Both the position numbers and the translations under genes were made by a program. The notes beneath the pieces are model-generated. The model was not told the origin of the DNA. It ran no database searches and worked only from the letters and a program-made list of their open reading frames with translations. Shown here piece by piece: positions 1 through 64,000 of a DNA stretch of 64,000 bases (its first letter is position 1; each line of letters starts with the position of its first letter). The stretch covers positions 62,001 through 126,000 of the forward strand of contig CAJXMH010000001.1 in NCBI GenBank assembly GCA_913056345.1, written 5' to 3'. The DNA comes from an uncultured Flavobacteriales bacterium (GTDB lineage: Bacteria; Bacteroidota; Bacteroidia; Flavobacteriales_E; Vicingaceae).

Positions 1-1581
1 ATTAGAAGATGGAGACTAGAGCCTAAAGATCCTGAGGCTTATGCAAGGGGTGAGTTAGTGGAACCTAAAAAGCCAATCATTTATTATTTAGATCCTGCTA
101 CTCCTGAGCGCTGGAGACCTTATTTCAAGCAAGGAATTGAAGATTGGCAAGTGGCTTTTGAAGCAGCAGGCTTTAAGAATGCTATTCTGGCTAAAGAGGC
201 ACCTAGCCCTGAAGAAGATCCTGATTGGAGTCCCGAAGATGCTCGTTTTTCAACTGTGCGTTATGTAGCAACTACCACGCGGAATGCCATGGGACCTAGT
301 GTGAGCGATCCTCGTTCGGGTGAAATTATTGAAAGTGATATTGTGTGGTATCACAACCATTTGCGCTCATACCGTAACCGCTATCTTCTAGAAACAGGGG
401 CGGCAAACCCTAAAGCGAGAACTTTAGAAACTCCAGAAGAAGAGATTGGAGAAATGATGCGCATGGTTATTGCCCATGAAATCGGACATGCGCTTGGTTT
501 ACCCCATAACATGAAAGCCAGCTATGCCTATCCAACAGATTCGCTTCGTTCAGCTCGCTTTACCCAAAAATGGGGGCTAGCTTCAACTTTAATGGATTAT
601 ACTCGATACAATTATGTGGCTCAGCCTGGTGATTCAGGAGTAAGGTGGGTGCGCATGTTAGGCCCTTATGACCTTTACGCTATTAATTGGGGTTACCGTT
701 ATTTTCCTCAGCTAAATTCTGCAGAAGCTGAAAAGCCAGTCTTGGATAGCATGATCAGGGCAAAAGCAGGCGATCCGGTCTATTTATTTGGCGGAAGAAA
801 CAGTTTTGACCCAAGCTCCCAAACTGAATCTGTTGGGGATGATCCTGTAAAGGCAAGTAGCTATGGCATGAAAAACTTGAAGGTCGTGGCTGAGAACCTT
901 GCTGAATGGACGGCAAGTCCGGGAGAAGGTTATGCAGACTTGGAGGAATTGTTTGGGGAGTTGTTAGGAGTTTGGAGAAGGTATTCTGGACATGTGATCA
1001 CCAATATTGGCGGAGTTTATGAGGAGCTCAAAACTACAGAAGATGATGGCTTTGTATACCAACATATTGCCAAGGAAGAGCAGGAGAGGAGCATGGAATT
1101 TTTGAATGAAAGCGTGTTTAATTCACCCAAATGGTTAATGCAAGAGGCTATTTTAGCCAACATTGCTCCTTACAAAACCATTGAAAAGATTAGCAAAACA
1201 CAAGAGCGGCTTTTGAGGCAGCTTTTATCTGAGAACAGAATGCAGCGTATGCTTGAGAATGAGGTAATAAACCAAGACCAAGCGTATAGTTTGCAAGAAA
1301 TGCTAGCAGATCTGAGAAAAGGACTGTGGTCGGAAGTTTATCGATCGCAACCCATTGACCATTTTAGAAGAGCCTTACAAAATGCTCATGTAGCCCGCTT
1401 AGCAGAATGGACAGAGGAAGAGACCGTTGAGCCAAACGAATACCGTTCGCATGCTAGGGCAGAATTGAAAGCGATTGAACGTCTGGCAAGCCAAAAGGCT
1501 CGGACTTATCCAGATGGCGCAGAGCGTTATCATTTAGAGGCTATAGCAGCTTCTGCCAACAAAGCATTGAAATCGGACTAA
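1..1581 (+). CDS. Zinc-dependent metalloprotease, DUF5117/DUF5118-type (C-terminal part)
   Basis: The reading frame is open through base 1, so the gene begins upstream and the GTG at 58 is not a true start; 526 residues are visible. The zinc site HEIGHALGLPHN (HExxHxxGxxH, metzincin type) is at 475-510 and a Met-turn-like STLMDY is at 583-600. The segment just before (WRLEP...GELVEPKKPIIYY) is characteristic of the large secreted metalloproteases of Bacteroidota that carry DUF5117 and DUF5118 domains; those N-terminal domains would lie outside the window. About 270 helical residues follow the catalytic domain. It is presumably a periplasmic, surface or secreted peptidase; its substrate cannot be told. 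It converges with the methyltransferase gene, three bases separating the stops. Family assignment is firm, function is inferred. Confidence 0.9.
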   Translation: MRRWRLEPKDPEAYARGELVEPKKPIIYYLDPATPERWRPYFKQGIEDWQVAFEAAGFKNAILAKEAPSPEEDPDWSPEDARFSTVRYVATTTRNAMGPSVSDPRSGEIIESDIVWYHNHLRSYRNRYLLETGAANPKARTLETPEEEIGEMMRMVIAHEIGHALGLPHNMKASYAYPTDSLRSARFTQKWGLASTLMDYTRYNYVAQPGDSGVRWVRMLGPYDLYAINWGYRYFPQLNSAEAEKPVLDSMIRAKAGDPVYLFGGRNSFDPSSQTESVGDDPVKASSYGMKNLKVVAENLAEWTASPGEGYADLEELFGELLGVWRRYSGHVITNIGGVYEELKTTEDDGFVYQHIAKEEQERSMEFLNESVFNSPKWLMQEAILANIAPYKTIEKISKTQERLLRQLLSENRMQRMLENEVINQDQAYSLQEMLADLRKGLWSEVYRSQPIDHFRRALQNAHVARLAEWTEEETVEPNEYRSHARAELKAIERLASQKARTYPDGAERYHLEAIAASANKALKSD

Positions 1582-1584
1582 AGC

Positions 1585-2298
1585 CTATGTGGCTTTGATT
1601 AGGTATTGATAAGGTAGTAGGTCCAGAAGGACTTCCTCTATTTCAAAGCCTGCAGCTTGAAGTTCTTGAACAACAATTTCCCTGCTGATTTTATGGTCTA
1701 CTGAAGGTCCCATGGGAAGTTCCTTTTTGAAGAAGTCAATCACCACTAGCTCACCATTTTTATTCAAACCATCTTTTACCTTTTTGAAATAGGCGATACG
1801 ATCTTCGATGTGGTGGTAGGTATTGACGATCAAAACGAGATCAACTTCTCCTGCATCTAGGGCAGGAGAGTCGTAGGGTATTTTCCTGCACTCAATGACA
1901 TCCAGTTTTTCGTCTTCAATGCGTTTTTCAATGTGATCAAGAAACTCTTGGTTTACATCAGCAGCAATGACTTGAGCACCCTTGGCGGCTAATTTCACAG
2001 AAAAATAGCCAGAACCTGCTCCTATGTCCATTACCTTTTTGCCTTCCAGTTCTCCTATATAATTCAATACTTTCTCAGGCTGTTGGTATTCATCACGTTC
2101 CTTTGATTCAAAACGTTTGATCAATTCAGCTACTTCATGCCGGTGCATTTCTTGATTAGCCTGATTTGATGAGTTTGCATGGTGCTGATGGTGCTTTGGC
2201 TGATCACCCTTTTTGACCGTTTGGTCTTTTTGAGCACTTTCTGCGCATGCATGCAGGATAAAAGGAAGTAGTAAGAAGACAAGGGACTTGAATGGCAT
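1585..2298 (-). CDS. Class I SAM-dependent methyltransferase with lipoprotein signal peptide
   Basis: The 237-residue product starts with a hydrophobic segment ending in the lipobox-like ILHAC (Cys18), followed by a His-rich linker (several His between residues 36 and 54). A Rossmann methyltransferase domain follows, with motif I DIGAGSG at 91-97 and an acidic residue after the second strand (AADVNQE). The end resembles the Methyltransf_11/25 group. What is odd is the export signal, because S-adenosylmethionine is a cytoplasmic cofactor; similar 'lipoprotein methyltransferases' occur in Bacteroidota, where the N-terminus may be a membrane anchor or a mis-set start. It lies 17 bases downstream of the PLP enzyme gene, on the same strand, so probably shares its transcript. 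The substrate is unknown. Confidence 0.8.
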   Translation of the reverse strand: MPFKSLVFLLLPFILHACAESAQKDQTVKKGDQPKHHQHHANSSNQANQEMHRHEVAELIKRFESKERDEYQQPEKVLNYIGELEGKKVMDIGAGSGYFSVKLAAKGAQVIAADVNQEFLDHIEKRIEDEKLDVIECRKIPYDSPALDAGEVDLVLIVNTYHHIEDRIAYFKKVKDGLNKNGELVVIDFFKKELPMGPSVDHKISREIVVQELQAAGFEIEEVLLDLLPYQYLIKAT

Positions 2299-2315
2299 TT
2301 TTATGGGGATTAGAA

Positions 2316-4160
2316 TTACAGTTCTTCAACAAATTGCTTGAAAACAGCCTGATGCTGCTGAAGATCGAAATCTGGCGAAACTGAAACTCGAACAATGTAA
2401 TCCTTATCACCCTCTTTGGTAGTCCCTTGGGTGGAAGTAGCAGGAATAGTCCAATAGCAACCCTTTAGCTGACCATAACTCACGCAATACTTGCTTTCCT
2501 GAGGTATTTGCTCGATCATCATCTTGATCAGTTTCAAGTTTAGCTCTCTTTTGTAGGCTTCGCGTTCTGCTTCATTTTTGCCTTTAGTTGGTAGGTCTAA
2601 AGAAAATACTGAAGGGGTAAAACCTGCTTCAACAACTTCGTCAGATACAAAATTGATCTTCGCCTCAGGCAAGCTTTTTCTGATAAAGGAAACAAAGTCT
2701 CTGGTATTCTCATAAGCTTTTTGAATGCGCTCAAGCATAGAAGGCATTTGCTCGGCTAGCAAAGCAATTTGCAGATCGGTGGCTTGGTTCTCACAAATCT
2801 TTAAATGCCTTTCGATTTTTGGCATAAGATCAGCTGCCTCATGATTGGCTGTGCAATAGCCTGCAGTGCACTTTCCACCACTTGGAAATTTAGAACCACT
2901 AACGTAAGCAATGCTCCTTACCTTAGACAGGATATTATTTTCTGCCAAGAATTGCACATTTGGGCAAAATGTTTGGTCTAGAATAAATACAGCCGGTATG
3001 GCATCCTCACCCTTAACAGTTTTACGCTCCTTGCTCAAAGCTGCTCTTAAGGCTTTAAGGTCTGGTACTTCAACCCTCGGATTGGTAGGGATTTCAGCGA
3101 TAATATAAGGAATGGCATCAAGTTGAGCTACTTGCTCAAGCACCTGTTCGGTGCTCTGAACCATATCGTTGTTTCCATCTACCGGAAGGTCAAGAATCTC
3201 AACTTTAGGGTGAACCGCAGCTAATCTTCTCGCTTGGTCATTGGTTCCTCCATAGCAGTTTGGGGGGACAATGATCTTGATGTCATGATTGGGATGTCTT
3301 TCTAGGGCATCATCTACCAATCCCATCATAATGGCGTATTGCGTAGAAAGACCGCTAGAAGCAATCAAAGGCTTAATGTCTGTGCCTGTAATGGACTGTA
3401 TGTTTTCGATTACCTGAGCTCTATTTTCGGCTGATTGAGAGTCAGCTGCTTTGACTTCTAGCTGACCAGTCAATTGTTGAAGTGCTATGTAGCAGTCTTC
3501 AGGAGTCATGGCAATGGTTTCTCTTCGGCGTACATGCTGAATAGCTGAAACGTAGGAATCCACATCAGTATGGTGAATTGTGAGTACGCTTCCCATTTTA
3601 GGGTAAGTAAGCAAATGAAAGTCTAGACCTGAGATCGGTTCAAAAACACTTACTTTTTCTTGATCCTCGATCAATACCGTACTTCCTTTAAAATGAGGTA
3701 TTGAATCATCTTCAGCTAACTTTTGAGTTTCAAACTGGAAGCCGTAAATTGACTTCACTATTTCCTCGTCAAAAGCGGCAGGTAATTGGTCACGGTAGAG
3801 CAATAAGGTGTTTTTTTCATCTTGATAGTTCTTGCGTAAGATAGCGAGTAGGGGCATGGTTTGAGAAGCAAAAGCAATTACTTGCTCATTGGCTATGTTT
3901 TGGAATTTTGCAAGAGCCCATTCCAATATGGAAGAAAGTGGATGCCCTAATCGGATGTAATCATAAGCGGTTGGCAGTTCAGCAAAGGCATTGGTCTCGG
4001 CTTTATGCGCTTCAAATAAACGCTCAAACTCTTCAAGGAATTCTATTTTTGCCTTTTCTTCATGGTAAATGTCAAGACGATGGGTGGTCAGCCTGCGCCA
4101 ATCTTCAGGACTTTGTTCAACAACTTTTTCAAGGTAAGCTAAAACATCTTTATTGCTCAT
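2316..4160 (-). CDS. PLP-dependent enzyme of the Cys/Met metabolism family, long form
   Basis: The 614-residue protein has a fold-type I PLP domain from about residue 230 to the end. The presumed Schiff-base lysine is Lys424 in VSGSKFPSGG, Asp395 (ILDQTF) would contact the pyridine nitrogen, and EIPTNPRVEV (356-365) is a typical cystathionine gamma-synthase/beta-lyase strand. The first 230 residues are an additional N-terminal region, absent from the usual 380-400-residue family members. Likely reactions are cystathionine or methionine gamma-lyase/synthase chemistry, but the exact activity cannot be read from sequence. A good -7 promoter box lies 23 bases upstream of the ATG. The lipoprotein methyltransferase follows on the same strand. 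Confidence 0.82.
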   Translation of the reverse strand: MSNKDVLAYLEKVVEQSPEDWRRLTTHRLDIYHEEKAKIEFLEEFERLFEAHKAETNAFAELPTAYDYIRLGHPLSSILEWALAKFQNIANEQVIAFASQTMPLLAILRKNYQDEKNTLLLYRDQLPAAFDEEIVKSIYGFQFETQKLAEDDSIPHFKGSTVLIEDQEKVSVFEPISGLDFHLLTYPKMGSVLTIHHTDVDSYVSAIQHVRRRETIAMTPEDCYIALQQLTGQLEVKAADSQSAENRAQVIENIQSITGTDIKPLIASSGLSTQYAIMMGLVDDALERHPNHDIKIIVPPNCYGGTNDQARRLAAVHPKVEILDLPVDGNNDMVQSTEQVLEQVAQLDAIPYIIAEIPTNPRVEVPDLKALRAALSKERKTVKGEDAIPAVFILDQTFCPNVQFLAENNILSKVRSIAYVSGSKFPSGGKCTAGYCTANHEAADLMPKIERHLKICENQATDLQIALLAEQMPSMLERIQKAYENTRDFVSFIRKSLPEAKINFVSDEVVEAGFTPSVFSLDLPTKGKNEAEREAYKRELNLKLIKMMIEQIPQESKYCVSYGQLKGCYWTIPATSTQGTTKEGDKDYIVRVSVSPDFDLQQHQAVFKQFVEEL

Positions 4161-4183
4161 ATTCTGCCATTTTAGTGCGCTTG

Positions 4184-4214
4184 CAAAGGTATTGTTAATC
4201 TTCTGCTCGTCTAA
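4184..4214 (-). promoter_or_regulatory. Promoter of the PLP enzyme gene
   Basis: On the minus strand TTAG (4211-4214) is followed after exactly 19 bases by TACCTTTG (4184-4191), a perfect match to the Bacteroidota -7 consensus TAnnTTTG with a one-mismatch -33 element (TTTG). The start codon is 23 bases further downstream. Confidence 0.55.
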
Positions 4215-4337
4215 GCTTTTTGGTGATTAATCCTTTGAAAAAGGAGGGTTTGAATTGCCGCAAATTAGGTAAATACGTCTTTCTTACTCAGCTTGAACTT
4301 CTTTAGTGGCTAGAGCGATTTATGGTGATTGTCCTGC

Positions 4338-5909
4338 TTACTCTGTACTTCTTTCTTCGGCAAGTTGAAGGGCCCGGTAAGCGTTTATAATGCCGCCGCT
4401 TTTGGCAAGTTCAGAAAACTTATTTTTAGATCTTTCCTTACTAGCAAGGTTTGGAGCGTAGACTTTTCTTGGTTTTTTTGGTTTGTAGCTACTTTCCATC
4501 AAAAGTTCAATTAGCTCCTTTGCTTTTAGTTCAGGGTAATATGCCAAAACTAAAGCAGCCACACCTGATACCACAGGGGCGGCTATGCTGGTTCCATTGC
4601 TTTGACTGTATGTGCTGCTTGAATCCAAGGAAATCATATCCACGCCGGGCGCAAATAGATCGACTTGTGTTGCACCGTAATTAGAAAAAACACCCGCGAT
4701 CATTTTATCGAGTTCTTTTTTGTTGGCACCAACATTCAAGAAGTTACCTGCTTCTGATCCGTCTGTGAGCATGTCGCTTGGGAATCTTTTATTACGGTCA
4801 ATGTTCTTTCCTTCATTGCCTGCGGCATGCACTAGCAAAACCCCTCGTTTTTCGGCATAAAGAATGGCGCTATCTAAAAAAGCTTGATTGGGGGAATAAC
4901 CCTTCCCAAAACTCATGTTGATGATGTCTGCTCCATTGTCTACGGCATAAATTATGCCCAAAGCAACATCTTTGTCACGCTCATCTCCATCCGGTGTAGA
5001 GCGTATGGCCATAATTTCCACTGATTCTGCTACACCCTTGATTCCAAGCTTATTTTGTCGGTTTGCCGCAATAATTCCTGCCACTGAAGTGCCATGGTCA
5101 GCTCGTGGTCCGATCACATCAGGATTGCCATAATTTCGATCCGAAAGGTCGTCTGGATCATCAGCTGTTAAACTTCTAGGCTCAAAGTCCAAGTTGAGGT
5201 AATGGTCTAAGTAAAGTGAATTTCGGTCTCGCATGCGGTTTAAGCCAGCCTGGGTGGCCCCTTGTGAATACTTTTGACTGAGAAATTCTTTGGCCCATCT
5301 TTCATGGCTCTCTACCGGTTCTATTTTTTCAAGTTCTGCTAAACCTTGTACCTCTACTTCAAAAGCATCTTTTAGGATCAGGTGTGCACTTTCCCATTTT
5401 TCGAGAAAGGAATCTAGGTTCTTTTTCTCTTTAGATTTCTTTTCTACTAGGTTCTCATATTCTTTTAAAGCCTCTTCATAATAAGGTTGAGTAGAATCCC
5501 TTTCGCGCACAATTCTAGTCATTTCAAGGTTTTCATATAAAATATTTTCACCCTTAGCATTTCCAATGAAATTCCAACCGTGCAAGTCGTCTACGTAGCC
5601 ATTTTGGTCGTCATCGATTCCGTTTCCAGCTATTTCGTCTTCATTGGTCCAAATTTTACCTTCTAAGTCTTCATGTTCAATGTCAACCCCACCATCAATC
5701 ACTGCTACTACCACAGTCTTTTTAGGTTCAAGGTCCTTTAAAAGTTCGCGATAAGCTTTATCAATGCTAGCGCCCATTACCTCGTCTTCGTTAATATCTT
5801 GATGGAACCAATTGATAAGTTCAGGGTCAAAGGCTTCCACATCTTTTTCTTGGGTAAAGACTTGTTGTGTGATCAGGAGGACGAGCAGTAGGCTAAGGAC
5901 TTTTTTCAT
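4338..5909 (-). CDS. Secreted subtilisin-like serine protease (S8)
   Basis: The 523-residue protein has a cleavable signal peptide (residues 1-20, ending VFTQ). The catalytic triad is visible: Asp72 (AVIDGGVD), His272 (DHGTSVAG) and Ser441 (NGTSIAAP), with oxyanion Asn365 (AAGNEG). Between Asp and His lies an insertion of about 140 residues, partly coiled coil (Lys/Glu-rich, residues 130-200), longer than in subtilisin but common in Bacteroidota S8 enzymes. No C-terminal sorting domain for type IX secretion is seen, so the enzyme is probably periplasmic or outer-membrane associated. It stands alone, 177 bases upstream of the PLP gene on the same strand. Family identification is certain; substrate unknown. 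Confidence 0.93.
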   Translation of the reverse strand: MKKVLSLLLVLLITQQVFTQEKDVEAFDPELINWFHQDINEDEVMGASIDKAYRELLKDLEPKKTVVVAVIDGGVDIEHEDLEGKIWTNEDEIAGNGIDDDQNGYVDDLHGWNFIGNAKGENILYENLEMTRIVRERDSTQPYYEEALKEYENLVEKKSKEKKNLDSFLEKWESAHLILKDAFEVEVQGLAELEKIEPVESHERWAKEFLSQKYSQGATQAGLNRMRDRNSLYLDHYLNLDFEPRSLTADDPDDLSDRNYGNPDVIGPRADHGTSVAGIIAANRQNKLGIKGVAESVEIMAIRSTPDGDERDKDVALGIIYAVDNGADIINMSFGKGYSPNQAFLDSAILYAEKRGVLLVHAAGNEGKNIDRNKRFPSDMLTDGSEAGNFLNVGANKKELDKMIAGVFSNYGATQVDLFAPGVDMISLDSSSTYSQSNGTSIAAPVVSGVAALVLAYYPELKAKELIELLMESSYKPKKPRKVYAPNLASKERSKNKFSELAKSGGIINAYRALQLAEERSTE

Positions 5910-5951
5910 AATGTATGATTCTTCGGGCGGTGAAATTACACAGTTGATTTC

Positions 5952-5975
5952 AATAAGGATTTGTTTAAAAAGCTA
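5952..5975. repeat. Direct repeat, left copy, beside HepT/MntA
   Basis: This 24-base sequence matches 6913-6936 at 23 of 24 positions in the same orientation, and weaker similarity continues for about 15 bases beyond. The two copies bracket the toxin-antitoxin pair at 6063-6681, at a distance of about 960 bases. Confidence 0.75.
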
Positions 5976-6062
5976 GTGGATGCGATAAATGTTGAGTAGG
6001 ACTAAGTGAGGATGATCCATGAGTAGCTTTTCATTTGGAAGAGCTAGGTTACCCAAAGAAAA

Positions 6063-6398
6063 TTAGTTGAAACTTTCTTTTAAATTGATAATTAAATCAT
6101 TTAGATCATCATTGATAATATCCCAAACAATCTGATAGTCAACACCAAAATATTCATGGATTAAACGATTGCGATAACCTCTTAATTGTTTCCACGGAAT
6201 TTCGGCATGTTGATTTTGAAAATCAGGGTTAACTCTTGAAGCTGCATCGCCAATTACTTCAAAGTTTCGAACAACAGCATCAATGGTCTTGTCATCTTTT
6301 ATAAATTCGTTAAAGGTATACTCAAAAGTGTATTTCTGAATTTTTAGAGCAGCCTCTAGCATATCTTTCACAAGTAATAAGTTATCGCGCCTAGACAT
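6063..6398 (-). CDS. hepT: HepT-type toxin RNase (DUF86/HEPN)
   Basis: The 111-residue, helical HEPN protein carries the RNase motif RNRLIHEY, which fits RX4HXY, the active site and AMPylation site of characterised HepT toxins. The family cleaves RNA and is neutralised when the partner nucleotidyltransferase adds AMP groups to the motif tyrosine. Its start overlaps the mntA stop by 8 bases (6391-6398), so the two are translationally coupled with the antitoxin first. Both key residues and the tyrosine are intact, suggesting a working module. The pair sits between direct repeats in an accessory stretch, which fits horizontal gain. Confidence 0.9.
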   Translation of the reverse strand: MSRRDNLLLVKDMLEAALKIQKYTFEYTFNEFIKDDKTIDAVVRNFEVIGDAASRVNPDFQNQHAEIPWKQLRGYRNRLIHEYFGVDYQIVWDIINDDLNDLIINLKESFN

Positions 6399-6681
6399 AA
6401 ATCAGGTCTTCCTTAATGGAATTATAATAAGCCGGTTTAATGCCGTTTTTAGAAATGAGGTCAACTTTTTGACCCAAATATTTTTCAAGTTCATCGGCTA
6501 AGTCAATAAAACGGGAACCGATTTTTCCATCAATTTCTACTAAAATATCAATGTCGCTATTAGCATTATGATCTGCACGAGAATAGGAGCCAAATAGAGC
6601 TAACTTAGAAATAGGGTATTTCTCGACAAGCGGAACTTTTAATTCTTTAAGCTTTTGAATGACCTTATCTGTAGAACTCAT
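6391..6681 (-). CDS. mntA: MntA-type minimal nucleotidyltransferase antitoxin
   Basis: The 96-residue protein has the polymerase-beta-like signature GSYSRADHNANSDID, matching the MntA pattern GSX10DXD, and a third acidic residue in KVDLI. In characterised pairs this enzyme transfers AMP from ATP to the tyrosine of HepT and so blocks the toxin. It is the first gene of a two-gene operon. A TATCTTTG box ends only four bases before the ATG, so the message is probably leaderless. Confidence 0.9.
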   Translation of the reverse strand: MSSTDKVIQKLKELKVPLVEKYPISKLALFGSYSRADHNANSDIDILVEIDGKIGSRFIDLADELEKYLGQKVDLISKNGIKPAYYNSIKEDLIYV

Positions 6682-6685
6682 CTAT

Positions 6686-6716
6686 CAAAGATAATCAATC
6701 AATCTTATTATTTAAA
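6686..6716 (-). promoter_or_regulatory. Promoter of mntA-hepT, probably leaderless
   Basis: Minus strand: TTTA (6713-6716), 19-base spacer, then TATCTTTG (6686-6693), a perfect TAnnTTTG box. Only four bases separate it from the ATG at 6681, so transcription should begin at or next to the start codon. Confidence 0.55.
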
Positions 6717-6912
6717 AATGGAAAGTTTTAGCTAGCTTGAATTTAAAGTGAGGGATGATAAAGGCTTTAGAACGGGATAGGTGTAAGACTAGAAACTTGA
6801 AAAGAGAAAGAATGGAAAACATGAAGAGGTAAAAGAGAAAGAATTGAAGAGCGTGAACAGTTAAATAGATTGAAAAGTGTGAAAAGAAGAAAAGTTAAAA
6901 AGAGTAAGTGTT

Positions 6913-6936
6913 AATAAGGATTTGTTTTAAAAGCTA
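6913..6936. repeat. Direct repeat, right copy, beside HepT/MntA
   Basis: Right partner of 5952-5975, one mismatch in 24 bases. Together they flank the HepT/MntA module. Confidence 0.75.
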
Positions 6937-7144
6937 AGGATCGGAAATACGAATAATCAGCTAGAACCACATTGTGAGCTATGGCGCAGTTCAGCATCTT
7001 CCGATAGAGGTTAATGGAGAAGTATTTCATGCGTCTACTATAATAAGCAGATGCTAGATAAAATTAATAGGGGAGGTTAATTCAAATGAGGGTAGTCGGT
7101 TACTACTTAAACCACGCGATAGAATCGCACGCTCATGCGGAGCT

Positions 7145-7942
7145 TTAAGCAGGCGGTAAAAGCTCATTAATCAATTCCCAGTATGCTTCAAAATTTGCCA
7201 AGTTGTTGTGTTCTCCCTCAGGAATGCTAACAAAGTCGATCGAAGGGTTTACATCGATCAACCGCCGACTGTTTTCAATGGGAACAATCGCATCTTCCGT
7301 ACCCTGTATAATTGTGATCGGACAACTTACTTGTTGGATGAATTGGTAGCTTGGAAACTTAAATTTCAAAAGATTGCTTACCGGAAAAATAGCGTAGGTC
7401 TTTTTAACCAATGACTCTAGGCTGTAAAAAGGGGTTTCTAAGATCAATTGATGGGGCTGCCGCTTTGAAGCCACGTAGTTGGCAAAAGTGCAGCCCAAAG
7501 AACGGCCGTAAACCGTAATGGAATCGGCATCAGACAACTGCAAGCTTAGATCGTACCATTGCAGAGCATCTTCATACAACAAACTTTCCGTACGCTTTCC
7601 GGTACTTTTTCCATAGCCGCGGTAGTCCACTACCAACACCTCATAACCAAGCTCAACAAAAGGGTTTACAATTTCTCCCCAACGACTTAGGTCACCGGCA
7701 TTTCCATGAAAATACAGGATTAAGCCACGCGGCTCAGCTAATTTAAAATGCAGTCCGTGTAAGTTGGCACCGTCCTTTGTTCGAATGGACTTTTCTTCAA
7801 AGGGAGTCTCAAATTGAAAGCGGTAGTCTTGCTCCAGGGTGTCAGCCTGAAAAATTAAGCTTTCCTGAAAAGTGTAAAGCAGCATAAAAGCAGTGCCATA
7901 AACGGCTAATAAAACAAGCAAGAGGCGAATCACCAATCTCAT
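7145..7942 (-). CDS. Membrane-anchored alpha/beta hydrolase, copy 2
   Basis: The 265-residue protein begins with a hydrophobic anchor (about residues 4-25) and then an alpha/beta hydrolase domain of the BEM46/ABHD13-like group. Visible elements are the oxyanion-loop motif YFHGNAGD, the nucleophile elbow YGRSLG (Ser), the acid in GTEDAIVP and the catalytic His in GEHNNL. Function of this group in bacteria is poorly known; esterase or thioesterase activity is likely. It begins one base after the stop of the upstream paralogue, with which it shares the same domain order, so the two arose by tandem duplication and are cotranscribed. Confidence 0.85.
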   Translation of the reverse strand: MRLVIRLLLVLLAVYGTAFMLLYTFQESLIFQADTLEQDYRFQFETPFEEKSIRTKDGANLHGLHFKLAEPRGLILYFHGNAGDLSRWGEIVNPFVELGYEVLVVDYRGYGKSTGKRTESLLYEDALQWYDLSLQLSDADSITVYGRSLGCTFANYVASKRQPHQLILETPFYSLESLVKKTYAIFPVSNLLKFKFPSYQFIQQVSCPITIIQGTEDAIVPIENSRRLIDVNPSIDFVSIPEGEHNNLANFEAYWELINELLPPA

Positions 7943-7943
7943 C

Positions 7944-8801
7944 TTAATTGGAATCGTGTTTAACTTGATGACTGGTGGTACTCAGGTCGATTTCAATTTC
8001 TTTATTGGTGAGAATTTCACTTAGCATCTGATGATAGGACTTAAACTGATTTAAATTTTTATGTCCCCCATCAATGACCGGCCAAAGGCGACTGCGGTCA
8101 GGATTGATCTTGGATAATTTCACACTACTAGAAAAGGGAATTAATTTATCATTGGTGCCATGAATGATGTGGATGGGACATTGCACGTACTTGATCCATT
8201 TATAGGTGGGTAAGGGATACTTTAAGATGAGCGATAAGGGCATGAAAGGGGCATAACGCTTGGTTACATTTTTTAAACTGTAATAGGGCGCATCTAGAAT
8301 GAGCATTTTGGGCCGGTTAATAGAGGCCAGTTTAGTGGCAAAGCCAGAACCCAAGGAACGGCCATAGAGTATAATGTATTTTTCATCTACTATGGTTCTG
8401 ATTTTATCATAGATGGCCTGCAAATCATTTTTGATGGCTTTTTGTGAACGCCGTCCGGTACTTTTTCCAAAACCGCGGTAATCCACCATGATAACATCGT
8501 ATCGGTGACGGTTAAAGTCTACCGCAAACTTTCCCCAACCTTTCATGCTTTTGGAGTTTCCTTTGAGGTAAAGCACCACGCCAATGGGTTTGTCTACCTT
8601 AAAATGCAGGCCATTGATGTTGGCGCCGTCGCGGGTTTTAAAATCATATTCAACTACCTCTTGATTGTCGTATTGATATTGAAAATCAGCCGGGAGCACC
8701 TCAGGCTTAAAGAGGAGGTAATCCTGCAAGTAATACAAGAGGATGCTGATGAGCAAATAAATGCCAAGCACCCAAAACAATAGGCTAGTCCACCAGGGCA
8801 T
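7944..8801 (-). CDS. Membrane-anchored alpha/beta hydrolase, copy 1
   Basis: The 285-residue protein has an N-terminal membrane anchor (about residues 5-27) and an alpha/beta hydrolase domain with YLKGNSKS replacing the usual HGN oxyanion loop, nucleophile elbow YGRSLGSG, acid in GTNDKLIP and His in GGHKNL. It is a clear paralogue of the next gene downstream, but its HG-to-KG change and a Ser/Thr-rich C-terminal tail (DLSTTSHQ) set it apart. It is the first gene of the pair; repeat copy A starts 29 bases upstream of its ATG and may contain its promoter. Confidence 0.85.
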   Translation of the reverse strand: MPWWTSLLFWVLGIYLLISILLYYLQDYLLFKPEVLPADFQYQYDNQEVVEYDFKTRDGANINGLHFKVDKPIGVVLYLKGNSKSMKGWGKFAVDFNRHRYDVIMVDYRGFGKSTGRRSQKAIKNDLQAIYDKIRTIVDEKYIILYGRSLGSGFATKLASINRPKMLILDAPYYSLKNVTKRYAPFMPLSLILKYPLPTYKWIKYVQCPIHIIHGTNDKLIPFSSSVKLSKINPDRSRLWPVIDGGHKNLNQFKSYHQMLSEILTNKEIEIDLSTTSHQVKHDSN

Positions 8802-8830
8802 ATTAGGTATTCCGTTTAGGGTATACTGCG

Positions 8831-8982
8831 TTGTAGTTTTGATAAAGATAGCATTTGTCTGCTAAAGAGTTACATGCTGCTTTTTTTTGGCAGTTCGTTG
8901 TTCCGAAACTTCGGGATTGCCTGCCCGTCCGGTAGGCGGGCCTGCCTGGATGAACTTTTTCGGGCTGGTGAGAGCTAGACAA
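8831..8982. repeat. Intergenic repeat, copy A
   Basis: Bases 8831-8896 match 11250-11316 with one substitution and one T-run length difference. After a diverged GC-rich palindrome (8919-8941) the similarity resumes with GATGAACTT and GAGAGCTAGACAAAA. Both copies lie immediately upstream of a minus-strand gene. Copy C (10453-10523) shares only the right part. Confidence 0.8.
8919..8941. repeat. GC-rich dispersed palindrome, copy 1
   Basis: A 23-base GC-rich inverted repeat (GCCTGCCCGTCC...AGGCGGGC) in an AT-rich background. Nearly the same sequence occurs at 41042-41063 and, reverse-complemented, at 29896-29915. All copies are intergenic. Confidence 0.7.
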
Positions 8983-9008
8983 AAAGGAGCAGTGAAGCAG
9001 GAGAAATC

Positions 9009-9491
9009 TTATAAATTTAAAACACCGAAAGTTTCATTGAAAGGAGATTCTATAGAGATAATCTCAAATTTGGGTGAAGTTTCTTTTTTTAGGATACTAA
9101 ATGTTGCTTTTGATCGAATGTCTGAAGTAATGAAGTGAGTCACTGATTTATCAGTCTCTGCTTGTGCAAACAATTTTGAATCATTTGGTATAATAGCTCT
9201 TGGTTTTAGATCAGCATTCGAGATACCTTTATTGTTGAAAATGATATCAGCGAATTTGCCAGTTTGTTTGGCATGATCTAAATTGAATGATATTATTTGA
9301 AGGTTTCTAATAGGTAAGTCTTCAAAATTTCCTCGAACGCAATATTCTGCTATTGAAATAGTAGAAACCTTGAGAATTATTTCCCTATCTAAAAAGTACT
9401 TGTAGTACCCGATAGCATTAGTATGGAGGGAGTCTTCATCGTTTAACAACCGGATAAGGAAACTAGTATCTAACAAAACACTATGCTTCAT
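9009..9491 (-). CDS. PIN-domain protein, putative RNase toxin
   Basis: The 160-residue product starts with the PIN-domain strand LLDTSFLIRLL (first acidic residue Asp8), has a conserved Glu in STISIAEYC, and late acidic residues in PNDSKLFAQAE and FITSDIRS, which together fit the metal-binding set of PIN RNases such as VapC. Its start overlaps the 3' end of the 259-residue gene by 11 bases (9481-9491), so the two are coupled. It is somewhat longer than a typical VapC (about 130-140). PIN RNases usually act as toxins or RNA-processing enzymes; that it is a toxin here is inference from the paired arrangement. Confidence 0.75.
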   Translation of the reverse strand: MKHSVLLDTSFLIRLLNDEDSLHTNAIGYYKYFLDREIILKVSTISIAEYCVRGNFEDLPIRNLQIISFNLDHAKQTGKFADIIFNNKGISNADLKPRAIIPNDSKLFAQAETDKSVTHFITSDIRSKATFSILKKETSPKFEIISIESPFNETFGVLNL

Positions 9492-10260
9492 AGCCCCCTC
9501 TTAAATTCATCAACCAATCATCTGGGTTAATGTTATTCCAGTTTTTCTTAGCTTTTTTAATTAGAGAGTTCAAATAGCCAGAGTCAAATTTTGGGCTATA
9601 ATCTATTAATTCAATTAACTTTAAAGACTTTGTATCTATTTCTCCTGTCTCAATATTTTGCTTTCCTTTTGCTCTTACACCATACTTTTTATAAAGTAGA
9701 TTCTCTTCATGACCCTTTAAAAATGACTCATCAGTTTCTATGGTCACATACCCATAATCGCTAGTATCAATGTGTATGTTAACTTTACTTTTACCACCTG
9801 CATCTTTTATACTGCCATAAAAATACAATTCTGCATCAACCCAAATATTTTCTACTCTTTCAAATTGAGTGTTTGGGTTTATAACCAATTCATAATCATC
9901 TTTCAAGGAGGTTTTAATCTGAAATTCGTAGTTTTTTTCTCTTGAAAGATGTTGAATATTCTCAAGAGCTCTCGCTGTTTTTAAATCTAAAAAATCGATT
10001 GAATTATTTGATTGAACCTGGCCTAGAAGAGCACTAAAACCGATAACAGTTTGAACCGAAGTTTTAAAAATATGGCGAACAGAACCTTCTTCTATATTGT
10101 ATGAAACTAAAGGCCTATTCTTCTTATTAGCAGGAAATAATAGATCTTCAACATTCTTTAAGATTGCTGCAATTTGTTTTATATCGTAGTTGTCAGGAAT
10201 TAAATCCTGATTACCTGATTTACCGTTTACTCTTATTTCTATGTCGCCTATTTTATCCAC
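9481..10260 (-). CDS. Unknown 259-residue partner of the PIN protein
   Basis: I do not recognise a named domain. The protein is hydrophilic, mixed alpha/beta, with no signal peptide or membrane segment. Notable stretches are IEIRVNGKSGNQDL near the start, EEGSVRHIFKT around residue 57, and a C-terminus rich in Trp/Asn (NWNNINPDDW). The start is GTG (10258-10260); no ATG lies near, and a perfect TAnnTTTG box is five bases upstream, favouring this start and a leaderless message. It overlaps the PIN gene by 11 bases, making a two-gene operon in toxin-antitoxin style, although 259 residues is large for an antitoxin. Function unknown. Confidence 0.8.
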   Translation of the reverse strand: MDKIGDIEIRVNGKSGNQDLIPDNYDIKQIAAILKNVEDLLFPANKKNRPLVSYNIEEGSVRHIFKTSVQTVIGFSALLGQVQSNNSIDFLDLKTARALENIQHLSREKNYEFQIKTSLKDDYELVINPNTQFERVENIWVDAELYFYGSIKDAGGKSKVNIHIDTSDYGYVTIETDESFLKGHEENLLYKKYGVRAKGKQNIETGEIDTKSLKLIELIDYSPKFDSGYLNSLIKKAKKNWNNINPDDWLMNLRGGYEA

Positions 10261-10265
10261 TGTAA

Positions 10266-10273
10266 CAAATGTA
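10266..10273 (-). promoter_or_regulatory. -7 box of the PIN operon
   Basis: TACATTTG on the minus strand, a perfect TAnnTTTG match ending five bases before the GTG start at 10260. No convincing -33 element is seen. Confidence 0.45.
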
Positions 10274-10452
10274 GAATTCTTTTTTAAAAGTGTAATTTAT
10301 ACTCTCTCTTGAATGAGATAAAATAGACTTAAATGCTGTCTAGCAAATTCGATGAAGCAAGAGATAGGTTGTACTTTTTAGACAAGAGGTTTAAAATAAG
10401 AAATCCTAGTTATTGGGTACACGGACTACAAGTTCTTCGAAGCGGAGTATTT

Positions 10453-10523
10453 TGGCAGCTCGAGGAATCCCGAAACTTTGAGATAGTATTGAGAGCTAGA
10501 CAAAAAGAGCAGAAAAGCAGGAG
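10453..10523. repeat. Intergenic repeat, partial copy C
   Basis: Shares TTTTGGCAG, CCGAAACTT and the long end GAGAGCTAGACAAAAAG...GAAGCAGGAG-like segment with copy A (to 9002) and copy B. It lacks the first 50 bases present in A and B. Confidence 0.6.
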
Positions 10524-10716
10524 TTGGGTGATTACTTACGAATCTTATGAATGACTTTTTTCAAGCTCCAAACGCCTAGGCCTATAAAAAGGCCCACGGT
10601 AGAGCAAATCAATAAAACCCTCGCTACCGCGCGACTAGCGAAGCGCACCGCTTGATATTATAAAATAAACTACTCGATTCAATCACACGGGAATGTGGGA
10701 GTAGGTATCAGCAGGA

Positions 10717-11115
10717 CTATACAAATATTAAAAACCAAGCTACATATCCAATCAAAAAAGGCTGAATAACATATATCCAAAATAAATTTTCATTGATAAA
10801 TACATGGATTGTCGCGTTTATACCGTGAATACTTTTTGAAATTGCCTTTCCTAAACCAAACAATAAAAAAATAAGTATAGGGATTACCCAGTGGAACAGC
10901 CAAAAGCAATAAATTGCAATGCCTATTATAGTTAGAGGCGTTAGGTTAGTTAATAGTTTGTAAAAATAATTCTCTCTAATAACCTTAACTGATTTTGTCC
11001 TTGCTAATTCAAAACCATTAGAACTTAAGATAAAATAAACGAGATCGTCAAGCACTCCAATTAATAGTAACGAGACGAATACTGAAAAGTGAATTGTTTT
11101 TAAATCTTCTATCAT
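10717..11115 (-). CDS. Small membrane protein of unknown function
   Basis: The 132-residue product has about four hydrophobic segments (roughly residues 10-28, 58-72, 74-90 and 110-130), with a short polar loop rich in Arg/Lys around residue 40. No catalytic or binding motif is recognisable. It stands alone between repeat-bearing intergenic regions; repeat copy B starts 134 bases upstream. The frame is AT-rich like its neighbours PIN and 11542, unlike the housekeeping genes, suggesting accessory origin. Function unknown. Confidence 0.65.
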   Translation of the reverse strand: MIEDLKTIHFSVFVSLLLIGVLDDLVYFILSSNGFELARTKSVKVIRENYFYKLLTNLTPLTIIGIAIYCFWLFHWVIPILIFLLFGLGKAISKSIHGINATIHVFINENLFWIYVIQPFLIGYVAWFLIFV

Positions 11116-11249
11116 TATTTAAATTTTTTGATATAGGCTTTGGTTATGGCAACTGCGTGGTTTTAAAATCCTTTTAATGCCGTGCGATAACCGGCGGTTT
11201 GTTGGTATAATAAATTAATCTACACTATACAATTACGCGGGAGCGCCGG

Positions 11250-11401
11250 TTGTAGTTTTGATAAAGATAGCATTTGTCTGCTAAAGAGTTACACGCTGCT
11301 TTTTTTTTGGCAGTTCTTAGTCCGCTGGCGGGCGGGCCTGTCAGGATGAACTTGTCCAGACGGGTATACCCGAAATCGAGACAAGCGAGAGCTAGACAAA
11401 A
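11250..11401. repeat. Intergenic repeat, copy B
   Basis: The first 67 bases match copy A (8831-8896) almost perfectly; a GC-rich palindrome remnant (11321-11338) and GAGAGCTAGACAAAA (11387-11401) follow in the same order as in copy A. Confidence 0.8.
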
Positions 11402-11455
11402 TGAAGAAAAGTGGAAAAGTAGAGGAGAGGAAGAGATAAAAGGATAGAAGAGTCT
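11398..11455. repeat. Purine-rich repeat tract, middle copy
   Basis: Nearly all A and G on the plus strand. Bases 11407-11436 match 13676-13705 at 29 of 30 positions. Confidence 0.65.
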
Positions 11456-11541
11456 CCAATCCTTAGGCGGGAAATCGAGGGAGTGGGGTTATTAACAGAA
11501 AATAGGTATATTTTCAATCATATAATCTCAATTAATAAGCA

Positions 11542-12066
11542 ATGAATAATACTGTTTTAGATGAAGTTTCTCGAGAGTTTATTGATAAATACGTTATCTC
11601 TGGAATTTTAACATGTTTTCTGTTGATGAATGTTTGCATTAACATCTCTGATTATTACGAAAATCAAATTCCAAGTGATGCAGAGTTTCATCATGTAATT
11701 TCAAAGAGTCGGGACCCTACAGGAGGTGTAAGTTATGATGACAGTATACAATATGAGAATGAACTGTATGACCATTTCAATTATATTTCCGAGCAAATTA
11801 TTTTTTTACCAATAATTATCGGAATTCTTCTGTACATAATAAAGTTGTTACTAGACAAGTATTTAAGTAGAAAAATAGATAAGATTAAAGCGAATAAAGG
11901 TGAAAAAGCACTAAAAAAGTTTTATAACTCCTCATATTACTTGGACTTTAATCGTAGCCCAATTTTTAATTTCGGTTCTGGATATTTACTAGGACTTTTG
12001 GGATTGATCTTATACAAATTAGCAGAAGTATTGTTAGCTCTAGTTCTTATTTTTAATCCCTTTTAA
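11542..12066 (+). CDS. Membrane protein of unknown function
   Basis: The 174-residue protein has a hydrophobic segment near residues 18-33, a polar, probably extracytoplasmic stretch (residues 35-80), a second segment (about 84-103), a basic loop (YLSRKIDKIKANKGEKALKK) and a C-terminal hydrophobic region (about 145-172). No family signature is recognised. The start ATG follows an AT-rich region. It is isolated, oriented against the flanking genes, and AT-rich. Function unknown. Confidence 0.65.
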   Translation: MNNTVLDEVSREFIDKYVISGILTCFLLMNVCINISDYYENQIPSDAEFHHVISKSRDPTGGVSYDDSIQYENELYDHFNYISEQIIFLPIIIGILLYIIKLLLDKYLSRKIDKIKANKGEKALKKFYNSSYYLDFNRSPIFNFGSGYLLGLLGLILYKLAEVLLALVLIFNPF

Positions 12067-12294
12067 TTCTGACTAAACCTCAAACTGAGTCGTAAGCTAC
12101 TTCTCCTCTAGCGAGTTCATCAGAGCATTTGGAGATTAGATCATCTAAACCTTAATCAGCCAAGTTCGATGGAAAACCTTTCGGTGGATCTATAATCATT
12201 CTCTTTTTTGAATTACGTTCAATTCATAATATAGTCACCAAAGGTCGCTTGATGTAGCCGTTTTAGGTTCTATTGCCTAACTCTTGGTCTATTT
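12067..12294. other. Intergenic region, nothing recognised
   Basis: The 228 bases between converging genes contain no open frame of note, no clear hairpin terminator with T-run and no member of the local repeat families. Confidence 0.5.
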
Positions 12295-13233
12295 TTAGTC
12301 TTCCATTTTAATTGAATCATATAACTCTCTCACAGTTATGTAAAATTCCCTAACATCTTCTGGTAAACATATTGCCCTAACAGTGTAAAGTTTCCCTTTT
12401 TTTATAAACTGTGAAATAATTGACGTTTGTCTTTGACCTGTCTTATTAAGATTTCCTGTATAAACATAATGGGTTATAGTTCCAAACCTTGTATGGAATT
12501 TCGGTTCCCATATATTTATTTTTAAATCAGTGTAGGCTATTTCAAGCGCTGCCTGTATTTGTTCTTTTGTGAGACTTTCAGCGTAGTCCTCATTTGAAAG
12601 AATTTTGAAAGAGTAGTCATCACTGTAGACTACCTCAATGCGCCTATTCTTAGAATCAGAATAGGCATTTAATATCATATTGGTTTCATCAAGGGATTCT
12701 TCATTAAAATCTGCGGGTAGCTGAAGGGAAATACCATGTTCTTTGTTTTTCCAATTGTTATTTTTAGTGTCATTAGTAGAAGATGATTGAGTCTCAGAAT
12801 TAAGCTTAAACTGATTCATTACTCTTTCACTTAACTGCTTGTTGTATTCATACTCCCCTTTACTATTTAATGAAAACAGAATAGATATTATAGTTCTTTT
12901 GTTTAGGTCGTTATAAATATAGCCAAGACTATAACCACTTTTTTTAAGTGGCTCAAATTCATTGATTGTATTGACCGTATTAACTAAACGCTTTTTAATA
13001 CTTTCTTCTGTGTAAACAATTGCAGCTAAATCTAAATCTGAGGCATTTAATTCATAGTGGAAAGAGAAAAAGTCATCAGTACAAGTAACGCTTTTTAGTG
13101 TGGTCGACTCGTTAATTACAAGAGGTACTTGAATGTTATAGGCATCGCATAGTTCTTCAACTTTATCAGTCTTTGAATTACAACTTAAAAATGATATGAT
13201 TAAAATTCCAAGTAAAGTTATTTGATTTTTCAT
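12295..13233 (-). CDS. Lipoprotein of unknown function
   Basis: The longest frame starts at 13308, but the internal ATG at 13231-13233 begins a classical lipoprotein signal peptide (MKNQITLLGI...SFLSC, Cys18), so I place the start there (312 residues). The mature part has two halves separated by a Ser/Thr/Asn-rich linker (SSSTNDTKNNN). The second half begins ISLQLPADFNEES, which resembles the start of PsbP-like or 'fatty-acid-binding'-type stress domains seen in other secreted proteins, but this is weak. It is probably anchored in the periplasm or outer membrane. No partner gene is adjacent. Function unknown. Confidence 0.7.
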   Translation of the reverse strand: MKNQITLLGILIISFLSCNSKTDKVEELCDAYNIQVPLVINESTTLKSVTCTDDFFSFHYELNASDLDLAAIVYTEESIKKRLVNTVNTINEFEPLKKSGYSLGYIYNDLNKRTIISILFSLNSKGEYEYNKQLSERVMNQFKLNSETQSSSTNDTKNNNWKNKEHGISLQLPADFNEESLDETNMILNAYSDSKNRRIEVVYSDDYSFKILSNEDYAESLTKEQIQAALEIAYTDLKINIWEPKFHTRFGTITHYVYTGNLNKTGQRQTSIISQFIKKGKLYTVRAICLPEDVREFYITVRELYDSIKMED

Positions 13234-13783
13234 TTTATTAATTTTCTTCAAAGGCAATTTACGCTGTATTCCAAAAACCTCTTTAGTTATGTGAGTTTCT
13301 AATGTCATAATTAATTATATTCTTTATAACCACTAACTCGTTTATCTCCCAACTTAAAGTTGCGCGCTGCATTTACTTCAGGCCTTATTACTTAGATTAT
13401 GGTCTCTTTCTATTCAATAAAAAATCACTTGATCTCACTCCATTTTCAGTCGGCTTTGCGATTTTCTTGATTTTAAAAATACTAAAAGATTGTAGCTATA
13501 TGGTAGCTTGTTGAAAAGTAAAGTGTTTTGGCCTCAGTACTTTAGGTGCCGGGTGCTTTTGTGTTGATAAGTCCAACGATAAGTGTTTACCAAGTTTGGC
13601 ATCACTAGAGTTGTCAGCTTATAGCTCTATAGAATTAAAAAAAAAGCATGAGAAAGTAGAAGAGAGGAAAAGGTCAAAAGTGGAAAAGTGGAGGAGAGGA
13701 AGAGAGGAAGAGAATAAGAGAGGAAGAGAATAAAGAAGGAAGTGACAAAAAGCTAGACTTTAAACCTTAGAAGCAAAAGAAAA
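13234..13783. other. Intergenic region with purine-rich tandem repeats
   Basis: About 550 bases without a supported gene. The left third is ordinary AT-rich DNA. Bases 13644-13745 are almost pure purine on the plus strand and contain a tandemly repeated GAGAGGAAGAGAATAA-like unit. No terminator is recognisable for the AstE operon, which ends at 13784. Confidence 0.6.
13644..13745. repeat. Purine-rich repeat tract, right copy
   Basis: Composed of AGAGGAAGAG-type units; bases 13676-13705 match 11407-11436 with one mismatch, and GAGAGGAAGAGAATAA-like 16-base units occur in tandem around 13704-13735. Confidence 0.65.
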
Positions 13784-14941
13784 TTAATTTCTAAGCCATT
13801 CAGCACCTTCATATTCCTCACTTCTCGCTGCATGTTCACGATTGTACATCAGCCAATGATTTTGGTCTAGTTCTTTGTTCCGGTATCCTAGTAGGTGAAA
13901 GAGTTGCTTCGCTAAAAAACGGGCTACTTTGCGGTTGATAATTAAGGCAGAACGTTTGCGATCATGCCAAGCGATTCCGGGTAAAAGGGGCAAGATCCGA
14001 TCTGCGCTTCGTTTTCTCAGAAAGGCAGAAAGCTGCATGAAAAAAGCCGGTATCTTTCGGATACTGAAATAACCATCTCCTCCCTGTTTTTGATAAAGAG
14101 GCATGAAGATCCGAAAGGCTTCTGTGGCTTTTAGCGCTTTGCCATTAAAGTTTGCAAAATGCTCCTTTTCCGCAATTAGCTCAAAATTTTGATAGTTGCC
14201 TAGCATTTGAAATTCGTCCTGATCCTCCAAACCAAAGCGGCTGATTATTTCGTAGAATCCTTGAATTCCTTTACTGTGTTTTTTTAGGGTATCGTAATGT
14301 TGACTACTTGACTTCTTCAATCCAATGATCTCCATACTGCGGTAGATGAAGTGATAATGATTCAGATAAGCTTCTTGATCATCGTGCTGACCTCCTTCAA
14401 AGCCAAAAGCTACGTAGCCTAATTCATTGATGTAACTCAGCAAAGGGCCTTGAATGTATTCTTCAATCCCCAAAATAATAGGGACCGGATAGTGCAGGGT
14501 AAAGGCTCGGTTCAACAAGGCATCGTTCACGGTAAGAAATGGGATGGTTTGAGCCGAGGTAGTATGAAGGTCGATGAAATAAAAAGGCCCGGCTTCGGTC
14601 TGCAAGATTTCCTGAAGTGCTGAATATAGCTGCTGCAATTCATTTTCCTCGGCTGTTTGGGCTTGAAAAGTTCCGGCTTGGACTTCTTTTATGATCTTCC
14701 GATTCCACAAACGATTGAGGTCGGTATCAAGATAGCGCTTTTGTTGCGTCAGAGCGGCTAAATTTCCCTTAAGGGCATAGAAGCTTCCCTGAAGTTCGGT
14801 TTTACTTTCTTGCAGTTCATGGCACACTCTGCTGAGCGCTTTTACGCCGCTTGCTTCATTGCCATGCACTCCACCAATCATGATCAGGCAAGGCCCTTGC
14901 TTTCCGCTAAGCTTGCCAATTAGACGTTCTTTTTGAATCAT
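13784..14941 (-). CDS. Succinylglutamate desuccinylase/aspartoacylase-family zinc amidohydrolase
   Basis: The 385-residue protein has the M14-like zinc site of the AstE/ASPA family: HGNE at 26-29 (His26, Glu29) and a third ligand in DLHTTSA (His126), the substrate-binding DLNRLW (74-79), and a likely catalytic Glu in GFEGGQH. Family members cleave an N-acyl or amide bond from an amino-acid-like substrate. The final 100 residues are a basic extension (RKRSADR..., NRKVARF). The gene starts five bases after the ligase-like gene stops, so it is the third gene of an operon with two CBS-domain proteins. This pairing suggests that it hydrolyses what the ligase makes, or trims its substrate; this is inference. 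Confidence 0.85.
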   Translation of the reverse strand: MIQKERLIGKLSGKQGPCLIMIGGVHGNEASGVKALSRVCHELQESKTELQGSFYALKGNLAALTQQKRYLDTDLNRLWNRKIIKEVQAGTFQAQTAEENELQQLYSALQEILQTEAGPFYFIDLHTTSAQTIPFLTVNDALLNRAFTLHYPVPIILGIEEYIQGPLLSYINELGYVAFGFEGGQHDDQEAYLNHYHFIYRSMEIIGLKKSSSQHYDTLKKHSKGIQGFYEIISRFGLEDQDEFQMLGNYQNFELIAEKEHFANFNGKALKATEAFRIFMPLYQKQGGDGYFSIRKIPAFFMQLSAFLRKRSADRILPLLPGIAWHDRKRSALIINRKVARFLAKQLFHLLGYRNKELDQNHWLMYNREHAARSEEYEGAEWLRN

Positions 14942-14946
14942 TAAGT

Positions 14947-16821
14947 TTAGGACTGATTGCCAAGGCTAGCTTCAAAAGCCTTTACATCGTTTGCAGTTAC
15001 AATCCCGATCAATTGCTTTTTTTCGAGTACCGGTAAGCATCCGATCTGATTGCGTTTCATAAGATCTACCGCTTCTTCAATTGAGGTGGTGTAAGCAACA
15101 CTCAAAACATGCTGGTTCATCACCTCTTTGACTAAGCGTTCCGCTGAATCTCCAGCTTCTTCTATGGCTTTCCAGCTAATGATACCGCAAAGCTCTTTGG
15201 CCTCATTCTCAACCGGCAAATGATGAATGTTTTTCCATTCCATCACACTTTTAGCTAAGGCCAAAAGGTCGGTTGAACGGACGGTGTGCAAGTCGGATGA
15301 CATTAAATGACTGACTTGATTTTCCGGGTCTAAGTATTGGCTCGTAGAAACTTCCACCTCGGGCCAATCTACCACCGAATTACCTTTTGTTTGTTCGTTG
15401 ATCATCGCTTCACTCAGGCAGATTGCGGCCTGATCTTTTTTCATCTGCTTGCGCAAATTTCGGTAGTTGCTAATTTGCCATTCGGCACCATTTTGATGCT
15501 TGCAGCGTTTGGCAATCACACCTAACAATCGCTCTCGGTCAGATTCGTCAATTCCCACTTTTTTGAGTCCTTCTTCAGCAATGGGCAAGAGGGTCTTCTC
15601 AACTAAATCCGATAAGGTAATTTTTTTTCCTTCCCAACTCAAAAGGCAATCCTTTCCATAGCGAGCCGCCTTTATAAAATTCGCTTTAGCAGCTTTGAAA
15701 TCCATTACCTCAGGCATGTGGTCAAACTTGGCAGGACGCCCCACCATTAAACCCACCCAAAAAGCCATATTGGCCATTTCATCGATCACTGAAGGACCGG
15801 AGGGGATGTATCGATTTTCGATGCGCAGATGAGGTTTTCCTCCACCTACTCCGTAGCACGCTCTGTTCCACCGATAAATTGTGCCGTTGTGTAGGTTCAA
15901 AGCTTTTAACTTGGGGGTTTTACCCTGCTTCACTAAAGCCAGTGAGTCTTCTTCAATATCTTGGGTCAAAATAACTTTGTATCGGGCAATTTCCCTTTTG
16001 TATAGATCGGCAATGTTTCCACTTTCCCAATCCGTGCCAAAAGAAACCCGACTTTGCTGTTCTTTTAGTGCAAAGGAAGTATTTCGGGTATCAATACTTT
16101 GTCTAAATAAAGCGATCCGACTTTCATTCCATAATTCACGGCCAAGTAGTAGGGGAGAGTTGGTGGCAATCCCTAAGACCGGTCCGGCAATCGCTTGAGA
16201 CCAATTATAGCTGGGAATAAAATCCTCAGCCTCAATTTGCAAATGCATTTGAAAGCTGGTGTTGCAGGCTTCAAACAAAACGGAATCATGACAGATGGTA
16301 AGCTCATCAACTCCACTCAAGTGCAGGTGAAAATCTTCTCCTCTTAATCCTTTGAGCCTTTCGTTCAGGGCAAAATACCGGGGATTTGGAGTCATGTATT
16401 CCAAGTCGAGTTCCGTTTTACTAACGGTGGGTAAAATACCGCATAAGAGGAGTCTATTTTCGACTTCAGCTGCTTTCTGTTTGGCTTTTGCCAAAAGGGT
16501 TGTAAGCTGATTTTCCATCAAGCGGAAAGCCTCGCCCTTTAGTTCAAAAGGGTCGAGGTTGATTTCCAAATTGTAAGTGGCCAATTCAGTGGTAAAATGA
16601 TCATCGTTCACTGCCTCTAAAACGGCCAAGGCTTCCCGAGAGGGTTTACATTGGGCATCTACCAAGCAAAATTCTTGTTCGGCTCCAATGCGTTGAATCC
16701 CGGATTCAATCGCCTGATTTTTTAGCAGTTGATCAAGTGCTGCAATGTCGTTAAGCAAATGCTGCAAAAACTGACTTCTTGCCGCAAGATCTTCCTTTGA
16801 GTGAACTTTATGATCTCCCAC
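14947..16821 (-). CDS. Glutamate-cysteine ligase-like (GCS2) enzyme fused to a CBS domain pair
   Basis: The 624-residue protein has a GCS2-type ATP-dependent carboxylate-amine ligase domain (about residues 10-480): IGAEQEFCLVD (acidic metal-binding), ELATYNLEINLDP, and RIENRYIPSGPS. A CBS pair follows (about 500-620; HHLPVENEAKELCGIIS and GCLPVLEKKQLIGIVTANDV), which normally binds adenosyl nucleotides. The start is GTG (16819-16821), 11 bases after the stop of the CBS gene. The family condenses glutamate or a similar acid with an amine; no glutathione synthetase partner is present here, so the product is unknown. The CBS tail suggests control by AMP/ATP or SAM. Confidence 0.85.
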   Translation of the reverse strand: MGDHKVHSKEDLAARSQFLQHLLNDIAALDQLLKNQAIESGIQRIGAEQEFCLVDAQCKPSREALAVLEAVNDDHFTTELATYNLEINLDPFELKGEAFRLMENQLTTLLAKAKQKAAEVENRLLLCGILPTVSKTELDLEYMTPNPRYFALNERLKGLRGEDFHLHLSGVDELTICHDSVLFEACNTSFQMHLQIEAEDFIPSYNWSQAIAGPVLGIATNSPLLLGRELWNESRIALFRQSIDTRNTSFALKEQQSRVSFGTDWESGNIADLYKREIARYKVILTQDIEEDSLALVKQGKTPKLKALNLHNGTIYRWNRACYGVGGGKPHLRIENRYIPSGPSVIDEMANMAFWVGLMVGRPAKFDHMPEVMDFKAAKANFIKAARYGKDCLLSWEGKKITLSDLVEKTLLPIAEEGLKKVGIDESDRERLLGVIAKRCKHQNGAEWQISNYRNLRKQMKKDQAAICLSEAMINEQTKGNSVVDWPEVEVSTSQYLDPENQVSHLMSSDLHTVRSTDLLALAKSVMEWKNIHHLPVENEAKELCGIISWKAIEEAGDSAERLVKEVMNQHVLSVAYTTSIEEAVDLMKRNQIGCLPVLEKKQLIGIVTANDVKAFEASLGNQS

Positions 16822-16832
16822 GGTTTCTGGAT

Positions 16833-17246
16833 TTAGTACTGCTCGATCAGGTAATTGATCAAGTCAGTAGTGGTTACCATACCACATAATTTTCCATCTT
16901 CTACCACTGGTAAGGCATGAAAATCATGCTTCGCTAGCGTTTGAGCAACATCATGGATGGTGTCAGAAGGCGCTACCGTTTCCAAGGCTTTGGTCATCAC
17001 TTGTTCGATAGTGAGCACATCATACATAGAAGTTCCTACTTGATCTTCGCCCACAGAACTTACAAAGGTGATTTTTTGGAGATCAGTTTTACTAATCATG
17101 CCAATCACTTCCTCACCCGATACTACAGGAATATGTCTGATGTTATTTTCTTCAAGCAGCTTTTCGACTTCTTTTAGACTCTGCGTTTTGTTTACTGATA
17201 CTAGCTCTTTCGCCATTATATTGGAAACTGGACTTCTCTTTTTCAT
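16833..17246 (-). CDS. CBS-domain protein
   Basis: The 137-residue protein consists of two CBS motifs and little else (IRHIPVVSGEEVIGMISKTDL and FHALPVVEDGKLCGMVTTTDL), the minimal form that binds adenine nucleotides as a dimer. It is the first gene of the three-gene operon with the GCS2-CBS enzyme and the AstE-type hydrolase. A perfect -7 box lies about 60 bases upstream. It may act as a free regulatory subunit that pairs with the CBS tail of the ligase; this is inference from context. Confidence 0.9.
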   Translation of the reverse strand: MKKRSPVSNIMAKELVSVNKTQSLKEVEKLLEENNIRHIPVVSGEEVIGMISKTDLQKITFVSSVGEDQVGTSMYDVLTIEQVMTKALETVAPSDTIHDVAQTLAKHDFHALPVVEDGKLCGMVTTTDLINYLIEQY

Positions 17247-17305
17247 AGAATAATTCTTTGGTTGTGAATAAATTAAAATTAATAAATAGACTTATTGTCT
17301 TCCTT

Positions 17306-17313
17306 CAAAAATA
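17306..17313 (-). promoter_or_regulatory. -7 box of the CBS/ligase/hydrolase operon
   Basis: TATTTTTG on the minus strand matches TAnnTTTG exactly, leaving a 5' leader of about 55 bases before the ATG at 17246. No strong -33 element. Confidence 0.4.
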
Positions 17314-17404
17314 ACCCACCCTTGTGTACCATAATATGATATTTGTCACCTTCTCGGGAATTCCTCCTCTTCTTACATTAAAGTAAATAAGTTTTAAGCC
17401 AAAT

Positions 17405-18139
17405 TTATTTTGCCTTATTCTTTACGAAGATCAGTTTGTGATTACCTTTTCCCGATTCTCTCGATTCGATCTCAAACTGATCAGTAGAATTGATCAAGGG
17501 AGTAAGTTTTTCAAAGCCGTAATTACGCGCATCAAAATTGGGTTGTTTCTTTTGGATCAAGCTGCCTACATCGCCTAAGAAGGCCCAACCATCTTCATCT
17601 GAAAGGTCGCGGATGGAAGCAGCGATCAAGTTGATCTCGCGTTTGGTGATCTTGTCAAGGCTACTTTTTTGGTCTGTTTTCTTAGCTACTTTAGGTTCTG
17701 CTGAGCGACGCAAAATTTCGATGTAGATGAACTTATCGCAAGCGACAATAAAGGGGTTGGGGGTTTTCTTTTCACCGATACCGATTACCATTTTACCTGC
17801 TTCTCTTAGTCTAGTAGCCAAACGAGTAAAGTCGCTGTCGCTCGAAACCAGGCAGAAGCCATCCACTTTTTCACTGTAAAGCACATCCATGGCATCAATG
17901 ATCATGGCGGAATCGGTGGCATTTTTGCCGGTGGTGTAGCCGTATTGTTGAATCGGAGTAATGGCGTGTTCTAAAAGCATGCCTTTCCATTTTGCTAGAC
18001 CGGGTCTGGTCCAGTCACCGTAAATTCGTTTGATCGTTGGGTTTCCGTATTTGGCAATTTCTTGCATCATTTCTGCTACATGAGCAGAGGGAATATTATC
18101 GCCGTCAATCAGCACGGCTAGGTTTAGTTGTGTATTCAT
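17405..18139 (-). CDS. NYN-domain ribonuclease-like protein with C-terminal LOTUS/OST-HTH domain
   Basis: The 244-residue protein begins with a NYN (PIN-like) domain: VLIDGDNI (Asp12, Asp14), DSAMIIDAMD, and VSSDSDFTRLATRLREAG, with the conserved acidic set of LabA/Limkain-type proteins. Residues about 165-240 match an OST-HTH/LOTUS winged helix (GWAFLGDVGSLIQKK...FDARNYGFEKLTPLI), a module that binds RNA, including G-quadruplexes, in other systems. The arrangement NYN-LOTUS is widespread in bacteria and thought to act in RNA cleavage, but the bacterial role is little studied. It lies 158 bases upstream of the CBS gene, on the same strand. Confidence 0.9.
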   Translation of the reverse strand: MNTQLNLAVLIDGDNIPSAHVAEMMQEIAKYGNPTIKRIYGDWTRPGLAKWKGMLLEHAITPIQQYGYTTGKNATDSAMIIDAMDVLYSEKVDGFCLVSSDSDFTRLATRLREAGKMVIGIGEKKTPNPFIVACDKFIYIEILRRSAEPKVAKKTDQKSSLDKITKREINLIAASIRDLSDEDGWAFLGDVGSLIQKKQPNFDARNYGFEKLTPLINSTDQFEIESRESGKGNHKLIFVKNKAK

Positions 18140-18423
18140 AAATTAAGTTGGGGAACAGTAAAAATGATTCCTTGCTGTTTTTGCCGGTGGTTTTTACTGT
18201 AAATGTTTGTTTGATTTAAGGCAAAGAAGAGAGGCAAAGAGAAGGTAAAGATAGGCTTTAATTAATAGAGCTGTATTTTCAGCTGAAAGGAGAGAAGGTC
18301 AACTCACTCTGAAGGTATAGTCAATATAGGGTCTGAATCTCGTGAATAAAGCCGGTAAAAGGGCTGGTTTTTTAGTCGGCTATTTTGGTAATTTGGAAGC
18401 TTTGTTAAGCTAATTTTTTTGCC
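18140..18423. other. Divergent intergenic region NYN/AsmA
   Basis: The 284 bases between the divergently transcribed NYN and AsmA genes must hold both promoters. Only near-matches to TAnnTTTG are seen (TATTTTGG and TAATTTGG about 50 to 35 bases before the AsmA start). No repeat or RNA element is recognised. Confidence 0.4.
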
Positions 18424-21400
18424 ATGAAAAAATTGTGGGTCAGGCTAGTAGGAGTGCTGCTTATTCTTGGGTTGGTAGTGTTTGCTTCAGCCACTTTCTA
18501 CCTTTATAAAAATCAAGATAGCTTAGTTCAAGAGCAGCTTGATCGTCTCAATCAAGCGTACCATGGAAAGGTTAGTGTGGGCGCTACGCATATCGCACCC
18601 TTTCAGAATTTTCCTTACGTATCAATTAAGATAGATGAGGTAAAAGTGATTGAGTCTAAAGCAGAGAACGCTCCTGTTCTTATAGAAGTAGCAGACATTT
18701 ATGTTGGCTTGGATCTAATGAGCCTTCTGCAAGGTAGCGTGCAGGTTAAAAAGCTTTTGATCGAAGAGGGATTCTTTAAGATCGTTTTATACGAAGATGG
18801 AAGCAATAACCTTTCTAAGGCGATTGGGCTAGAGGAGGAGGAAACTACAGAAAGTGAAACCGAGGCGACTAGCATGGGACTTGAGCTGGATCAGATCGAG
18901 CTGCGAAACATTGACCTGCATAAAATAGATCGAAGTAGCGGTCTAGACATTCAAACCTTCATTTACGAAGCTGACGGAAAGTTTAAAAATGACCAAGAAG
19001 AGCTTGTATTAGATCTCGGTGCTGCTTTTGAGCTGAATGTGATCAAAGGAAAAGACACCACCTTTATGAAACAGAAGCAGATGGGTTTGCAAACTAGGCT
19101 GCATTTAAATCATCAAAGTGGTATGCTTAGCATTGATCCTTCTAAGCTAACGATGGATTTAGCTGATTTTGAGCTTAAAGGAACCATCGACACCCAAGAT
19201 AAGATGAACTTAGACCTTGAACTGATTGGTGAAAAGCCCAATTTTGACCTCTTAATGGCTTTTGCACCTTCTGATCTTTATCCCATTCTAGAGCGCTATG
19301 AAAATGCCGGTAAGATTTATTTCAGAGCAAAACTAGAGGGGCAGTCTGCCTTTGGTTACGATCCCTATTTTGCAGTTGATTTTGGTGCAAGTGAGGCCTT
19401 TTTGGAGAATACCCGTTTTAACCGTCGGATAGAGGATATGGGTTTTGAAGGCCACTTTACCAACGGAGAAAAGCGGAACACAACCACCATGGCCTTCTCC
19501 ATGCAAAACATGACCGCTAAATTAGAAGGTGGTGAGCTGATAGCTGATCTAAGCCTTGAAAATTTTGATTCACCTGAAGTCGAAATGAAAGTCAATTCCA
19601 GCTTTGACCTCAATTTTATTGCTGAATTCTTAAATTTAGATGATTATCGAGATGCCTCTGGAACGGTAGATCTCAGCATGAATTTTCACGATATTATTGA
19701 CCTTGATCGTCCGGAACTGACCTTGAATGATCTTGAGCAAGCTTATTACAGCGAATTAAGCATTCGAGACCTTAGTTTAGCATCGGATAATCTTCCGGCT
19801 CCGCTCGAGCAATTGAACGCCCATCTGATCTTGGACGGGAATCGATTGGAGCTAGATCAGCTAGAAATGAAACTGGGTAATTCTGATCTGTCGATTCGTG
19901 GCTTTTTGAGCGATCTGCCCTCCCTTTTACATCAACGGCCTGAGGAAATAAGCAGCCATATTGAAGTGACCTCCCGTTTGCTTGATCTAACAGAATTAAG
20001 CGCTTATTCAGAGACTGACTCTAGCGGTATTAATGAGCAAGTAGAGGATTTTAGTTTGGGCTTAACTTTTAAAACCATGGCCCATGATCTGATGAATTAC
20101 CAACATTTACCAAAAGGAGAATTTTTTATTGATAGTCTGCATGCTAGTCTAAAACATTATCCACATGAGCTTCACGACTTTCACCTTGATGTATTAATCG
20201 ATGATACTAATTTACAGCTAGTTGACTTCAGGGGTGAGATCGATCAATCTGATTTTCATTTGAATGGTAAAGTACACGATTACGCTTATTGGTTGGCTGA
20301 CAGCCTAGAAGGTGACCTAAAGCTAGACTTTTCACTTCAATCTAAGCAATTGCGCTTAGAAGATCTTTTTAGCTATCAAGGTGAAAATTATGTGCCGGAA
20401 GACTATCGGCATGAAGAGATTAAAGACCTTCAATTGCATTTTACTTCAAATCTGCACTACCAAGCTGCTCAATTGGAAGAATTGAGCCTGGAGCTTGATC
20501 AATTTGGTGCTAAGATGTTGCTTCATCCCATGCGGCTTGAAAACTTTAATGGAAAGCTCTTTTGGAGAGATAGTACATTACGGGTGCAGGATTTTCAGGC
20601 TCAATTAGGGAAAAGTAAGCTGAATCTAGACCTGAATTATTATCTTGGCCAAGATAGCTCAAAGAAAGCATTACAGAATGAACTGCATTTTCGCTCCAGC
20701 TATCTTGATCTTGATCAGTTGACCAATTTCCAGCTTAGTCCTGCTGAAGCAAAAACAGAAACCAAAACCAAAACAACTGTTCCCACCACCCAGGATGTTG
20801 CAGAACATGCTGAGGCATATAATTTATATACCTTACCTTTTCCGGATATGCATTTTACTGCTACTATCGACCATTTTATTTATCACCGTTTAGATTTGCA
20901 AAATATAGAAGCAGATTTTAGAACTACCACCAACCACTATTTGTATGTGGATGCCTTTAGCATGGATGTAGCGGGAGGAAGTATCGGCATGAAAGGTTAT
21001 TTTAACGGTAGCGATCCCGAGCGTATTTATGTTGATCCTGAACTTAGAGTAGAACGAGTTGATCTTGATCGGATCATGTTCAAATTTGAGAATTTTGGTC
21101 AGGATGTAATTGTTTCTGATAACTTGCATGGCCAACTTACGGCTGATATTACCGGTCACATTCGCATTTACCCTGACTTTGTGCCGGATCTAGACCAATC
21201 AGAGCTGGAAATGGACATTCTTGCACTTAATGGCCGCTTAGAAAATTATGACTACATGTTGATGCTTGCCGACTATTTTGGGGATAAGGATTTGACCAAT
21301 GTGCGCTTTGACACCTTACAAAATCATCTTGAAGTGAAGAACGGTCAGCTGATTATTCCAAATATGACTATAGAGTCAACCCTTGGTCACATGGACATTG

Positions 21401-21636
21401 CAGGAAAGCAAAACATGAATGATTCCATTGAATATTACCTACGTATTCCATGGCGAATGATCAAACAAGGAGCTAAGAACAAAGTATTTGGAACAAAAGA
21501 AAAACAAACTCAAACAGCGGATGAGATCATTGAGGTGGATCCTGACGAAAAGGTGCGTTACCTGAACTTGAAAGTAAGTGGAACCCTAGAAGACTTTAAG
21601 GTAAGACCAGGTAAACAGAAGGAGCCGCTTAACTGA
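18424..21636 (+). CDS. AsmA-like protein, inter-membrane lipid transport type
   Basis: The 1070-residue protein has an N-terminal membrane anchor (about residues 5-28) followed by long, repetitive beta-strand segments with alternating polar/nonpolar residues (LDLDLELIGEKPNFDLLMA, MDLDLDLNYYLGQ-like) and a C-terminal AsmA_2-like domain. AsmA/TamB/YhdP proteins form hydrophobic-groove bridges that carry phospholipids between inner and outer membranes. Length fits the Bacteroidota 800-1100-residue group. Starting ATG is preceded by an AT-rich leader. It is monocistronic, converging with the NmrA-like gene. The lipid-transport role is inferred from relatives. Confidence 0.85.
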   Translation: MKKLWVRLVGVLLILGLVVFASATFYLYKNQDSLVQEQLDRLNQAYHGKVSVGATHIAPFQNFPYVSIKIDEVKVIESKAENAPVLIEVADIYVGLDLMSLLQGSVQVKKLLIEEGFFKIVLYEDGSNNLSKAIGLEEEETTESETEATSMGLELDQIELRNIDLHKIDRSSGLDIQTFIYEADGKFKNDQEELVLDLGAAFELNVIKGKDTTFMKQKQMGLQTRLHLNHQSGMLSIDPSKLTMDLADFELKGTIDTQDKMNLDLELIGEKPNFDLLMAFAPSDLYPILERYENAGKIYFRAKLEGQSAFGYDPYFAVDFGASEAFLENTRFNRRIEDMGFEGHFTNGEKRNTTTMAFSMQNMTAKLEGGELIADLSLENFDSPEVEMKVNSSFDLNFIAEFLNLDDYRDASGTVDLSMNFHDIIDLDRPELTLNDLEQAYYSELSIRDLSLASDNLPAPLEQLNAHLILDGNRLELDQLEMKLGNSDLSIRGFLSDLPSLLHQRPEEISSHIEVTSRLLDLTELSAYSETDSSGINEQVEDFSLGLTFKTMAHDLMNYQHLPKGEFFIDSLHASLKHYPHELHDFHLDVLIDDTNLQLVDFRGEIDQSDFHLNGKVHDYAYWLADSLEGDLKLDFSLQSKQLRLEDLFSYQGENYVPEDYRHEEIKDLQLHFTSNLHYQAAQLEELSLELDQFGAKMLLHPMRLENFNGKLFWRDSTLRVQDFQAQLGKSKLNLDLNYYLGQDSSKKALQNELHFRSSYLDLDQLTNFQLSPAEAKTETKTKTTVPTTQDVAEHAEAYNLYTLPFPDMHFTATIDHFIYHRLDLQNIEADFRTTTNHYLYVDAFSMDVAGGSIGMKGYFNGSDPERIYVDPELRVERVDLDRIMFKFENFGQDVIVSDNLHGQLTADITGHIRIYPDFVPDLDQSELEMDILALNGRLENYDYMLMLADYFGDKDLTNVRFDTLQNHLEVKNGQLIIPNMTIESTLGHMDIAGKQNMNDSIEYYLRIPWRMIKQGAKNKVFGTKEKQTQTADEIIEVDPDEKVRYLNLKVSGTLEDFKVRPGKQKEPLN

Positions 21637-21678
21637 TTCCTGCGGCAAGAAGCTTCTAATAAATAGAAAATCCGAACC

Positions 21679-22557
21679 TTAATTCTTACTGCTGATTATT
21701 GCTTTATTCCGTTTAAGAAATGCTTTCAAGCTAGTTGGAGGCTTTCCCGTTAAGCGCCGATAATTATCTGAAATGGCAGGCTCAGCTTGAAGCCTTGGTA
21801 AGAAATGAAGCATGGTCATGACAAGGGCAAAGCCACTTTCCATTCCTTCTTTTTTCTTGCGAAAGTAGAAGCTGATGGGATTAATACTTTCAAACTTTAT
21901 GTGTATGCCGGTAATTCCAGTAATCAAGCTTGCCACTTCTCCAAAGTTTTTATTCTCTGTTCCGGTTATTTCGTAGGCTTGATTCTGATATTTTTCAATC
22001 TGAATTATAAGTTTTGCAGTGGCTTCTCCAATGTTCTTAACGTCGATCCAATTGAACTTTGCTTTACCTGAAGGCAATGTGATGGTCTTTTTCTTTACAA
22101 TTTCAGGAAGCAGGTTAGTGGTCAGGTTTTGCATGAAATAGCTTGGTCGCACGAAAATATAATCGAAGCCGAGTTCACGAATCAATTTCTCTATTTTGTT
22201 GTGAGGGATTACCTTGCTTTTTTCAGCTCCTTGCACAGATAAGAAAACGATCTTTGTTACTCCCTTTTTTTTGACTGTTTTAAGCAGTGGTTTAAAAACC
22301 GATTCAACATCTGATAAATGTGGTGGTCTTAGCAAGAAAAGCAGGTCGATTTTTTCAAATGAATCCCTATGTGTGGCCTCATCTTCAAAATCAAATTTTC
22401 TATATTGTAGCGTAGGATAATGTTTAAAAGTCTGTTTGGATTTTTTTAGATTGCGAACAGCAGCAAAAACCTCATAATGGTTATTTAACTCCAACAAATA
22501 ATGTAGCACTTCTTGCCCTACATTACCACTTGCTCCTGTGATTAGAATTCGTTTCAT
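21679..22557 (-). CDS. NmrA-like NAD(P)-binding protein (atypical SDR)
   Basis: The 292-residue protein opens with the Rossmann motif TGASGNVG (residues 7-14) and lacks the classical SDR Tyr-x-x-x-Lys site in a convincing place; the pattern RKFDFEDEATHRDSF, LFLLRPP, and KIVFLSVQGAE is that of the NmrA/QOR2 group (NAD(P)H-binding sensor or quinone reductase). FVRPSYFMQNL fits the typical NmrA helix. It is monocistronic. Reductase versus redox-sensor function cannot be separated from sequence. Confidence 0.85.
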   Translation of the reverse strand: MKRILITGASGNVGQEVLHYLLELNNHYEVFAAVRNLKKSKQTFKHYPTLQYRKFDFEDEATHRDSFEKIDLLFLLRPPHLSDVESVFKPLLKTVKKKGVTKIVFLSVQGAEKSKVIPHNKIEKLIRELGFDYIFVRPSYFMQNLTTNLLPEIVKKKTITLPSGKAKFNWIDVKNIGEATAKLIIQIEKYQNQAYEITGTENKNFGEVASLITGITGIHIKFESINPISFYFRKKKEGMESGFALVMTMLHFLPRLQAEPAISDNYRRLTGKPPTSLKAFLKRNKAIISSKN

Positions 22558-22638
22558 TTTGTTTTTTCAGGCGTATTCGAAGGCAGGTTATATGAGCTCT
22601 TTATGTTGTTACCTAGTTTAACTAGCTGCGAATATAAG

Positions 22639-24729
22639 CTAGCTAGTTTGATCACTTGATTTATTTAAAAGCATGATTAGGGGCGAAGAAATTCTTTCTG
22701 ACTCTTTTATAAATGTGTAATCAACAAAATCTTCTCTTTCGTGCTCATCTCCTTCTGAACAGATGATCAGATCTTCTGAATGGGCACGTTTGCTTAAATT
22801 CTGAATGATGGCTTTATATGACAAATCTTCTATTTCTTCAACTTCATGATCTTTCACTCTCACATCCACCGCACTTAGCAAGTCTGTTAAATTTTTCCTT
22901 AAGCTTGACGCATTATTTTCTCCTTCGCCCTTTTCTTTGAAAAAAATGATCTTTGTTTTAACTTCATTTTCAGTTTCTAACTTATGGATGAAAGTACTGA
23001 GTTTAGTATTAATTTGTGTTGGCTCATAAATTGGAACGATGATTCGATTAAAACTTGAAGGAGATGTGAGGGATATGATCAATTGAAACGCATGTTCATC
23101 AACTAATTGCTTAATCTGTAAACTGATATTATTTCCTACCATTAATTTGGATTCAAATTCAAAATTGCTTTGCTCCATTTGTGCTTTGATTCTTTCGAAC
23201 TTCTCTTCGCCTTTTTCTTCCATGTTTTTTCCTAATTGCTCCGATTCTGCTTGTTCAGGCATTTCTTTATAACCCAATAACAAAAGCTTAGAGCGTGGAA
23301 TTGACTTTAGAATACCTGCTGGTAGGTCTTTTATTTCTTCTTTTACATTTACCGGTATCAGGATATCAGGATCAATGAGCTTTAAGTCAACATGAGGAGG
23401 CTCAGGAATAGAAAGATCAACCTCTTTTCTTTTCACATAAGCAACATAATAAAGTACGATCAAAAGGAGAATAGCAAGGCTGATCAGAATGGAAAGCTTT
23501 TGCATGAAAAACAACAATCCAATGCAACTTACAGCACCTAATCCGGCAATAATGTTGACAAAAGGAACTCGGAAGGTTGGGAAATACCACTTTGGCGCAC
23601 TGACTCTTAGTTTCAGAACTGAAAAACAAATTCCTGCATAAATTATGAGGTGCAGGAAAGAGGCGACTTCGGCAAAAATTTCAATTTTACTTCTTATCAA
23701 AACAACCGCGATTAATAAGCTGGTTGCAATTAGGGCAATGTGCGGAGTGCCAAATCGTTCATTAATCTCACTTGCCTTTTGGCTGATTAGGTTGTCTCTG
23801 CTAATAGCATATACACTTCTAGATGCGCTGATCATGGAAGCATTGGCACTTGATAATGCCGCAAGCACACCTCCAAATAAAACAATTAGGGCACCTGTAT
23901 TGCCCAACATTTTTCTAGCTACTTCAATTGTTGCCTTTTCTCCAAATTTTCCAAGTTCTGCCTGAGGATAGGTAACTATGCAAGCAAACATGATGAAGGC
24001 ATAGAGGCTCATAGCGATCACAACACTCCAAATTAATGATCTGGGTAGGTTCTTAGTCGGATTCTTGATTTCAGCACCGATGTTTGCGATTTGCACGAAG
24101 CCCAAATAAGCGGTAAAAATAAGGGCAGTAGTGCTGAATATAGACTGCAAGCCGTTTGGGGCAACTTCTGTAAAAGCAACCTTTTCTTGTTCTATTCCTA
24201 AATAATCAATTAGTCCGTAGGTAAACATTAAAACAAGAATTATAGTAAGCGAGATGACCATTATGTTTTGAAGCCTACCGACCTTTTTGGTTCCTAAAAT
24301 GTTTATAGCCAGTAGCATAAGGGTAAAAACGAAGGAAAATACTCTTGCGTTGCCCTCCCATGAAATGTTCATTTGTTCGAGGATAGAAAGGGCATATTCT
24401 CCGAAGCTAGCCAAATAGAAAGCGCATGCAAAAACAAGCCCGATCCATTGCGCAATTCCCATAAAAGTGCCCCAAAAGTTTCCAAACGTTCTTGAAACAA
24501 ATACATATCCACCGCCGCTTGTGGGCATAGCTGTGGCAAGCTCTGCTGTGCAAGCAGATACGGCCAAGGCTATAAATCCTCCAATTAAAAAAGAAATAAT
24601 GGCTGCAAACCCTGCTTGACCACCAGCTAGCCCTGGAAAAACAAATATTCCAGCACCCAGCATGGCTCCTAATCCAATAGAAGTTGCTGAGATAAACCCG
24701 ATTGTTCGTTTTAATTTGGCTTTTGTCAA
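22639..24729 (-). CDS. APC-superfamily amino acid permease with C-terminal stress-protein-like domain
   Basis: The 696-residue protein has about 12 membrane segments in residues 10-440, beginning with the APC signature GLGAMLGAGIFVFPGLAGG and the helix-3 Gly-rich block TAMPTSGGGYVF. The C-terminal 250 residues are soluble, with alternating strands and helices (RSKLLLLGYKEMP, FNRIIVPIYEPTQ) like a universal-stress-protein pair. The transporter should move amino acids or polyamines with protons or by exchange. The start codon is TTG (24727-24729), because no ATG precedes the first membrane segment. The gene is alone; the next upstream gene ends 361 bases away. Confidence 0.88.
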   Translation of the reverse strand: MTKAKLKRTIGFISATSIGLGAMLGAGIFVFPGLAGGQAGFAAIISFLIGGFIALAVSACTAELATAMPTSGGGYVFVSRTFGNFWGTFMGIAQWIGLVFACAFYLASFGEYALSILEQMNISWEGNARVFSFVFTLMLLAINILGTKKVGRLQNIMVISLTIILVLMFTYGLIDYLGIEQEKVAFTEVAPNGLQSIFSTTALIFTAYLGFVQIANIGAEIKNPTKNLPRSLIWSVVIAMSLYAFIMFACIVTYPQAELGKFGEKATIEVARKMLGNTGALIVLFGGVLAALSSANASMISASRSVYAISRDNLISQKASEINERFGTPHIALIATSLLIAVVLIRSKIEIFAEVASFLHLIIYAGICFSVLKLRVSAPKWYFPTFRVPFVNIIAGLGAVSCIGLLFFMQKLSILISLAILLLIVLYYVAYVKRKEVDLSIPEPPHVDLKLIDPDILIPVNVKEEIKDLPAGILKSIPRSKLLLLGYKEMPEQAESEQLGKNMEEKGEEKFERIKAQMEQSNFEFESKLMVGNNISLQIKQLVDEHAFQLIISLTSPSSFNRIIVPIYEPTQINTKLSTFIHKLETENEVKTKIIFFKEKGEGENNASSLRKNLTDLLSAVDVRVKDHEVEEIEDLSYKAIIQNLSKRAHSEDLIICSEGDEHEREDFVDYTFIKESERISSPLIMLLNKSSDQTS

Positions 24730-25090
24730 GTTTGGTTTACTATAACTAAATTATGCGTTAAAGGTAAGAATATTAGCGTTTTGCGGATTCTTTTGAGGCT
24801 GCTTGGACCATAGCAAAAGCGACTTAGAAAAGGATGAGTGTAAAAAGGACAGTTTGCAAAAAGAAGTCATCATGTTCTTAAAGGTACATGATTTGAATAA
24901 ACTGCTATGCTGTATTAGGGCTTTGGAAAATAGTCTCAAGCAATCAATCTACTTTTAGAAAGTAATCCTTCGCTGAAATAAATAAGCATACAAGAATTAG
25001 CTTACTGCTGCAAGCGAGATAGGGGAACGTAAAACCAAATTGGTGATGCAGTAGACACCCTTATCAATCGGTACTTTTTCTAAACTGTTT
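24730..25090. other. Intergenic region, nothing recognised
   Basis: The 361 bases between the APC permease and the methyltransferase contain only a near-match -7 box (TACCTTTA) about 35 bases upstream of the permease start. No gene, repeat or structured RNA is supported; a 62-codon minus-strand frame is low-complexity and unlikely. Confidence 0.5.
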
Positions 25091-25843
25091 TTATCCTACC
25101 TTTTTTGCAATATAAAAACCATAGCTTAAATAGTCTTTATAGCTTCGGTATTTTCTGATTTCATCTTTTTCAGCCTCCACAATAGCTTGAGCCAATTCGG
25201 CCTTTTTGTGTTTGGCCAAAAACTTCTCAAATCGATCTTCCATGGGTTTGTAGTAATTGTCCATCCAACTCTTTTCGCCTAAGTAGAAATAGCCAACAGG
25301 AGAAAAACCATTTTCTTCTAATACTTTCATTTTGTTAGAAGCAGTATCGATTTCAGGGTATTCATTATTCCAGTGTGCTTCAATTTCACTAGGGCGTGAA
25401 TTGCTTGTCCAAGTGATCTCACTCAAGGCAATGTATCCACCAACTTTTAGGTAGCCTTTCCATCTTTTTATTCCTGCTTCAAAACCCATTATGTAAATTG
25501 ATCCTTCCGCCCAGATCAGGTCAAATTGGGCCCGGTCAAAGGGTAAATCATCCATTGATCTTTCGAGAGTGGTAATTTGATCTTGCAAGCCATGGCTTTT
25601 GGCGTTTAGCTCAAGTTTTTCTAAAAAATCAGGGAATAGATCAACCGCCATTATATCAGCATTGAGGTTTTGAGCAAGCGAAATAGTCTGCGAACCAGTA
25701 CCACAGCCAATGTCAACCACTTTTAAGCGCTTTTTACTATCTAGCTCAATAAAGCTTAATGCCTTTAAGGTATCTTCACGGCTTCCCGGACCTTGTCTTT
25801 TAGCTCCTTTGTGAAAGTCAATCAATAATTCTATTTCTGTCAT
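25091..25843 (-). CDS. Class I SAM-dependent methyltransferase
   Basis: The 250-residue cytoplasmic protein has motif I VVDIGCGTGSQ (residues about 38-48), acidic AVDLFPDF after strand 2, and motif DLIWAEGSIYIMGFEAGIKRWKGYLKVGG, close to the Methyltransf_11/25 group. No signal peptide. Its start overlaps the HxlR regulator stop by 4 bases (ATGA type), so it is cotranslated with it. Its substrate is unknown; small-molecule or quinone methylation is plausible in view of the neighbouring MdaB. Confidence 0.88.
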   Translation of the reverse strand: MTEIELLIDFHKGAKRQGPGSREDTLKALSFIELDSKKRLKVVDIGCGTGSQTISLAQNLNADIMAVDLFPDFLEKLELNAKSHGLQDQITTLERSMDDLPFDRAQFDLIWAEGSIYIMGFEAGIKRWKGYLKVGGYIALSEITWTSNSRPSEIEAHWNNEYPEIDTASNKMKVLEENGFSPVGYFYLGEKSWMDNYYKPMEDRFEKFLAKHKKAELAQAIVEAEKDEIRKYRSYKDYLSYGFYIAKKVG

Positions 25844-26310
25844 TTATTTTCTTTTTGCTCTTGATTATTTTTACCTGTGTAATCCAAGCTGAGCAATTTT
25901 TCTCTATACTTATCTTCTAGGCTTTTGGCGAAAGTGGCCTTGTCATTCCGCAACAGATCAATTCCATCTCCTTCAACAATAGTTGGATGAAGGTCGCGCA
26001 AATGACCATCGCTCCAGTTGGCAAGCTCAACCAAGATCGGCGTCAAGGCGATTCCTTTTTCGGTTAAAAGGTAAAGGTTGGTCTTTTTGTTATCCGGACG
26101 TTTGGTTTTGAGTACAATACCCACTTCCTCCAAGATTTTGAGTTTCGCTGAAAGAATATTAGAGGCAATGGCTTCTTCACTTTGGGTAAAGTCTTTAAAG
26201 GTCTCTTTGCCTTCAACCAACATTTGCTTTATGATCACTAATATCCACTTATCGCCTAGAATATCTAGGGCTGAAGTAAAGGGACAATTACACCTGAAGT
26301 CGTGTTGCAT
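25840..26310 (-). CDS. HxlR-family transcriptional regulator
   Basis: The 156-residue winged-helix protein starts CNCPFTSALDILGDKWILVII, the HxlR signature, and continues with an acid-rich recognition region (SNILSAKLKILEEVGIV). HxlR members respond to electrophiles, quinones or aldehydes, often through an N-terminal Cys (here Cys7 and Cys9). It is divergent from the SnoaL/MdaB operon; the intervening 114 bases carry three similar 23-base imperfect palindromes, the likely binding sites. It overlaps the methyltransferase gene by 4 bases, so autoregulation of this pair is expected. Confidence 0.92.
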   Translation of the reverse strand: MQHDFRCNCPFTSALDILGDKWILVIIKQMLVEGKETFKDFTQSEEAIASNILSAKLKILEEVGIVLKTKRPDNKKTNLYLLTEKGIALTPILVELANWSDGHLRDLHPTIVEGDGIDLLRNDKATFAKSLEDKYREKLLSLDYTGKNNQEQKENK

Positions 26311-26328
26311 GCTACAGAATTAAGAAAT

Positions 26329-26351
26329 ATTAGTTGCGAATTGCAATTAAT
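26329..26351. promoter_or_regulatory. HxlR operator-like site 1
   Basis: A 23-base imperfect palindrome starting ATTAGTTGC and ending CAATTAAT. It agrees with site 2 at 18 of 23 positions and begins 30 bases before it, on the side of the hxlR start codon (26310). Confidence 0.6.
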
Positions 26352-26358
26352 AATAAAA

Positions 26359-26381
26359 ATTACTTGCAAAATGAAAGTAAT
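26359..26381. promoter_or_regulatory. HxlR operator-like site 2
   Basis: 23-base palindrome with perfect 7-base arms ATTACTT/AAGTAAT and a 9-base centre. It covers the -33 element (CTTG, 26363-26366) of the SnoaL promoter. Confidence 0.65.
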
Positions 26382-26393
26382 TATGTAATATTG
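26363..26393 (+). promoter_or_regulatory. Promoter of the SnoaL-mdaB operon
   Basis: CTTG (26363-26366), 19-base spacer, then TAATATTG (26386-26393), each one mismatch from the Bacteroidota TTTG and TAnnTTTG consensus. The elements lie under operator sites 2 and 3, an arrangement expected for repression by steric block. Confidence 0.55.
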
Positions 26394-26412
26394 CTTGCAT
26401 AACAAAAGTAAT
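26390..26412. promoter_or_regulatory. HxlR operator-like site 3
   Basis: 23-base site beginning ATTGCTTGCA and ending AAAGTAAT, 31 bases after site 2 (same helical face). It overlaps the -7 box and the expected transcription start. Confidence 0.65.
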
Positions 26413-26424
26413 AAATCAACAAGC

Positions 26425-27324
26425 ATGAAAAAAATTATCTACCTATTAAGCCTAAGTGGACTTTTGGCTGCCTGCCAAAATTTAAGTTCACAACCGCAAG
26501 AAAATAATTCTAATAAACAGTTGAAACAAAAAACAGAAAAAATGAGCAAAAAAGAGATTGTAGGCACTTTTCTAGGTGCAGTATTAAAAAATGATTCCGC
26601 TACCATGCGGGAATTGGCCAACGCAAATTATATTCAACACAATCCATTTATTCCCACGGGATTGGAACCTTTTATTAAGATGTTGCCGGTGCTGCAGGAA
26701 AATGGCACCACCGCTGAGAATGTTAGAATGTTTCAAGATGGCAACTACATATTTATGCATAACATCTGGCGAAATGCCAAGCCTTTTGGAGCCGATGAAA
26801 TGGTTTCCTTCGATATTATTCGCTTAGATGAAAATGGCAAAGTGGCTGAGCATTGGGATGCCATGACCCCATTAGTAAAAGAAACGGCGAGCGGAAGAAG
26901 CCAAACTGATGGACCTAAAGCAGCCAAGAACTTGGACCAAACTGAGGCCAACAAAAAAATAGCAAGGTCCATGGTAGAAGATATTTTAATGGGTAAAAAC
27001 CCTGATAAGATCGCAGATTACATTAGCGCTGAACAGTACGATCAGCATAATCCGGATATAAAAGACGGATTGTCGGGTATAATAGAAGCGGTAGAGTATC
27101 TTACTTCTCAAAACAATATGTTTCAATACACTAAGATTCACAAAGTTCTAGGCGAAGGTAATTTTGTACTGACGGTAAGTGAGGGTGATTGGAGCGGCAA
27201 GAAACATGTTTTTTATGATTTGCTGCGCTTTGAAGACGGCAAAGCAGTAGAGCATTGGGATGTGATCCAAGAGATTCCTACCGAAGGATTAGCAAATGAT
27301 AATGGAATGTTTGGTGGATTTTAA
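26425..27324 (+). CDS. Lipoprotein with two SnoaL/NTF2-like domains
   Basis: The longest frame begins at a TTG (26395), but the ATG at 26425 starts a lipoprotein signal (MKKIIYLL...LLAAC), so 299 residues are predicted. Two NTF2/SnoaL-like domains follow (about residues 45-165 and 180-299), each with the QHNP(F/D)I motif and ending in an AEHWD or VEHWD strand typical of the polyketide-cyclase-like family. The domains are duplicates. It is divergent from HxlR and precedes mdaB by 12 bases. Its chemical role is unknown; binding or turnover of a small hydrophobic molecule is likely. Confidence 0.85.
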   Translation: MKKIIYLLSLSGLLAACQNLSSQPQENNSNKQLKQKTEKMSKKEIVGTFLGAVLKNDSATMRELANANYIQHNPFIPTGLEPFIKMLPVLQENGTTAENVRMFQDGNYIFMHNIWRNAKPFGADEMVSFDIIRLDENGKVAEHWDAMTPLVKETASGRSQTDGPKAAKNLDQTEANKKIARSMVEDILMGKNPDKIADYISAEQYDQHNPDIKDGLSGIIEAVEYLTSQNNMFQYTKIHKVLGEGNFVLTVSEGDWSGKKHVFYDLLRFEDGKAVEHWDVIQEIPTEGLANDNGMFGGF

Positions 27325-27336
27325 AATAAGTAGACC

Positions 27337-27921
27337 ATGAAGAAGGCACTAATATTAAATGCTCATCAAGAATATCCGTTTGCTAAAGGTGAACTGAATA
27401 AAACAATCGCCAAAAGGATTAGAGACTATCTTAAAAGTGTTGGTTACGAAATAAAAACCACCACTATGAAAGATGACTGGAATGCAGATGAAGAGGTTGA
27501 TAAACACTGCTGGGCAGATGTAGTCATTTTACAATCTCCTACTAATTGGATGGGTTTACCTTGGAGTTTCAAGAAATACATGGATGAGGTTTACACCGCA
27601 GGCATGTTTGGTAAAATGAGTCAGAATGACGGTAGAACAGAAGCAGCTCCAAAGAAAAATTATGGTGGTGGTGGACTACTGCAAAACACCAAATACATGT
27701 TATCTCTAACTTTCAATGCACCCGAAGAGGCTTTTAATGATTCCGATGATTTTTTCGAAGGAAAAAGTATCGATGAGCTTTATTTCCCTCAACACATGAA
27801 TTTTAAATTTTTTGGGATGATACCGCTACCTACTTTTGCCTGCTTTGATGTCATGAAGAACCCCAATATTGACCAAGACTTTAGTAGACTCCAAAAGCAT
27901 CTTGAAGATAATTTTAATTAA
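27337..27921 (+). CDS. mdaB: MdaB-like NADPH:quinone reductase
   Basis: The 194-residue flavoprotein has the flavodoxin-like signature of MdaB: ILNAHQEYPFAKGELN at the start, WADVVILQSPTNWMGLPWSFKKYMDEVY, YGGGGLLQ, and the end PLPTFACFDVMKNP, with length equal to E. coli MdaB. The family transfers two electrons from NADPH to quinones, avoiding semiquinone radicals. It is the second gene of an operon with the SnoaL lipoprotein and has a strong terminator after it. Position near an HxlR regulator fits control by quinone or electrophile. Confidence 0.92.
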   Translation: MKKALILNAHQEYPFAKGELNKTIAKRIRDYLKSVGYEIKTTTMKDDWNADEEVDKHCWADVVILQSPTNWMGLPWSFKKYMDEVYTAGMFGKMSQNDGRTEAAPKKNYGGGGLLQNTKYMLSLTFNAPEEAFNDSDDFFEGKSIDELYFPQHMNFKFFGMIPLPTFACFDVMKNPNIDQDFSRLQKHLEDNFN

Positions 27922-27955
27922 TTGGTTTTAGGACCTGCAGACACAAGCATTGATC

Positions 27956-27989
27956 AAATCACAAGAGTACCCACTCTTGTGATTTTTTT
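27956..27989 (+). terminator. Rho-independent terminator after mdaB
   Basis: Perfect stem AAATCACAAGAGT / ACTCTTGTGATTT with loop ACCC, followed by a T-run (27983-27989). Confidence 0.85.
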
Positions 27990-28066
27990 GTTTTGATTTT
28001 CAAATCTTTGTAGCCTTCCCTTTTCTCGAACCGGATATAATCGTAGATTATCCATTTAGTTAAGTA

Positions 28067-28204
28067 TTGCTTCTTCAAAGCAAGCTCGCTTTGAGACAGA
28101 CTTTGTATCTGCCTGTAAAGGCATTATTCATGCAACCGTTCTCTTTTATAGCTATGCTTTATGGTATTAAATGGTCAAAAGAATTCAGACGCATTTATTG
28201 TTGG
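28067..28204 (+). pseudogene. Possible degenerate GIY-YIG endonuclease fragment
   Basis: A plus-strand frame around 28136-28204 reads SKEFRRIYCW, resembling the start of small GIY-YIG proteins of Bacteroidota (YILYSKEFNRIYIG), preceded by AAGCAAGCTCGCTTTGAGAC, a sequence I associate with the leader of such genes. The remainder is missing: the frame runs into the 3' end of the glycosyltransferase gene on the other strand. This call rests on pattern memory only. Confidence 0.25.
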
Positions 28205-29680
28205 TTACTTAAGCTTATTGCCTTTGCCTTCGCCTTTGAGGCGGTAAATTTGAATGCTGCCATATTCGCCTACCAAAGTATCTAAACGCGCTTGTACTTC
28301 CGCTCTTTCTGTATAGCTCGCTTCATCTATGTAGAGGTATTCAGCGCCTTGGGCTATCCGTTCATCTAGCTGCGCTCCGCTTAAATGGCCGTCGGTAAAG
28401 CTCCAGCCTTTCTTATCAATGTAGTACAAGAAAATGCAAGAAGAAACATCATAACCGCTAATTACCAAAGCTTCAGCTGGCACTGCGGTGGCTAGTTCTT
28501 TTTTGTAAGTCAGTAAGTCGGGGTTAAAGCCCGGTGAGTCAGGGTTCCAACGGTCTTTCATCCGCAAGTAGCAGGTAAGGGGTAAGATCAGCAAAGCAAA
28601 GCCAACAAAGTAGCGCCAAAATTGAGCTTGCTGTTGTAGCAAATGGTAGGCCCCATAGCCCACCAAAATGAAGAGCAGAGGCAGAAATGGAAAGAGGTAG
28701 TAATCATGCACCTGCGCAATGGCATTAGCCTCAAATAGATAATAGGCCAAAACGGTAATGCTTACCCCCAAAAGAGGGTCAAAACGATTATTTTGGAAGG
28801 CTTTGCGCTTTTTCATAAAGTAAAAACCAGCTAAGAAAAAAGCCACCGAGCCATAGTTGAGCAAGAGCTCCGGAAGGGTAGAGATTAAATTGAATTGCAG
28901 GTAATACAGTAATTTAGAAAAGGCACTTTGGTTTTCTAGCATCCCCCAAATAATCGGATTATCGTCCCATTGAGGAATGACCCATAGGTACCAAGCCAAG
29001 GGGAAAAGGGCAAAGACTAGAAATACCGCTGCCGCTTCTAGGTTTTTGGGCTTTATTGAGTTCCTCCACTGTTTTAGGAAATAAACCATAGGCAGTAGAT
29101 AATAGGCTCCAAAAGGCAGTTTGCAAAGGGTGCCGATAGCTAAAAAGAGAGCCGCAAGCCATAGTTGCATGGCTTTCTGCTGACGGTGCCAGTCAAAGAA
29201 AAAAGCCGCTCCCCAAAGGGTGGCGCTCAGGGCCATTAAGTCGGGCTGAGGATTGATACTGTAGAAGTAAAAACTAGGGGAGAAGGTAAAGGCCCAGGCG
29301 CCTATAGCAGCCAATAAAGGTTTGCTAAACAGAGCAAGCAGCAGGCGGTACATTCCTAAAATTCCGAGCAGACTGAGCAGAAACATAAACAGTCGGCTTA
29401 CCATCACACTTTGTCCAAAGAGATGGTAAGAGGAGGCGATCAGCCATTGCATTAAAGGAAACTCCATCCGTTTTATGCCATCGCCAGCCCCTCTTGCAAG
29501 CCTACGAGGATTTAAAATATTGGAGTCTTCCTCATAAAAGTTATTGATGGTGGCCTGCGTTTGGGTCTGCCTCCAAGAGTGAAAGCTCATGATGTCTTTC
29601 CTAAAATGAGGACTATGCATTAGGCTGCTGGTAAAAAGCGCCAACAATAGAATTAGGTAGCTAAACTGCTTTGACTTCAT
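28205..29680 (-). CDS. Membrane glycosyltransferase, GT39/ArnT-like
   Basis: The 491-residue product (start at ATG 29680; the longer frame starts with GTG) has 11-13 membrane segments over its whole length and an N-terminal periplasmic loop with the conserved FHSWRQTQTQA and NFYEEDSNILNPR. That pattern is shared by the polyprenyl-phosphate-sugar-dependent glycosyltransferase family 39/83 (PMT/ArnT fold). Such enzymes add a sugar from a lipid carrier to lipid A, protein or polymer. There are no other polysaccharide genes nearby, so the acceptor is unknown. Confidence 0.8.
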   Translation of the reverse strand: MKSKQFSYLILLLALFTSSLMHSPHFRKDIMSFHSWRQTQTQATINNFYEEDSNILNPRRLARGAGDGIKRMEFPLMQWLIASSYHLFGQSVMVSRLFMFLLSLLGILGMYRLLLALFSKPLLAAIGAWAFTFSPSFYFYSINPQPDLMALSATLWGAAFFFDWHRQQKAMQLWLAALFLAIGTLCKLPFGAYYLLPMVYFLKQWRNSIKPKNLEAAAVFLVFALFPLAWYLWVIPQWDDNPIIWGMLENQSAFSKLLYYLQFNLISTLPELLLNYGSVAFFLAGFYFMKKRKAFQNNRFDPLLGVSITVLAYYLFEANAIAQVHDYYLFPFLPLLFILVGYGAYHLLQQQAQFWRYFVGFALLILPLTCYLRMKDRWNPDSPGFNPDLLTYKKELATAVPAEALVISGYDVSSCIFLYYIDKKGWSFTDGHLSGAQLDERIAQGAEYLYIDEASYTERAEVQARLDTLVGEYGSIQIYRLKGEGKGNKLK

Positions 29681-29959
29681 AGGAAAGCAAACATACACCC
29701 CGCAGTGAATTTTACGGATTTATGGTTTCGGTTTTTTCATACAGCAATGTGATCCCTTATGAGGCCGTAAAGGGGAATTGTTTAGCGGACTTAATTTACA
29801 ATAACGTTTTGATTATGAAAGCTAGCCGCGAAAAGTGTCGATTAGATTTAGTAGGAAAGTTAATCAAACCATTGCCAAACATTGACTGCGGCTTTCCGCC
29901 TGCCGGTCGGGCAGGTAATTTATAGTTACTGTTAGGGCAAGTTCTTTATTTATAATCTG
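29681..29959. other. Intergenic region with GC-rich palindrome
   Basis: Holds a GC-rich palindrome at 29896-29915 just downstream of parE. A 67-codon plus-strand frame is not convincing. The promoter of the glycosyltransferase must be here but no clear box was found. Confidence 0.5.
29896..29915. repeat. GC-rich dispersed palindrome, copy 3 (inverted)
   Basis: Reverse complement CCTGCCCGACCGGCAGGCGG agrees with copy 1 (8919-8941) at all but two positions of the aligned core. Confidence 0.65.
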
Positions 29960-30247
29960 CTATAGTTTTGAAGATAGATTTTGTCGACCAATAATCGCCA
30001 TAATTTCTACTACATCATTATTAATCCGATAGTATACTTGGTCAGATCCACATGGACATCTTCGATATCCTTCTTTGATATGGTCAATTGATTCAAAAGC
30101 GAACGGTTGTTTATCAATTGTTTCAAAGCAGTCCAAAAAGTCGTTGAAATATTTATCAGCCTGATTCATTCCAAACTTCCGGGTACCAAAGTGGTGAATC
30201 CTGATTAAGTCAGCTTCTGCATCGCTGCTAATTTTATACTTAGCCAT
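29960..30247 (-). CDS. parE: ParE-type toxin
   Basis: The 95-residue RelE/ParE-superfamily protein begins KYKISSDAEADLIRIHHFGTRKFG, has the conserved helix LDCFETIDKQPFAFE, and ends VEIMAIIGRQN, matching ParE rather than RelE. ParE toxins poison DNA gyrase; some homologues are inactive. The start overlaps the antitoxin stop by 8 bases. The pair has a promoter with a self-overlapping inverted repeat. Confidence 0.9.
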   Translation of the reverse strand: MAKYKISSDAEADLIRIHHFGTRKFGMNQADKYFNDFLDCFETIDKQPFAFESIDHIKEGYRRCPCGSDQVYYRINNDVVEIMAIIGRQNLSSKL

Positions 30248-30479
30248 TAAAAGTAGCTTTGGCTTCAGCTAAAATTTCAGCACCGCTTTTAGTTGTAAAT
30301 CCACTTTTTTCGGCTTTCTCCAATTTAGCTGCAATCCAGTCAATCTTTCTTTGCTGACCTCTTGCTTGGCGCACTAGGTCATTGATCAGTTCGCTTTTGC
30401 TTGAGTATTCTTTTTTGTTTACCTGAGCTTTCAGCCATTCGTCGTTTGGCTCAGTGAAAGATATGCTTTGACGTCCCAT
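30240..30479 (-). CDS. parD: ParD-type ribbon-helix-helix antitoxin
   Basis: The 79-residue protein has an N-terminal ribbon-helix-helix segment (SISFTEPNDEWLKAQV, KKEYSSKSELINDLVR) and an acidic, helical C-terminus that should wrap the toxin. It neutralises ParE and should repress the operon by binding the inverted repeat at 30488-30511. It is first in the operon and its stop overlaps the parE start. Confidence 0.9.
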   Translation of the reverse strand: MGRQSISFTEPNDEWLKAQVNKKEYSSKSELINDLVRQARGQQRKIDWIAAKLEKAEKSGFTTKSGAEILAEAKATFNG

Positions 30480-30487
30480 ATTAAATG

Positions 30488-30511
30488 TTTTGGTTCAAAT
30501 TTACACCAAAA
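30488..30511 (-). promoter_or_regulatory. parDE operator and -7 box
   Basis: Inverted repeat TTTTGGT/ACCAAAA with 10-base spacer; within it, on the minus strand, TAAATTTG (30496-30503) matches TAnnTTTG. A 13-base direct copy TTTGGTTCAAATT (30489-30501) recurs at 30566-30578. Confidence 0.6.
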
Positions 30512-30565
30512 ATGCGCTAAATGCTGTTTTGGAGTTGATTTTTTCCAAGGCATGACAATTTGAGG

Positions 30566-30578
30566 TTTGGTTCAAATT
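30566..30578. repeat. Second copy of parDE operator half
   Basis: TTTGGTTCAAATT, identical to 30489-30501, 77 bases farther upstream of parD. Confidence 0.5.
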
Positions 30579-30666
30579 GCAAGCTAAAAAAGTGTAAACG
30601 ATGTATCTATAACGCTGTAAAGGATGTTTGTATATCGTACCCATAAAGCTACTTAGCAAGTAGTAA

Positions 30667-31047
30667 CTATTTGGCTGCAACCACCGATATTTCAAGGCGC
30701 ACGCCTTTGGGTAAGGCGGCTACTTGTATGCATTCGCGCGCAGGCGCAATTGCTGCATCAAAGTAGTTTGCGTAAACCCCATTTACTGCATCAAAGTCCT
30801 GCATATTGGTCAGGTAAATGGTTGCTTTGATCACGTGTTCAAAATCCATTGCAGCCGCCTTTAAAACCGCTTTTAGGTTTTTCATCACCATTTTGCACTC
30901 TGCTTCAATATTTTCATCAACTAACTTTCCGCTTACCGGGTCAAGCGCAATTTGGCCTGAAGTATACAGAGTGTTTCCATGCAAAATAGCTTGATTGTAA
31001 GGCCCAATAGGGGCAGGGGCATGCTCAGTCTGAATTACTTGCTTCAT
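30667..31047 (-). CDS. ridA: RidA-family enamine/imine deaminase
   Basis: The 126-residue protein has the whole family pattern, APAPIGPYNQAI, TSGQIALDP, and PARECIQVAALPKGVRLEI, in which Arg (PAR) is the catalytic arginine of RidA. The enzyme hydrolyses reactive enamines and imines made by PLP enzymes such as threonine dehydratase. It overlaps the upstream SdpI-like gene by 23 bases, so it is the last gene of the aroQ operon. Confidence 0.95.
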   Translation of the reverse strand: MKQVIQTEHAPAPIGPYNQAILHGNTLYTSGQIALDPVSGKLVDENIEAECKMVMKNLKAVLKAAAMDFEHVIKATIYLTNMQDFDAVNGVYANYFDAAIAPARECIQVAALPKGVRLEISVVAAK

Positions 31048-31393
31048 GGTTTATACGTTTTAGGGCTTTTTCAGTCAAATAAATGGGGTAAAACAGGGCG
31101 ATCAACAACAGTAAAATTCCTACAGTAACTTCCAAGCCTTCACTTAGGTCAACGAAAAGGCCAAGCAAGCCCGTTAAAACCAATAGGGCAGTGGAAAGCA
31201 GCATTCTTTTAGTTGAATACTTTTGGGAAAAATCCCAATTTTTTTGAGATTCCATGGATCTGCGAGAGCGGTAACCATAGGTGGAATTGATGCTTTTAGG
31301 CGGGAATAAGTAGGCAATAACAAAGACAATAAAGCACAAGCCACCGGTTAAGGTGTCAATGGCATAGATATGTGAGTCCCAATTCAAGCTCAT
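31025..31393 (-). CDS. SdpI/YhfL-family membrane protein
   Basis: The 122-residue protein has three hydrophobic segments and the conserved sequence STYGYRSRRSMESQKNWDFSQKY, diagnostic of the SdpI-like family (PF13630-type). SdpI gives immunity against the SdpC toxin in Bacillus, but most homologues have no known function. It lies between the Atp10/thioredoxin-like gene (6 bases upstream) and ridA (23-base overlap). Confidence 0.85.
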   Translation of the reverse strand: MSLNWDSHIYAIDTLTGGLCFIVFVIAYLFPPKSINSTYGYRSRRSMESQKNWDFSQKYSTKRMLLSTALLVLTGLLGLFVDLSEGLEVTVGILLLLIALFYPIYLTEKALKRINHEASNSD

Positions 31394-31399
31394 TTATGC

Positions 31400-31930
31400 T
31401 CAGTCTTCAATCAGGTCTCCTACCTCCTCAAGGGTTTCCTCATCGTAAGCGCCATCAGCAGTATAAATGATCTTACCGCTTTTGTCTAACACAAAAAAGT
31501 AAGGCTTTTTGCGGCTTTTCATTTTAAGCTCATCGCGGTAGTCTTCCATTTTTCCTTTGTATAAAACCACATTGTCTTTCAGGCTTTCATCTGTGCCTTC
31601 ATTAATTTTTTGTTTGGCTTTTTTGTAGACAAGTTGGTTGGCGCCGGTAAACATCAAGATCAGTTTTACATGAGGATCGTAAACCAAAGAAGAAAGGTTG
31701 TTCTCATCCATAAAGGCACTAAAAACCGGCTGACTCCAGGTATACAAGTCATCTTGAGCATCTTCAGAAAAGGCCACTCCCACAAGGGTGAATTTGCCCT
31801 TAGTATCACTTGGGATCACTTCAGTATTGCCATTCAGGTCTTCAACTTCAATACTAGGAAAAAGCTCCCCTTCTTGACTGAATAGATTGAATGAGAGTAA
31901 GAGAAATAAAACGAAAAATAGCTTGTTCAT
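31400..31930 (-). CDS. Secreted thioredoxin-fold protein of unknown function
   Basis: The 176-residue protein has a cleavable signal peptide (ending FNLFSQ) and a thioredoxin/peroxiredoxin-like fold (FTLVGVAFSEDAQDDLYTWSQP, KPYFFVLDKSGKIIYTADGAYDE) but no CxxC active site, so it is not an oxidoreductase in the usual sense; it recalls the ATP10-like or DUF4174-type fold. It lies 3 bases downstream of aroQ. Function unknown. Confidence 0.75.
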   Translation of the reverse strand: MNKLFFVLFLLLSFNLFSQEGELFPSIEVEDLNGNTEVIPSDTKGKFTLVGVAFSEDAQDDLYTWSQPVFSAFMDENNLSSLVYDPHVKLILMFTGANQLVYKKAKQKINEGTDESLKDNVVLYKGKMEDYRDELKMKSRKKPYFFVLDKSGKIIYTADGAYDEETLEEVGDLIED

Positions 31931-31933
31931 GAT

Positions 31934-32359
31934 TCAGTGTTTTTTAAAAAAATAGTCAATTCCTAGTCTGTAGGAATCTAGTCCCAGCCCCGAGATCGAC
32001 CCCTTGCAGTATTTTGAAAGTAAAGAAGTATGCCTTTCCACCTCTCTGGCGGCAGGTTGCGAAATATGAATTTCAATTACCGCAGTATCTATAGCAGCCA
32101 CGGCATCAGCAATGGAAACGGAGGTATGGGTGTAACCGCCTGCATTTAACAAAATGCCATCATATTGCTTATCAGCTTTTTGAAGCTGATCGATCAACTC
32201 TCCCTCAATGTTTGATTGAAAATAGCTGAGCTTAATTGTTGGATAGGCCGCTTTTAATCTGCTCAAAAAGTCTTCAAAAGAGGTGTTGCCATAAACCTCT
32301 GGTTGACGTTGGCCAAGCAAATTCAAATTAGGTCCGTTAATGATAAGGATTTCTTGCAT
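31934..32359 (-). CDS. aroQ: 3-dehydroquinate dehydratase, type II
   Basis: The 141-residue enzyme shows INGPNLNLLGQRQPEVYG with the catalytic Tyr (last motif Tyr), FQSNIEGELID, NAGGYTHTSVSI and HISQPAAREVERH, all expected in AroQ, which dehydrates 3-dehydroquinate in the shikimate pathway. The length matches the family (about 140). It is first in a four-gene operon and divergent from xerD with a shared promoter region. Confidence 0.96.
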   Translation of the reverse strand: MQEILIINGPNLNLLGQRQPEVYGNTSFEDFLSRLKAAYPTIKLSYFQSNIEGELIDQLQKADKQYDGILLNAGGYTHTSVSIADAVAAIDTAVIEIHISQPAAREVERHTSLLSKYCKGSISGLGLDSYRLGIDYFFKKH

Positions 32360-32375
32360 ACGCTTTCAATGCACT

Positions 32376-32391
32376 CAAAAGTATACATTTG
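32376..32391. promoter_or_regulatory. Abutting divergent promoters of aroQ and xerD
   Basis: TACTTTTG on the minus strand (32376-32383) and TACATTTG on the plus strand (32384-32391) are both perfect TAnnTTTG boxes and meet base to base, forming CAAAAGTATACATTTG. Each polymerase would need the DNA used by the other. Confidence 0.55.
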
Positions 32392-32396
32392 TTCGT

Positions 32397-33302
32397 ATGA
32401 AATGGAACAATTACCGGAGTGGATTCAAGACTTATTTAAAGTTAGAAAAATCACTTTCGTCCAATTCCATTGAAGCTTATCTGCGCGACATTGATAAAAT
32501 GGCGCAGTATTTAGAAATGAATGAACTAGACCTTAGTCCGAAGGAGCTTAAAGCGGAAGAAATTAGCCGTTTTTTGGCTTGGCTTTACGACTTAGGGATT
32601 TCACCTCGTTCTCAAGCAAGAATCATTTCCGGCATTAAAGCCTTTTACCAATACCTTTTGTTAGAAGACGTTTTAGAAGAAAACCCAACTGAACTAGTTG
32701 ACTTGCCTAAAATCGGTCAGAAGTTGCCCGAAGTGCTCAGCATTGCAGAAATCGATCAGATCATTGCGGCCATTGACCTCAGTAAAAAGGAAGGGGAGCG
32801 CAACAGAGCCATGCTTGAGACTTTATACAGTTGTGGTTTAAGGGTATCAGAACTGATCAATTTGAAGCTTTCCAATATTTTAAAGGAAGAGGGTTTTGTG
32901 CGTGTTTTAGGTAAAGGAAATAAGGAACGCATCGTTCCGATCGGGAAAACAGCCCTTAAATACATTGACTTTTATTTGGAACACCGCAGAAATCATCAAG
33001 AAGTTAAGCCCGAAGCTTCAGACATTGTTTTTCTGAACAATAGAGGAAAAGGTTTGAGCAGGGTGATGGTTTTTACCGTGATCAAGCAATTGGCAAAAAA
33101 GGCGGGAATACAAAAAACCGTGAGTCCCCATACCTTCCGGCATTCTTTTGCAACCCATTTAGTAGACGGTGGGGCCGACCTGCGAGCGGTGCAAGAAATG
33201 CTTGGACATGAATCCATAACCACAACGGAGATCTACACCCATTTAGACCGCTCTTACCTCAGAGAAGCAATCACACAATTTCATCCAAGATCGAAAAAAT
33301 AA
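32397..33302 (+). CDS. xerD: Tyrosine recombinase XerD
   Basis: The 301-residue protein (ATG at 32397; the longer frame begins with a non-ATG codon) has an N-terminal SAM-like DNA-binding domain and a catalytic domain with the full RKHRHY set: Arg in CGLRVSEL, Lys in LGKGNKERIVP, HTFRH, GHESITTTEIYTH (Tyr). The site-specific recombinase resolves chromosome dimers at dif. XerD rather than XerC fits the sequence, but the distinction is not absolute in Bacteroidota. The -7 box is five bases before the ATG, so a leaderless message is expected. Confidence 0.93.
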   Translation: MKWNNYRSGFKTYLKLEKSLSSNSIEAYLRDIDKMAQYLEMNELDLSPKELKAEEISRFLAWLYDLGISPRSQARIISGIKAFYQYLLLEDVLEENPTELVDLPKIGQKLPEVLSIAEIDQIIAAIDLSKKEGERNRAMLETLYSCGLRVSELINLKLSNILKEEGFVRVLGKGNKERIVPIGKTALKYIDFYLEHRRNHQEVKPEASDIVFLNNRGKGLSRVMVFTVIKQLAKKAGIQKTVSPHTFRHSFATHLVDGGADLRAVQEMLGHESITTTEIYTHLDRSYLREAITQFHPRSKK

Positions 33303-33303
33303 G

Positions 33304-34344
33304 CTACTCGCTTTGGTAAGCTTCTTTCTCCTGTTTTGCGTAATATTTTCTGAGGAATGCCTTTTTCGAATCCTTGTAAGATGATATTGCCCCCATTTTA
33401 TAAAGGCAATAAATGTAGATCCATGCGGTATCTATTTGATAGGGTAAGAATCCCGCTCTTGCACTTCCCGGATAAAGATGATGGTTATTGTGCCATTCTC
33501 CTGAAAATAAACCCGGTCTAGTTTGATTGATCGATAGGTTTTGCAAGTCGAAGTCAATTCCCTCTTTGTGTTTAACCTCACCTTTTCCATGACCGGTGTA
33601 ATTAAAAGCCCTTACCAAGACAAACCAAAAAAGTGCTGCACTAAAAGCGGTACAGGCTAAACCATGACCGCCAATAAAGTAAAAAGCAGCGTACCAAAAG
33701 GCCCAATTGAAAAGCCAAAGCGCAAGTGTGTACAATGGAGTAGCAATTGAGCCCCATTGTAAATATTGCTTATGGTTGTTTAACTGAACCCCTGTATGTT
33801 TCATAAAGGCCTGCAGTCGGTTGTATTCTTCTGCATTCAGATCACGGGCAACGCTTTGATGATTCACATCTGAAAGCATACAATACCATAATCCTCCTTT
33901 TGCATTGTAAGGATCACCGGGTTCGTCAGAACGAGCATGGTGAACGTGATGGGACACCACATATATTTCTTCCGGAAAGGTTTTAATAACAAGGTTTTGC
34001 GTTAAAAACCTCCAAATTGGATGACTAAAGGTGTAAGCTTTATGGGTGCTGAAGCGATGAAACCAAATTGTGCCATGCGTGCTCATGATTATCATGGAGT
34101 AAAGCACAAAAAAGAGGAGAAGCGGCCAACTAATAAAATGGAACAGAAAGAAATAAAGAAAAGGAAGCATACAAATAGCCATTAGCCAGCTGATTGCTGC
34201 GATCCAGTTTCTTCGATCAGCAAATATATTGACATTACGAAATGCTTCCTTAAACAATTCTAGCGTGCTCGGGGTAACTAATTCACCATTTTCATCTTTC
34301 CAGCCGTAAGAAGGTTCTTTTAAGATACGATCAATAAATGCCAT
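33304..34344 (-). CDS. Acyl-CoA/fatty acid desaturase
   Basis: The 346-residue protein has four membrane segments and three histidine boxes: HRFSTH (in WFHRFSTHKAY), HHVHH (SHHVHHARSDEPG), and HNNHH (EWHNNHHLYPGSA), which bind the diiron centre of membrane desaturases. It inserts a cis double bond in membrane lipid acyl chains, probably delta-9. It converges with xerD, one base apart. The electron donor is not next to it; the ferredoxin gene at 47933 is a candidate only by presence. Confidence 0.93.
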   Translation of the reverse strand: MAFIDRILKEPSYGWKDENGELVTPSTLELFKEAFRNVNIFADRRNWIAAISWLMAICMLPFLYFFLFHFISWPLLLFFVLYSMIIMSTHGTIWFHRFSTHKAYTFSHPIWRFLTQNLVIKTFPEEIYVVSHHVHHARSDEPGDPYNAKGGLWYCMLSDVNHQSVARDLNAEEYNRLQAFMKHTGVQLNNHKQYLQWGSIATPLYTLALWLFNWAFWYAAFYFIGGHGLACTAFSAALFWFVLVRAFNYTGHGKGEVKHKEGIDFDLQNLSINQTRPGLFSGEWHNNHHLYPGSARAGFLPYQIDTAWIYIYCLYKMGAISSYKDSKKAFLRKYYAKQEKEAYQSE

Positions 34345-34483
34345 GCAATTTGATTTTTGAGTTCAATACCCATGTTTTGCTAAAATAAGCATTGTAAAGC
34401 TGCTTATGAAGGAATGTACAACTGTTCTTGATTTGCGGAATTATAAGGGTTTTTATAGTTTTAAACTTCAAATCTTAATTGCA

Positions 34484-34852
34484 ATGGAAAAACGATGTTT
34501 AGAGTGTGAAGAGGAATTATTTGGTCGGATCGACAAGAAGTTTTGCAGTGACCAATGCAGAAATGCCTACAACAATAAATCACTCAGAGAAGAGAATAAT
34601 TACATTAGATCGGTTAACAGCATTTTGAGAAAGAACCGACGGATCCTCGCCAAACTCAATCCTAAAGGAAAGGCAAAAGTTCACCGCGATCAACTGTTAA
34701 AAAAAGGCTTTAGCTTTAACTACCACACTGATCTTTATAAAACCAAAGAAAATAAAGTTTACCATTTTTGCTACGATCAAGGGTATCTAGAGCTTGAAGG
34801 TCAGCTGTTTGCTTTAGTGAAAAAGAAGGAATACATCAATCAACCGAATTGA
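34484..34852 (+). CDS. Small protein with zinc-ribbon-like N-terminus
   Basis: The longest frame starts at 34406, but the ATG at 34484 gives MEKRCLECEEEL with two Cys pairs (CLEC and FCSDQC), a treble-clef-like zinc ribbon; 122 residues. The rest is basic and helical (RSVNSILRKNRRILAKLNPKGKAKVHRDQLLKKGF), suggesting nucleic acid binding. This protein is common in Bacteroidota and without known function. Upstream 60 bases contain no clear promoter. Confidence 0.8.
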   Translation: MEKRCLECEEELFGRIDKKFCSDQCRNAYNNKSLREENNYIRSVNSILRKNRRILAKLNPKGKAKVHRDQLLKKGFSFNYHTDLYKTKENKVYHFCYDQGYLELEGQLFALVKKKEYINQPN

Positions 34853-34922
34853 TTTTAGCGCTTTATTTTATTACTAGGCAATAATTCAATTACCTTAGCG
34901 TAATCTTTCTTTCGCTACCCAA

Positions 34923-35969
34923 ATGATGCATAAAAATGCTGCTTTTTTATTCTTGACGCTACTGCCAAGTCTCATCTATGCTCAAATGGGAGGTAACAAC
35001 AGCTATGAGTTTTTAAACCTTACTTCTTCTGCTCGAGTTGCTGCCCTTGGCGGAAATCAAATTGCCGTGCAAGACGATGATCTCTTTTTGGGAATTGAAA
35101 ATCCTTCATTACTCAATAAAGCCATGGATCAAAAATTGGCTTTTACTTATGTGGATTACCTTACAGACATTAGTTACGGTAATGCAGCTTATGCCAAGCA
35201 CTTTGACAGTATTGGCACTTTCAACCTTGCCTTGAATTACATCAATTACGGTGATTTTACTGAGACTGATAATGCCGGAAACGAACTCGGAACCTTTACC
35301 GCTGGAGAGTATGCTTTTCAATTAGGTTATGCCCGCGCTTTAGATTCAAATTTTACTGCCGGAATAAATGTAAAAACCATTTATTCAGACCTTTTTGAAA
35401 ATCAGTCCTTGGCCATGGCTGCAGATCTAGGTCTGACGTATTACTCCAGAAAGCGAGAAGTAACCCTGAGTTTTTTAATCAAGAATTTAGGCGGACAGTT
35501 ATCGGCTTATTATGAAGGAAATGAAGCCAGCTTGCCCTATGAAATGCAATTGGGTTTTAGCAAACGCCTATCAAAGGTGCCTTTGCGTTTGGGCATGATT
35601 TATACCCACCTGCAACAATGGGACCTGCAGTACGATAATCCGAATGATGAAGTTGAAAGCTCCGTTTTACTCGACCCAAGTCAAGTAGAGGAAGAAAGTG
35701 AACCCGGTTTCTTTGACAATCTTGCACGTCATATGATCGTTAACGCAGAATTCTTAATCTCTGAAAATTTCAATGTTCGTTTAGGCTACAGCTACTTAAG
35801 AAGAAGTGAATTGCGAATTGATGAGAGACTTGGTACAGTTGGTTTAAGTTGGGGCTTTGGTCTGCGTATTTCTAAGTTTCACCTAAGTTATGGTAGGTCA
35901 GCCTTTCATCAAGCAGGAGCTACTAATACCTTTTCGCTTTCAACCCGTCTTTCTGACTTTATCAATTAA
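34923..35969 (+). CDS. porQ: Type IX secretion protein PorQ
   Basis: The 348-residue outer-membrane-type protein has a signal peptide (about residues 1-20) and the family opening SYEFLNLTSSARVAALGGN, then many amphipathic strands ending LSTRLSDFIN. PorQ is a beta-barrel linked with the attachment complex (PorU/V/Z) of the type IX secretion system of Bacteroidota. It heads porQ-cmk, an order seen in relatives. The other secretion genes are not in this window. Confidence 0.9.
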   Translation: MMHKNAAFLFLTLLPSLIYAQMGGNNSYEFLNLTSSARVAALGGNQIAVQDDDLFLGIENPSLLNKAMDQKLAFTYVDYLTDISYGNAAYAKHFDSIGTFNLALNYINYGDFTETDNAGNELGTFTAGEYAFQLGYARALDSNFTAGINVKTIYSDLFENQSLAMAADLGLTYYSRKREVTLSFLIKNLGGQLSAYYEGNEASLPYEMQLGFSKRLSKVPLRLGMIYTHLQQWDLQYDNPNDEVESSVLLDPSQVEEESEPGFFDNLARHMIVNAEFLISENFNVRLGYSYLRRSELRIDERLGTVGLSWGFGLRISKFHLSYGRSAFHQAGATNTFSLSTRLSDFIN

Positions 35970-35977
35970 TTCAGCCG

Positions 35978-36661
35978 ATGGAACCCATTATTATAGCAAT
36001 TGACGGTTTTTCTTCCTGCGGAAAAAGTACGCTAGCCAAAGCCTTAGCAAAAAGATTGGGTTTTGCCTACCTCGATACAGGGGCGATGTACAGAGCTGTT
36101 ACCCTCTATGGGATTCAAAAAGGAGTAGAGGTGGCTAATTTGAACGATCAAGAAATTTCCAAGCTCCTCAATGAGGTTGAAATTACCTTTAAGCCCGATC
36201 CGATAACAGCGGAGAATATTACTTACTTGAATGGAAAGCCAGTTGAAAAGGAAATCAGGGGCAAGGCAGTTTCTAACGCGGTAAGTGAAGTGGCGCAGTT
36301 GAAAGAAATTCGTAAGCGTATGCTTCAATTGCAAAGAGAAGCAGGGAAGAACAAGGGCATTGTAGTAGATGGGAGAGATATTGGTACAAAAGTATTTCCT
36401 CAAGCAGAATTGAAGTTATTCATGACCGCCTCACCTGAGATTAGAGCTGAAAGAAGGTACCAAGAGTTACAAAAAAAGGGGCAGCAGATTTCCTTAGAAG
36501 AGGTTGAAGAAAACCTCAAAAAACGGGATCATCAAGATACTCACCGAGAAGAAAATCCGCTGGTAAAAGCTAAGGATGCTATTGAGTTGGATAATTCACA
36601 CCTTGATCAGGATGAGCAATTGAACTTTGTGTTAAGACTCTTGCAAGAAAAGTTTGCTTAG
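35978..36661 (+). CDS. cmk: Cytidylate kinase
   Basis: The 227-residue protein has P-loop GFSSCGKST, DTGAMYRAVTLY, GRDIGTKVFPQA and the lid RRYQELQKKGQ. It phosphorylates CMP and dCMP. It follows porQ by 8 bases and overlaps the ispH 3' end by 4 bases on the opposite strand. Confidence 0.96.
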   Translation: MEPIIIAIDGFSSCGKSTLAKALAKRLGFAYLDTGAMYRAVTLYGIQKGVEVANLNDQEISKLLNEVEITFKPDPITAENITYLNGKPVEKEIRGKAVSNAVSEVAQLKEIRKRMLQLQREAGKNKGIVVDGRDIGTKVFPQAELKLFMTASPEIRAERRYQELQKKGQQISLEEVEENLKKRDHQDTHREENPLVKAKDAIELDNSHLDQDEQLNFVLRLLQEKFA

Positions 36662-37884
36662 TTCATTCTTATTTCATTCAAAATTTCTTCCTTAGATCGC
36701 TTAATTTCAAAAAAGCTTAAAAGCCGATCCAATACACCATCTACCACCGCATCAGGACAAGAAGCGCCTGAGGTGAGAATTATTTTTAAGGGCTCTAGAT
36801 CAGGTAAATAGTTTTCAGTTTGTTTCATTTGTTTTGTATGAAAGTCAAAATGCCTGATTTTATCTTTTGAAAGAAGTTCTTCACCACTTGAAATAAAATA
36901 AGTGGGTAATTTTTCTTCACACAATTCAACAAGGTGAGAAGTGTTGGAACTGTTGAAACCCCCAACTACAAAAGCTACGTCGGCCTCCTCTTCTAAAAGC
37001 CCATAAGTAGCCTGTTGGTTGTCGTTAGTCGCATAACAAAGGGTGTCGCGTGTATCTGCAAAGTGTTCTTTCGCTTGATCTTCTCCAAATCGATCTACCA
37101 TTACACCCTTAAAGTAATCAGCTATGGCCTGCGTGTCAGAAGCAAGCATGGTGGTTTGGTTAACCACCCCTACGCGGTCTAAGTCCTTTTTAGGGTCAAA
37201 ACCATCAGAAACTTGGTTAGCAAAGACCTCATGAAATCTGTCCAGATCCATTTGTCCCATCATAAATGAACCAAGTTGCTCGGCCTCATCCATATCCCTT
37301 ACCACAATTGATTTGGCATACTGAGATGAATGTGAGAAAGTTGCCCTTGTTTCTTCATGTTTGTGCTTACCGTGTATAATAACTGTGTAGTCCTTTTTAC
37401 CAAGCTTTTCAGATTGCTTCCATACCTTAGTTACAAACGGGCAAGTGGTATCATATTGTTTTAATTCTACTCCTTTATCTTTTAGCAATTCCTCTACTTC
37501 TATGGTAGTGCCAAAAGCCGGTATGATCACGATATCATCTTTTTGGATCTGGTCCCATGAAATAAATTGATTTCCTTGGGTGTCCATAATGAAATTGATG
37601 CCCATAGCCCTTAAGTCATGATTCACTTTTGGGTTGTGGATCATCTGACTGAGTAAATAAATGTTTTTACCGGGATTTTCTTCTACTGCTTTGTAGGCTA
37701 TTTCAATCGCATTTTCAACTCCGTAGCAAAAACCGAAATGACGGGCAATCAATACTTTGATAGGCCCAAAGTCGAGCGTAGTAGGAGTGAAGTCTTTTTT
37801 TCGAGGATCAGTTATTTTGCGGCTTTCTTTGATTTCAGAAATGAAAGAACTGCGGTAAAAGGTTGGGATATCGAATTGTTTCAT
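36658..37884 (-). CDS. ispH: 4-hydroxy-3-methylbut-2-enyl diphosphate reductase, long form
   Basis: The 408-residue protein contains ARHFGFCYGVENAIE (first cluster Cys), YDTTCPFVTKVW and SGASCPDAVVDGVLDRL, the three Cys ligands of the [4Fe-4S] cluster, and HGKHKHEETRAT. It catalyses the last step of the MEP isoprenoid pathway. The N-terminal 40 residues and a middle insertion are typical of the Bacteroidota long version (others are about 310). Promoter box TACATTTG ends seven bases before the ATG. Confidence 0.95.
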   Translation of the reverse strand: MKQFDIPTFYRSSFISEIKESRKITDPRKKDFTPTTLDFGPIKVLIARHFGFCYGVENAIEIAYKAVEENPGKNIYLLSQMIHNPKVNHDLRAMGINFIMDTQGNQFISWDQIQKDDIVIIPAFGTTIEVEELLKDKGVELKQYDTTCPFVTKVWKQSEKLGKKDYTVIIHGKHKHEETRATFSHSSQYAKSIVVRDMDEAEQLGSFMMGQMDLDRFHEVFANQVSDGFDPKKDLDRVGVVNQTTMLASDTQAIADYFKGVMVDRFGEDQAKEHFADTRDTLCYATNDNQQATYGLLEEEADVAFVVGGFNSSNTSHLVELCEEKLPTYFISSGEELLSKDKIRHFDFHTKQMKQTENYLPDLEPLKIILTSGASCPDAVVDGVLDRLLSFFEIKRSKEEILNEIRMN

Positions 37885-37891
37885 AGCTATG

Positions 37892-37899
37892 CAAATGTA
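37892..37899 (-). promoter_or_regulatory. -7 box of ispH
   Basis: TACATTTG on the minus strand, perfect TAnnTTTG match; seven bases to the ATG, hence a very short or no leader. Confidence 0.5.
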
Positions 37900-37979
37900 A
37901 CTAATGACTACTTTTTAAGTTTATTTTAAGTTCAATATTTCCTCCACTTCAAGAAGCTAATATTCAAACATTTATTTAC

Positions 37980-38033
37980 TATCTTTGCGCCCTCAAAAAA
38001 ATAGGCCCCTTTAGCGGTATGAAGGGGATTTTT
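37980..38033 (+). promoter_or_regulatory. rpsA promoter and leader hairpin
   Basis: TATCTTTG (37980-37987) matches TAnnTTTG. The expected leader contains a hairpin CCCCTT (38006-38011) / AAGGGG (38022-38027) followed by a five-T run at 38029-38033, between the promoter and the rpsA start at 38089. Confidence 0.5.
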
Positions 38034-38088
38034 AAACAAACTTTCGTTTTCATGCCGATCAAAAAACGAAATACAAAACAAGGTCTTA

Positions 38089-40314
38089 ATGGCTGAATCT
38101 AACGAAAAAGCTGCCGAAAACAAGGCAGAAGACAAAAAAGCAGAAACCAAAGAAACTGCTAAAAAAGAAACTGCAACTCCAAAAGCAGAAGAAAAGAAAT
38201 CCACTGAAAAGGCTGAATCTAAAGAAGAAAGTAAGCCAAAAGCTGAGAAGAAAGCTGAAAAAGCAACAGCCGGTAAAGCGACTCCTAAAAAAGAAGCTGT
38301 AAAGGAAGAAGCAAAAGCGGCAAAAGAAGATTCTGAATCAGTAGAAAAAGCGGAAAAAGAAACTAAAAAAGCTGAACCTAAGGCAAAGCGCATTAGCAAA
38401 CCAAGACAAAAGGTTGAAGCGCGTGAGGCTGCGATTGTAAAAGACAAAACAACCGATGCAGAAGAGGTAAAAGCTGAAGAAAAACCTCAAACTAAAGAAG
38501 AGCGTCAACAAGAACTTGCAACTTTTAGAAAAGAGTTTGACTGGGATGCTATCGGAAAGTTTGATGATAAGTACAGCGACCAAGAGCAGAAAGAGCTTGA
38601 GGAAATGTACGATGAGACTTTAACTTCTATTCAGGAACAAGATGTGATTGATGGAAAGATCGTAAGCATCTCTCCAAGAGAAGTTGTGGTAGATATTGGG
38701 TACAAGTCTGATGGTGTGATTAGCATGTCAGAATTGAAATATAGAGATGATCTTAAAGTAGGTGATGAGGTAGAAGTATTTATCGAAAGCCAAGAAGATC
38801 GAAATGGACAGTTGGTTCTCTCTCATAAGAAAGCGAGAGCACTTAGAGCATGGGATCGTGTCAATCAAGCTTTAGATACCCAAGAGGTAATCAAAGGACA
38901 CGTAAAATGCCGTACTAAAGGTGGTTTGATCGTTGATGTATTTGGAATTGAGGCTTTCTTGCCTGGATCACAAATTGATGTTAAACCAATTAGAGACTAC
39001 GACCAGTATGTTGACAAAACCATGGAATTTAAAGTGGTTAAGATCAACAAAGAGTTTAAAAACGTAGTTGTTTCGCATAAAGCACTAATTGAAGCTGAGC
39101 TTGAAGTTCAGAAGAAAGAGATCATTTCTCAGTTAGAGAAAGGTCAAGTGCTTGAAGGTACAGTGAAGAACATTACTTCTTACGGTGTATTTATTGACTT
39201 AGGTGGAGTAGACGGTTTAGTACACATCACTGACCTATCATGGGGTAGAGTAAATCACCCTGAAGAAGTAGTTGAGCTAGACGAAGTAGTAAAAGTTGTA
39301 ATTCTAGACTTTGACGATGACAAAAAGCGTATTGCCTTAGGTATGAAGCAGCTTGAAGGTCATCCATGGGAAAAACTTGATGACAAACTACAAGTTGGTG
39401 ATAAAGTAAAAGGTAAAGTTGTAGTAGTAGCCGATTACGGCGCCTTCGTTGAAATTCAGCCGGGTGTTGAAGGACTAGTTCATGTTTCTGAAATTTCTTG
39501 GTCGAATCAATTGCAGCCTGCTCAAGCATTTTTCAATGTTGGAGATGAAGTAGAGTCTGTGATCTTAACCTTGGATAGAGAAGAACGCAAAATGTCCTTA
39601 GGGGTGAAACAACTTACTCCAGATCCATGGGAAGACATTGCAACAAAGTATCCTGTAGATTCTAAGCATAAGGGTAAAGTGACCAATATTTCAGATTTTG
39701 GAGTATTTGTTGAATTAGAAGAAGGAGTAGATGGATTAGTTCACATTTCTGATCTTTCTTGGTCTAAGAAAATCAACCATCCAAAAGAAGTAACCGCTGT
39801 AGGCGAAGAAATGGAGGTTGTGATCTTAGAGATAGACCAAGAGCAAAGAAGATTGAGCTTAGGATACAAGCAACTTGAAGAGAATCCTTGGGAGACTTTT
39901 GAAACTGTTTTTGAAATTGACAGCATCCATAAAGGAACCATCAGTGAAGTTAATGCTAAAGGAGCAACTGTTATTCTACCTTATGGTGTAGAAGCATTTG
40001 CAACTAAGCGCAACTTGGTGAAAGAAGATGGTAAGAATGCTGAAAAAGACGAAGAACTAGATTTCAAGATCATGGACTTCAACAAGCATGCACGTAAGAT
40101 CATTGTTTCTCACACTCAAATCCATAAGGAAGTTGAGCAAGAGGAGCAAAACATTAAACGTAAGAAAGCAAGTTCTCATAAAAGAGCTACACAGAAAGCA
40201 ATCAAGGACATGAACAAAGGTCAAGAGAAAACAACTCTTGGAGACCTTGACGCTCTTGCTAGCTTGAAAGACGAGCTTGAAGGGGACGAAAGTAAAAAGG
40301 GTGATAAAAAGTAA
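38089..40314 (+). CDS. rpsA: 30S ribosomal protein S1
   Basis: The 741-residue protein carries six S1/OB-fold domains starting near residues 186, 267, 354, 440, 526 and 613 (for example VLEGTVKNITSYGVFIDLGGVDGLVHITDLSW is domain 3 in shortened form VLEGTVKNITSYGVF). An N-terminal 150 residues are low-complexity, Lys/Ala/Glu/Thr-rich, and the C-terminus is basic. S1 recruits mRNA to the 30S subunit. In Bacteroidota, where Shine-Dalgarno use is weak, S1 likely matters more. It has its own promoter with a leader hairpin and a strong terminator. Confidence 0.97.
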   Translation: MAESNEKAAENKAEDKKAETKETAKKETATPKAEEKKSTEKAESKEESKPKAEKKAEKATAGKATPKKEAVKEEAKAAKEDSESVEKAEKETKKAEPKAKRISKPRQKVEAREAAIVKDKTTDAEEVKAEEKPQTKEERQQELATFRKEFDWDAIGKFDDKYSDQEQKELEEMYDETLTSIQEQDVIDGKIVSISPREVVVDIGYKSDGVISMSELKYRDDLKVGDEVEVFIESQEDRNGQLVLSHKKARALRAWDRVNQALDTQEVIKGHVKCRTKGGLIVDVFGIEAFLPGSQIDVKPIRDYDQYVDKTMEFKVVKINKEFKNVVVSHKALIEAELEVQKKEIISQLEKGQVLEGTVKNITSYGVFIDLGGVDGLVHITDLSWGRVNHPEEVVELDEVVKVVILDFDDDKKRIALGMKQLEGHPWEKLDDKLQVGDKVKGKVVVVADYGAFVEIQPGVEGLVHVSEISWSNQLQPAQAFFNVGDEVESVILTLDREERKMSLGVKQLTPDPWEDIATKYPVDSKHKGKVTNISDFGVFVELEEGVDGLVHISDLSWSKKINHPKEVTAVGEEMEVVILEIDQEQRRLSLGYKQLEENPWETFETVFEIDSIHKGTISEVNAKGATVILPYGVEAFATKRNLVKEDGKNAEKDEELDFKIMDFNKHARKIIVSHTQIHKEVEQEEQNIKRKKASSHKRATQKAIKDMNKGQEKTTLGDLDALASLKDELEGDESKKGDKK

Positions 40315-40382
40315 TTTGTTATCCTATAGTTTAGTTAGGCATTAGATGTAACTAAAGCACAGTCTAAACTGCTTTAAAGCAC

Positions 40383-40413
40383 AGCCGAAGAGAGAAATCT
40401 CTTCGGCTTTTTT
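40383..40413 (+). terminator. rpsA terminator
   Basis: Perfect 11-base stem AGCCGAAGAGA/TCTCTTCGGCT with a GAAA tetraloop and a six-T tail. Confidence 0.92.
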
Positions 40414-41041
40414 ATTTAATATATTTCTCTATCAGACGCTAAGAGCGAATTTAATAAGAAGTGCAAAAGATTGGTTTTGAAAGAAGCTATAAACACTGTC
40501 AGAATCAAAGTAGGATTTCTCTTACTCTATGCATGAAATAACCGTTTAATAGCCACAAGCTATAAGTTTGACGTAACTCCAAATAGGGTTTCTAATGAAT
40601 AAAACCTCAATAAGCCAATAAAGACCTTAATTCCTATTACTTATTACAAGAGCACCAATACCACACAGTCCCTATTTACCAATTACTATCTATTGAACGT
40701 TTGCTTGTGTCAAGATGAAGTATTGGTTTGAGTTCTCAGCTGCTACTTAAGCTAGAGAGTCCTTTCTCCTTACTAGTACACTTAAGTTGTAAACGTTTTG
40801 GCTAAAGCAGGTGTGCCGGTTTTTGATTATAAGAATTAAAGTAGTGAAAAGCCGTTGAAACTTCAGAAACTAAATCGAAGAGCGGCGAAATACAGTAGTT
40901 CAAACCACTCCAAATTAAAGTGGAGTAAAGGCAATTACTTTGCTGCGCCCGTGCCTCCGCCGAAAGTGGCTTTTCAACTGTAGGTAGGAGCTGCTCGCAG
41001 TATGGCCATTTGCCAGACGAATGCTTATTGAAAACCCTTAT

Positions 41042-41063
41042 GCCTGCCCGTCCGCAGGCGGGC
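41042..41063. repeat. GC-rich dispersed palindrome, copy 4
   Basis: GCCTGCCCGTCC...AGGCGGGC, nearly identical to copy 1 at 8919-8941. Confidence 0.7.
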
Positions 41064-41271
41064 ACATGTGCTATGTCCGCTTTACAAACAGTCAAAAACT
41101 CAGCGATCTACACTTTCTATCAGAACTTGTGCTCAGATTGAAAATTGTTAGTCAAAAAAACTTTTTGGAATAATTAGGACTAGGTGACCTGCAATTGCCT
41201 ACAACTATAGTACAAAGCAAAACGCTGCAGTCAAATCATGTTTGATTTGTGTAGGACAGTTTTTGAGTAAT

Positions 41272-41301
41272 AAAAAAAGCCCCTGCATCAGCAGGGGCTT
41301 T
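41272..41301 (-). terminator. Terminator of the OmpA-family gene
   Basis: Stem AAAGCCCCTGC/GCAGGGGCTTT with 4-base loop; T-run on the minus strand at 41278-41272. Confidence 0.9.
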
Positions 41302-41322
41302 GAATTGGAAATTAACTTATTC

Positions 41323-42945
41323 TTAGTCTATTATGTTGATTTCAACTCTTCTGTTTTGAGCTCTTCCTTCAGCTGTTTCGTTCGTCGCAATTGGATTACT
41401 TTCACCCATTCCTACTGCTTTGATTTGGTCAGCTGGTACACCTTTTCTAATTAAGTAACGCTCAATTCTGTCTGCTCTTCGGTCAGTTAAGCGCTGGTTG
41501 TAACCTTCAGGACCTGTGCTATCTGCAAAAGCTTTGATGTCTACAGAAATATTTTCTGCTTTTTTCAATGCCATTGCTAGCTTATTAAGCTGGTCATAGT
41601 ACTTAATCTTGATGGTAAAGCTCTCAGAGTCAAAATTAATATCGGTTAGCAATTCACTTGGAATACCTTCCACTTCTTTCTTAGGCTCTTTCTTAGCAAT
41701 AACCTTTTCCTCTTCTTTCTTAGGCTCTTCTTCTGTATCAGTAAATACAAACTTGCCATCTTTCTCAGAAGTGGTGCGTTTATTACCTGCTTCATCTACT
41801 AGGTAAATTTCAACATCATCAGCACTACCGTCAAGGTTGATAGGTTTGAGCGAGTAGTTTTTATCGGCTTCTAATGGACTAAATTCAAATTTTCCATTTC
41901 CATCAGTGTAGATCGTATCTACAGGATTGCCATTTTCGTCTAGCACAACAAGTGCTGCATTTTCCATTGGGAGGTTATTGTAAGTAAATACACCCATGCG
42001 TTTACTTTCTTCCTCAATAACTTCTTCAGGACAACCACCTAAGGATTCTAAACCTGCCACATCAGGACATTTATCATCTTTATCTGCCACTAAATCTCCA
42101 TCACTATCAGGACAACCATTAAGCGTACCTGCAACATTAGGACAAGGATCGTCAGCATTTGCTATACTATCATTGTCGCTATCAGGACAGCCATTGGTGT
42201 ATTCAAAACCTGGCATGCTTGGACATTTATCTCTATCGTTTGGAATACCATCGAGATCTAAATCAACCGCACAACCAAATTTGTCAACTTTCATTCCTAA
42301 TTCAGTGTTAGGACATTGATCCTTTCGGTCTGGAACACCATCTTTATCGATATCTTGGGTAGATTTAATCACAGTACTAACTCCAATGGAGCTTTGTAAG
42401 AACATGTCGTTGCTACCGTCAGTTTCGCCTTCAAAGTCATCTCCATTGGCAACTAAAAGCGTGTTTTGATACCTGATATTAACGTTTTCGTTCAATTTGT
42501 AGTTGACTCCTATACCACCACTTGGCAGAGCTAGGTAACTTGTATTATCGCTAGAACCCTCTTGGTCAAATGTCATGTAACCTATACCTGCAAAAATGAA
42601 AGGTCTGAATTTTACATTGTCATTTTTAAAGAAATTAAACTTCAAGTGCACATTAGCTTGGTTCATATTGTATATAGACCTTGATGGGCGAGTTTCAGTT
42701 CTACTAATTTTTAAATCACCTAGTGTTAAATCTGCTGCAACATCAAAGTGCGGTGAAAGATAGCGCGATACTGAAAAACCGGCTAAGCCATTGTGGTGAT
42801 CAGTAAAGTTGAAAAATTGGTTTTCAACATCTCCGTTGTATTGCTCTGATCCAATATGAATTCCAATTCTCCAAGGATTCTGTTTGTTCTGTCCAAAGCT
42901 CAATAAGCAAGCTGACAAAAGAAATAATAATGTAAAGTTTCTCAT
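41323..42945 (-). CDS. OmpA-family outer membrane protein with thrombospondin-3 repeats
   Basis: Start set at ATG 42945 (the longer frame begins with TTG); signal peptide ends LLSFGQ. The 540-residue protein has an N-terminal eight-strand-type beta-barrel (about residues 20-185), a run of Asp-rich thrombospondin-3 repeats (about 190-305; DKDGVPDRKDQCPN and NGCPDSDNDS type) that bind calcium, a carboxypeptidase-regulatory-like bridge, and an OmpA C-terminal domain (about 425-540) with RLTDRRADRIERYL and GRAQNRRVEI, which holds peptidoglycan. It anchors the outer membrane to the cell wall. Well terminated and monocistronic. Confidence 0.95.
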   Translation of the reverse strand: MRNFTLLFLLSACLLSFGQNKQNPWRIGIHIGSEQYNGDVENQFFNFTDHHNGLAGFSVSRYLSPHFDVAADLTLGDLKISRTETRPSRSIYNMNQANVHLKFNFFKNDNVKFRPFIFAGIGYMTFDQEGSSDNTSYLALPSGGIGVNYKLNENVNIRYQNTLLVANGDDFEGETDGSNDMFLQSSIGVSTVIKSTQDIDKDGVPDRKDQCPNTELGMKVDKFGCAVDLDLDGIPNDRDKCPSMPGFEYTNGCPDSDNDSIANADDPCPNVAGTLNGCPDSDGDLVADKDDKCPDVAGLESLGGCPEEVIEEESKRMGVFTYNNLPMENAALVVLDENGNPVDTIYTDGNGKFEFSPLEADKNYSLKPINLDGSADDVEIYLVDEAGNKRTTSEKDGKFVFTDTEEEPKKEEEKVIAKKEPKKEVEGIPSELLTDINFDSESFTIKIKYYDQLNKLAMALKKAENISVDIKAFADSTGPEGYNQRLTDRRADRIERYLIRKGVPADQIKAVGMGESNPIATNETAEGRAQNRRVEINIID

Positions 42946-43173
42946 CTTTAATATACTAGGTTGCAATCTACAAATAAAAGAGTTTAATTCTTAAATAACG
43001 TAAATAATTGAAACAAAATCAACTCCTTCTAAAATTAATAGGTTGTTTTTTGGTTTCAAATCTAGTAAACACTCAAAAAAACCAAGAGGCTTAAGGCTGA
43101 AGCAAGAAGGTAGAGTAATTTGAGAAAAAAGCTTTTCATTAAGCCTAGACGTACATTTTACAAATCAGGTTGC

Positions 43174-43764
43174 TTAGCTTTTTTCTTCTACAAGCCATTT
43201 TTCAATTTCTGGCGGCTGGTAATTTTCTATGCTTCTCAGTAGCCTTTTTATATCCTTATCTATTAAGACCATTTTAAGGTACTTATCCTTAAGCAATTGC
43301 TCTTGATTCATGAATTTCAATTGAGCAATCAAGTGATCGTAAAATCCATTCACATTCAATAGCGCAGAGGGTTTTTGATGTAGACCAAGTTGACCCCAAG
43401 TAATCATTTCAAAAAACTCTTCCATGGTTCCAAATCCACCGGGAAGGCTTATACAAGCGTCACTGAGTTCATTCATTTTTAGTTTTCGCTCATGCATGGA
43501 GTCAACCATGATCAATTCGTGTAAATTATGTTGAGCAATTTCTCTCTTAGCCAAAAAGTGGGGTAGCACCCCAGTTACAATTCCTCCATGTTCAACCGCA
43601 CCCCTTGCAACTGCTCCCATGCATCCAACTGAAGCACCACCATACACCAATTTATAACCTTCTTTTGCAAGGGTTTCACCTAGCTTGTAAGCATTTTCTA
43701 CATAAACGTCTGAATTCCCCTCGGAAGATGCGCAAAATACCGCTATACTTTTAATCTTGGTCAT
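43174..43764 (-). CDS. LOG-family protein (lysine decarboxylase-like/nucleotide phosphoribohydrolase)
   Basis: The 196-residue protein has GGASVGCMGAVARGA and the LOG signature LPGGFGTMEEFFE (PGGxGTxxE). Homologues hydrolyse AMP-type nucleotides, including cytokinin precursors, to the base and ribose 5-phosphate. It starts 21 bases after the glycosyltransferase and ends the operon that begins with the SAM hydrolase. Confidence 0.92.
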   Translation of the reverse strand: MTKIKSIAVFCASSEGNSDVYVENAYKLGETLAKEGYKLVYGGASVGCMGAVARGAVEHGGIVTGVLPHFLAKREIAQHNLHELIMVDSMHERKLKMNELSDACISLPGGFGTMEEFFEMITWGQLGLHQKPSALLNVNGFYDHLIAQLKFMNQEQLLKDKYLKMVLIDKDIKRLLRSIENYQPPEIEKWLVEEKS

Positions 43765-43785
43765 TTCAATAGTTTGTTAGTGCTA

Positions 43786-44790
43786 TTAGCAAAAGAAAAA
43801 GTAGTCCTTTCCTTCTGAGTAATCATGTTGGTTTAAAAATAATCTTATTTTTTTCTGAGCTTCTTTATTACCAACTGCAATTAATATCTGCGGTTGGTCT
43901 TGGTGTAAAATGCTTTCAAACGAAGCTAAGATCTTATTGTAAATTTCTTTGCCGTGTTTGTTAGGATTGTTGCTCACCCAATTAAAAGATGTGCCATCTT
44001 CGTTTATAGTGCGAGCTAGCTTTTTGCCTTTTGGACCAGCTCCCCATATCATTAAAGGTCGATCTGATCTGTAATCTAGCTTTTTAAAGTAAAACCATTT
44101 TAGCTCAAAGTAATCATTGTGTTTATAAACTTCCATGTTTCGGCTGCTTCTTGCCTTATGGTCGCGCCAATGATGTGTAATTTTATCTAAGCAAACCACT
44201 TTGTAATTGGCTTCGTAAAAGCGAAAAACCAGATCGTAGTCTTCTGGATATCGATTGACACGAAAGGCATTGACTTGCTCTAGATCAGACCTCCTAATCA
44301 TCCAATTGGGAGAAGCAATTACACACTCTTTGTAGATCTCTTCCCATTGATTTTTTTTGGTACAAAGCTGGTTTAGCCATCGCTCATAGTTTCTATACCC
44401 TTCATTTAAGCCTTCTTTGGAAAAATAATAAACTTTTCCGCTAGCAACGCTTCCTTTAGGAGAAGCTAAAATGGCATGCTTTAAGCTGCTCAACTTCTTT
44501 TTAGGCATCAAATCATCTGCATCCATCCGGTGAATGAGTGCTCCAATGCTATTTTCATATGCTAACCGAAGTGCGGGAATTACTCCTTTTTCATCACAGC
44601 TCATTACTTTTATTCGTTCATCCTGCTTGGCAAAACTATTGAGCGTTGCTAATGAATTGTCAGTTGAATGATCGTTAACCGCGATGAGTTCCCAGTGTGC
44701 TTCGTCCTGTTCTAAAATGCTTTCAAGGCACTCCTCAAGAAAAGGCTCTGCGTTTTTTACAGGCATGAGGATAGAGATCAAATTGCTCAT
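43786..44790 (-). CDS. Family 2 glycosyltransferase with C-terminal Rossmann-like domain
   Basis: The 334-residue protein has a GT-A domain (SILMPVKNAEPFLEECLES at 5-23, VNDHSTDNS, DADD at about 93-96 as the metal-binding DxD). From residue about 240, a second domain begins PLMIWGAGPKGKKLA, a nucleotide-binding GxGxxG turn, and ends ILIAVGNKEAQKKI. This kind of C-terminal piece occurs in some methyltransferase and sugar proteins. The acceptor is unknown. It overlaps the ABM gene stop by 4 bases. Confidence 0.85.
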   Translation of the reverse strand: MSNLISILMPVKNAEPFLEECLESILEQDEAHWELIAVNDHSTDNSLATLNSFAKQDERIKVMSCDEKGVIPALRLAYENSIGALIHRMDADDLMPKKKLSSLKHAILASPKGSVASGKVYYFSKEGLNEGYRNYERWLNQLCTKKNQWEEIYKECVIASPNWMIRRSDLEQVNAFRVNRYPEDYDLVFRFYEANYKVVCLDKITHHWRDHKARSSRNMEVYKHNDYFELKWFYFKKLDYRSDRPLMIWGAGPKGKKLARTINEDGTSFNWVSNNPNKHGKEIYNKILASFESILHQDQPQILIAVGNKEAQKKIRLFLNQHDYSEGKDYFFFC

Positions 44791-45083
44791 GCTTGAATTG
44801 ATAAGCGCTCAGTGCTCCAGGCTTCTGCAGGTTTTTCAAAGAGAGGCTTTGTTTTAGCCCATGTTTGTCGAAATAGGTCAGATTTGCGGTAAAGATTCAG
44901 CGCCTCCTCATTATCCCAAATGCTGTAGGTGAAGAATATTCCTGACTCCCTTTGGTCTTGCAGCAGCTGTAAGTGATGATTGCCAGGAAATTCTCTGATA
45001 AAATCCTTAGATGCTTCAAAAACAGCAATGAAATTTTCAACTTCATTTTCACGAAAATGCATTTTGACTATTCTAACGATCAT
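44787..45083 (-). CDS. Antibiotic biosynthesis monooxygenase (ABM) domain protein
   Basis: The 98-residue single ABM domain starts MIVRIVKMHFRENEVENFIAVFE and has the Trp motif SIWDNEEALNLYRKSDLF. The family includes quinol monooxygenases and heme-degrading enzymes, but small ABM proteins cannot be assigned. It is cotranscribed, 11-base overlap with the SAM hydrolase gene and 4-base overlap with the glycosyltransferase. Confidence 0.88.
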   Translation of the reverse strand: MIVRIVKMHFRENEVENFIAVFEASKDFIREFPGNHHLQLLQDQRESGIFFTYSIWDNEEALNLYRKSDLFRQTWAKTKPLFEKPAEAWSTERLSIQA

Positions 45084-45858
45084 AAAACTCTATTCTTATC
45101 GAATCAGATTCTTGTAGACCAAGCAGCCGACTGGCATTTCCTTTATTCATAGCAATTTCTAAAAGCTTAGATGAACTGAACAGGGCCAGCTTTTCTCCCT
45201 CAGGCACATCGCTATAACCTTTACTAATTCGATTGATGTTGTATTCACCTTGTCTAAATTCTATGCTAAAATCGCGTCCTCTTCCAAATGCTTTAAAGAA
45301 AGGCTCTTCGATATTGGTTAAAATATTTCCATAGTGATCAATGTAGAGTACCATTCCTTTGATGAAATTTTCTACCGAAACAGCCTGAAAAAGAGAGCGC
45401 TCTAGAACAGCTTCCTTCTTGCTTCCGATCATTTCTAGTGTTCCGCCTTTAGCAAGGTGGGCTGCCGCTTTTGCAAAAATATCCTTGGTTGGAAACGATT
45501 TCGATTCTAGTTCAGGATTGATGTTAAGCTCTATGATCTGATCAGGTGACTCTTCGAGAATCAATGAAAAAACACCATTGTCTGCTCCAATAAAATAATG
45601 TCCGTTATGCTTGATCACCAAATGAGTTGCGTCAAGGTCTGCCTCAGGATTAACCCCTATGATGTGAATGCTGCCCTCAGGAAATTCTTTGTAAGCATTT
45701 TTTAAGGTGAAAGCGGCCTGAATAATGTTGTAAGGCTCTATGTTGTGGCTAATGTCAATGATTCTGGCTTCAGGGCAAAGCTTAAGCAGACTGCCTTTTA
45801 CCACCCCAACATAATGGTCTTTTAAACCTAGGTCTGTAGTAAGGGTAACAATGGCCAT
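45073..45858 (-). CDS. SAM hydrolase (DUF62/SAM hydroxide adenosyltransferase)
   Basis: The 261-residue protein begins TLTTDLGLKDHYVGVVKGSL, the signature of the DUF62 family, with ISHNIEPYNIIQAAF and GADNGVFSLI. Family members hydrolyse SAM to adenosine and methionine, and are related to fluorinases. It is the first gene of the operon with ABM, glycosyltransferase and LOG genes, so a nucleotide-salvage or SAM-control role with LOG can be proposed. Divergent from phoH. Confidence 0.92.
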   Translation of the reverse strand: MAIVTLTTDLGLKDHYVGVVKGSLLKLCPEARIIDISHNIEPYNIIQAAFTLKNAYKEFPEGSIHIIGVNPEADLDATHLVIKHNGHYFIGADNGVFSLILEESPDQIIELNINPELESKSFPTKDIFAKAAAHLAKGGTLEMIGSKKEAVLERSLFQAVSVENFIKGMVLYIDHYGNILTNIEEPFFKAFGRGRDFSIEFRQGEYNINRISKGYSDVPEGEKLALFSSSKLLEIAMNKGNASRLLGLQESDSIRIEFYDR

Positions 45859-45887
45859 TGGCTCTATTGAAGAATTTCAAGTGATTA

Positions 45888-45918
45888 TTTGTTGCGACCA
45901 AAATTAGTAATAATTTCG
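45888..45918. promoter_or_regulatory. Divergent promoters of phoH and the SAM hydrolase operon
   Basis: Plus strand: TTTG (45888-45891), 19-base spacer, TAATTTCG (45911-45918, one mismatch) for phoH. Minus strand: TAATTTTG (45899-45906), perfect -7 box for the SAM hydrolase. The two lie interleaved. Confidence 0.5.
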
Positions 45919-45958
45919 TAGGAGGATTCTTACACCACACGAACAAACGAAGAAGCAT

Positions 45959-46951
45959 TTGATAGAAAAAGTTGTTGTCATTTCTGAAGTTAACCCGGTA
46001 GAATTATTTGGGGTTAATGAACAAAATCTAAAACAGTTAAAAAAACATTTTTCAAAACTACAAATCGTAGCTAGAGGCAATCAACTTATCTTGAAAGGTG
46101 AGAAAAGTTTGGTTACTCAATTTGAAGACAGTCTTCGGCTTTTAATCCACCACCTATTGAAATTTGAGCAACTTACAGAAAGCCAAATTGAGCGTATGCT
46201 CGGCGCTGAGGCGAAGGAGATAAAATCTCAATTGGCTGAAACAGACGAGATCTTGGTTCATGGAAATCATGGCCTATTGGTTAAAGCCAGAACAGTAAAC
46301 CAACGAAAATTGGTGAAGAGTGTACTCAAAAATGATATGGTTTTTGCCCTTGGTCCTGCAGGTACTGGTAAAACTTACACCGCGGTTGCCTTAGCTGCAA
46401 GAGCTTTAAAAAATAAAGAAGTGAGACGCATTATCCTTACTCGACCTGCGGTAGAGGCAGGGGAGAACCTCGGCTTTTTGCCGGGTGATCTGAAAGAGAA
46501 GTTAGATCCCTTCTTGCAACCACTGTATGATGCTTTACATGATATGTTTCCCGCTGAGCGTTTGAATGATTACATCGAAAATGGAGTAGTGCAGATAGCA
46601 CCTTTGGCTTTTATGCGAGGGAGAACGCTCGACCATGCTTTTGTGATCTTGGATGAGGCTCAAAATGCCACTAAAAGCCAGTTCAAAATGTTTCTTACTC
46701 GAATGGGTAAGCACGCAAAGTTTTGCATTACCGGTGATGCTTCTCAAGTAGATTTACCTAAAAATCAACCTTCTGGCTTAATTCAAGCAACTGAAATTCT
46801 AAAAGGTACTAAGGGAATAGACTTCATTCACTTTGATGGTAAAGACGTGATCAGACATCATTTGGTAAGAAAGATCATTGAAGCCTATGACATGGAGGAA
46901 AAGAATAAAAACTTAAAAAGCAATAAGCCTGATGCTAAAGCCGACAATTGA
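45959..46951 (+). CDS. phoH: PhoH-like ATPase
   Basis: The 330-residue protein has an N-terminal KH-like region, P-loop [11 protein letters not shown], and Walker [11 protein letters not shown], as in PhoH/YbeZ. YbeZ works with YbeY in rRNA maturation. Start is TTG (45959) with a purine-rich AGGAGG 33 bases before; no ATG fits. Its end overlaps the purC start by 20 bases. Confidence 0.93.
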
Positions 46952-47876
46952 ATCAACCAATTTTTCCTTTCCTAATCAAAAAGAACTCTATCATGGCAAA
47001 GTGAGGGATGTATACAGTGTAGGAGAAGATAAGCTTCTCATGATCGCAACCGACCGTATTTCGGCATTCGATCATATCTTACCTAAGGCAATACCCTATA
47101 AAGGCCAAGTATTGAATCAACTTGCTGCCTTATTTTTGTCAAAAACTAAAGATATTGTCCCCAATTGGGTGCTGAGCACTCCCGACCCCAACGTAACTAT
47201 TGGGAAACGCTGTGAGCCAATTAAAATTGAAATGGTCATTCGGGCTTATTTATGTGGTCATGCTTGGAGGGAATACAAGGCAGGCAAAAGAACTATATGT
47301 GGGGTTGCTATGGAAGAAGGAATGATTGAAAATCAGGCATTCCCTAGTCCAATCATTACACCGGCTACCAAAGCAGAAGAGGGGCATGATGAGGACATTA
47401 CTAGAGAAGAGATTTTAGCTAAAGGAATAGTTTCAGAGTCAGATTACTTAAAGTTAGAAGACTATACAAGAAAACTATTTGCTAGAGGTACCGAACTTGC
47501 CAAGCAACAAGGTTTGATCTTGGTTGATACTAAATATGAATTTGGTAAGGTGGGGGATAAAATTTACCTGATCGATGAGATCCACACACCTGATTCTTCA
47601 CGTTACTTTTATGCAGATGCCTATGAGGAAAAGCTTAGAAAAGGCGAGAAGCAGCAACAGCTAAGTAAAGAGTTTGTGAGAGAATGGCTCATGGAAAATG
47701 GATTTCAAGGCAAGCAAGGTCAAAAAATGCCAGATATGCCTGAGGATTTTGTTGAACTCGTTTCCGATCGTTACATTAAGTTGTACGAAAAATTAAGTGG
47801 GGAAAACTTTCAAAAACAATCAAGTGAAGAGGAACCGCTAAAACGAATAGAAAGAAATATTCTAGAAGCCCTTTAA
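46932..47876 (+). CDS. purC: SAICAR synthetase
   Basis: The 314-residue enzyme has [51 protein letters not shown] and [13 protein letters not shown], all typical of PurC of purine synthesis. Length fits the bacterial and fungal long type. Overlaps phoH by 20 bases, so cotranslated. Confidence 0.97.
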
Positions 47877-47903
47877 AAGCCCCTATGGTTCTTCTTAATC
47901 TCC

Positions 47904-47911
47904 TAAATTTG
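47904..47911 (+). promoter_or_regulatory. -7 box of the ferredoxin gene
   Basis: TAAATTTG, perfect TAnnTTTG match, 21 bases before the ATG at 47933. No -33 element found. Confidence 0.45.
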
Positions 47912-47932
47912 CAAACTTAAATTGAAAATATC

Positions 47933-48223
47933 ATGTCTGAACAAGTAAACCTCGTTACCGTAGTTATAGATGAAGAAGAACACCAAATTGAACTTGGTGA
48001 TCAAGAAACAATCATGGAAGGAGCCGAGCGTATCGGTATTGATCCGCCCTATTCTTGTCAGTCAGGGGTGTGTACAACCTGCAAAGCCAAAGTTGTTTCC
48101 GGAGAAGTAGAAATGGAAAATAACTTTGGACTGGGAGAGGATGAAATCAAAGAAGGATACGCCTTAACTTGCATTGGCCGACCAAAAGTGGCCGGCACAA
48201 AGATTGATTGGGACGACGTTTGA
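47933..48223 (+). CDS. [2Fe-2S] ferredoxin, plant/adrenodoxin-like
   Basis: The 96-residue protein has CQSGVCTTC (CX4CX2C) and a distal Cys in LTCIGRP, the four ligands of a plant-type [2Fe-2S] cluster. It carries electrons for a partner not identified here (a desaturase or monooxygenase is possible). It converges with a small basic protein gene; one base separates the stops. Confidence 0.93.
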   Translation: MSEQVNLVTVVIDEEEHQIELGDQETIMEGAERIGIDPPYSCQSGVCTTCKAKVVSGEVEMENNFGLGEDEIKEGYALTCIGRPKVAGTKIDWDDV

Positions 48224-48224
48224 T

Positions 48225-48467
48225 CTAGCTTTTCTTTTTCTTTGCCGCCTTCTTTTTTCTCTTTTTCTTCTTTTCGTCAACAAAAGTGTCGTCAACGACT
48301 TCGCCGAGTACTTTAACTTCTTTTGTACGCTCAAAATTCTTTTTAGCTAACATCATTTCGTCGTAAGTATCTCTGCGAATCTTTATACCAGATTTGGCTC
48401 CTTGATTTTTTACCTCAAGGTAAAATCCATCTTTAAGTTTTTTTGGTTTCGTAGAAGGTCTTCCCAT
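48225..48467 (-). CDS. Small basic protein of unknown function
   Basis: The 80-residue protein has an N-terminal globular part (DGFYLEVKNQGAKSGIKIRR) and a C-terminus almost wholly Lys/Arg/Ala (KKKKRKKKAAKKKKS). Similar short proteins are widespread in Bacteroidota, perhaps nucleic-acid binding. It lies 19 bases upstream-side of mtaB on the same strand. Function unknown. Confidence 0.75.
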   Translation of the reverse strand: MGRPSTKPKKLKDGFYLEVKNQGAKSGIKIRRDTYDEMMLAKKNFERTKEVKVLGEVVDDTFVDEKKKKRKKKAAKKKKS

Positions 48468-48485
48468 AGTTCTTGATTTGGTGCA

Positions 48486-49808
48486 TTATGCGTGCACAGG
48501 TTCGTCTATCAGTATTTCTGCCTTTATTGTTCCGTCTGCATTAACGGCTGTAGGCACTACTTTTTTTAGTTGATTAATCCATTCAGGATTATACAGGCTT
48601 TTTATTTTTAAATAATTTTCAGTAAAACCGTACATAAATCCATCTTGTTCTTGTGCTTCAAAAAGCACAGAAAATTCTTGATTGAGTTGATTATTGTAGA
48701 ATTGTCTTTTCTTTTTCTCTGAAAGTATTTGCAGCATCTTACTTCTTTCTCTTCTTTCTTTCATCGGAATAGAACCACTTTTTCTTACAGCCACAGTATT
48801 GTTGCGCTCTGAATAAGTGAAAACATGAAAGTAAGCTACGTTTAGCTCTCTGAGAAATTCGTAAGTCGTTTCAAAGTGAGCCTTTGTTTCACCGGGGTAT
48901 CCCACTATAACGTCAACTCCAATAGCGGCATGTGGCATTAAAGTTTTGATTAGTGAAACCCTATCCTCGTAAAGCTCTCGTCCATACCTTCTTCTCATAG
49001 CTCTAAGTATTTCGTTAGAGCCTGATTGTAAGGGAATATGGAAATGGGGAACAAACTTGTTTGATCCTGCTACAAACTCTATGATCTCGTTGGAAAGAAG
49101 GTTAGGTTCTATTGAGGAAATCCGGAAACGTTCAATCCCATCAATTTGATCTAGCTCCTGAATCAATTGGTAGAAAGTTTCATCTGTTCCTTTACCAAAG
49201 TCCCCGATGTTCACGCCCGTTAAAACCACTTCTTTTACATCAGTTTCAGCAACCTCTCTAGCCACTTTCAGCGTTGCCTCAATGCTGTTGCTTCTGCTTC
49301 TTCCCCTAGCTAATGGAATGGTGCAAAAGGAGCAAAAATAGTCACAGCCATCTTGTACTTTTAAGAAACTGCGGGTTCTATCGCCGTATGAAAAAGAGGG
49401 AACAAAATCCTTTACTTGTTTAACTTCTCCTGCAATTACGCGTGTTTCATTCAGTCTACTTTCCCAAGCTTGGATGTGTTCTATTAGTTTGAACTTTTCG
49501 TTTGCTCCCAGCACTAAATTCACTCCTTCAATTTGAGCAATTTCGTCAGGTTTAAGCTGAGCATAGCAACCGATTACCGCTATAAAAGCAGCAGGAGCCA
49601 GTTTCTTTGCCTGTTTTACGATTTGGCGACATTTCTTATCTGCCTGATCTGTAACAGAGCAGGTATTAATCACAACTATATCAGCCCCTTCCCTAAAATC
49701 AATTCTTGCAAATCCTTCTTCTTCAAAAAGTCTTGCAATACCTGAAGTTTCAGAAAAGTTTAGCTTACAGCCTAGCGTGTAAAAAGAAACCGTATGGCTA
49801 TGCTTCAT
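48486..49808 (-). CDS. mtaB: tRNA t6A37 methylthiotransferase MtaB
   Basis: The radical-SAM enzyme has the N-terminal UPF0004 domain (FYTLGCKLN, first Cys; VINTCSV; GCYAQL), the cluster motif CDYFCSFC (CX3CX2C) and a C-terminal TRAM-like region. It adds a methylthio group to N6-threonylcarbamoyladenosine 37 in ANN-decoding tRNAs. Two ATGs are possible (49829 and 49808); the family N-terminus starts about 10 residues before TLGCKLN, so I chose 49808 (440 residues). Confidence 0.95.
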   Translation of the reverse strand: MKHSHTVSFYTLGCKLNFSETSGIARLFEEEGFARIDFREGADIVVINTCSVTDQADKKCRQIVKQAKKLAPAAFIAVIGCYAQLKPDEIAQIEGVNLVLGANEKFKLIEHIQAWESRLNETRVIAGEVKQVKDFVPSFSYGDRTRSFLKVQDGCDYFCSFCTIPLARGRSRSNSIEATLKVAREVAETDVKEVVLTGVNIGDFGKGTDETFYQLIQELDQIDGIERFRISSIEPNLLSNEIIEFVAGSNKFVPHFHIPLQSGSNEILRAMRRRYGRELYEDRVSLIKTLMPHAAIGVDVIVGYPGETKAHFETTYEFLRELNVAYFHVFTYSERNNTVAVRKSGSIPMKERRERSKMLQILSEKKKRQFYNNQLNQEFSVLFEAQEQDGFMYGFTENYLKIKSLYNPEWINQLKKVVPTAVNADGTIKAEILIDEPVHA

Positions 49809-49886
49809 AGGATTCGCGAAACTAAACATTTTTTAATGAAAAATCAATAATAAAGTGTGTAGTCTACTGAGAGGCAGTGCGTTGAT

Positions 49887-50594
49887 TTACTTTGACTTGA
49901 GTCTTCTAATTTTATTTTCAATAAGAGGGCCAAATTCTTCTACCCATAATCCATACATCTCGCCTGATGGATGCAGCTGGTCTTCTGCTAATAGACTAGA
50001 ATTCTCATTGGCTTTTCGAGAAATGTTAGTGATGTAGTAAAATTCTAGTTTGTAATCAGAAGCCATTGATTTAATTATTTGATTGTATTGGTCGATCTCT
50101 TTGCCAATCTTACTGTGGTTTTTCTTGGCAGCAAAAGGAGTTACCCCATAGTCTGGTATACTAATTAAAACTACACCTTGTTCGCTGTATTCTGATAAAC
50201 TTATGGCTTGTTTGATCAAGGCTTCTAATTCTGTTTTAAACTGTTTTATTGGTTTGTTTTGATATTGATTGTTTACCCCAATAAGTAAACTAACGAGATC
50301 ATATTTGGTCTTTAATTCTGATCCTTTCAAAGCAGTAATTAAATCATCGGTTCGCCAGCCTGTCTTGGCTATAATTTTTGGTTCTTCTACAAGAATATCC
50401 TTCCTGTTCAAATAGGCTCTGAGTTGATAAGGAAAAGACTCTGAAAGCTTTACGCTTTCCCCAATGGTATAGGAATCGCCCAAGGCAAGGTAATTCGCCC
50501 TAATCTCTACTGTTGATTGCTTGGATTGTATCTGTTGGTTTTGGCAAGAAGAAAGGCTTATGATCAGTGCAAAAAAATAGACGCTCAATTTCAT
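49887..50594 (-). CDS. SGNH/GDSL lipoprotein hydrolase
   Basis: The 235-residue protein, with start ATG 50594 giving lipoprotein signal MKLSVYFFALIISLSSC, has the SGNH blocks GDSYTIGE (Ser), Gly-Val-Asn (LIGVNNQYQ), and DQLHPSG (Asp, His). It should be a periplasmic or surface esterase. It is 16 bases downstream of the outer membrane receptor gene, on the same strand. Confidence 0.88.
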   Translation of the reverse strand: MKLSVYFFALIISLSSCQNQQIQSKQSTVEIRANYLALGDSYTIGESVKLSESFPYQLRAYLNRKDILVEEPKIIAKTGWRTDDLITALKGSELKTKYDLVSLLIGVNNQYQNKPIKQFKTELEALIKQAISLSEYSEQGVVLISIPDYGVTPFAAKKNHSKIGKEIDQYNQIIKSMASDYKLEFYYITNISRKANENSSLLAEDQLHPSGEMYGLWVEEFGPLIENKIRRLKSK

Positions 50595-50610
50595 AAAAGC
50601 CAAATTAAGC

Positions 50611-53013
50611 CTAAAAGTCATCGCTTTCGTAGTTTCCCCTTCGACCTCCTGATCCTCTGTTTTTCTTCTTATTAATTCGGTAAGTGAAGCTTAAAAGAAA
50701 TTGCCTAACCCGCCATTGGAAATCAGATTCCCTAAAGAGAAACCCATCGTCAACAACAGATCTGTAGACACGGCTGTTTAAAAGGTCTCTAACACTTGCT
50801 ACTAAGGTGCCTTTTCCTTTTAGAACGTCCTTTGAGAAAGATAAATCAAAACTATACAAAGCTTTTACTTGACCTTGGTTTGTTTGTCTTGGTGCACGAT
50901 AGTTCATGCTTACTTGACTGTTGATTTCTTTCGGTAATTCGGTTCGGATCATCATTCTTCCGCTCATTACAAAGGCGGTATTTTCTAGCACCAATCCTTC
51001 ATAGTTACCACTACTCTGAGAGCGGTAGAGGTTTGCATTGGCATTAATGCTCGTTTTCTTTGAAAATTTATAGGTTCCGTTTATTTCATAGCCCAAATTA
51101 TGTTCTATTGCTAAGTTGACAGGAATGCGAATAGTAAAGCCTTCTGCGTCTGTAGTAGTGATCCGATCGATCACACCCGTTCGGTAACGGTAGTAAACAC
51201 TAGAAAAAAGCGAACCTTTTTCAAAGTATTTCAAGTAGCCCAATTCATAAGAATCTGTATACTCCGGCTGCAAATTTGGATTGCCTGCATAAAAGTTACG
51301 AGCATCTGTAAAGTTGGAAAAGGGTAGGAGGTAACGAAAACGCGGTCGGTTAATTCGTCGGCTGTAGCTTAATTGCAGATTATCCTTGTTCTCAAACTCA
51401 TAGGTAAGGTTTGCGGAAGGGAAAAAATTAAGATACTCCCAATTATTTGTTTGATCAGTTAATTTCAATTCCGTTGAAATATCAGAGTACTCTGCTCTTA
51501 GTCCAAATTGGTAGGAGAATTTGTTGACTTCATTGCCAAACATCATGTAAGCTGCATAAATATCTTCTTTGTAAATGAAATTATTATTGAAGTCGGGTAG
51601 CACTTCAAAAGGTGACCCACCTTGACTTTCTCTCACTTGAAAATCGTTTTCAACAGTTCTAAGACTCGTTCTGAATCCTGTTTCGAATAGTCCATTTTCT
51701 CCTACCGGATGAATGTAGTCTGATTGAATCAAGTAATTGCGGTTGTATTCTAAATTGCTGCTTTCTTGTAATAAAACATCATTGGTTCTAAAATTAGTTT
51801 CGGTAATGTCTGACTCTTCTAAGTCATCTCTTTCACTCCATTGCAGGTCAATTGTGAATTTATGATCTTCATGATCGCTAAATTTTTTAGTGTAGTTAAT
51901 GGTTGTTTCTAAATTTTCACCATCTTCCGACTCTTCATCCTCACGAAAAACTTCTTGAAAAAGCGTCCCATTTCCGAAAAGATCTCTGTAAGTGAGTTCG
52001 GCTACATTCTTTTCATCAGAGAAGCGATAAAAACCTGCCACGGTTATGGTGTTGAGGTCATTTAAAAAGATATCGGAGCCTAATCTAAAATTGTTCGATA
52101 TTCCGCCTCTTCTGCGATCATTATCAATGGTATATAAATAGGCGGTATCAGGGCTGTTGAAGCTTTGAAAAGTTTCACCGCCACCTGGTGAATTTCTATA
52201 CGATACACCAACGGAGGTGAATAAATTGATGTTTTTTTGCCGGTAGTTTAAATTAAAGGAGCCGCGAAAGTTTTCAGGATATCCGGCTACTGCTTCAAAA
52301 CTCCCGTTCAGTCCTTTCTTCTTGTCTTTTTTAAGTACAATGTTTATAATACCAACTTCACCTTCAGCGTCATAGCGAGCAGATGGGTTGGTTATGACTT
52401 CAACGCGTTCTATCAAGTTACCTTGAAATTGCCTTAGAGCATCCCCAATATTTCCTGCAACAATACTCGAAGGTTTACCATCAATTAGTACCCTAACATT
52501 CTGGCTTCCTCTGAGGCTTACATTTCCTTCAACATCTACCTGCACCGATGGAATATTGTCTAGAATCTCAGCTGCATTAGAGCCAATGTTACTGAGGTCC
52601 TTCCCAACATTGAAAATCCGCTTATCTAATTTAAGCTCCATTTGCGAGCGTTCTGCAGTGACTTCCACCTCATCTAACAACTGACTATTGCTTTGGAGCT
52701 GTATATTGCCCAAGTCAGTTGTAGGGCTATTTAAAGTAATGTCTGAAATGGTTTTTGTCTTGTATGAAAGAAAAGAGATGGTAAGGTAGTATTTACCTCG
52801 AGGCGCAGTTAGTAATACTTTCCCTTCAAGATCACTGGCCTCACCTTTTACCAGAGTAGAATCATTGCTCTTGTAGAGTGCAACATTTGCAAAGGGTACC
52901 ACCTTGTTGTCAGGGTCTAAAATGCGCGCCTTTAGGGTAGTTTGGTTTGACTGAGCCTTTATAAAATGCCCAAGCAATATGCTAATTAAGAAAAGGAGAA
53001 ACTTTAATTTCAT
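50611..53013 (-). CDS. Outer membrane beta-barrel receptor with carboxypeptidase-like N-domain
   Basis: The 800-residue protein has a signal peptide (ending HFIKAQ), a carboxypeptidase-regulatory-like domain (ARILDPDNKVVPFANVALYKS), a plug domain (LRGSQNVRVLIDGKPS, VITNPSARYDAEGEVGIINIVLKK), and a long C-terminal barrel. This is the OMP_b-brl_3 type of TonB-dependent receptor relatives, whose substrate is usually not known. There is no SusD partner. Shares an operon with the SGNH hydrolase downstream. Confidence 0.9.
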   Translation of the reverse strand: MKLKFLLFLISILLGHFIKAQSNQTTLKARILDPDNKVVPFANVALYKSNDSTLVKGEASDLEGKVLLTAPRGKYYLTISFLSYKTKTISDITLNSPTTDLGNIQLQSNSQLLDEVEVTAERSQMELKLDKRIFNVGKDLSNIGSNAAEILDNIPSVQVDVEGNVSLRGSQNVRVLIDGKPSSIVAGNIGDALRQFQGNLIERVEVITNPSARYDAEGEVGIINIVLKKDKKKGLNGSFEAVAGYPENFRGSFNLNYRQKNINLFTSVGVSYRNSPGGGETFQSFNSPDTAYLYTIDNDRRRGGISNNFRLGSDIFLNDLNTITVAGFYRFSDEKNVAELTYRDLFGNGTLFQEVFREDEESEDGENLETTINYTKKFSDHEDHKFTIDLQWSERDDLEESDITETNFRTNDVLLQESSNLEYNRNYLIQSDYIHPVGENGLFETGFRTSLRTVENDFQVRESQGGSPFEVLPDFNNNFIYKEDIYAAYMMFGNEVNKFSYQFGLRAEYSDISTELKLTDQTNNWEYLNFFPSANLTYEFENKDNLQLSYSRRINRPRFRYLLPFSNFTDARNFYAGNPNLQPEYTDSYELGYLKYFEKGSLFSSVYYRYRTGVIDRITTTDAEGFTIRIPVNLAIEHNLGYEINGTYKFSKKTSINANANLYRSQSSGNYEGLVLENTAFVMSGRMMIRTELPKEINSQVSMNYRAPRQTNQGQVKALYSFDLSFSKDVLKGKGTLVASVRDLLNSRVYRSVVDDGFLFRESDFQWRVRQFLLSFTYRINKKKNRGSGGRRGNYESDDF

Positions 53014-53063
53014 GGTTTGACTTGGAACTTAGACAAGTCATTTATAAAAAGGTTTAAGGAGAA

Positions 53064-53507
53064 TTATTGCTTTTTGGGAATTAGATAAATTGGAATATCT
53101 AGGTCTTGCACCAAGTCATCCGTTACACTACCAATAAAAGTGCTGTAAAAGTTGCTGTGTTTTTTATTACCAAGCACAACTAAGTCTATGTTTAGTTTTT
53201 CTACTTCTTTAAGAATCATTTCCTCTGTAGGACCTTGAATCAATAAGGCTTCAGCTGAAATCCCTGCCTTTTCTAATTCTGATGCAATTTTTTGCAGACT
53301 TCTGTGGTCTTCACGTAAATCTTCAGCTTGAACATCACGTATGTATTGCGGTCCTACTTCATAACCAACAAAATCAGGTTCAGGAGCAGCTATATGTATG
53401 ATCCAACATTTGGCCTTGAAACAAATTGCAAGTTGCTGGGCAGCTTGAATTATTTGTTGGTTAAAAGCTTGATCTTTTAATTCTACCGCTATGAGTATGT
53501 TTTTCAT
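53064..53507 (-). CDS. Universal stress protein (UspA family)
   Basis: The 147-residue protein is a single Usp domain (ILIAVELKDQAFNQQII...DLVVLGNKKHS...GSVTDDLVQDLDIPIYLIPK). The ATP motif G-2x-G-9x-G(S/T) is present only in part: the second Gly is Lys (GNKK), so it may not bind ATP as MJ0577 does. It follows the CoA-transferase by 33 bases on the same strand. Confidence 0.9.
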   Translation of the reverse strand: MKNILIAVELKDQAFNQQIIQAAQQLAICFKAKCWIIHIAAPEPDFVGYEVGPQYIRDVQAEDLREDHRSLQKIASELEKAGISAEALLIQGPTEEMILKEVEKLNIDLVVLGNKKHSNFYSTFIGSVTDDLVQDLDIPIYLIPKKQ

Positions 53508-53540
53508 GCTTGGTTCAATTTTATGTCTTAGGTTCGAAAA

Positions 53541-54818
53541 TTAATAAAAGCTACTTCCAAACCTTTCAAAAGCCATTTTTTCTAATGCTTCTCTATGGTC
53601 TGGATGTGCAATTGAAATAAGGTCTTTGGCTCTTTGGCGAAGGTTTTTTCCAAAGAGGTTTACTACACCGTACTCGGTGGCAATGTAATGCACATGTGCA
53701 CGAGTTGTAGTAACACCTGCACCTTGTTTTAAAAAGGAAACGATCTTTGATTCGCCTTTCCTGGTGCAAGAAGGCATGGCAATAATTGCTTTTCCACCTT
53801 CTGAGAGTGATGCACCGCGGATAAAGTCCATTTGACCACCTACACCTGAATACTGGTACTTTCCAATCGTGTCTGCACAAACTTGTCCGGTTAGGTCTAC
53901 TTCTATGGCAGAATTGATTGCTGTTACTTTTTTATTCATAGCAATTAGTCCTGTGCGATTGGTGTAAGCAGCTTCCTTCATGTGCACCGAGGGATTATCA
54001 TCCACAAAGTCATAAAGTTTTTGTGAACCCATTGCAAAGCAACTCACGATTTTTCCATTCTTCAAATACTTCTTTTTGCCGTTGATCACCCCAGACTCTA
54101 CTAAAGGAAGAATACCATCCGAAAACATTTCTGTGTGAATCCCAAGGTTTTTATGACCACTCAACTGACTCAAAACAACATTCGGTATACCACCAATGCC
54201 CATTTGAAGACAAGCCCCATCGTCAATCAATTCAGCTACATGCCTACCAATTTGTTCATCTACCGCTGAAGGCTCTTGAATAATTGATTGGTAAAGTGGT
54301 GCATCATAATCAATGGCTGCATCTATTCTAGAAAAATGGATTATTCCATCTCCATGACTTCTCGGTACCTTAGGATTTATTTGTGCGATAACCGTTTTTG
54401 CCGAGTTAATGGCTGAAAGTGTTACATCTATTGAAGTACCTAAGGAGCAATAGCCGTGTTGATCAGGAGGAGATACTTGAATGAAGGCAACATCTACGGG
54501 TAAGATCTCACGATCGAACAAAAGGTGCACCTCGCTTAAAAAAATGGGTAAATAATCTCCATGCCCACTGTTGATCGAATGACGGACATTACCGCCCACA
54601 AAGCAAGAGTTGACCTTGAAAGAGGAAACATAAGAGTCTTCTGTATACAAGGCCTGGCCTTCTGTATGCAGGTGAATAATCTCAATGTTGTCCAATCGAT
54701 CCGACTGTAGGCACATCTCTTCGATCAGACGACTAGGCGTCATTGCGGCTCCTTGAATGAATAAGCGGTCGCCACTTTTTAAGGCTTCAATGGCTTTGCT
54801 TGGTGGTAGGGTTTGCAT
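53541..54818 (-). CDS. Acetyl-CoA hydrolase/CoA-transferase family protein
   Basis: The 425-residue protein has the family pattern: AIEALKSGDRLFIQGAAMTPSRLIEEM, DGACLQMGIGGIPNVVLSQL, GVGGQMDFIRGASLSEGGKAIIAMPS, and TEYGVVNLFGKNLRQRAKDLISIAHP. The likely role is 4-hydroxybutyrate or acetate CoA-transfer. A TACATTTG box lies eight bases before the ATG. USP follows. Confidence 0.92.
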   Translation of the reverse strand: MQTLPPSKAIEALKSGDRLFIQGAAMTPSRLIEEMCLQSDRLDNIEIIHLHTEGQALYTEDSYVSSFKVNSCFVGGNVRHSINSGHGDYLPIFLSEVHLLFDREILPVDVAFIQVSPPDQHGYCSLGTSIDVTLSAINSAKTVIAQINPKVPRSHGDGIIHFSRIDAAIDYDAPLYQSIIQEPSAVDEQIGRHVAELIDDGACLQMGIGGIPNVVLSQLSGHKNLGIHTEMFSDGILPLVESGVINGKKKYLKNGKIVSCFAMGSQKLYDFVDDNPSVHMKEAAYTNRTGLIAMNKKVTAINSAIEVDLTGQVCADTIGKYQYSGVGGQMDFIRGASLSEGGKAIIAMPSCTRKGESKIVSFLKQGAGVTTTRAHVHYIATEYGVVNLFGKNLRQRAKDLISIAHPDHREALEKMAFERFGSSFY

Positions 54819-54826
54819 TTTTTGTG

Positions 54827-54834
54827 CAAATGTA
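54827..54834 (-). promoter_or_regulatory. -7 box of the CoA-transferase gene
   Basis: TACATTTG, perfect TAnnTTTG match ending eight bases before the ATG. Confidence 0.45.
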
Positions 54835-54878
54835 TGGCGGTCAGAACTTCTTGAAAATGATATCTATCAGCTTTAAGG

Positions 54879-56102
54879 CTAATTAGAGGGTTTTCTTGAA
54901 ACCTTTCTTTTCGGTTTTGGTGACCTTCTTTGATTGTTGGTCTTCTTAGCAGGTGGAAGATCCGGCCTACTGTCTACAAACTGATGATCTTTCACAACCC
55001 TTAATTGCGTATTGATCAATTTTTCAATTTGCTTTAAATAGGAACGCTCTTCAGCATCACAGAAAGAAATGGCTTCTCCACTTGCGTTTGCTCTTCCGGT
55101 TCTACCAATTCTGTGCACATAGGTTTCCGCTACATTTGGTAAGTCGTAGTTAATCACCAAATCAAGTTCTTCAACATCAATTCCCCTAGCAGCAATGTCT
55201 GTGGCTACCAAAACATTGATCTTTCCTGCCTTAAATCCTTCTAGGGCTTTTACTCGGGCATTTTGCGATTTGTTACCATGAATCGCTTCAGCTTTTATGC
55301 CGGCCTGATCAAGTTTCTTTACCACTTTATTAGCACCGTGCTTGGTTCGGGAAAATACCAAAGAAGAGTCTACTGATTTATTCTTAATTAGTTGGCTTAG
55401 CAATTTGATCTTATCAGCCTTTGCTACCATGTAAACGCTTTGTTCTACCTTCTCAGCTGTAGTTTGCTCAGGTTTAATGGTCACCCTTTCAGGCTTACCA
55501 AGTATTTGTTGCGAGAGTTTTACAATAGCTGGAGCCATAGTGGCTGAAAAAAACAAGGACTGCCTGTTTGTTGGAAGCTGCTTGATCACTTTTTTAATGT
55601 CGTGGATAAAGCCCATGTCAAGCATTTGATCCGCTTCGTCTAAAACAAAGTACTTGATGTGTTTTAAGGTAATAAAACCTTGTCCGATCAAATCGAGCAA
55701 CCTACCCGGGGTAGCAACCAAAAAGTCAACCCCTTGTGCCAACCTTCTGGTTTGTGCACCTTGCTTTACTCCGCCAAAGATTACAGCGTGTCTAAGTTTG
55801 GTGTGTCTAGCATAGGCTGCCACATTTTCTTCAATTTGCAAGGCTAGTTCTCTTGTGGGTGTTATTACCAAGGCCTTGACTTGTCTTTTCTGATTCTGAT
55901 CTACTTCAGCATGTAAATGTTGAATAATGGGCAAGGTAAAGGCTGCTGTTTTTCCAGTTCCGGTTTGTGCGCAACCCAATAAGTCTTTTTTCTGGAGTAA
56001 AATAGGGATAGCCTGCTCTTGAATAGGTGTAGGCTGTTTGTATCCTTGCGTATCTAATGCACGCAGTATGGGTTCGATTAAACCCAGTTCTTTAAAATTC
56101 AT
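54879..56102 (-). CDS. DEAD-box RNA helicase (RhlE-like)
   Basis: The 407-residue helicase has all motifs in order: Q-motif PTPIQEQAIP, Walker A AQTGTGKT, PTRELALQ, DEAD (VLDEADQML), SAT (FFSATMAP), and HRIGRTGRA. The C-terminus is short and basic (KPKRKVSRKPS). It remodels RNA, probably in ribosome assembly or mRNA turnover, as for RhlE. Confidence 0.95.
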   Translation of the reverse strand: MNFKELGLIEPILRALDTQGYKQPTPIQEQAIPILLQKKDLLGCAQTGTGKTAAFTLPIIQHLHAEVDQNQKRQVKALVITPTRELALQIEENVAAYARHTKLRHAVIFGGVKQGAQTRRLAQGVDFLVATPGRLLDLIGQGFITLKHIKYFVLDEADQMLDMGFIHDIKKVIKQLPTNRQSLFFSATMAPAIVKLSQQILGKPERVTIKPEQTTAEKVEQSVYMVAKADKIKLLSQLIKNKSVDSSLVFSRTKHGANKVVKKLDQAGIKAEAIHGNKSQNARVKALEGFKAGKINVLVATDIAARGIDVEELDLVINYDLPNVAETYVHRIGRTGRANASGEAISFCDAEERSYLKQIEKLINTQLRVVKDHQFVDSRPDLPPAKKTNNQRRSPKPKRKVSRKPSN

Positions 56103-56225
56103 AAAGTGTATAGTAAAATAATAGGAGGGAAATAATAATTCTGCATAGTTACGATTAAAAGTCGGATTAGCTGATCAGACTTTTCTAGCTATAGCGAGAA
56201 ATGTGCATCATGAGATTTAAACTAT

Positions 56226-56267
56226 TACGGAAAAGTCGTTACGAAAAGTTCGTTACGAAAAAGTCGT
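56226..56267. repeat. Three 14-base tandem repeats
   Basis: TTACGGAAAAGTCG, TTACGAAAAGTTCG and TTACGAAAAAGTCG follow without a gap in the divergent region between the DEAD-box helicase and the flavin reductase. Confidence 0.75.
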
Positions 56268-56364
56268 AAAAATAATCATGAATTTGAATCTCTAAATAAG
56301 TCGAAGAGTTTGAAAACAATATGGCTTTGGTATAGTTAGATTAGTGAACCATAAATTATTTATT

Positions 56365-56865
56365 ATGAGCACTTTACAAAAAATGACTTACGGTCACTAT
56401 ATATTAACTGCCCTAAAACCGGCTAATGAATTGGAAAGCAGAGAAAGGGACTATATCGCAGCAGGTGTGGTTAACTGGGCAAGTCAAATTTCCTTTGAAC
56501 CCACTTTGGTCATGATTGCAGTAAAGAAAGATAGTGACCTGAATGAAACCATTAACTACAGCGAACATTTTACCTTACATTATCTTGCTAAAGATCAAGC
56601 AGACATGATTGCTAAGTTTAGTGGGAAATCAGAAATAAGCGAGGGTAAAATCAATGGTTTAAGCTTCACAAAGCAAGATGATGAAGCCATTTTAGCAGAT
56701 TTACCTGGTTATGCTACCTTTAAAGTTGAGAGGTTTGAAAATATAGGTGATCATTCTATTTATTATGGAAGCTTGGTGAAAGAAGAGCATAAAGACGGAG
56801 CACCAGTATTGAATACTGAAGATACGCCGGTGCAATACAATCAACAAATCATGGAAGAAGCGTAA
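56365..56865 (+). CDS. Flavin reductase-like FMN-binding protein
   Basis: ATG at 56365 replaces the longer frame's GTG (56344), giving 166 residues. Pattern TYGHYILTALK, VNWASQISFEPTLVMIAVKKDSDLNETI and FTLHYLAKDQADMIAKFSG fits the flavin reductase family (split-barrel, FMN). It reduces free flavin with NAD(P)H or holds FMN for other chemistry. The family is secure, the substrate is not. Confidence 0.88.
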   Translation: MSTLQKMTYGHYILTALKPANELESRERDYIAAGVVNWASQISFEPTLVMIAVKKDSDLNETINYSEHFTLHYLAKDQADMIAKFSGKSEISEGKINGLSFTKQDDEAILADLPGYATFKVERFENIGDHSIYYGSLVKEEHKDGAPVLNTEDTPVQYNQQIMEEA

Positions 56866-56890
56866 AGCAATAGAGATAAATTGAGTAATA

Positions 56891-56913
56891 AAAGCCTTGC
56901 TCAGCAAGGCTTT
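56891..56913. terminator. Bidirectional terminator
   Basis: Perfect stem AAAGCCTTGC/GCAAGGCTTT with a TCA loop, between converging flavin reductase and secreted-protein genes. Confidence 0.8.
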
Positions 56914-56919
56914 ATGCTT

Positions 56920-58452
56920 TTATGACTCAAACTTCACTTTGTTAACAAAGAATACTTTCCGTTTTCCTCTTTTGTCTTTATTGTCACCTTTGTTTTTAAT
57001 TTTTTGGTATCCGTAAACGATAAAATACTCCTCATACCAATGTTTTAGTCGACTAGAGGACCTTTTGGTTTTGTCTCCTTCATAAGCGGTTTTTATTTCC
57101 TCTGATTCTTTCTCGCTTAAAACTTCCCCATCCTTATTGTTGATCGATTTAGTATGGATCTTAGACTCATCAGCATAAGCCAAATTGAGGCTTTCTTCCC
57201 CTTTGCCATAAAGGGAGATGAATCGCTTTACAGTGAATGGCTTGTAAGATGGGTACATCTTAAATGAATTGTCCCATTCCAATTCTCCATTAGCTGAGAA
57301 CTTTGTGACAATAGCATGGGTGTATTGATAGCCATCAAAAACTGTTACATAAGTTGTTGTCGCTTGACCATTTACAAAAGTTGTTCGTGCCTCTGAACGG
57401 TAGGTTGCATAATAGGCTTCTCCAACTAATATGAATCCTCCATCAGGAGTCTCAATTACATCATGGTCTGCAATGTTGTAGTTGATTTTTACATCTTTCC
57501 CTCTTTTCTTTTTACGCTTCCTCTTCTTCTCGATTTTTTCTTGTTTTCGCTCAGGTAGGTAGCTTAGAAAATCCTTGAGGTCTAAAAACTTTGTGAATTT
57601 TAGAAAACTGACTTTTCGTTTATCAACTTTCCCAAAAAAGATCCCACTAGAAGTACTGACACTGTTTACACCATAAGTGCCGGTTATAGTGTACTCAGAG
57701 GTTCCAATTTTTGACGCAGAGATGGAAATTAAATTTTTCTCTCCAGTTTTTCCAAGTCTAAATTTTTGCCCTTTGAGTTTATTTTTTTCACCCATTAGCA
57801 TGTACATCTCACTTTCTCTTTTATTGTCTATTCCTTTTACGAAAATGAGAAACTCATTATTTTTTGGTTTTACCTGAAAGTTCGTGATTTCCGTATTCTT
57901 CGGTTTAAAGTCCCCTATGTTGATGGGTATTACGGTAGTTAAGGTTCTTTCTAAGTCGACAGCAAAAATGGTTGGTGACTTTTTCAAAGTCCCAACTAAG
58001 TAAGCATAATCGTTTAAAACGTAAAGTGAACTAAAACCAAATTTCTTGGGGAGCTTTCCCTTCGTTCTTTCAAGCTTATTGCTTTCTTTTTTGGCAGCAA
58101 TAATTTCAAATTCTCCTTTCTTATTGGTGTAGAGCGCATAAGTTGCTGCTTCATTTTCAAAACTGGCAATCGAGTTGAATTTCTTATTGATCAGTAGACT
58201 TTTAGAGTCCTCTTTTTCCAACTTATTGTTGTAATAATCATACTGCCACTCAGTCTCCTTTCCTTTAGAATCTTTGTTTTCGGCAATAATCAGAAAACCT
58301 GATTTTCCTTGAGGAATGATAAAGTCTGTGTCATAGCCTTCACTTAATTCGAACTCTATGCGTTCTTCATATTTCAATTGCGCAAAAGAGCTTTGCACAA
58401 ATAATAAAAAAGCGGTTGCGGCTGCTAAAGTTGAGGTGAGAAAAATTTTCAT
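56920..58452 (-). CDS. Secreted protein of unknown function
   Basis: The longest frame starts at 58581; the ATG at 58452 starts a signal peptide (MKIFLTSTLAAATAFLL...SSFAQ), giving 510 residues. The mature part is beta-rich, with repeated patterns like propeller blades (DGGFILVGEAYYAT, KFSANGELEWDNSFKM), plus a highly basic loop (KQEKIEKKRKRKKKRGK) near the middle. No enzyme motif is recognised. Confidence 0.78.
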   Translation of the reverse strand: MKIFLTSTLAAATAFLLFVQSSFAQLKYEERIEFELSEGYDTDFIIPQGKSGFLIIAENKDSKGKETEWQYDYYNNKLEKEDSKSLLINKKFNSIASFENEAATYALYTNKKGEFEIIAAKKESNKLERTKGKLPKKFGFSSLYVLNDYAYLVGTLKKSPTIFAVDLERTLTTVIPINIGDFKPKNTEITNFQVKPKNNEFLIFVKGIDNKRESEMYMLMGEKNKLKGQKFRLGKTGEKNLISISASKIGTSEYTITGTYGVNSVSTSSGIFFGKVDKRKVSFLKFTKFLDLKDFLSYLPERKQEKIEKKRKRKKKRGKDVKINYNIADHDVIETPDGGFILVGEAYYATYRSEARTTFVNGQATTTYVTVFDGYQYTHAIVTKFSANGELEWDNSFKMYPSYKPFTVKRFISLYGKGEESLNLAYADESKIHTKSINNKDGEVLSEKESEEIKTAYEGDKTKRSSSRLKHWYEEYFIVYGYQKIKNKGDNKDKRGKRKVFFVNKVKFES

Positions 58453-58711
58453 AAGTGTGATTTTTGATGGTTGCAGTAAAATTAATGAAACCCTTTCCAT
58501 TGGAGATGTTGTTTGGTAGAAACCAAAAATAATGGCCCTTTTATTGGGGAAATATAATGCAATGTTTACGGCTTCGATCATTTTACCAAGGATTGACCTT
58601 GATGAAAAAGTAAATGGTATACAGATGCAAGTAGTAGGGTAAAAGGTTTAGATTTATTAGAGTGATTTAGATGGTATAAATAATGTAAAGATTAGTAATG
58701 TTACTGCGTGA

Positions 58712-59881
58712 TTAATTTCCATTGTCACTGACAATAATCTTAAATAGAGTAACATCTTCCTTCTTTTGAATTAGCATGATGCCGATTTCTTTTTTCAAGT
58801 AAGATCTAAATTCTTCAAATGATTCAGTATTTGGGAGTTTTAATTTGTAGGTGGGATCGGAGCTTAATTTAACTGGAGTTATGAGGACGTCATATTCATC
58901 TTCAAAATAATGACTGATGAGGCTTAAAGTATACCCTTCGAAAACGTGCCAATGATTGCCGCTAGAGCTTGAAGAGTAATTTTTTTCAAATTTAAACTGC
59001 TCTAATTTCAAGCTATCAGTTATCTTCATTTGCCAAACTTTTTTTTCAACTGTTATGGGTTCAATTTGATAATTAAGATGATCAGAGAGTAAAAACTTAA
59101 TTAGCTCTTTATTTTCTCCTTTATTGAAAAACTTCTCTTCTAATTCGAGTGTTGCATCGAACTTTGTGTTGAGAAAAGCGGTGTCAGAGGAAATGATTCT
59201 TGAATGGCTAATTTCATAAAATGTACTTAAGATATCTTGTAAGCTTTGGTTGAAGATAACCGTCTTGTAATCCCAGCTTTGAGAATACGAAGAATTCTCC
59301 ATGTCATGTTTGTTCTTCTCTACCTTGAAAGTAAAATTCTTCTTTTTAGTTTTAGTATCGGCACTACTTACACTAATAGATTGGCTTGTTTCAAGACCAA
59401 TAATTTTCTCGAATGTTTTAGTGTCAAGCCCTAAAGAAGTACCTTGAAAAACTATCCTTCCATTGGTGTCAATAACAAATGTTTCAGGATATAAATGAAC
59501 CTTGTAATTTGATATGGTTTGCTTTTGCTCGTCTATGCCAATGGGGTAAAATAACAATTGATTATTCATGAACTTTTCAACCTTAGCCTTTTTATCAAAA
59601 TTGATTGAAAGAAATACCACTTCTGGAAACTTCTTGGCTAAACCATTTAAGTGTGGGATAGAAGCCACGCAAGGAGCACATTGAGTGAACCAAAAGTCAA
59701 GGACGATTACTTTTCCTTTTAATTCCTTGTTGGAAATTTGTTTACTTAGCGGAATACTCGATTCTCTATGGTTTATCCATTCTTTAACTACTATGTCTGG
59801 AGCTTTTTCCCCTATTAACGACTGAGCAGAAGTGGTTATAAATGCTGTAATGAATAAATACAAGCAAAGTGTTTTATTCAT
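58712..59881 (-). CDS. Secreted TlpA/ResA-like thioredoxin with extended C-terminus
   Basis: The 389-residue protein has a signal peptide (residues 1-19), a thioredoxin domain with CAPC active site (FWFTQCAPCVASIPHL, VFLSINFDKKAKVEKF) and about 200 further residues with no known domain (YSQSWDYKTVIFNQSLQDILS..., matching a FecR/Secretin-like STN pattern only loosely). It follows the symporter with an 8-base overlap. Confidence 0.85.
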   Translation of the reverse strand: MNKTLCLYLFITAFITTSAQSLIGEKAPDIVVKEWINHRESSIPLSKQISNKELKGKVIVLDFWFTQCAPCVASIPHLNGLAKKFPEVVFLSINFDKKAKVEKFMNNQLLFYPIGIDEQKQTISNYKVHLYPETFVIDTNGRIVFQGTSLGLDTKTFEKIIGLETSQSISVSSADTKTKKKNFTFKVEKNKHDMENSSYSQSWDYKTVIFNQSLQDILSTFYEISHSRIISSDTAFLNTKFDATLELEEKFFNKGENKELIKFLLSDHLNYQIEPITVEKKVWQMKITDSLKLEQFKFEKNYSSSSSGNHWHVFEGYTLSLISHYFEDEYDVLITPVKLSSDPTYKLKLPNTESFEEFRSYLKKEIGIMLIQKKEDVTLFKIIVSDNGN

Positions 59882-61571
59882 TTGGCTTTACCTTTGATTT
59901 TTCAATTACCATCGCCAACCCAACCACTAAAGCAGGAGCGATTAAATTGTACCACAAATAACCGATGTCAATCACTTCAAAGCGGTTTAAGGTGTAAAGC
60001 GCGATAATAATGGCTTGGGAAATTAAGGCGGCTATGAAAACCGCATTCCCTTTTACCCATTTAATAAAGAAAGCTACCAAGAAAATACCCAAAATTGTTC
60101 CATAGAAAAGCGAACCTAGAATGTTAACCGCTTCAATCAAATTATCGAAAAGACTTGCCATAGCAGCGAAAGCAATGGCAAAAAGGCCAAACATCAAGGT
60201 AAATAATTTGGAACGTTTCAAATAGTGAGTATCATCTCCTTTTTGATTGATGTTCCGTTTGTAAATGTCGACCGTGGTGGTGGAAGCAAGGGCATTTAAC
60301 TCGGCGGAAGTAGAGGACATAGCGGCAGAGAAAATCACTGCTAATAACAAACCAACAATACCCACAGGTAGATAATTAATCACAAAAGTGATGAAGATGT
60401 AATCATCGTCTTGGGTTTCCGCATCGGCATCTGCTTGCTTGATCAAGTCTTTACTTTGGGTCATTAAAGCTTGCTCTCGTTGATGCAACGCATTGATCTC
60501 TGATTTTATGTCGTCACGATTATCCGCAGTCTTAAACTCTTGAATCAAGGCTTGCTTTTCTTCAAATACCGCTGTCTGCTGTTTTTCTACTGCCTGGTAC
60601 TCTGTAGCATATTCAGAATTCATCACCTTATCTACATTGGCCTGATTGAAGTGGAGTGGTGGCAACACAAATTGGTAAAACAAAAACACCAAAACTCCCA
60701 CAAAGAGAATGAAGAACTGCATGGGGATTTTAAGCAAACCGTTAAACATCAGGCCAAGACGACTTTCTTTTACTGAACTGCCGCTGAGGTAGCGTTGCAC
60801 TTGCGATTGATCGGTGCCAAAATAGCTAAGCTGCAAGAACAAACCTCCAATAATCCCCGACCAAATGTTGTAGCGACTACCGGGATTGAATTCCCAGTCA
60901 ATCACTTGCATTTTGTCCATGGCGCCGGCTAATTCTATACCTTCTCCAAAACTGAGGTGATCGGTCAAGTAGGAGATTAAAAATCCACAAGCAATAAACA
61001 TCCCTAAGAAAATCACGGCCATTTGCTGTTTATGGGTTTGGCTTACTGCTTTAGTTCCGCCGGAAACGGTATAAATGATAACCAAAGCGCCAATGAAGAA
61101 AATGGTAAAGTTTAAACTCCAACCAATGATCTGAGACAGAATAATGGCAGGAGCGTAAATGGTGATGCCGGCTGCTAATCCTCTTTGTAAGAGAAATAGT
61201 GAGGCAGTTAACAAGCGCGTCTTGTTGTCGAAGCGAGATTCCAAAAACTCATATGCGGTGTAGACTTTCAGCTTGTAGTAAAGCGGAATAAAGACCGTTG
61301 AAATAATGATCATGGCAAGGGGTAGACCAAAGTAGAACTGCACAAAGCCCATTCCTTCCATGTAAGCTTGACCTGGAGTAGAAAGAAAGGTAATGGCAGA
61401 GGCTTGAGTGGCCATTACCGATAAGCCGATGGTCCACCAATTTGACTCTTTTCCTCCTAGTAAATAGCCTTTAATGTTCTTGCTTCCTCTGGTTTTCCAA
61501 ACCCCATAGGCAACAATAAAGAATAAAGTGCCAAGCATCACCGACCAATCGATCCAACCGAACTCCTTCAT
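59874..61571 (-). CDS. Sodium/solute symporter (SSS family)
   Basis: Start at ATG 61571, whose ATGA overlaps the stop of the small membrane protein; the longer frame starts with TTG. The 565-residue protein has about 13 membrane segments and SSS-family signatures (STPGQAYMEGMGFVQFYFG, AMSSTSAELNALASTTTVDIY). A hydrophilic insertion of about 80 residues, rich in Glu, Lys and Gln (EYQAVEKQQTAVFEEKQ) interrupts the barrel, between segments 8 and 9. The solute is unknown; the neighbouring PIG-L enzyme suggests an acetylated amino sugar or its product. Confidence 0.93.
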   Translation of the reverse strand: MKEFGWIDWSVMLGTLFFIVAYGVWKTRGSKNIKGYLLGGKESNWWTIGLSVMATQASAITFLSTPGQAYMEGMGFVQFYFGLPLAMIIISTVFIPLYYKLKVYTAYEFLESRFDNKTRLLTASLFLLQRGLAAGITIYAPAIILSQIIGWSLNFTIFFIGALVIIYTVSGGTKAVSQTHKQQMAVIFLGMFIACGFLISYLTDHLSFGEGIELAGAMDKMQVIDWEFNPGSRYNIWSGIIGGLFLQLSYFGTDQSQVQRYLSGSSVKESRLGLMFNGLLKIPMQFFILFVGVLVFLFYQFVLPPLHFNQANVDKVMNSEYATEYQAVEKQQTAVFEEKQALIQEFKTADNRDDIKSEINALHQREQALMTQSKDLIKQADADAETQDDDYIFITFVINYLPVGIVGLLLAVIFSAAMSSTSAELNALASTTTVDIYKRNINQKGDDTHYLKRSKLFTLMFGLFAIAFAAMASLFDNLIEAVNILGSLFYGTILGIFLVAFFIKWVKGNAVFIAALISQAIIIALYTLNRFEVIDIGYLWYNLIAPALVVGLAMVIEKSKVKPNE

Positions 61572-61711
61572 GCGTGATACGTATTGGTGATCCAAATGAA
61601 GAAAAGAATTAAGCCTAATTCAAATAACAAGATGAAAAGATATAGGCCTTTCCAATTCTTGAAAAAGGGAGGGGAGTCTGCGAGTTTACTTTCTTCTTCT
61701 TTTTTACTCAT
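61568..61711 (-). CDS. 47-residue single-span membrane protein
   Basis: Not among long reading frames but well supported by spacing: its ATG (61709-61711) overlaps the PIG-L stop by 8 bases and its stop overlaps the symporter start as ATGA. The product is a polar N-terminus (MSKKEEESKLAD), a Pro-Pro-Phe-Phe linker and a hydrophobic helix (about residues 23-41), ending NTYHA. Small helper subunits are found next to several sodium symporters; that role is inferred. Coupled translation of all three genes is the evidence for a real gene. Confidence 0.75.
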   Translation of the reverse strand: MSKKEEESKLADSPPFFKNWKGLYLFILLFELGLILFFIWITNTYHA

Positions 61712-64000
61712 GGCCGTAAGAGATCATATTACTCAATAAACGGAAGGCTCCCGGCACACCTGCAGGTAGTTCCCTGAAGAAAGAGATGCCGGTGTAAATA
61801 AATTTTCCTTCACCGTAATCCGCTACCAAAATACTGCCCTTTTGGGGAGACTCTCCCGGGTCATTCCAAGCAATGATCGGGCTGTATTCTTCAGCCCATT
61901 TCCCTGCAAAATATAACCCTCGTTCTTGCACCCATCCCTCAAAATCTTGCTTGCTGATCTGGTTTGGAGCGTTAAAAATAGGATGCTTAGGCATTAAAAA
62001 ACTAGGCTCAGCTTCTTCCTTGGTTACGCGTTTTCTGCTGAGTTCAAAAGGGTAAGGGCCGATTTCTTTTACCTTCAAGCCTCTGCTAGTATTGTACTGC
62101 ACCACAACCGTTCCTCCCTTGTTTACAAAGTCATTGAGTAAAGTATTGCCATTTTTCATGCTTTCATGAATGTTGTATGCTCTGATGCCAACTACTATGG
62201 TTTCAAATTCACTCAGGTTTGTAACAGGAAGTTTATCTGCTTCTATGTTGGTCACTTCAAAGCCAATTTGACTGAGGTTTTGAGCAACTTCATCGCCGCT
62301 GCCAATGATGTACCCAATTTTTGTAGCAGTTTTCTTTACATCCATCTTTACCACTTTGGCTTTGGCTTCAGGAAACATGATTTGTGGACGAATGTGATCG
62401 TATTCTATTCGTTGAACTGAACGAGCCGTTTTCCCATTAACTTGAAAGTGTAATTCTCCCACAGTTGACGCTTCAGCAGGTGTTACTTCAAAACTAAGGG
62501 CTGCCTGAGCTCCCTTAAAGCCTGGCTCAAACAAATGCTCTTTTGGATTAGAGCTCCAACCTTCAGGCAGCTCCAAACTAATGCGATAGCTTTTTCCTGT
62601 GCGATTGCCTTCTGCTATGAAATTGATTCGCTTTGCTGTATCGGCTGTGAATGTATAGACCTTATCAGAAGGGGTAAGGGTTACTTCAGGAGATATTACT
62701 ACATCACGGTGCAATTCCCCTTTAACCCTGTCTGACCATTTGTAATCGATTGGTTCAGTAAACGTAATATCCTTTTCTCCTAGTTTAAGGGTATATTCAA
62801 AAGTCTTGATTGGCGCTGCCTCAGGAGTAGATCTCAACTCTGCTGGTATCTTTTTTCCATTTTCAAACTTTTCATAAGGAAGCCAATAGGGATGAGACAA
62901 GTCTGATGCTGACACAAAAGAGAAGTCGAATTCATAAGGCTCATTTTCATCTAATTTTTGGCTACTGTTGCTTTGATCAATCGCCAGGTCTAATCCACTT
63001 AGATCAATATCTATGTCACAGCGGTGAAGCAAAATAAACTTCCCTTTTATGGTATCTCCGCCAACATAATTGTACTCATCGGCTAAAGCTTCAGCTTTAA
63101 TTCCACAAACCGCCTTGATCAGATTTTTTACATCTTGAAGTTTCGCTTCTTGGTATGGGTTCTCCTCAATGCTTTCAATTAAATGATAAAGTTCAATTAA
63201 CTGCTTAGCCGATTTTGCAGGCCTATCTACGCTATAATTTTGTATGATTTGATCAATTTTTTCTTCTACTTGGTAGCCGCCATTTAAGCGGTTCCAACTC
63301 AGGTCAATTCCCTCGAAAAGGTCTTCTTCTGCTTTTTCACCGGCAGTATGCTGTAAATACTCTAATCGATTACCACGGCGGCGAGCAACTCCAAAACCTT
63401 GACTTTTATGCTGTGAGCGGCTATCCGCAGCAATTTCTGAATAGGATAGTCCTAAAATTTCGTTGTAATCTCCAATGTTTACCGATACAATGCCACCTTT
63501 AGCAAGGGCGTCTTTTTTTACTTCCTCATTCCACCAATAAACATCCCATAAGATTCTTTTTGGTTGCCATAGGGTCACCTCTTCTAATTGCTCTGGAAAG
63601 CTATTGGCATCGTTTGCTTTGGCAAAGGCTTCTTCTGCCAAAATAGAGGAAGCTGTGTGGTGGCCATGTCCACCTCGGCTATCAGGAGGAAAGCGCGTAA
63701 CTATAACATCAGGTTTAAATTTTCTGATAGCATATACTACATCAGAAAGTACGGCTTGCTTGTCCCATTTTTCAAAGGTTTCTTCTGCAGTCTTCGAATA
63801 ACCAAAATCATCCACTCGACTAAAGAATTGTTCTCCGCCATCTTCCTTTCTTGCTTCTAAAAGTTCTTGTGTTCTGAGCACACCCATGGCATCACCTTTT
63901 TCGGTTCCGATCAGGTTTTGACCACCATCACCTCTGGTTAAAGAAAGATAAGCGGTTTTCACTTTTCGCTCATTTTCTAACCAAGCGATCAGGCGGGTGT
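61704..64000 (-). CDS. PIG-L family deacetylase with C-terminal ThuA-like region (N-terminus outside)
   Basis: The frame remains open past base 63998, so the start, with the expected zinc motif HPDDE, lies outside; 764 residues are visible. They begin TRLIAWLENERKVKTAYLSLTRGDGGQN and include VTRFPPDSRGGHGHHTASS, with HxxH zinc ligands. After the deacetylase domain (to about visible residue 260) come beta-sandwich-like regions and a final glutamine-amidotransferase-like part (FVNKGGTVVVQYNTSRG, GEGKFIYTGISFFRELPAG). The family removes N-acetyl groups from sugars such as GlcNAc-inositol. First gene of the symporter operon. Confidence 0.9.
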   Translation of the reverse strand, partial: TRLIAWLENERKVKTAYLSLTRGDGGQNLIGTEKGDAMGVLRTQELLEARKEDGGEQFFSRVDDFGYSKTAEETFEKWDKQAVLSDVVYAIRKFKPDVIVTRFPPDSRGGHGHHTASSILAEEAFAKANDANSFPEQLEEVTLWQPKRILWDVYWWNEEVKKDALAKGGIVSVNIGDYNEILGLSYSEIAADSRSQHKSQGFGVARRRGNRLEYLQHTAGEKAEEDLFEGIDLSWNRLNGGYQVEEKIDQIIQNYSVDRPAKSAKQLIELYHLIESIEENPYQEAKLQDVKNLIKAVCGIKAEALADEYNYVGGDTIKGKFILLHRCDIDIDLSGLDLAIDQSNSSQKLDENEPYEFDFSFVSASDLSHPYWLPYEKFENGKKIPAELRSTPEAAPIKTFEYTLKLGEKDITFTEPIDYKWSDRVKGELHRDVVISPEVTLTPSDKVYTFTADTAKRINFIAEGNRTGKSYRISLELPEGWSSNPKEHLFEPGFKGAQAALSFEVTPAEASTVGELHFQVNGKTARSVQRIEYDHIRPQIMFPEAKAKVVKMDVKKTATKIGYIIGSGDEVAQNLSQIGFEVTNIEADKLPVTNLSEFETIVVGIRAYNIHESMKNGNTLLNDFVNKGGTVVVQYNTSRGLKVKEIGPYPFELSRKRVTKEEAEPSFLMPKHPIFNAPNQISKQDFEGWVQERGLYFAGKWAEEYSPIIAWNDPGESPQKGSILVADYGEGKFIYTGISFFRELPAGVPGAFRLLSNMISYGHE

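Follow-up and report, generated by a model that had tools for sequence, protein, structure and literature searches.

Three putative operators of an HxlR/DUF24 regulator shared with a divergent SnoaL lipoprotein gene and conserved among relatives

Background

In divergent regions of the MarR/DUF24 type, the gene for the repressor diverges from its target and the operators are common to both. YodB and CatR of Bacillus subtilis are MarR/DUF24 repressors that act through one or more boxes at promoters, and their targets include genes for the detoxification of quinones and catechols; at catDE there are two boxes for CatR and one for YodB (PMC6212828). An N-terminal Cys serves DUF24 regulators as the sensor of quinones, diamide and HOCl (PMC6943732, PMC8063818), and HxlR of B. 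subtilis senses formaldehyde by means of a Cys11-Lys13 bridge in helix 1 (PMC7835342).

Here we describe a locus in which three inverted repeats lie between a gene for an HxlR/DUF24 regulator (hxlR) and the divergent genes snoaL and mdaB in the window, the whole stretch of 64,000 nucleotides that was analysed. The window regulator has its family and an N-terminal Cys of the sensing kind in common with YodB and CatR, and its domain and the position of that Cys in common with the DUF24 proteins HypR and HxlR of B. subtilis. It differs from the YodB and CatR systems in phylum, in promoter type and in its conserved target, a SnoaL lipoprotein, and also in arrangement, its divergent region holding three sites that are nearly in phase, with promoter elements inside the operators. 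Compared with divergent regions of the MarR/DUF24 type, the locus is distinguished by the number of sites (three), by their conserved 31/30-bp spacing and by the dual role of two of them, which also provide promoter elements. It is a well-conserved but ordinary switch, in which regulator and operators have the regular arrangement of a known family. A literature search for an HxlR operator in Bacteroidetes or for an HxlR-SnoaL pair found nothing relevant, and the locus gives a precise candidate operator for a widespread, apparently unstudied regulator of Bacteroidota.

Results and discussion

Organization of the locus

Table 1. Genes, predicted promoter elements and operator sites of the hxlR-snoaL region (window coordinates)
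Feature	Coordinates	Strand	Description
SAM-dependent methyltransferase gene	25091..25843	-	PF13649, E 1e-15
hxlR	25840..26310	-	HxlR/DUF24 family winged-helix regulator, 156 aa; Pfam PF01638, E 1e-14; ATG at 26310
O1 (site 1)	26329..26351, core 26330-26350	.	hxlR side; 14/16 arm positions
O2 (site 2)	26359..26381, core 26360-26380	.	holds -33 TTG of the snoaL promoter; 15/16 arm positions
-33 element TTG, snoaL-mdaB promoter	26364..26366	+	TTG in 39/39 loci
-7 element TAATATTG	26385..26392	+	consensus TAnnTTTG; 19-bp spacer; predicted start near 26397
O3 (site 3)	26390..26412, core 26391-26411	.	covers predicted start; outer TTG ends the -7 element; 13/16 arm positions
snoaL	26425..27324	+	lipoprotein with SnoaL-like domains; PF12680 and PF07366; diverges from hxlR
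mdaB	27337..27921	+	MdaB-type quinone reductase, operon gene 2; PF02525, E 2e-30; MdaB structures, E 2e-58

The regulator contains an HxlR-type winged-helix domain (PF01638; 54.5 bits against a cut-off of 20.8), and its solved relatives include YodB, HypR and HxlR (Table 1). By their coordinates the methyltransferase gene and the 3' end of hxlR overlap by 4 nt, and the two genes probably form one co-transcribed operon; the methyltransferase gene was not found beside hxlR in the loci of relatives.

Three related sites in the intergenic region

Each site is an imperfect 21-bp inverted repeat of the form TTACTTGC-N5-GCAAGTAA. The initial annotation had placed related sites at 26329, 26359 and 26390 with spacings of 30 and 31 bp, and these are present as it gave them; a direct count likewise bears out the similarity that it claimed, with 18 of 23 positions identical between sites 1 and 2 and 19 of 23 between sites 2 and 3. 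The further claim that the spacing sets the sites on one face of the helix is approximately right, as 30 or 31 bp corresponds to about 2.9 helical turns. A repeat search recovered the three as a single family of 26 nt with the same spacing, and scoring all 21-mers of the window (64 kb) against the inverted repeat placed these sites in the top three ranks, the next best reaching 12/16.

The region has a G+C content of only 23%, which favours the occurrence of repeats by chance, but the likeness of the three sites exceeds that in 300/300 simulations: they share 16 identical columns, compared with a mean of 9.3 and a maximum of 15 in Markov-simulated sequences of the same AT-rich composition, and three nearly equally spaced copies as alike as these were found in none of the 300. 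Conservation in 28 relatives already refutes chance, and we regard a fortuitous origin of the repeats in an AT-rich intergenic region as exceedingly improbable.

Conservation among relatives

Relatives of hxlR, mostly 70-80% identical, were collected from 39 loci spanning several orders (Cyclobacteriaceae, Saprospiraceae, Flavobacteriales, Balneolaceae and other records), and removal of near-duplicates and one truncated locus left 35 distinct relatives. Conservation of the sites in relatives with the hxlR/snoaL gene order, named beforehand as the refuting test, holds: all three are kept in 28 of the 35, with like spacings of 30-32 and 28-31 bp, and a divergent homologue of the SnoaL lipoprotein gene is present in nearly all relatives with three sites. 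The operator arms are near invariant whereas the linker before O1 varies, and O3 is conserved together with a TTGC arm specific to it. Among the remaining loci, L029 and L037 have three sites at other spacings, L007, L024 and L025 have two clear sites only, and L030 and L040 are without the tandem site; the last five were counted against the explanation preferred below. In L029 the O3-O2 interval is 20 bp and not 31. The 11 bp lost amount to roughly one turn of the helix, and such a shortening would hold the sites in phase yet remove the usual promoter spacing.

The SnoaL-mdaB unit of the initial annotation is conserved in its snoaL part. The link to quinones through mdaB is not the conserved feature, as mdaB was found adjoining snoaL in just three loci, those of the window, L018 and L041, with some contigs ending too early to tell. 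The conserved target is snoaL, and mdaB is a rare addition. L011 and L052 retain the three sites together with the beginning of the SnoaL lipoprotein, but no snoaL homologue was found in either locus, a pattern suggestive of a disrupted target gene. A match to hxlR at E <1e-30 was found in 6 of 99 further genomes, most of them from the same family and class, and the SnoaL protein at E <1e-60 in none of 59 others; the locus is therefore patchy, a distribution that horizontal spread would fit.

Promoter elements within the operators

Promoters of the primary sigma factor in Bacteroidetes have a -33 element TTTG/TTG and a -7 element TAnnTTTG (PMC6847099, PMC9723704), and the predicted snoaL promoter is of this known type. 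At least five of six positions of the -7 consensus are matched in 37 of the 39 loci (5/6 in the window itself), and the spacer between the two elements is 18-20 bp in all 39 and 19 bp in 31. The initial annotation had set site 2 on the -33 element and site 3 on the -7/start region, and this placement is conserved in the 39 loci. Its positioning of site 1 toward hxlR is likewise confirmed, as the O1 core starts 19 bp upstream of the hxlR ATG in the window. The site lies 19-40 bp before the hxlR start and is conserved about 40 bp before it in most relatives; promoter elements for hxlR itself could not be fixed.

In 25 of 29 loci the outer arm of O3 deviates from the operator consensus precisely where it supplies the -7 element with its G, whereas the same arm position deviates in 8/29 loci for O2 and in 4/29 for O1 (Fisher p 1e-5 and 4e-8 versus O3). 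The locus is a clear case in which a conserved operator gives way at a single base so that a promoter element is preserved. With the TTG inside O2 and the end of the -7 element inside O3, the 31-bp spacing of this pair is bound up with the geometry of the promoter, and the phasing of O2 and O3 on the helix is therefore by itself no proof of cooperativity.

Association of the sites with HxlR

Two sites at 29-32 bp were found upstream of 45 of 53 HxlR homologues, a set that includes some close pairs and is not fully independent, whereas Markov simulation of upstream regions gave an expectation of 0.015. Paralogues of HxlR that adjoin unrelated genes retain two sites about 31 bp apart, and sites remain where the divergent gene is epimerase-like, an SDR gene or otherwise unrelated; the sites therefore track hxlR and not the neighbouring gene. 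In the opposite direction, 395 genomes of the class were searched with a blind tandem-site pattern built from DNA only; 11 of them, counting that of the window, had a match, and a reversed control pattern gave none. Nine of the 11 matches lie directly upstream of a gene of the HxlR family, three of these nine being of a different subtype (L072, L076 and L079), and another match (L075) lies inside a reading frame.

These associations bear on a different possibility, namely that another regulator owns the sites, or that they are promoter elements only, with HxlR a mere neighbour. One blind match without an adjacent hxlR (L078) speaks for it, but the retention of sites by hxlR genes across swapped neighbours and the nine matches adjoining HxlR-family genes make it very unlikely. 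The assignment of the sites to HxlR in the initial annotation thus gains support from association both ways, from hxlR to sites and from sites to hxlR. As dozens of distantly related Bacteroidota carry these sites next to the same regulator, comparison of sequences indicates that the three are almost certainly binding sites of the adjacent HxlR regulator.

The exceptional match, L078:1501-1544, is a tandem operator motif upstream of a DinB-like gene and by an SDR gene. The contig also encodes an HxlR of this type at another place (L068), and the DinB-like locus may be a remote member of the regulon.

Proposed mechanism of regulation

We assign a probability of about 0.8 to the reading that HxlR is an autoregulated HxlR/DUF24 repressor with three operators that occludes the snoaL-mdaB promoter and is released through Cys9. 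The sequences show the sites, their spacing, their overlap with the promoter, their conservation and their linkage to this regulator, from which protein binding, repression and not activation, the inducer and any cooperativity between dimers are inferred. An HxlR dimer would occupy each TTACTTGC-N5-GCAAGTAA repeat. With dimers on O2 and O3, both elements of the snoaL-mdaB promoter, -33 and -7, would be covered and RNA polymerase excluded, and a dimer at O1 would cover the hxlR start region, resulting in negative autoregulation. If an electrophile or oxidant modified Cys9, HxlR would leave the DNA, and snoaL and mdaB would be induced.

Alternatively, HxlR could bind the same sites and activate snoaL-mdaB when modified, in the manner of HypR or B. 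subtilis HxlR. These two proteins are activators, which we counted against the repressor reading; they are among the closest solved relatives of the window protein, and activation of HypR has been reported (PMC6943732). However, O2 lies on the -33 element and O3 on the -7/start region in every locus, a geometry suited to blocking polymerase, and only O1 is upstream of the promoter. We therefore consider activation unlikely and favour repression. A more extended reading, offered tentatively and with chances a little under even, is that HxlR has one kind of operator throughout Bacteroidota, with arms that also serve as -33 and -7 elements. Promoter geometry would then dictate the spacing of two dimers, 31 bp and nearly in phase, while a third site would extend the array to the start of the regulator; assembly of the three dimers on a single face of the helix may be cooperative.

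Cys9 is present in all 53 HxlR homologues and aligns with Cys14 of HypR and with the N-terminal Cys of YodB. Because it occupies the sensing position of these proteins, the release of HxlR probably involves sensing of an electrophile or oxidant through this invariant residue. We rejected a formaldehyde mechanism like that of B. subtilis HxlR, as that protein has a Lys two residues after its Cys and the window protein has Phe instead (Cys9-Pro10-Phe11). Any induction of the promoter by electrophiles would be measurable.

Sites elsewhere in the genome and variant operators

O2 is the sole match without mismatch to TTACTTKC-N5-GMAAGTAA in the 2.9-Mb genome. A search of the same genome for other regulon members gave nothing convincing (113 sites with up to three mismatches versus 100 for a reversed-pattern control), and 9 of 12 inspected two-mismatch sites elsewhere fall within reading frames. 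The genome also encodes a remote HxlR paralogue (28% identity), at which the tandem site is absent. Elsewhere in this genome, 4 bp upstream of a kinase-like gene (L081:1203; G000:C10:9702), there is a perfect TTACTTTT/AAAAGTAA inverted repeat. Upstream of more distant hxlR homologues (45-50% identity) in L056 and L054 the repeats are altered, for example to TTACTTTAAAATTTAAAGTAA, which suggests that operator and recognition helix have changed together.
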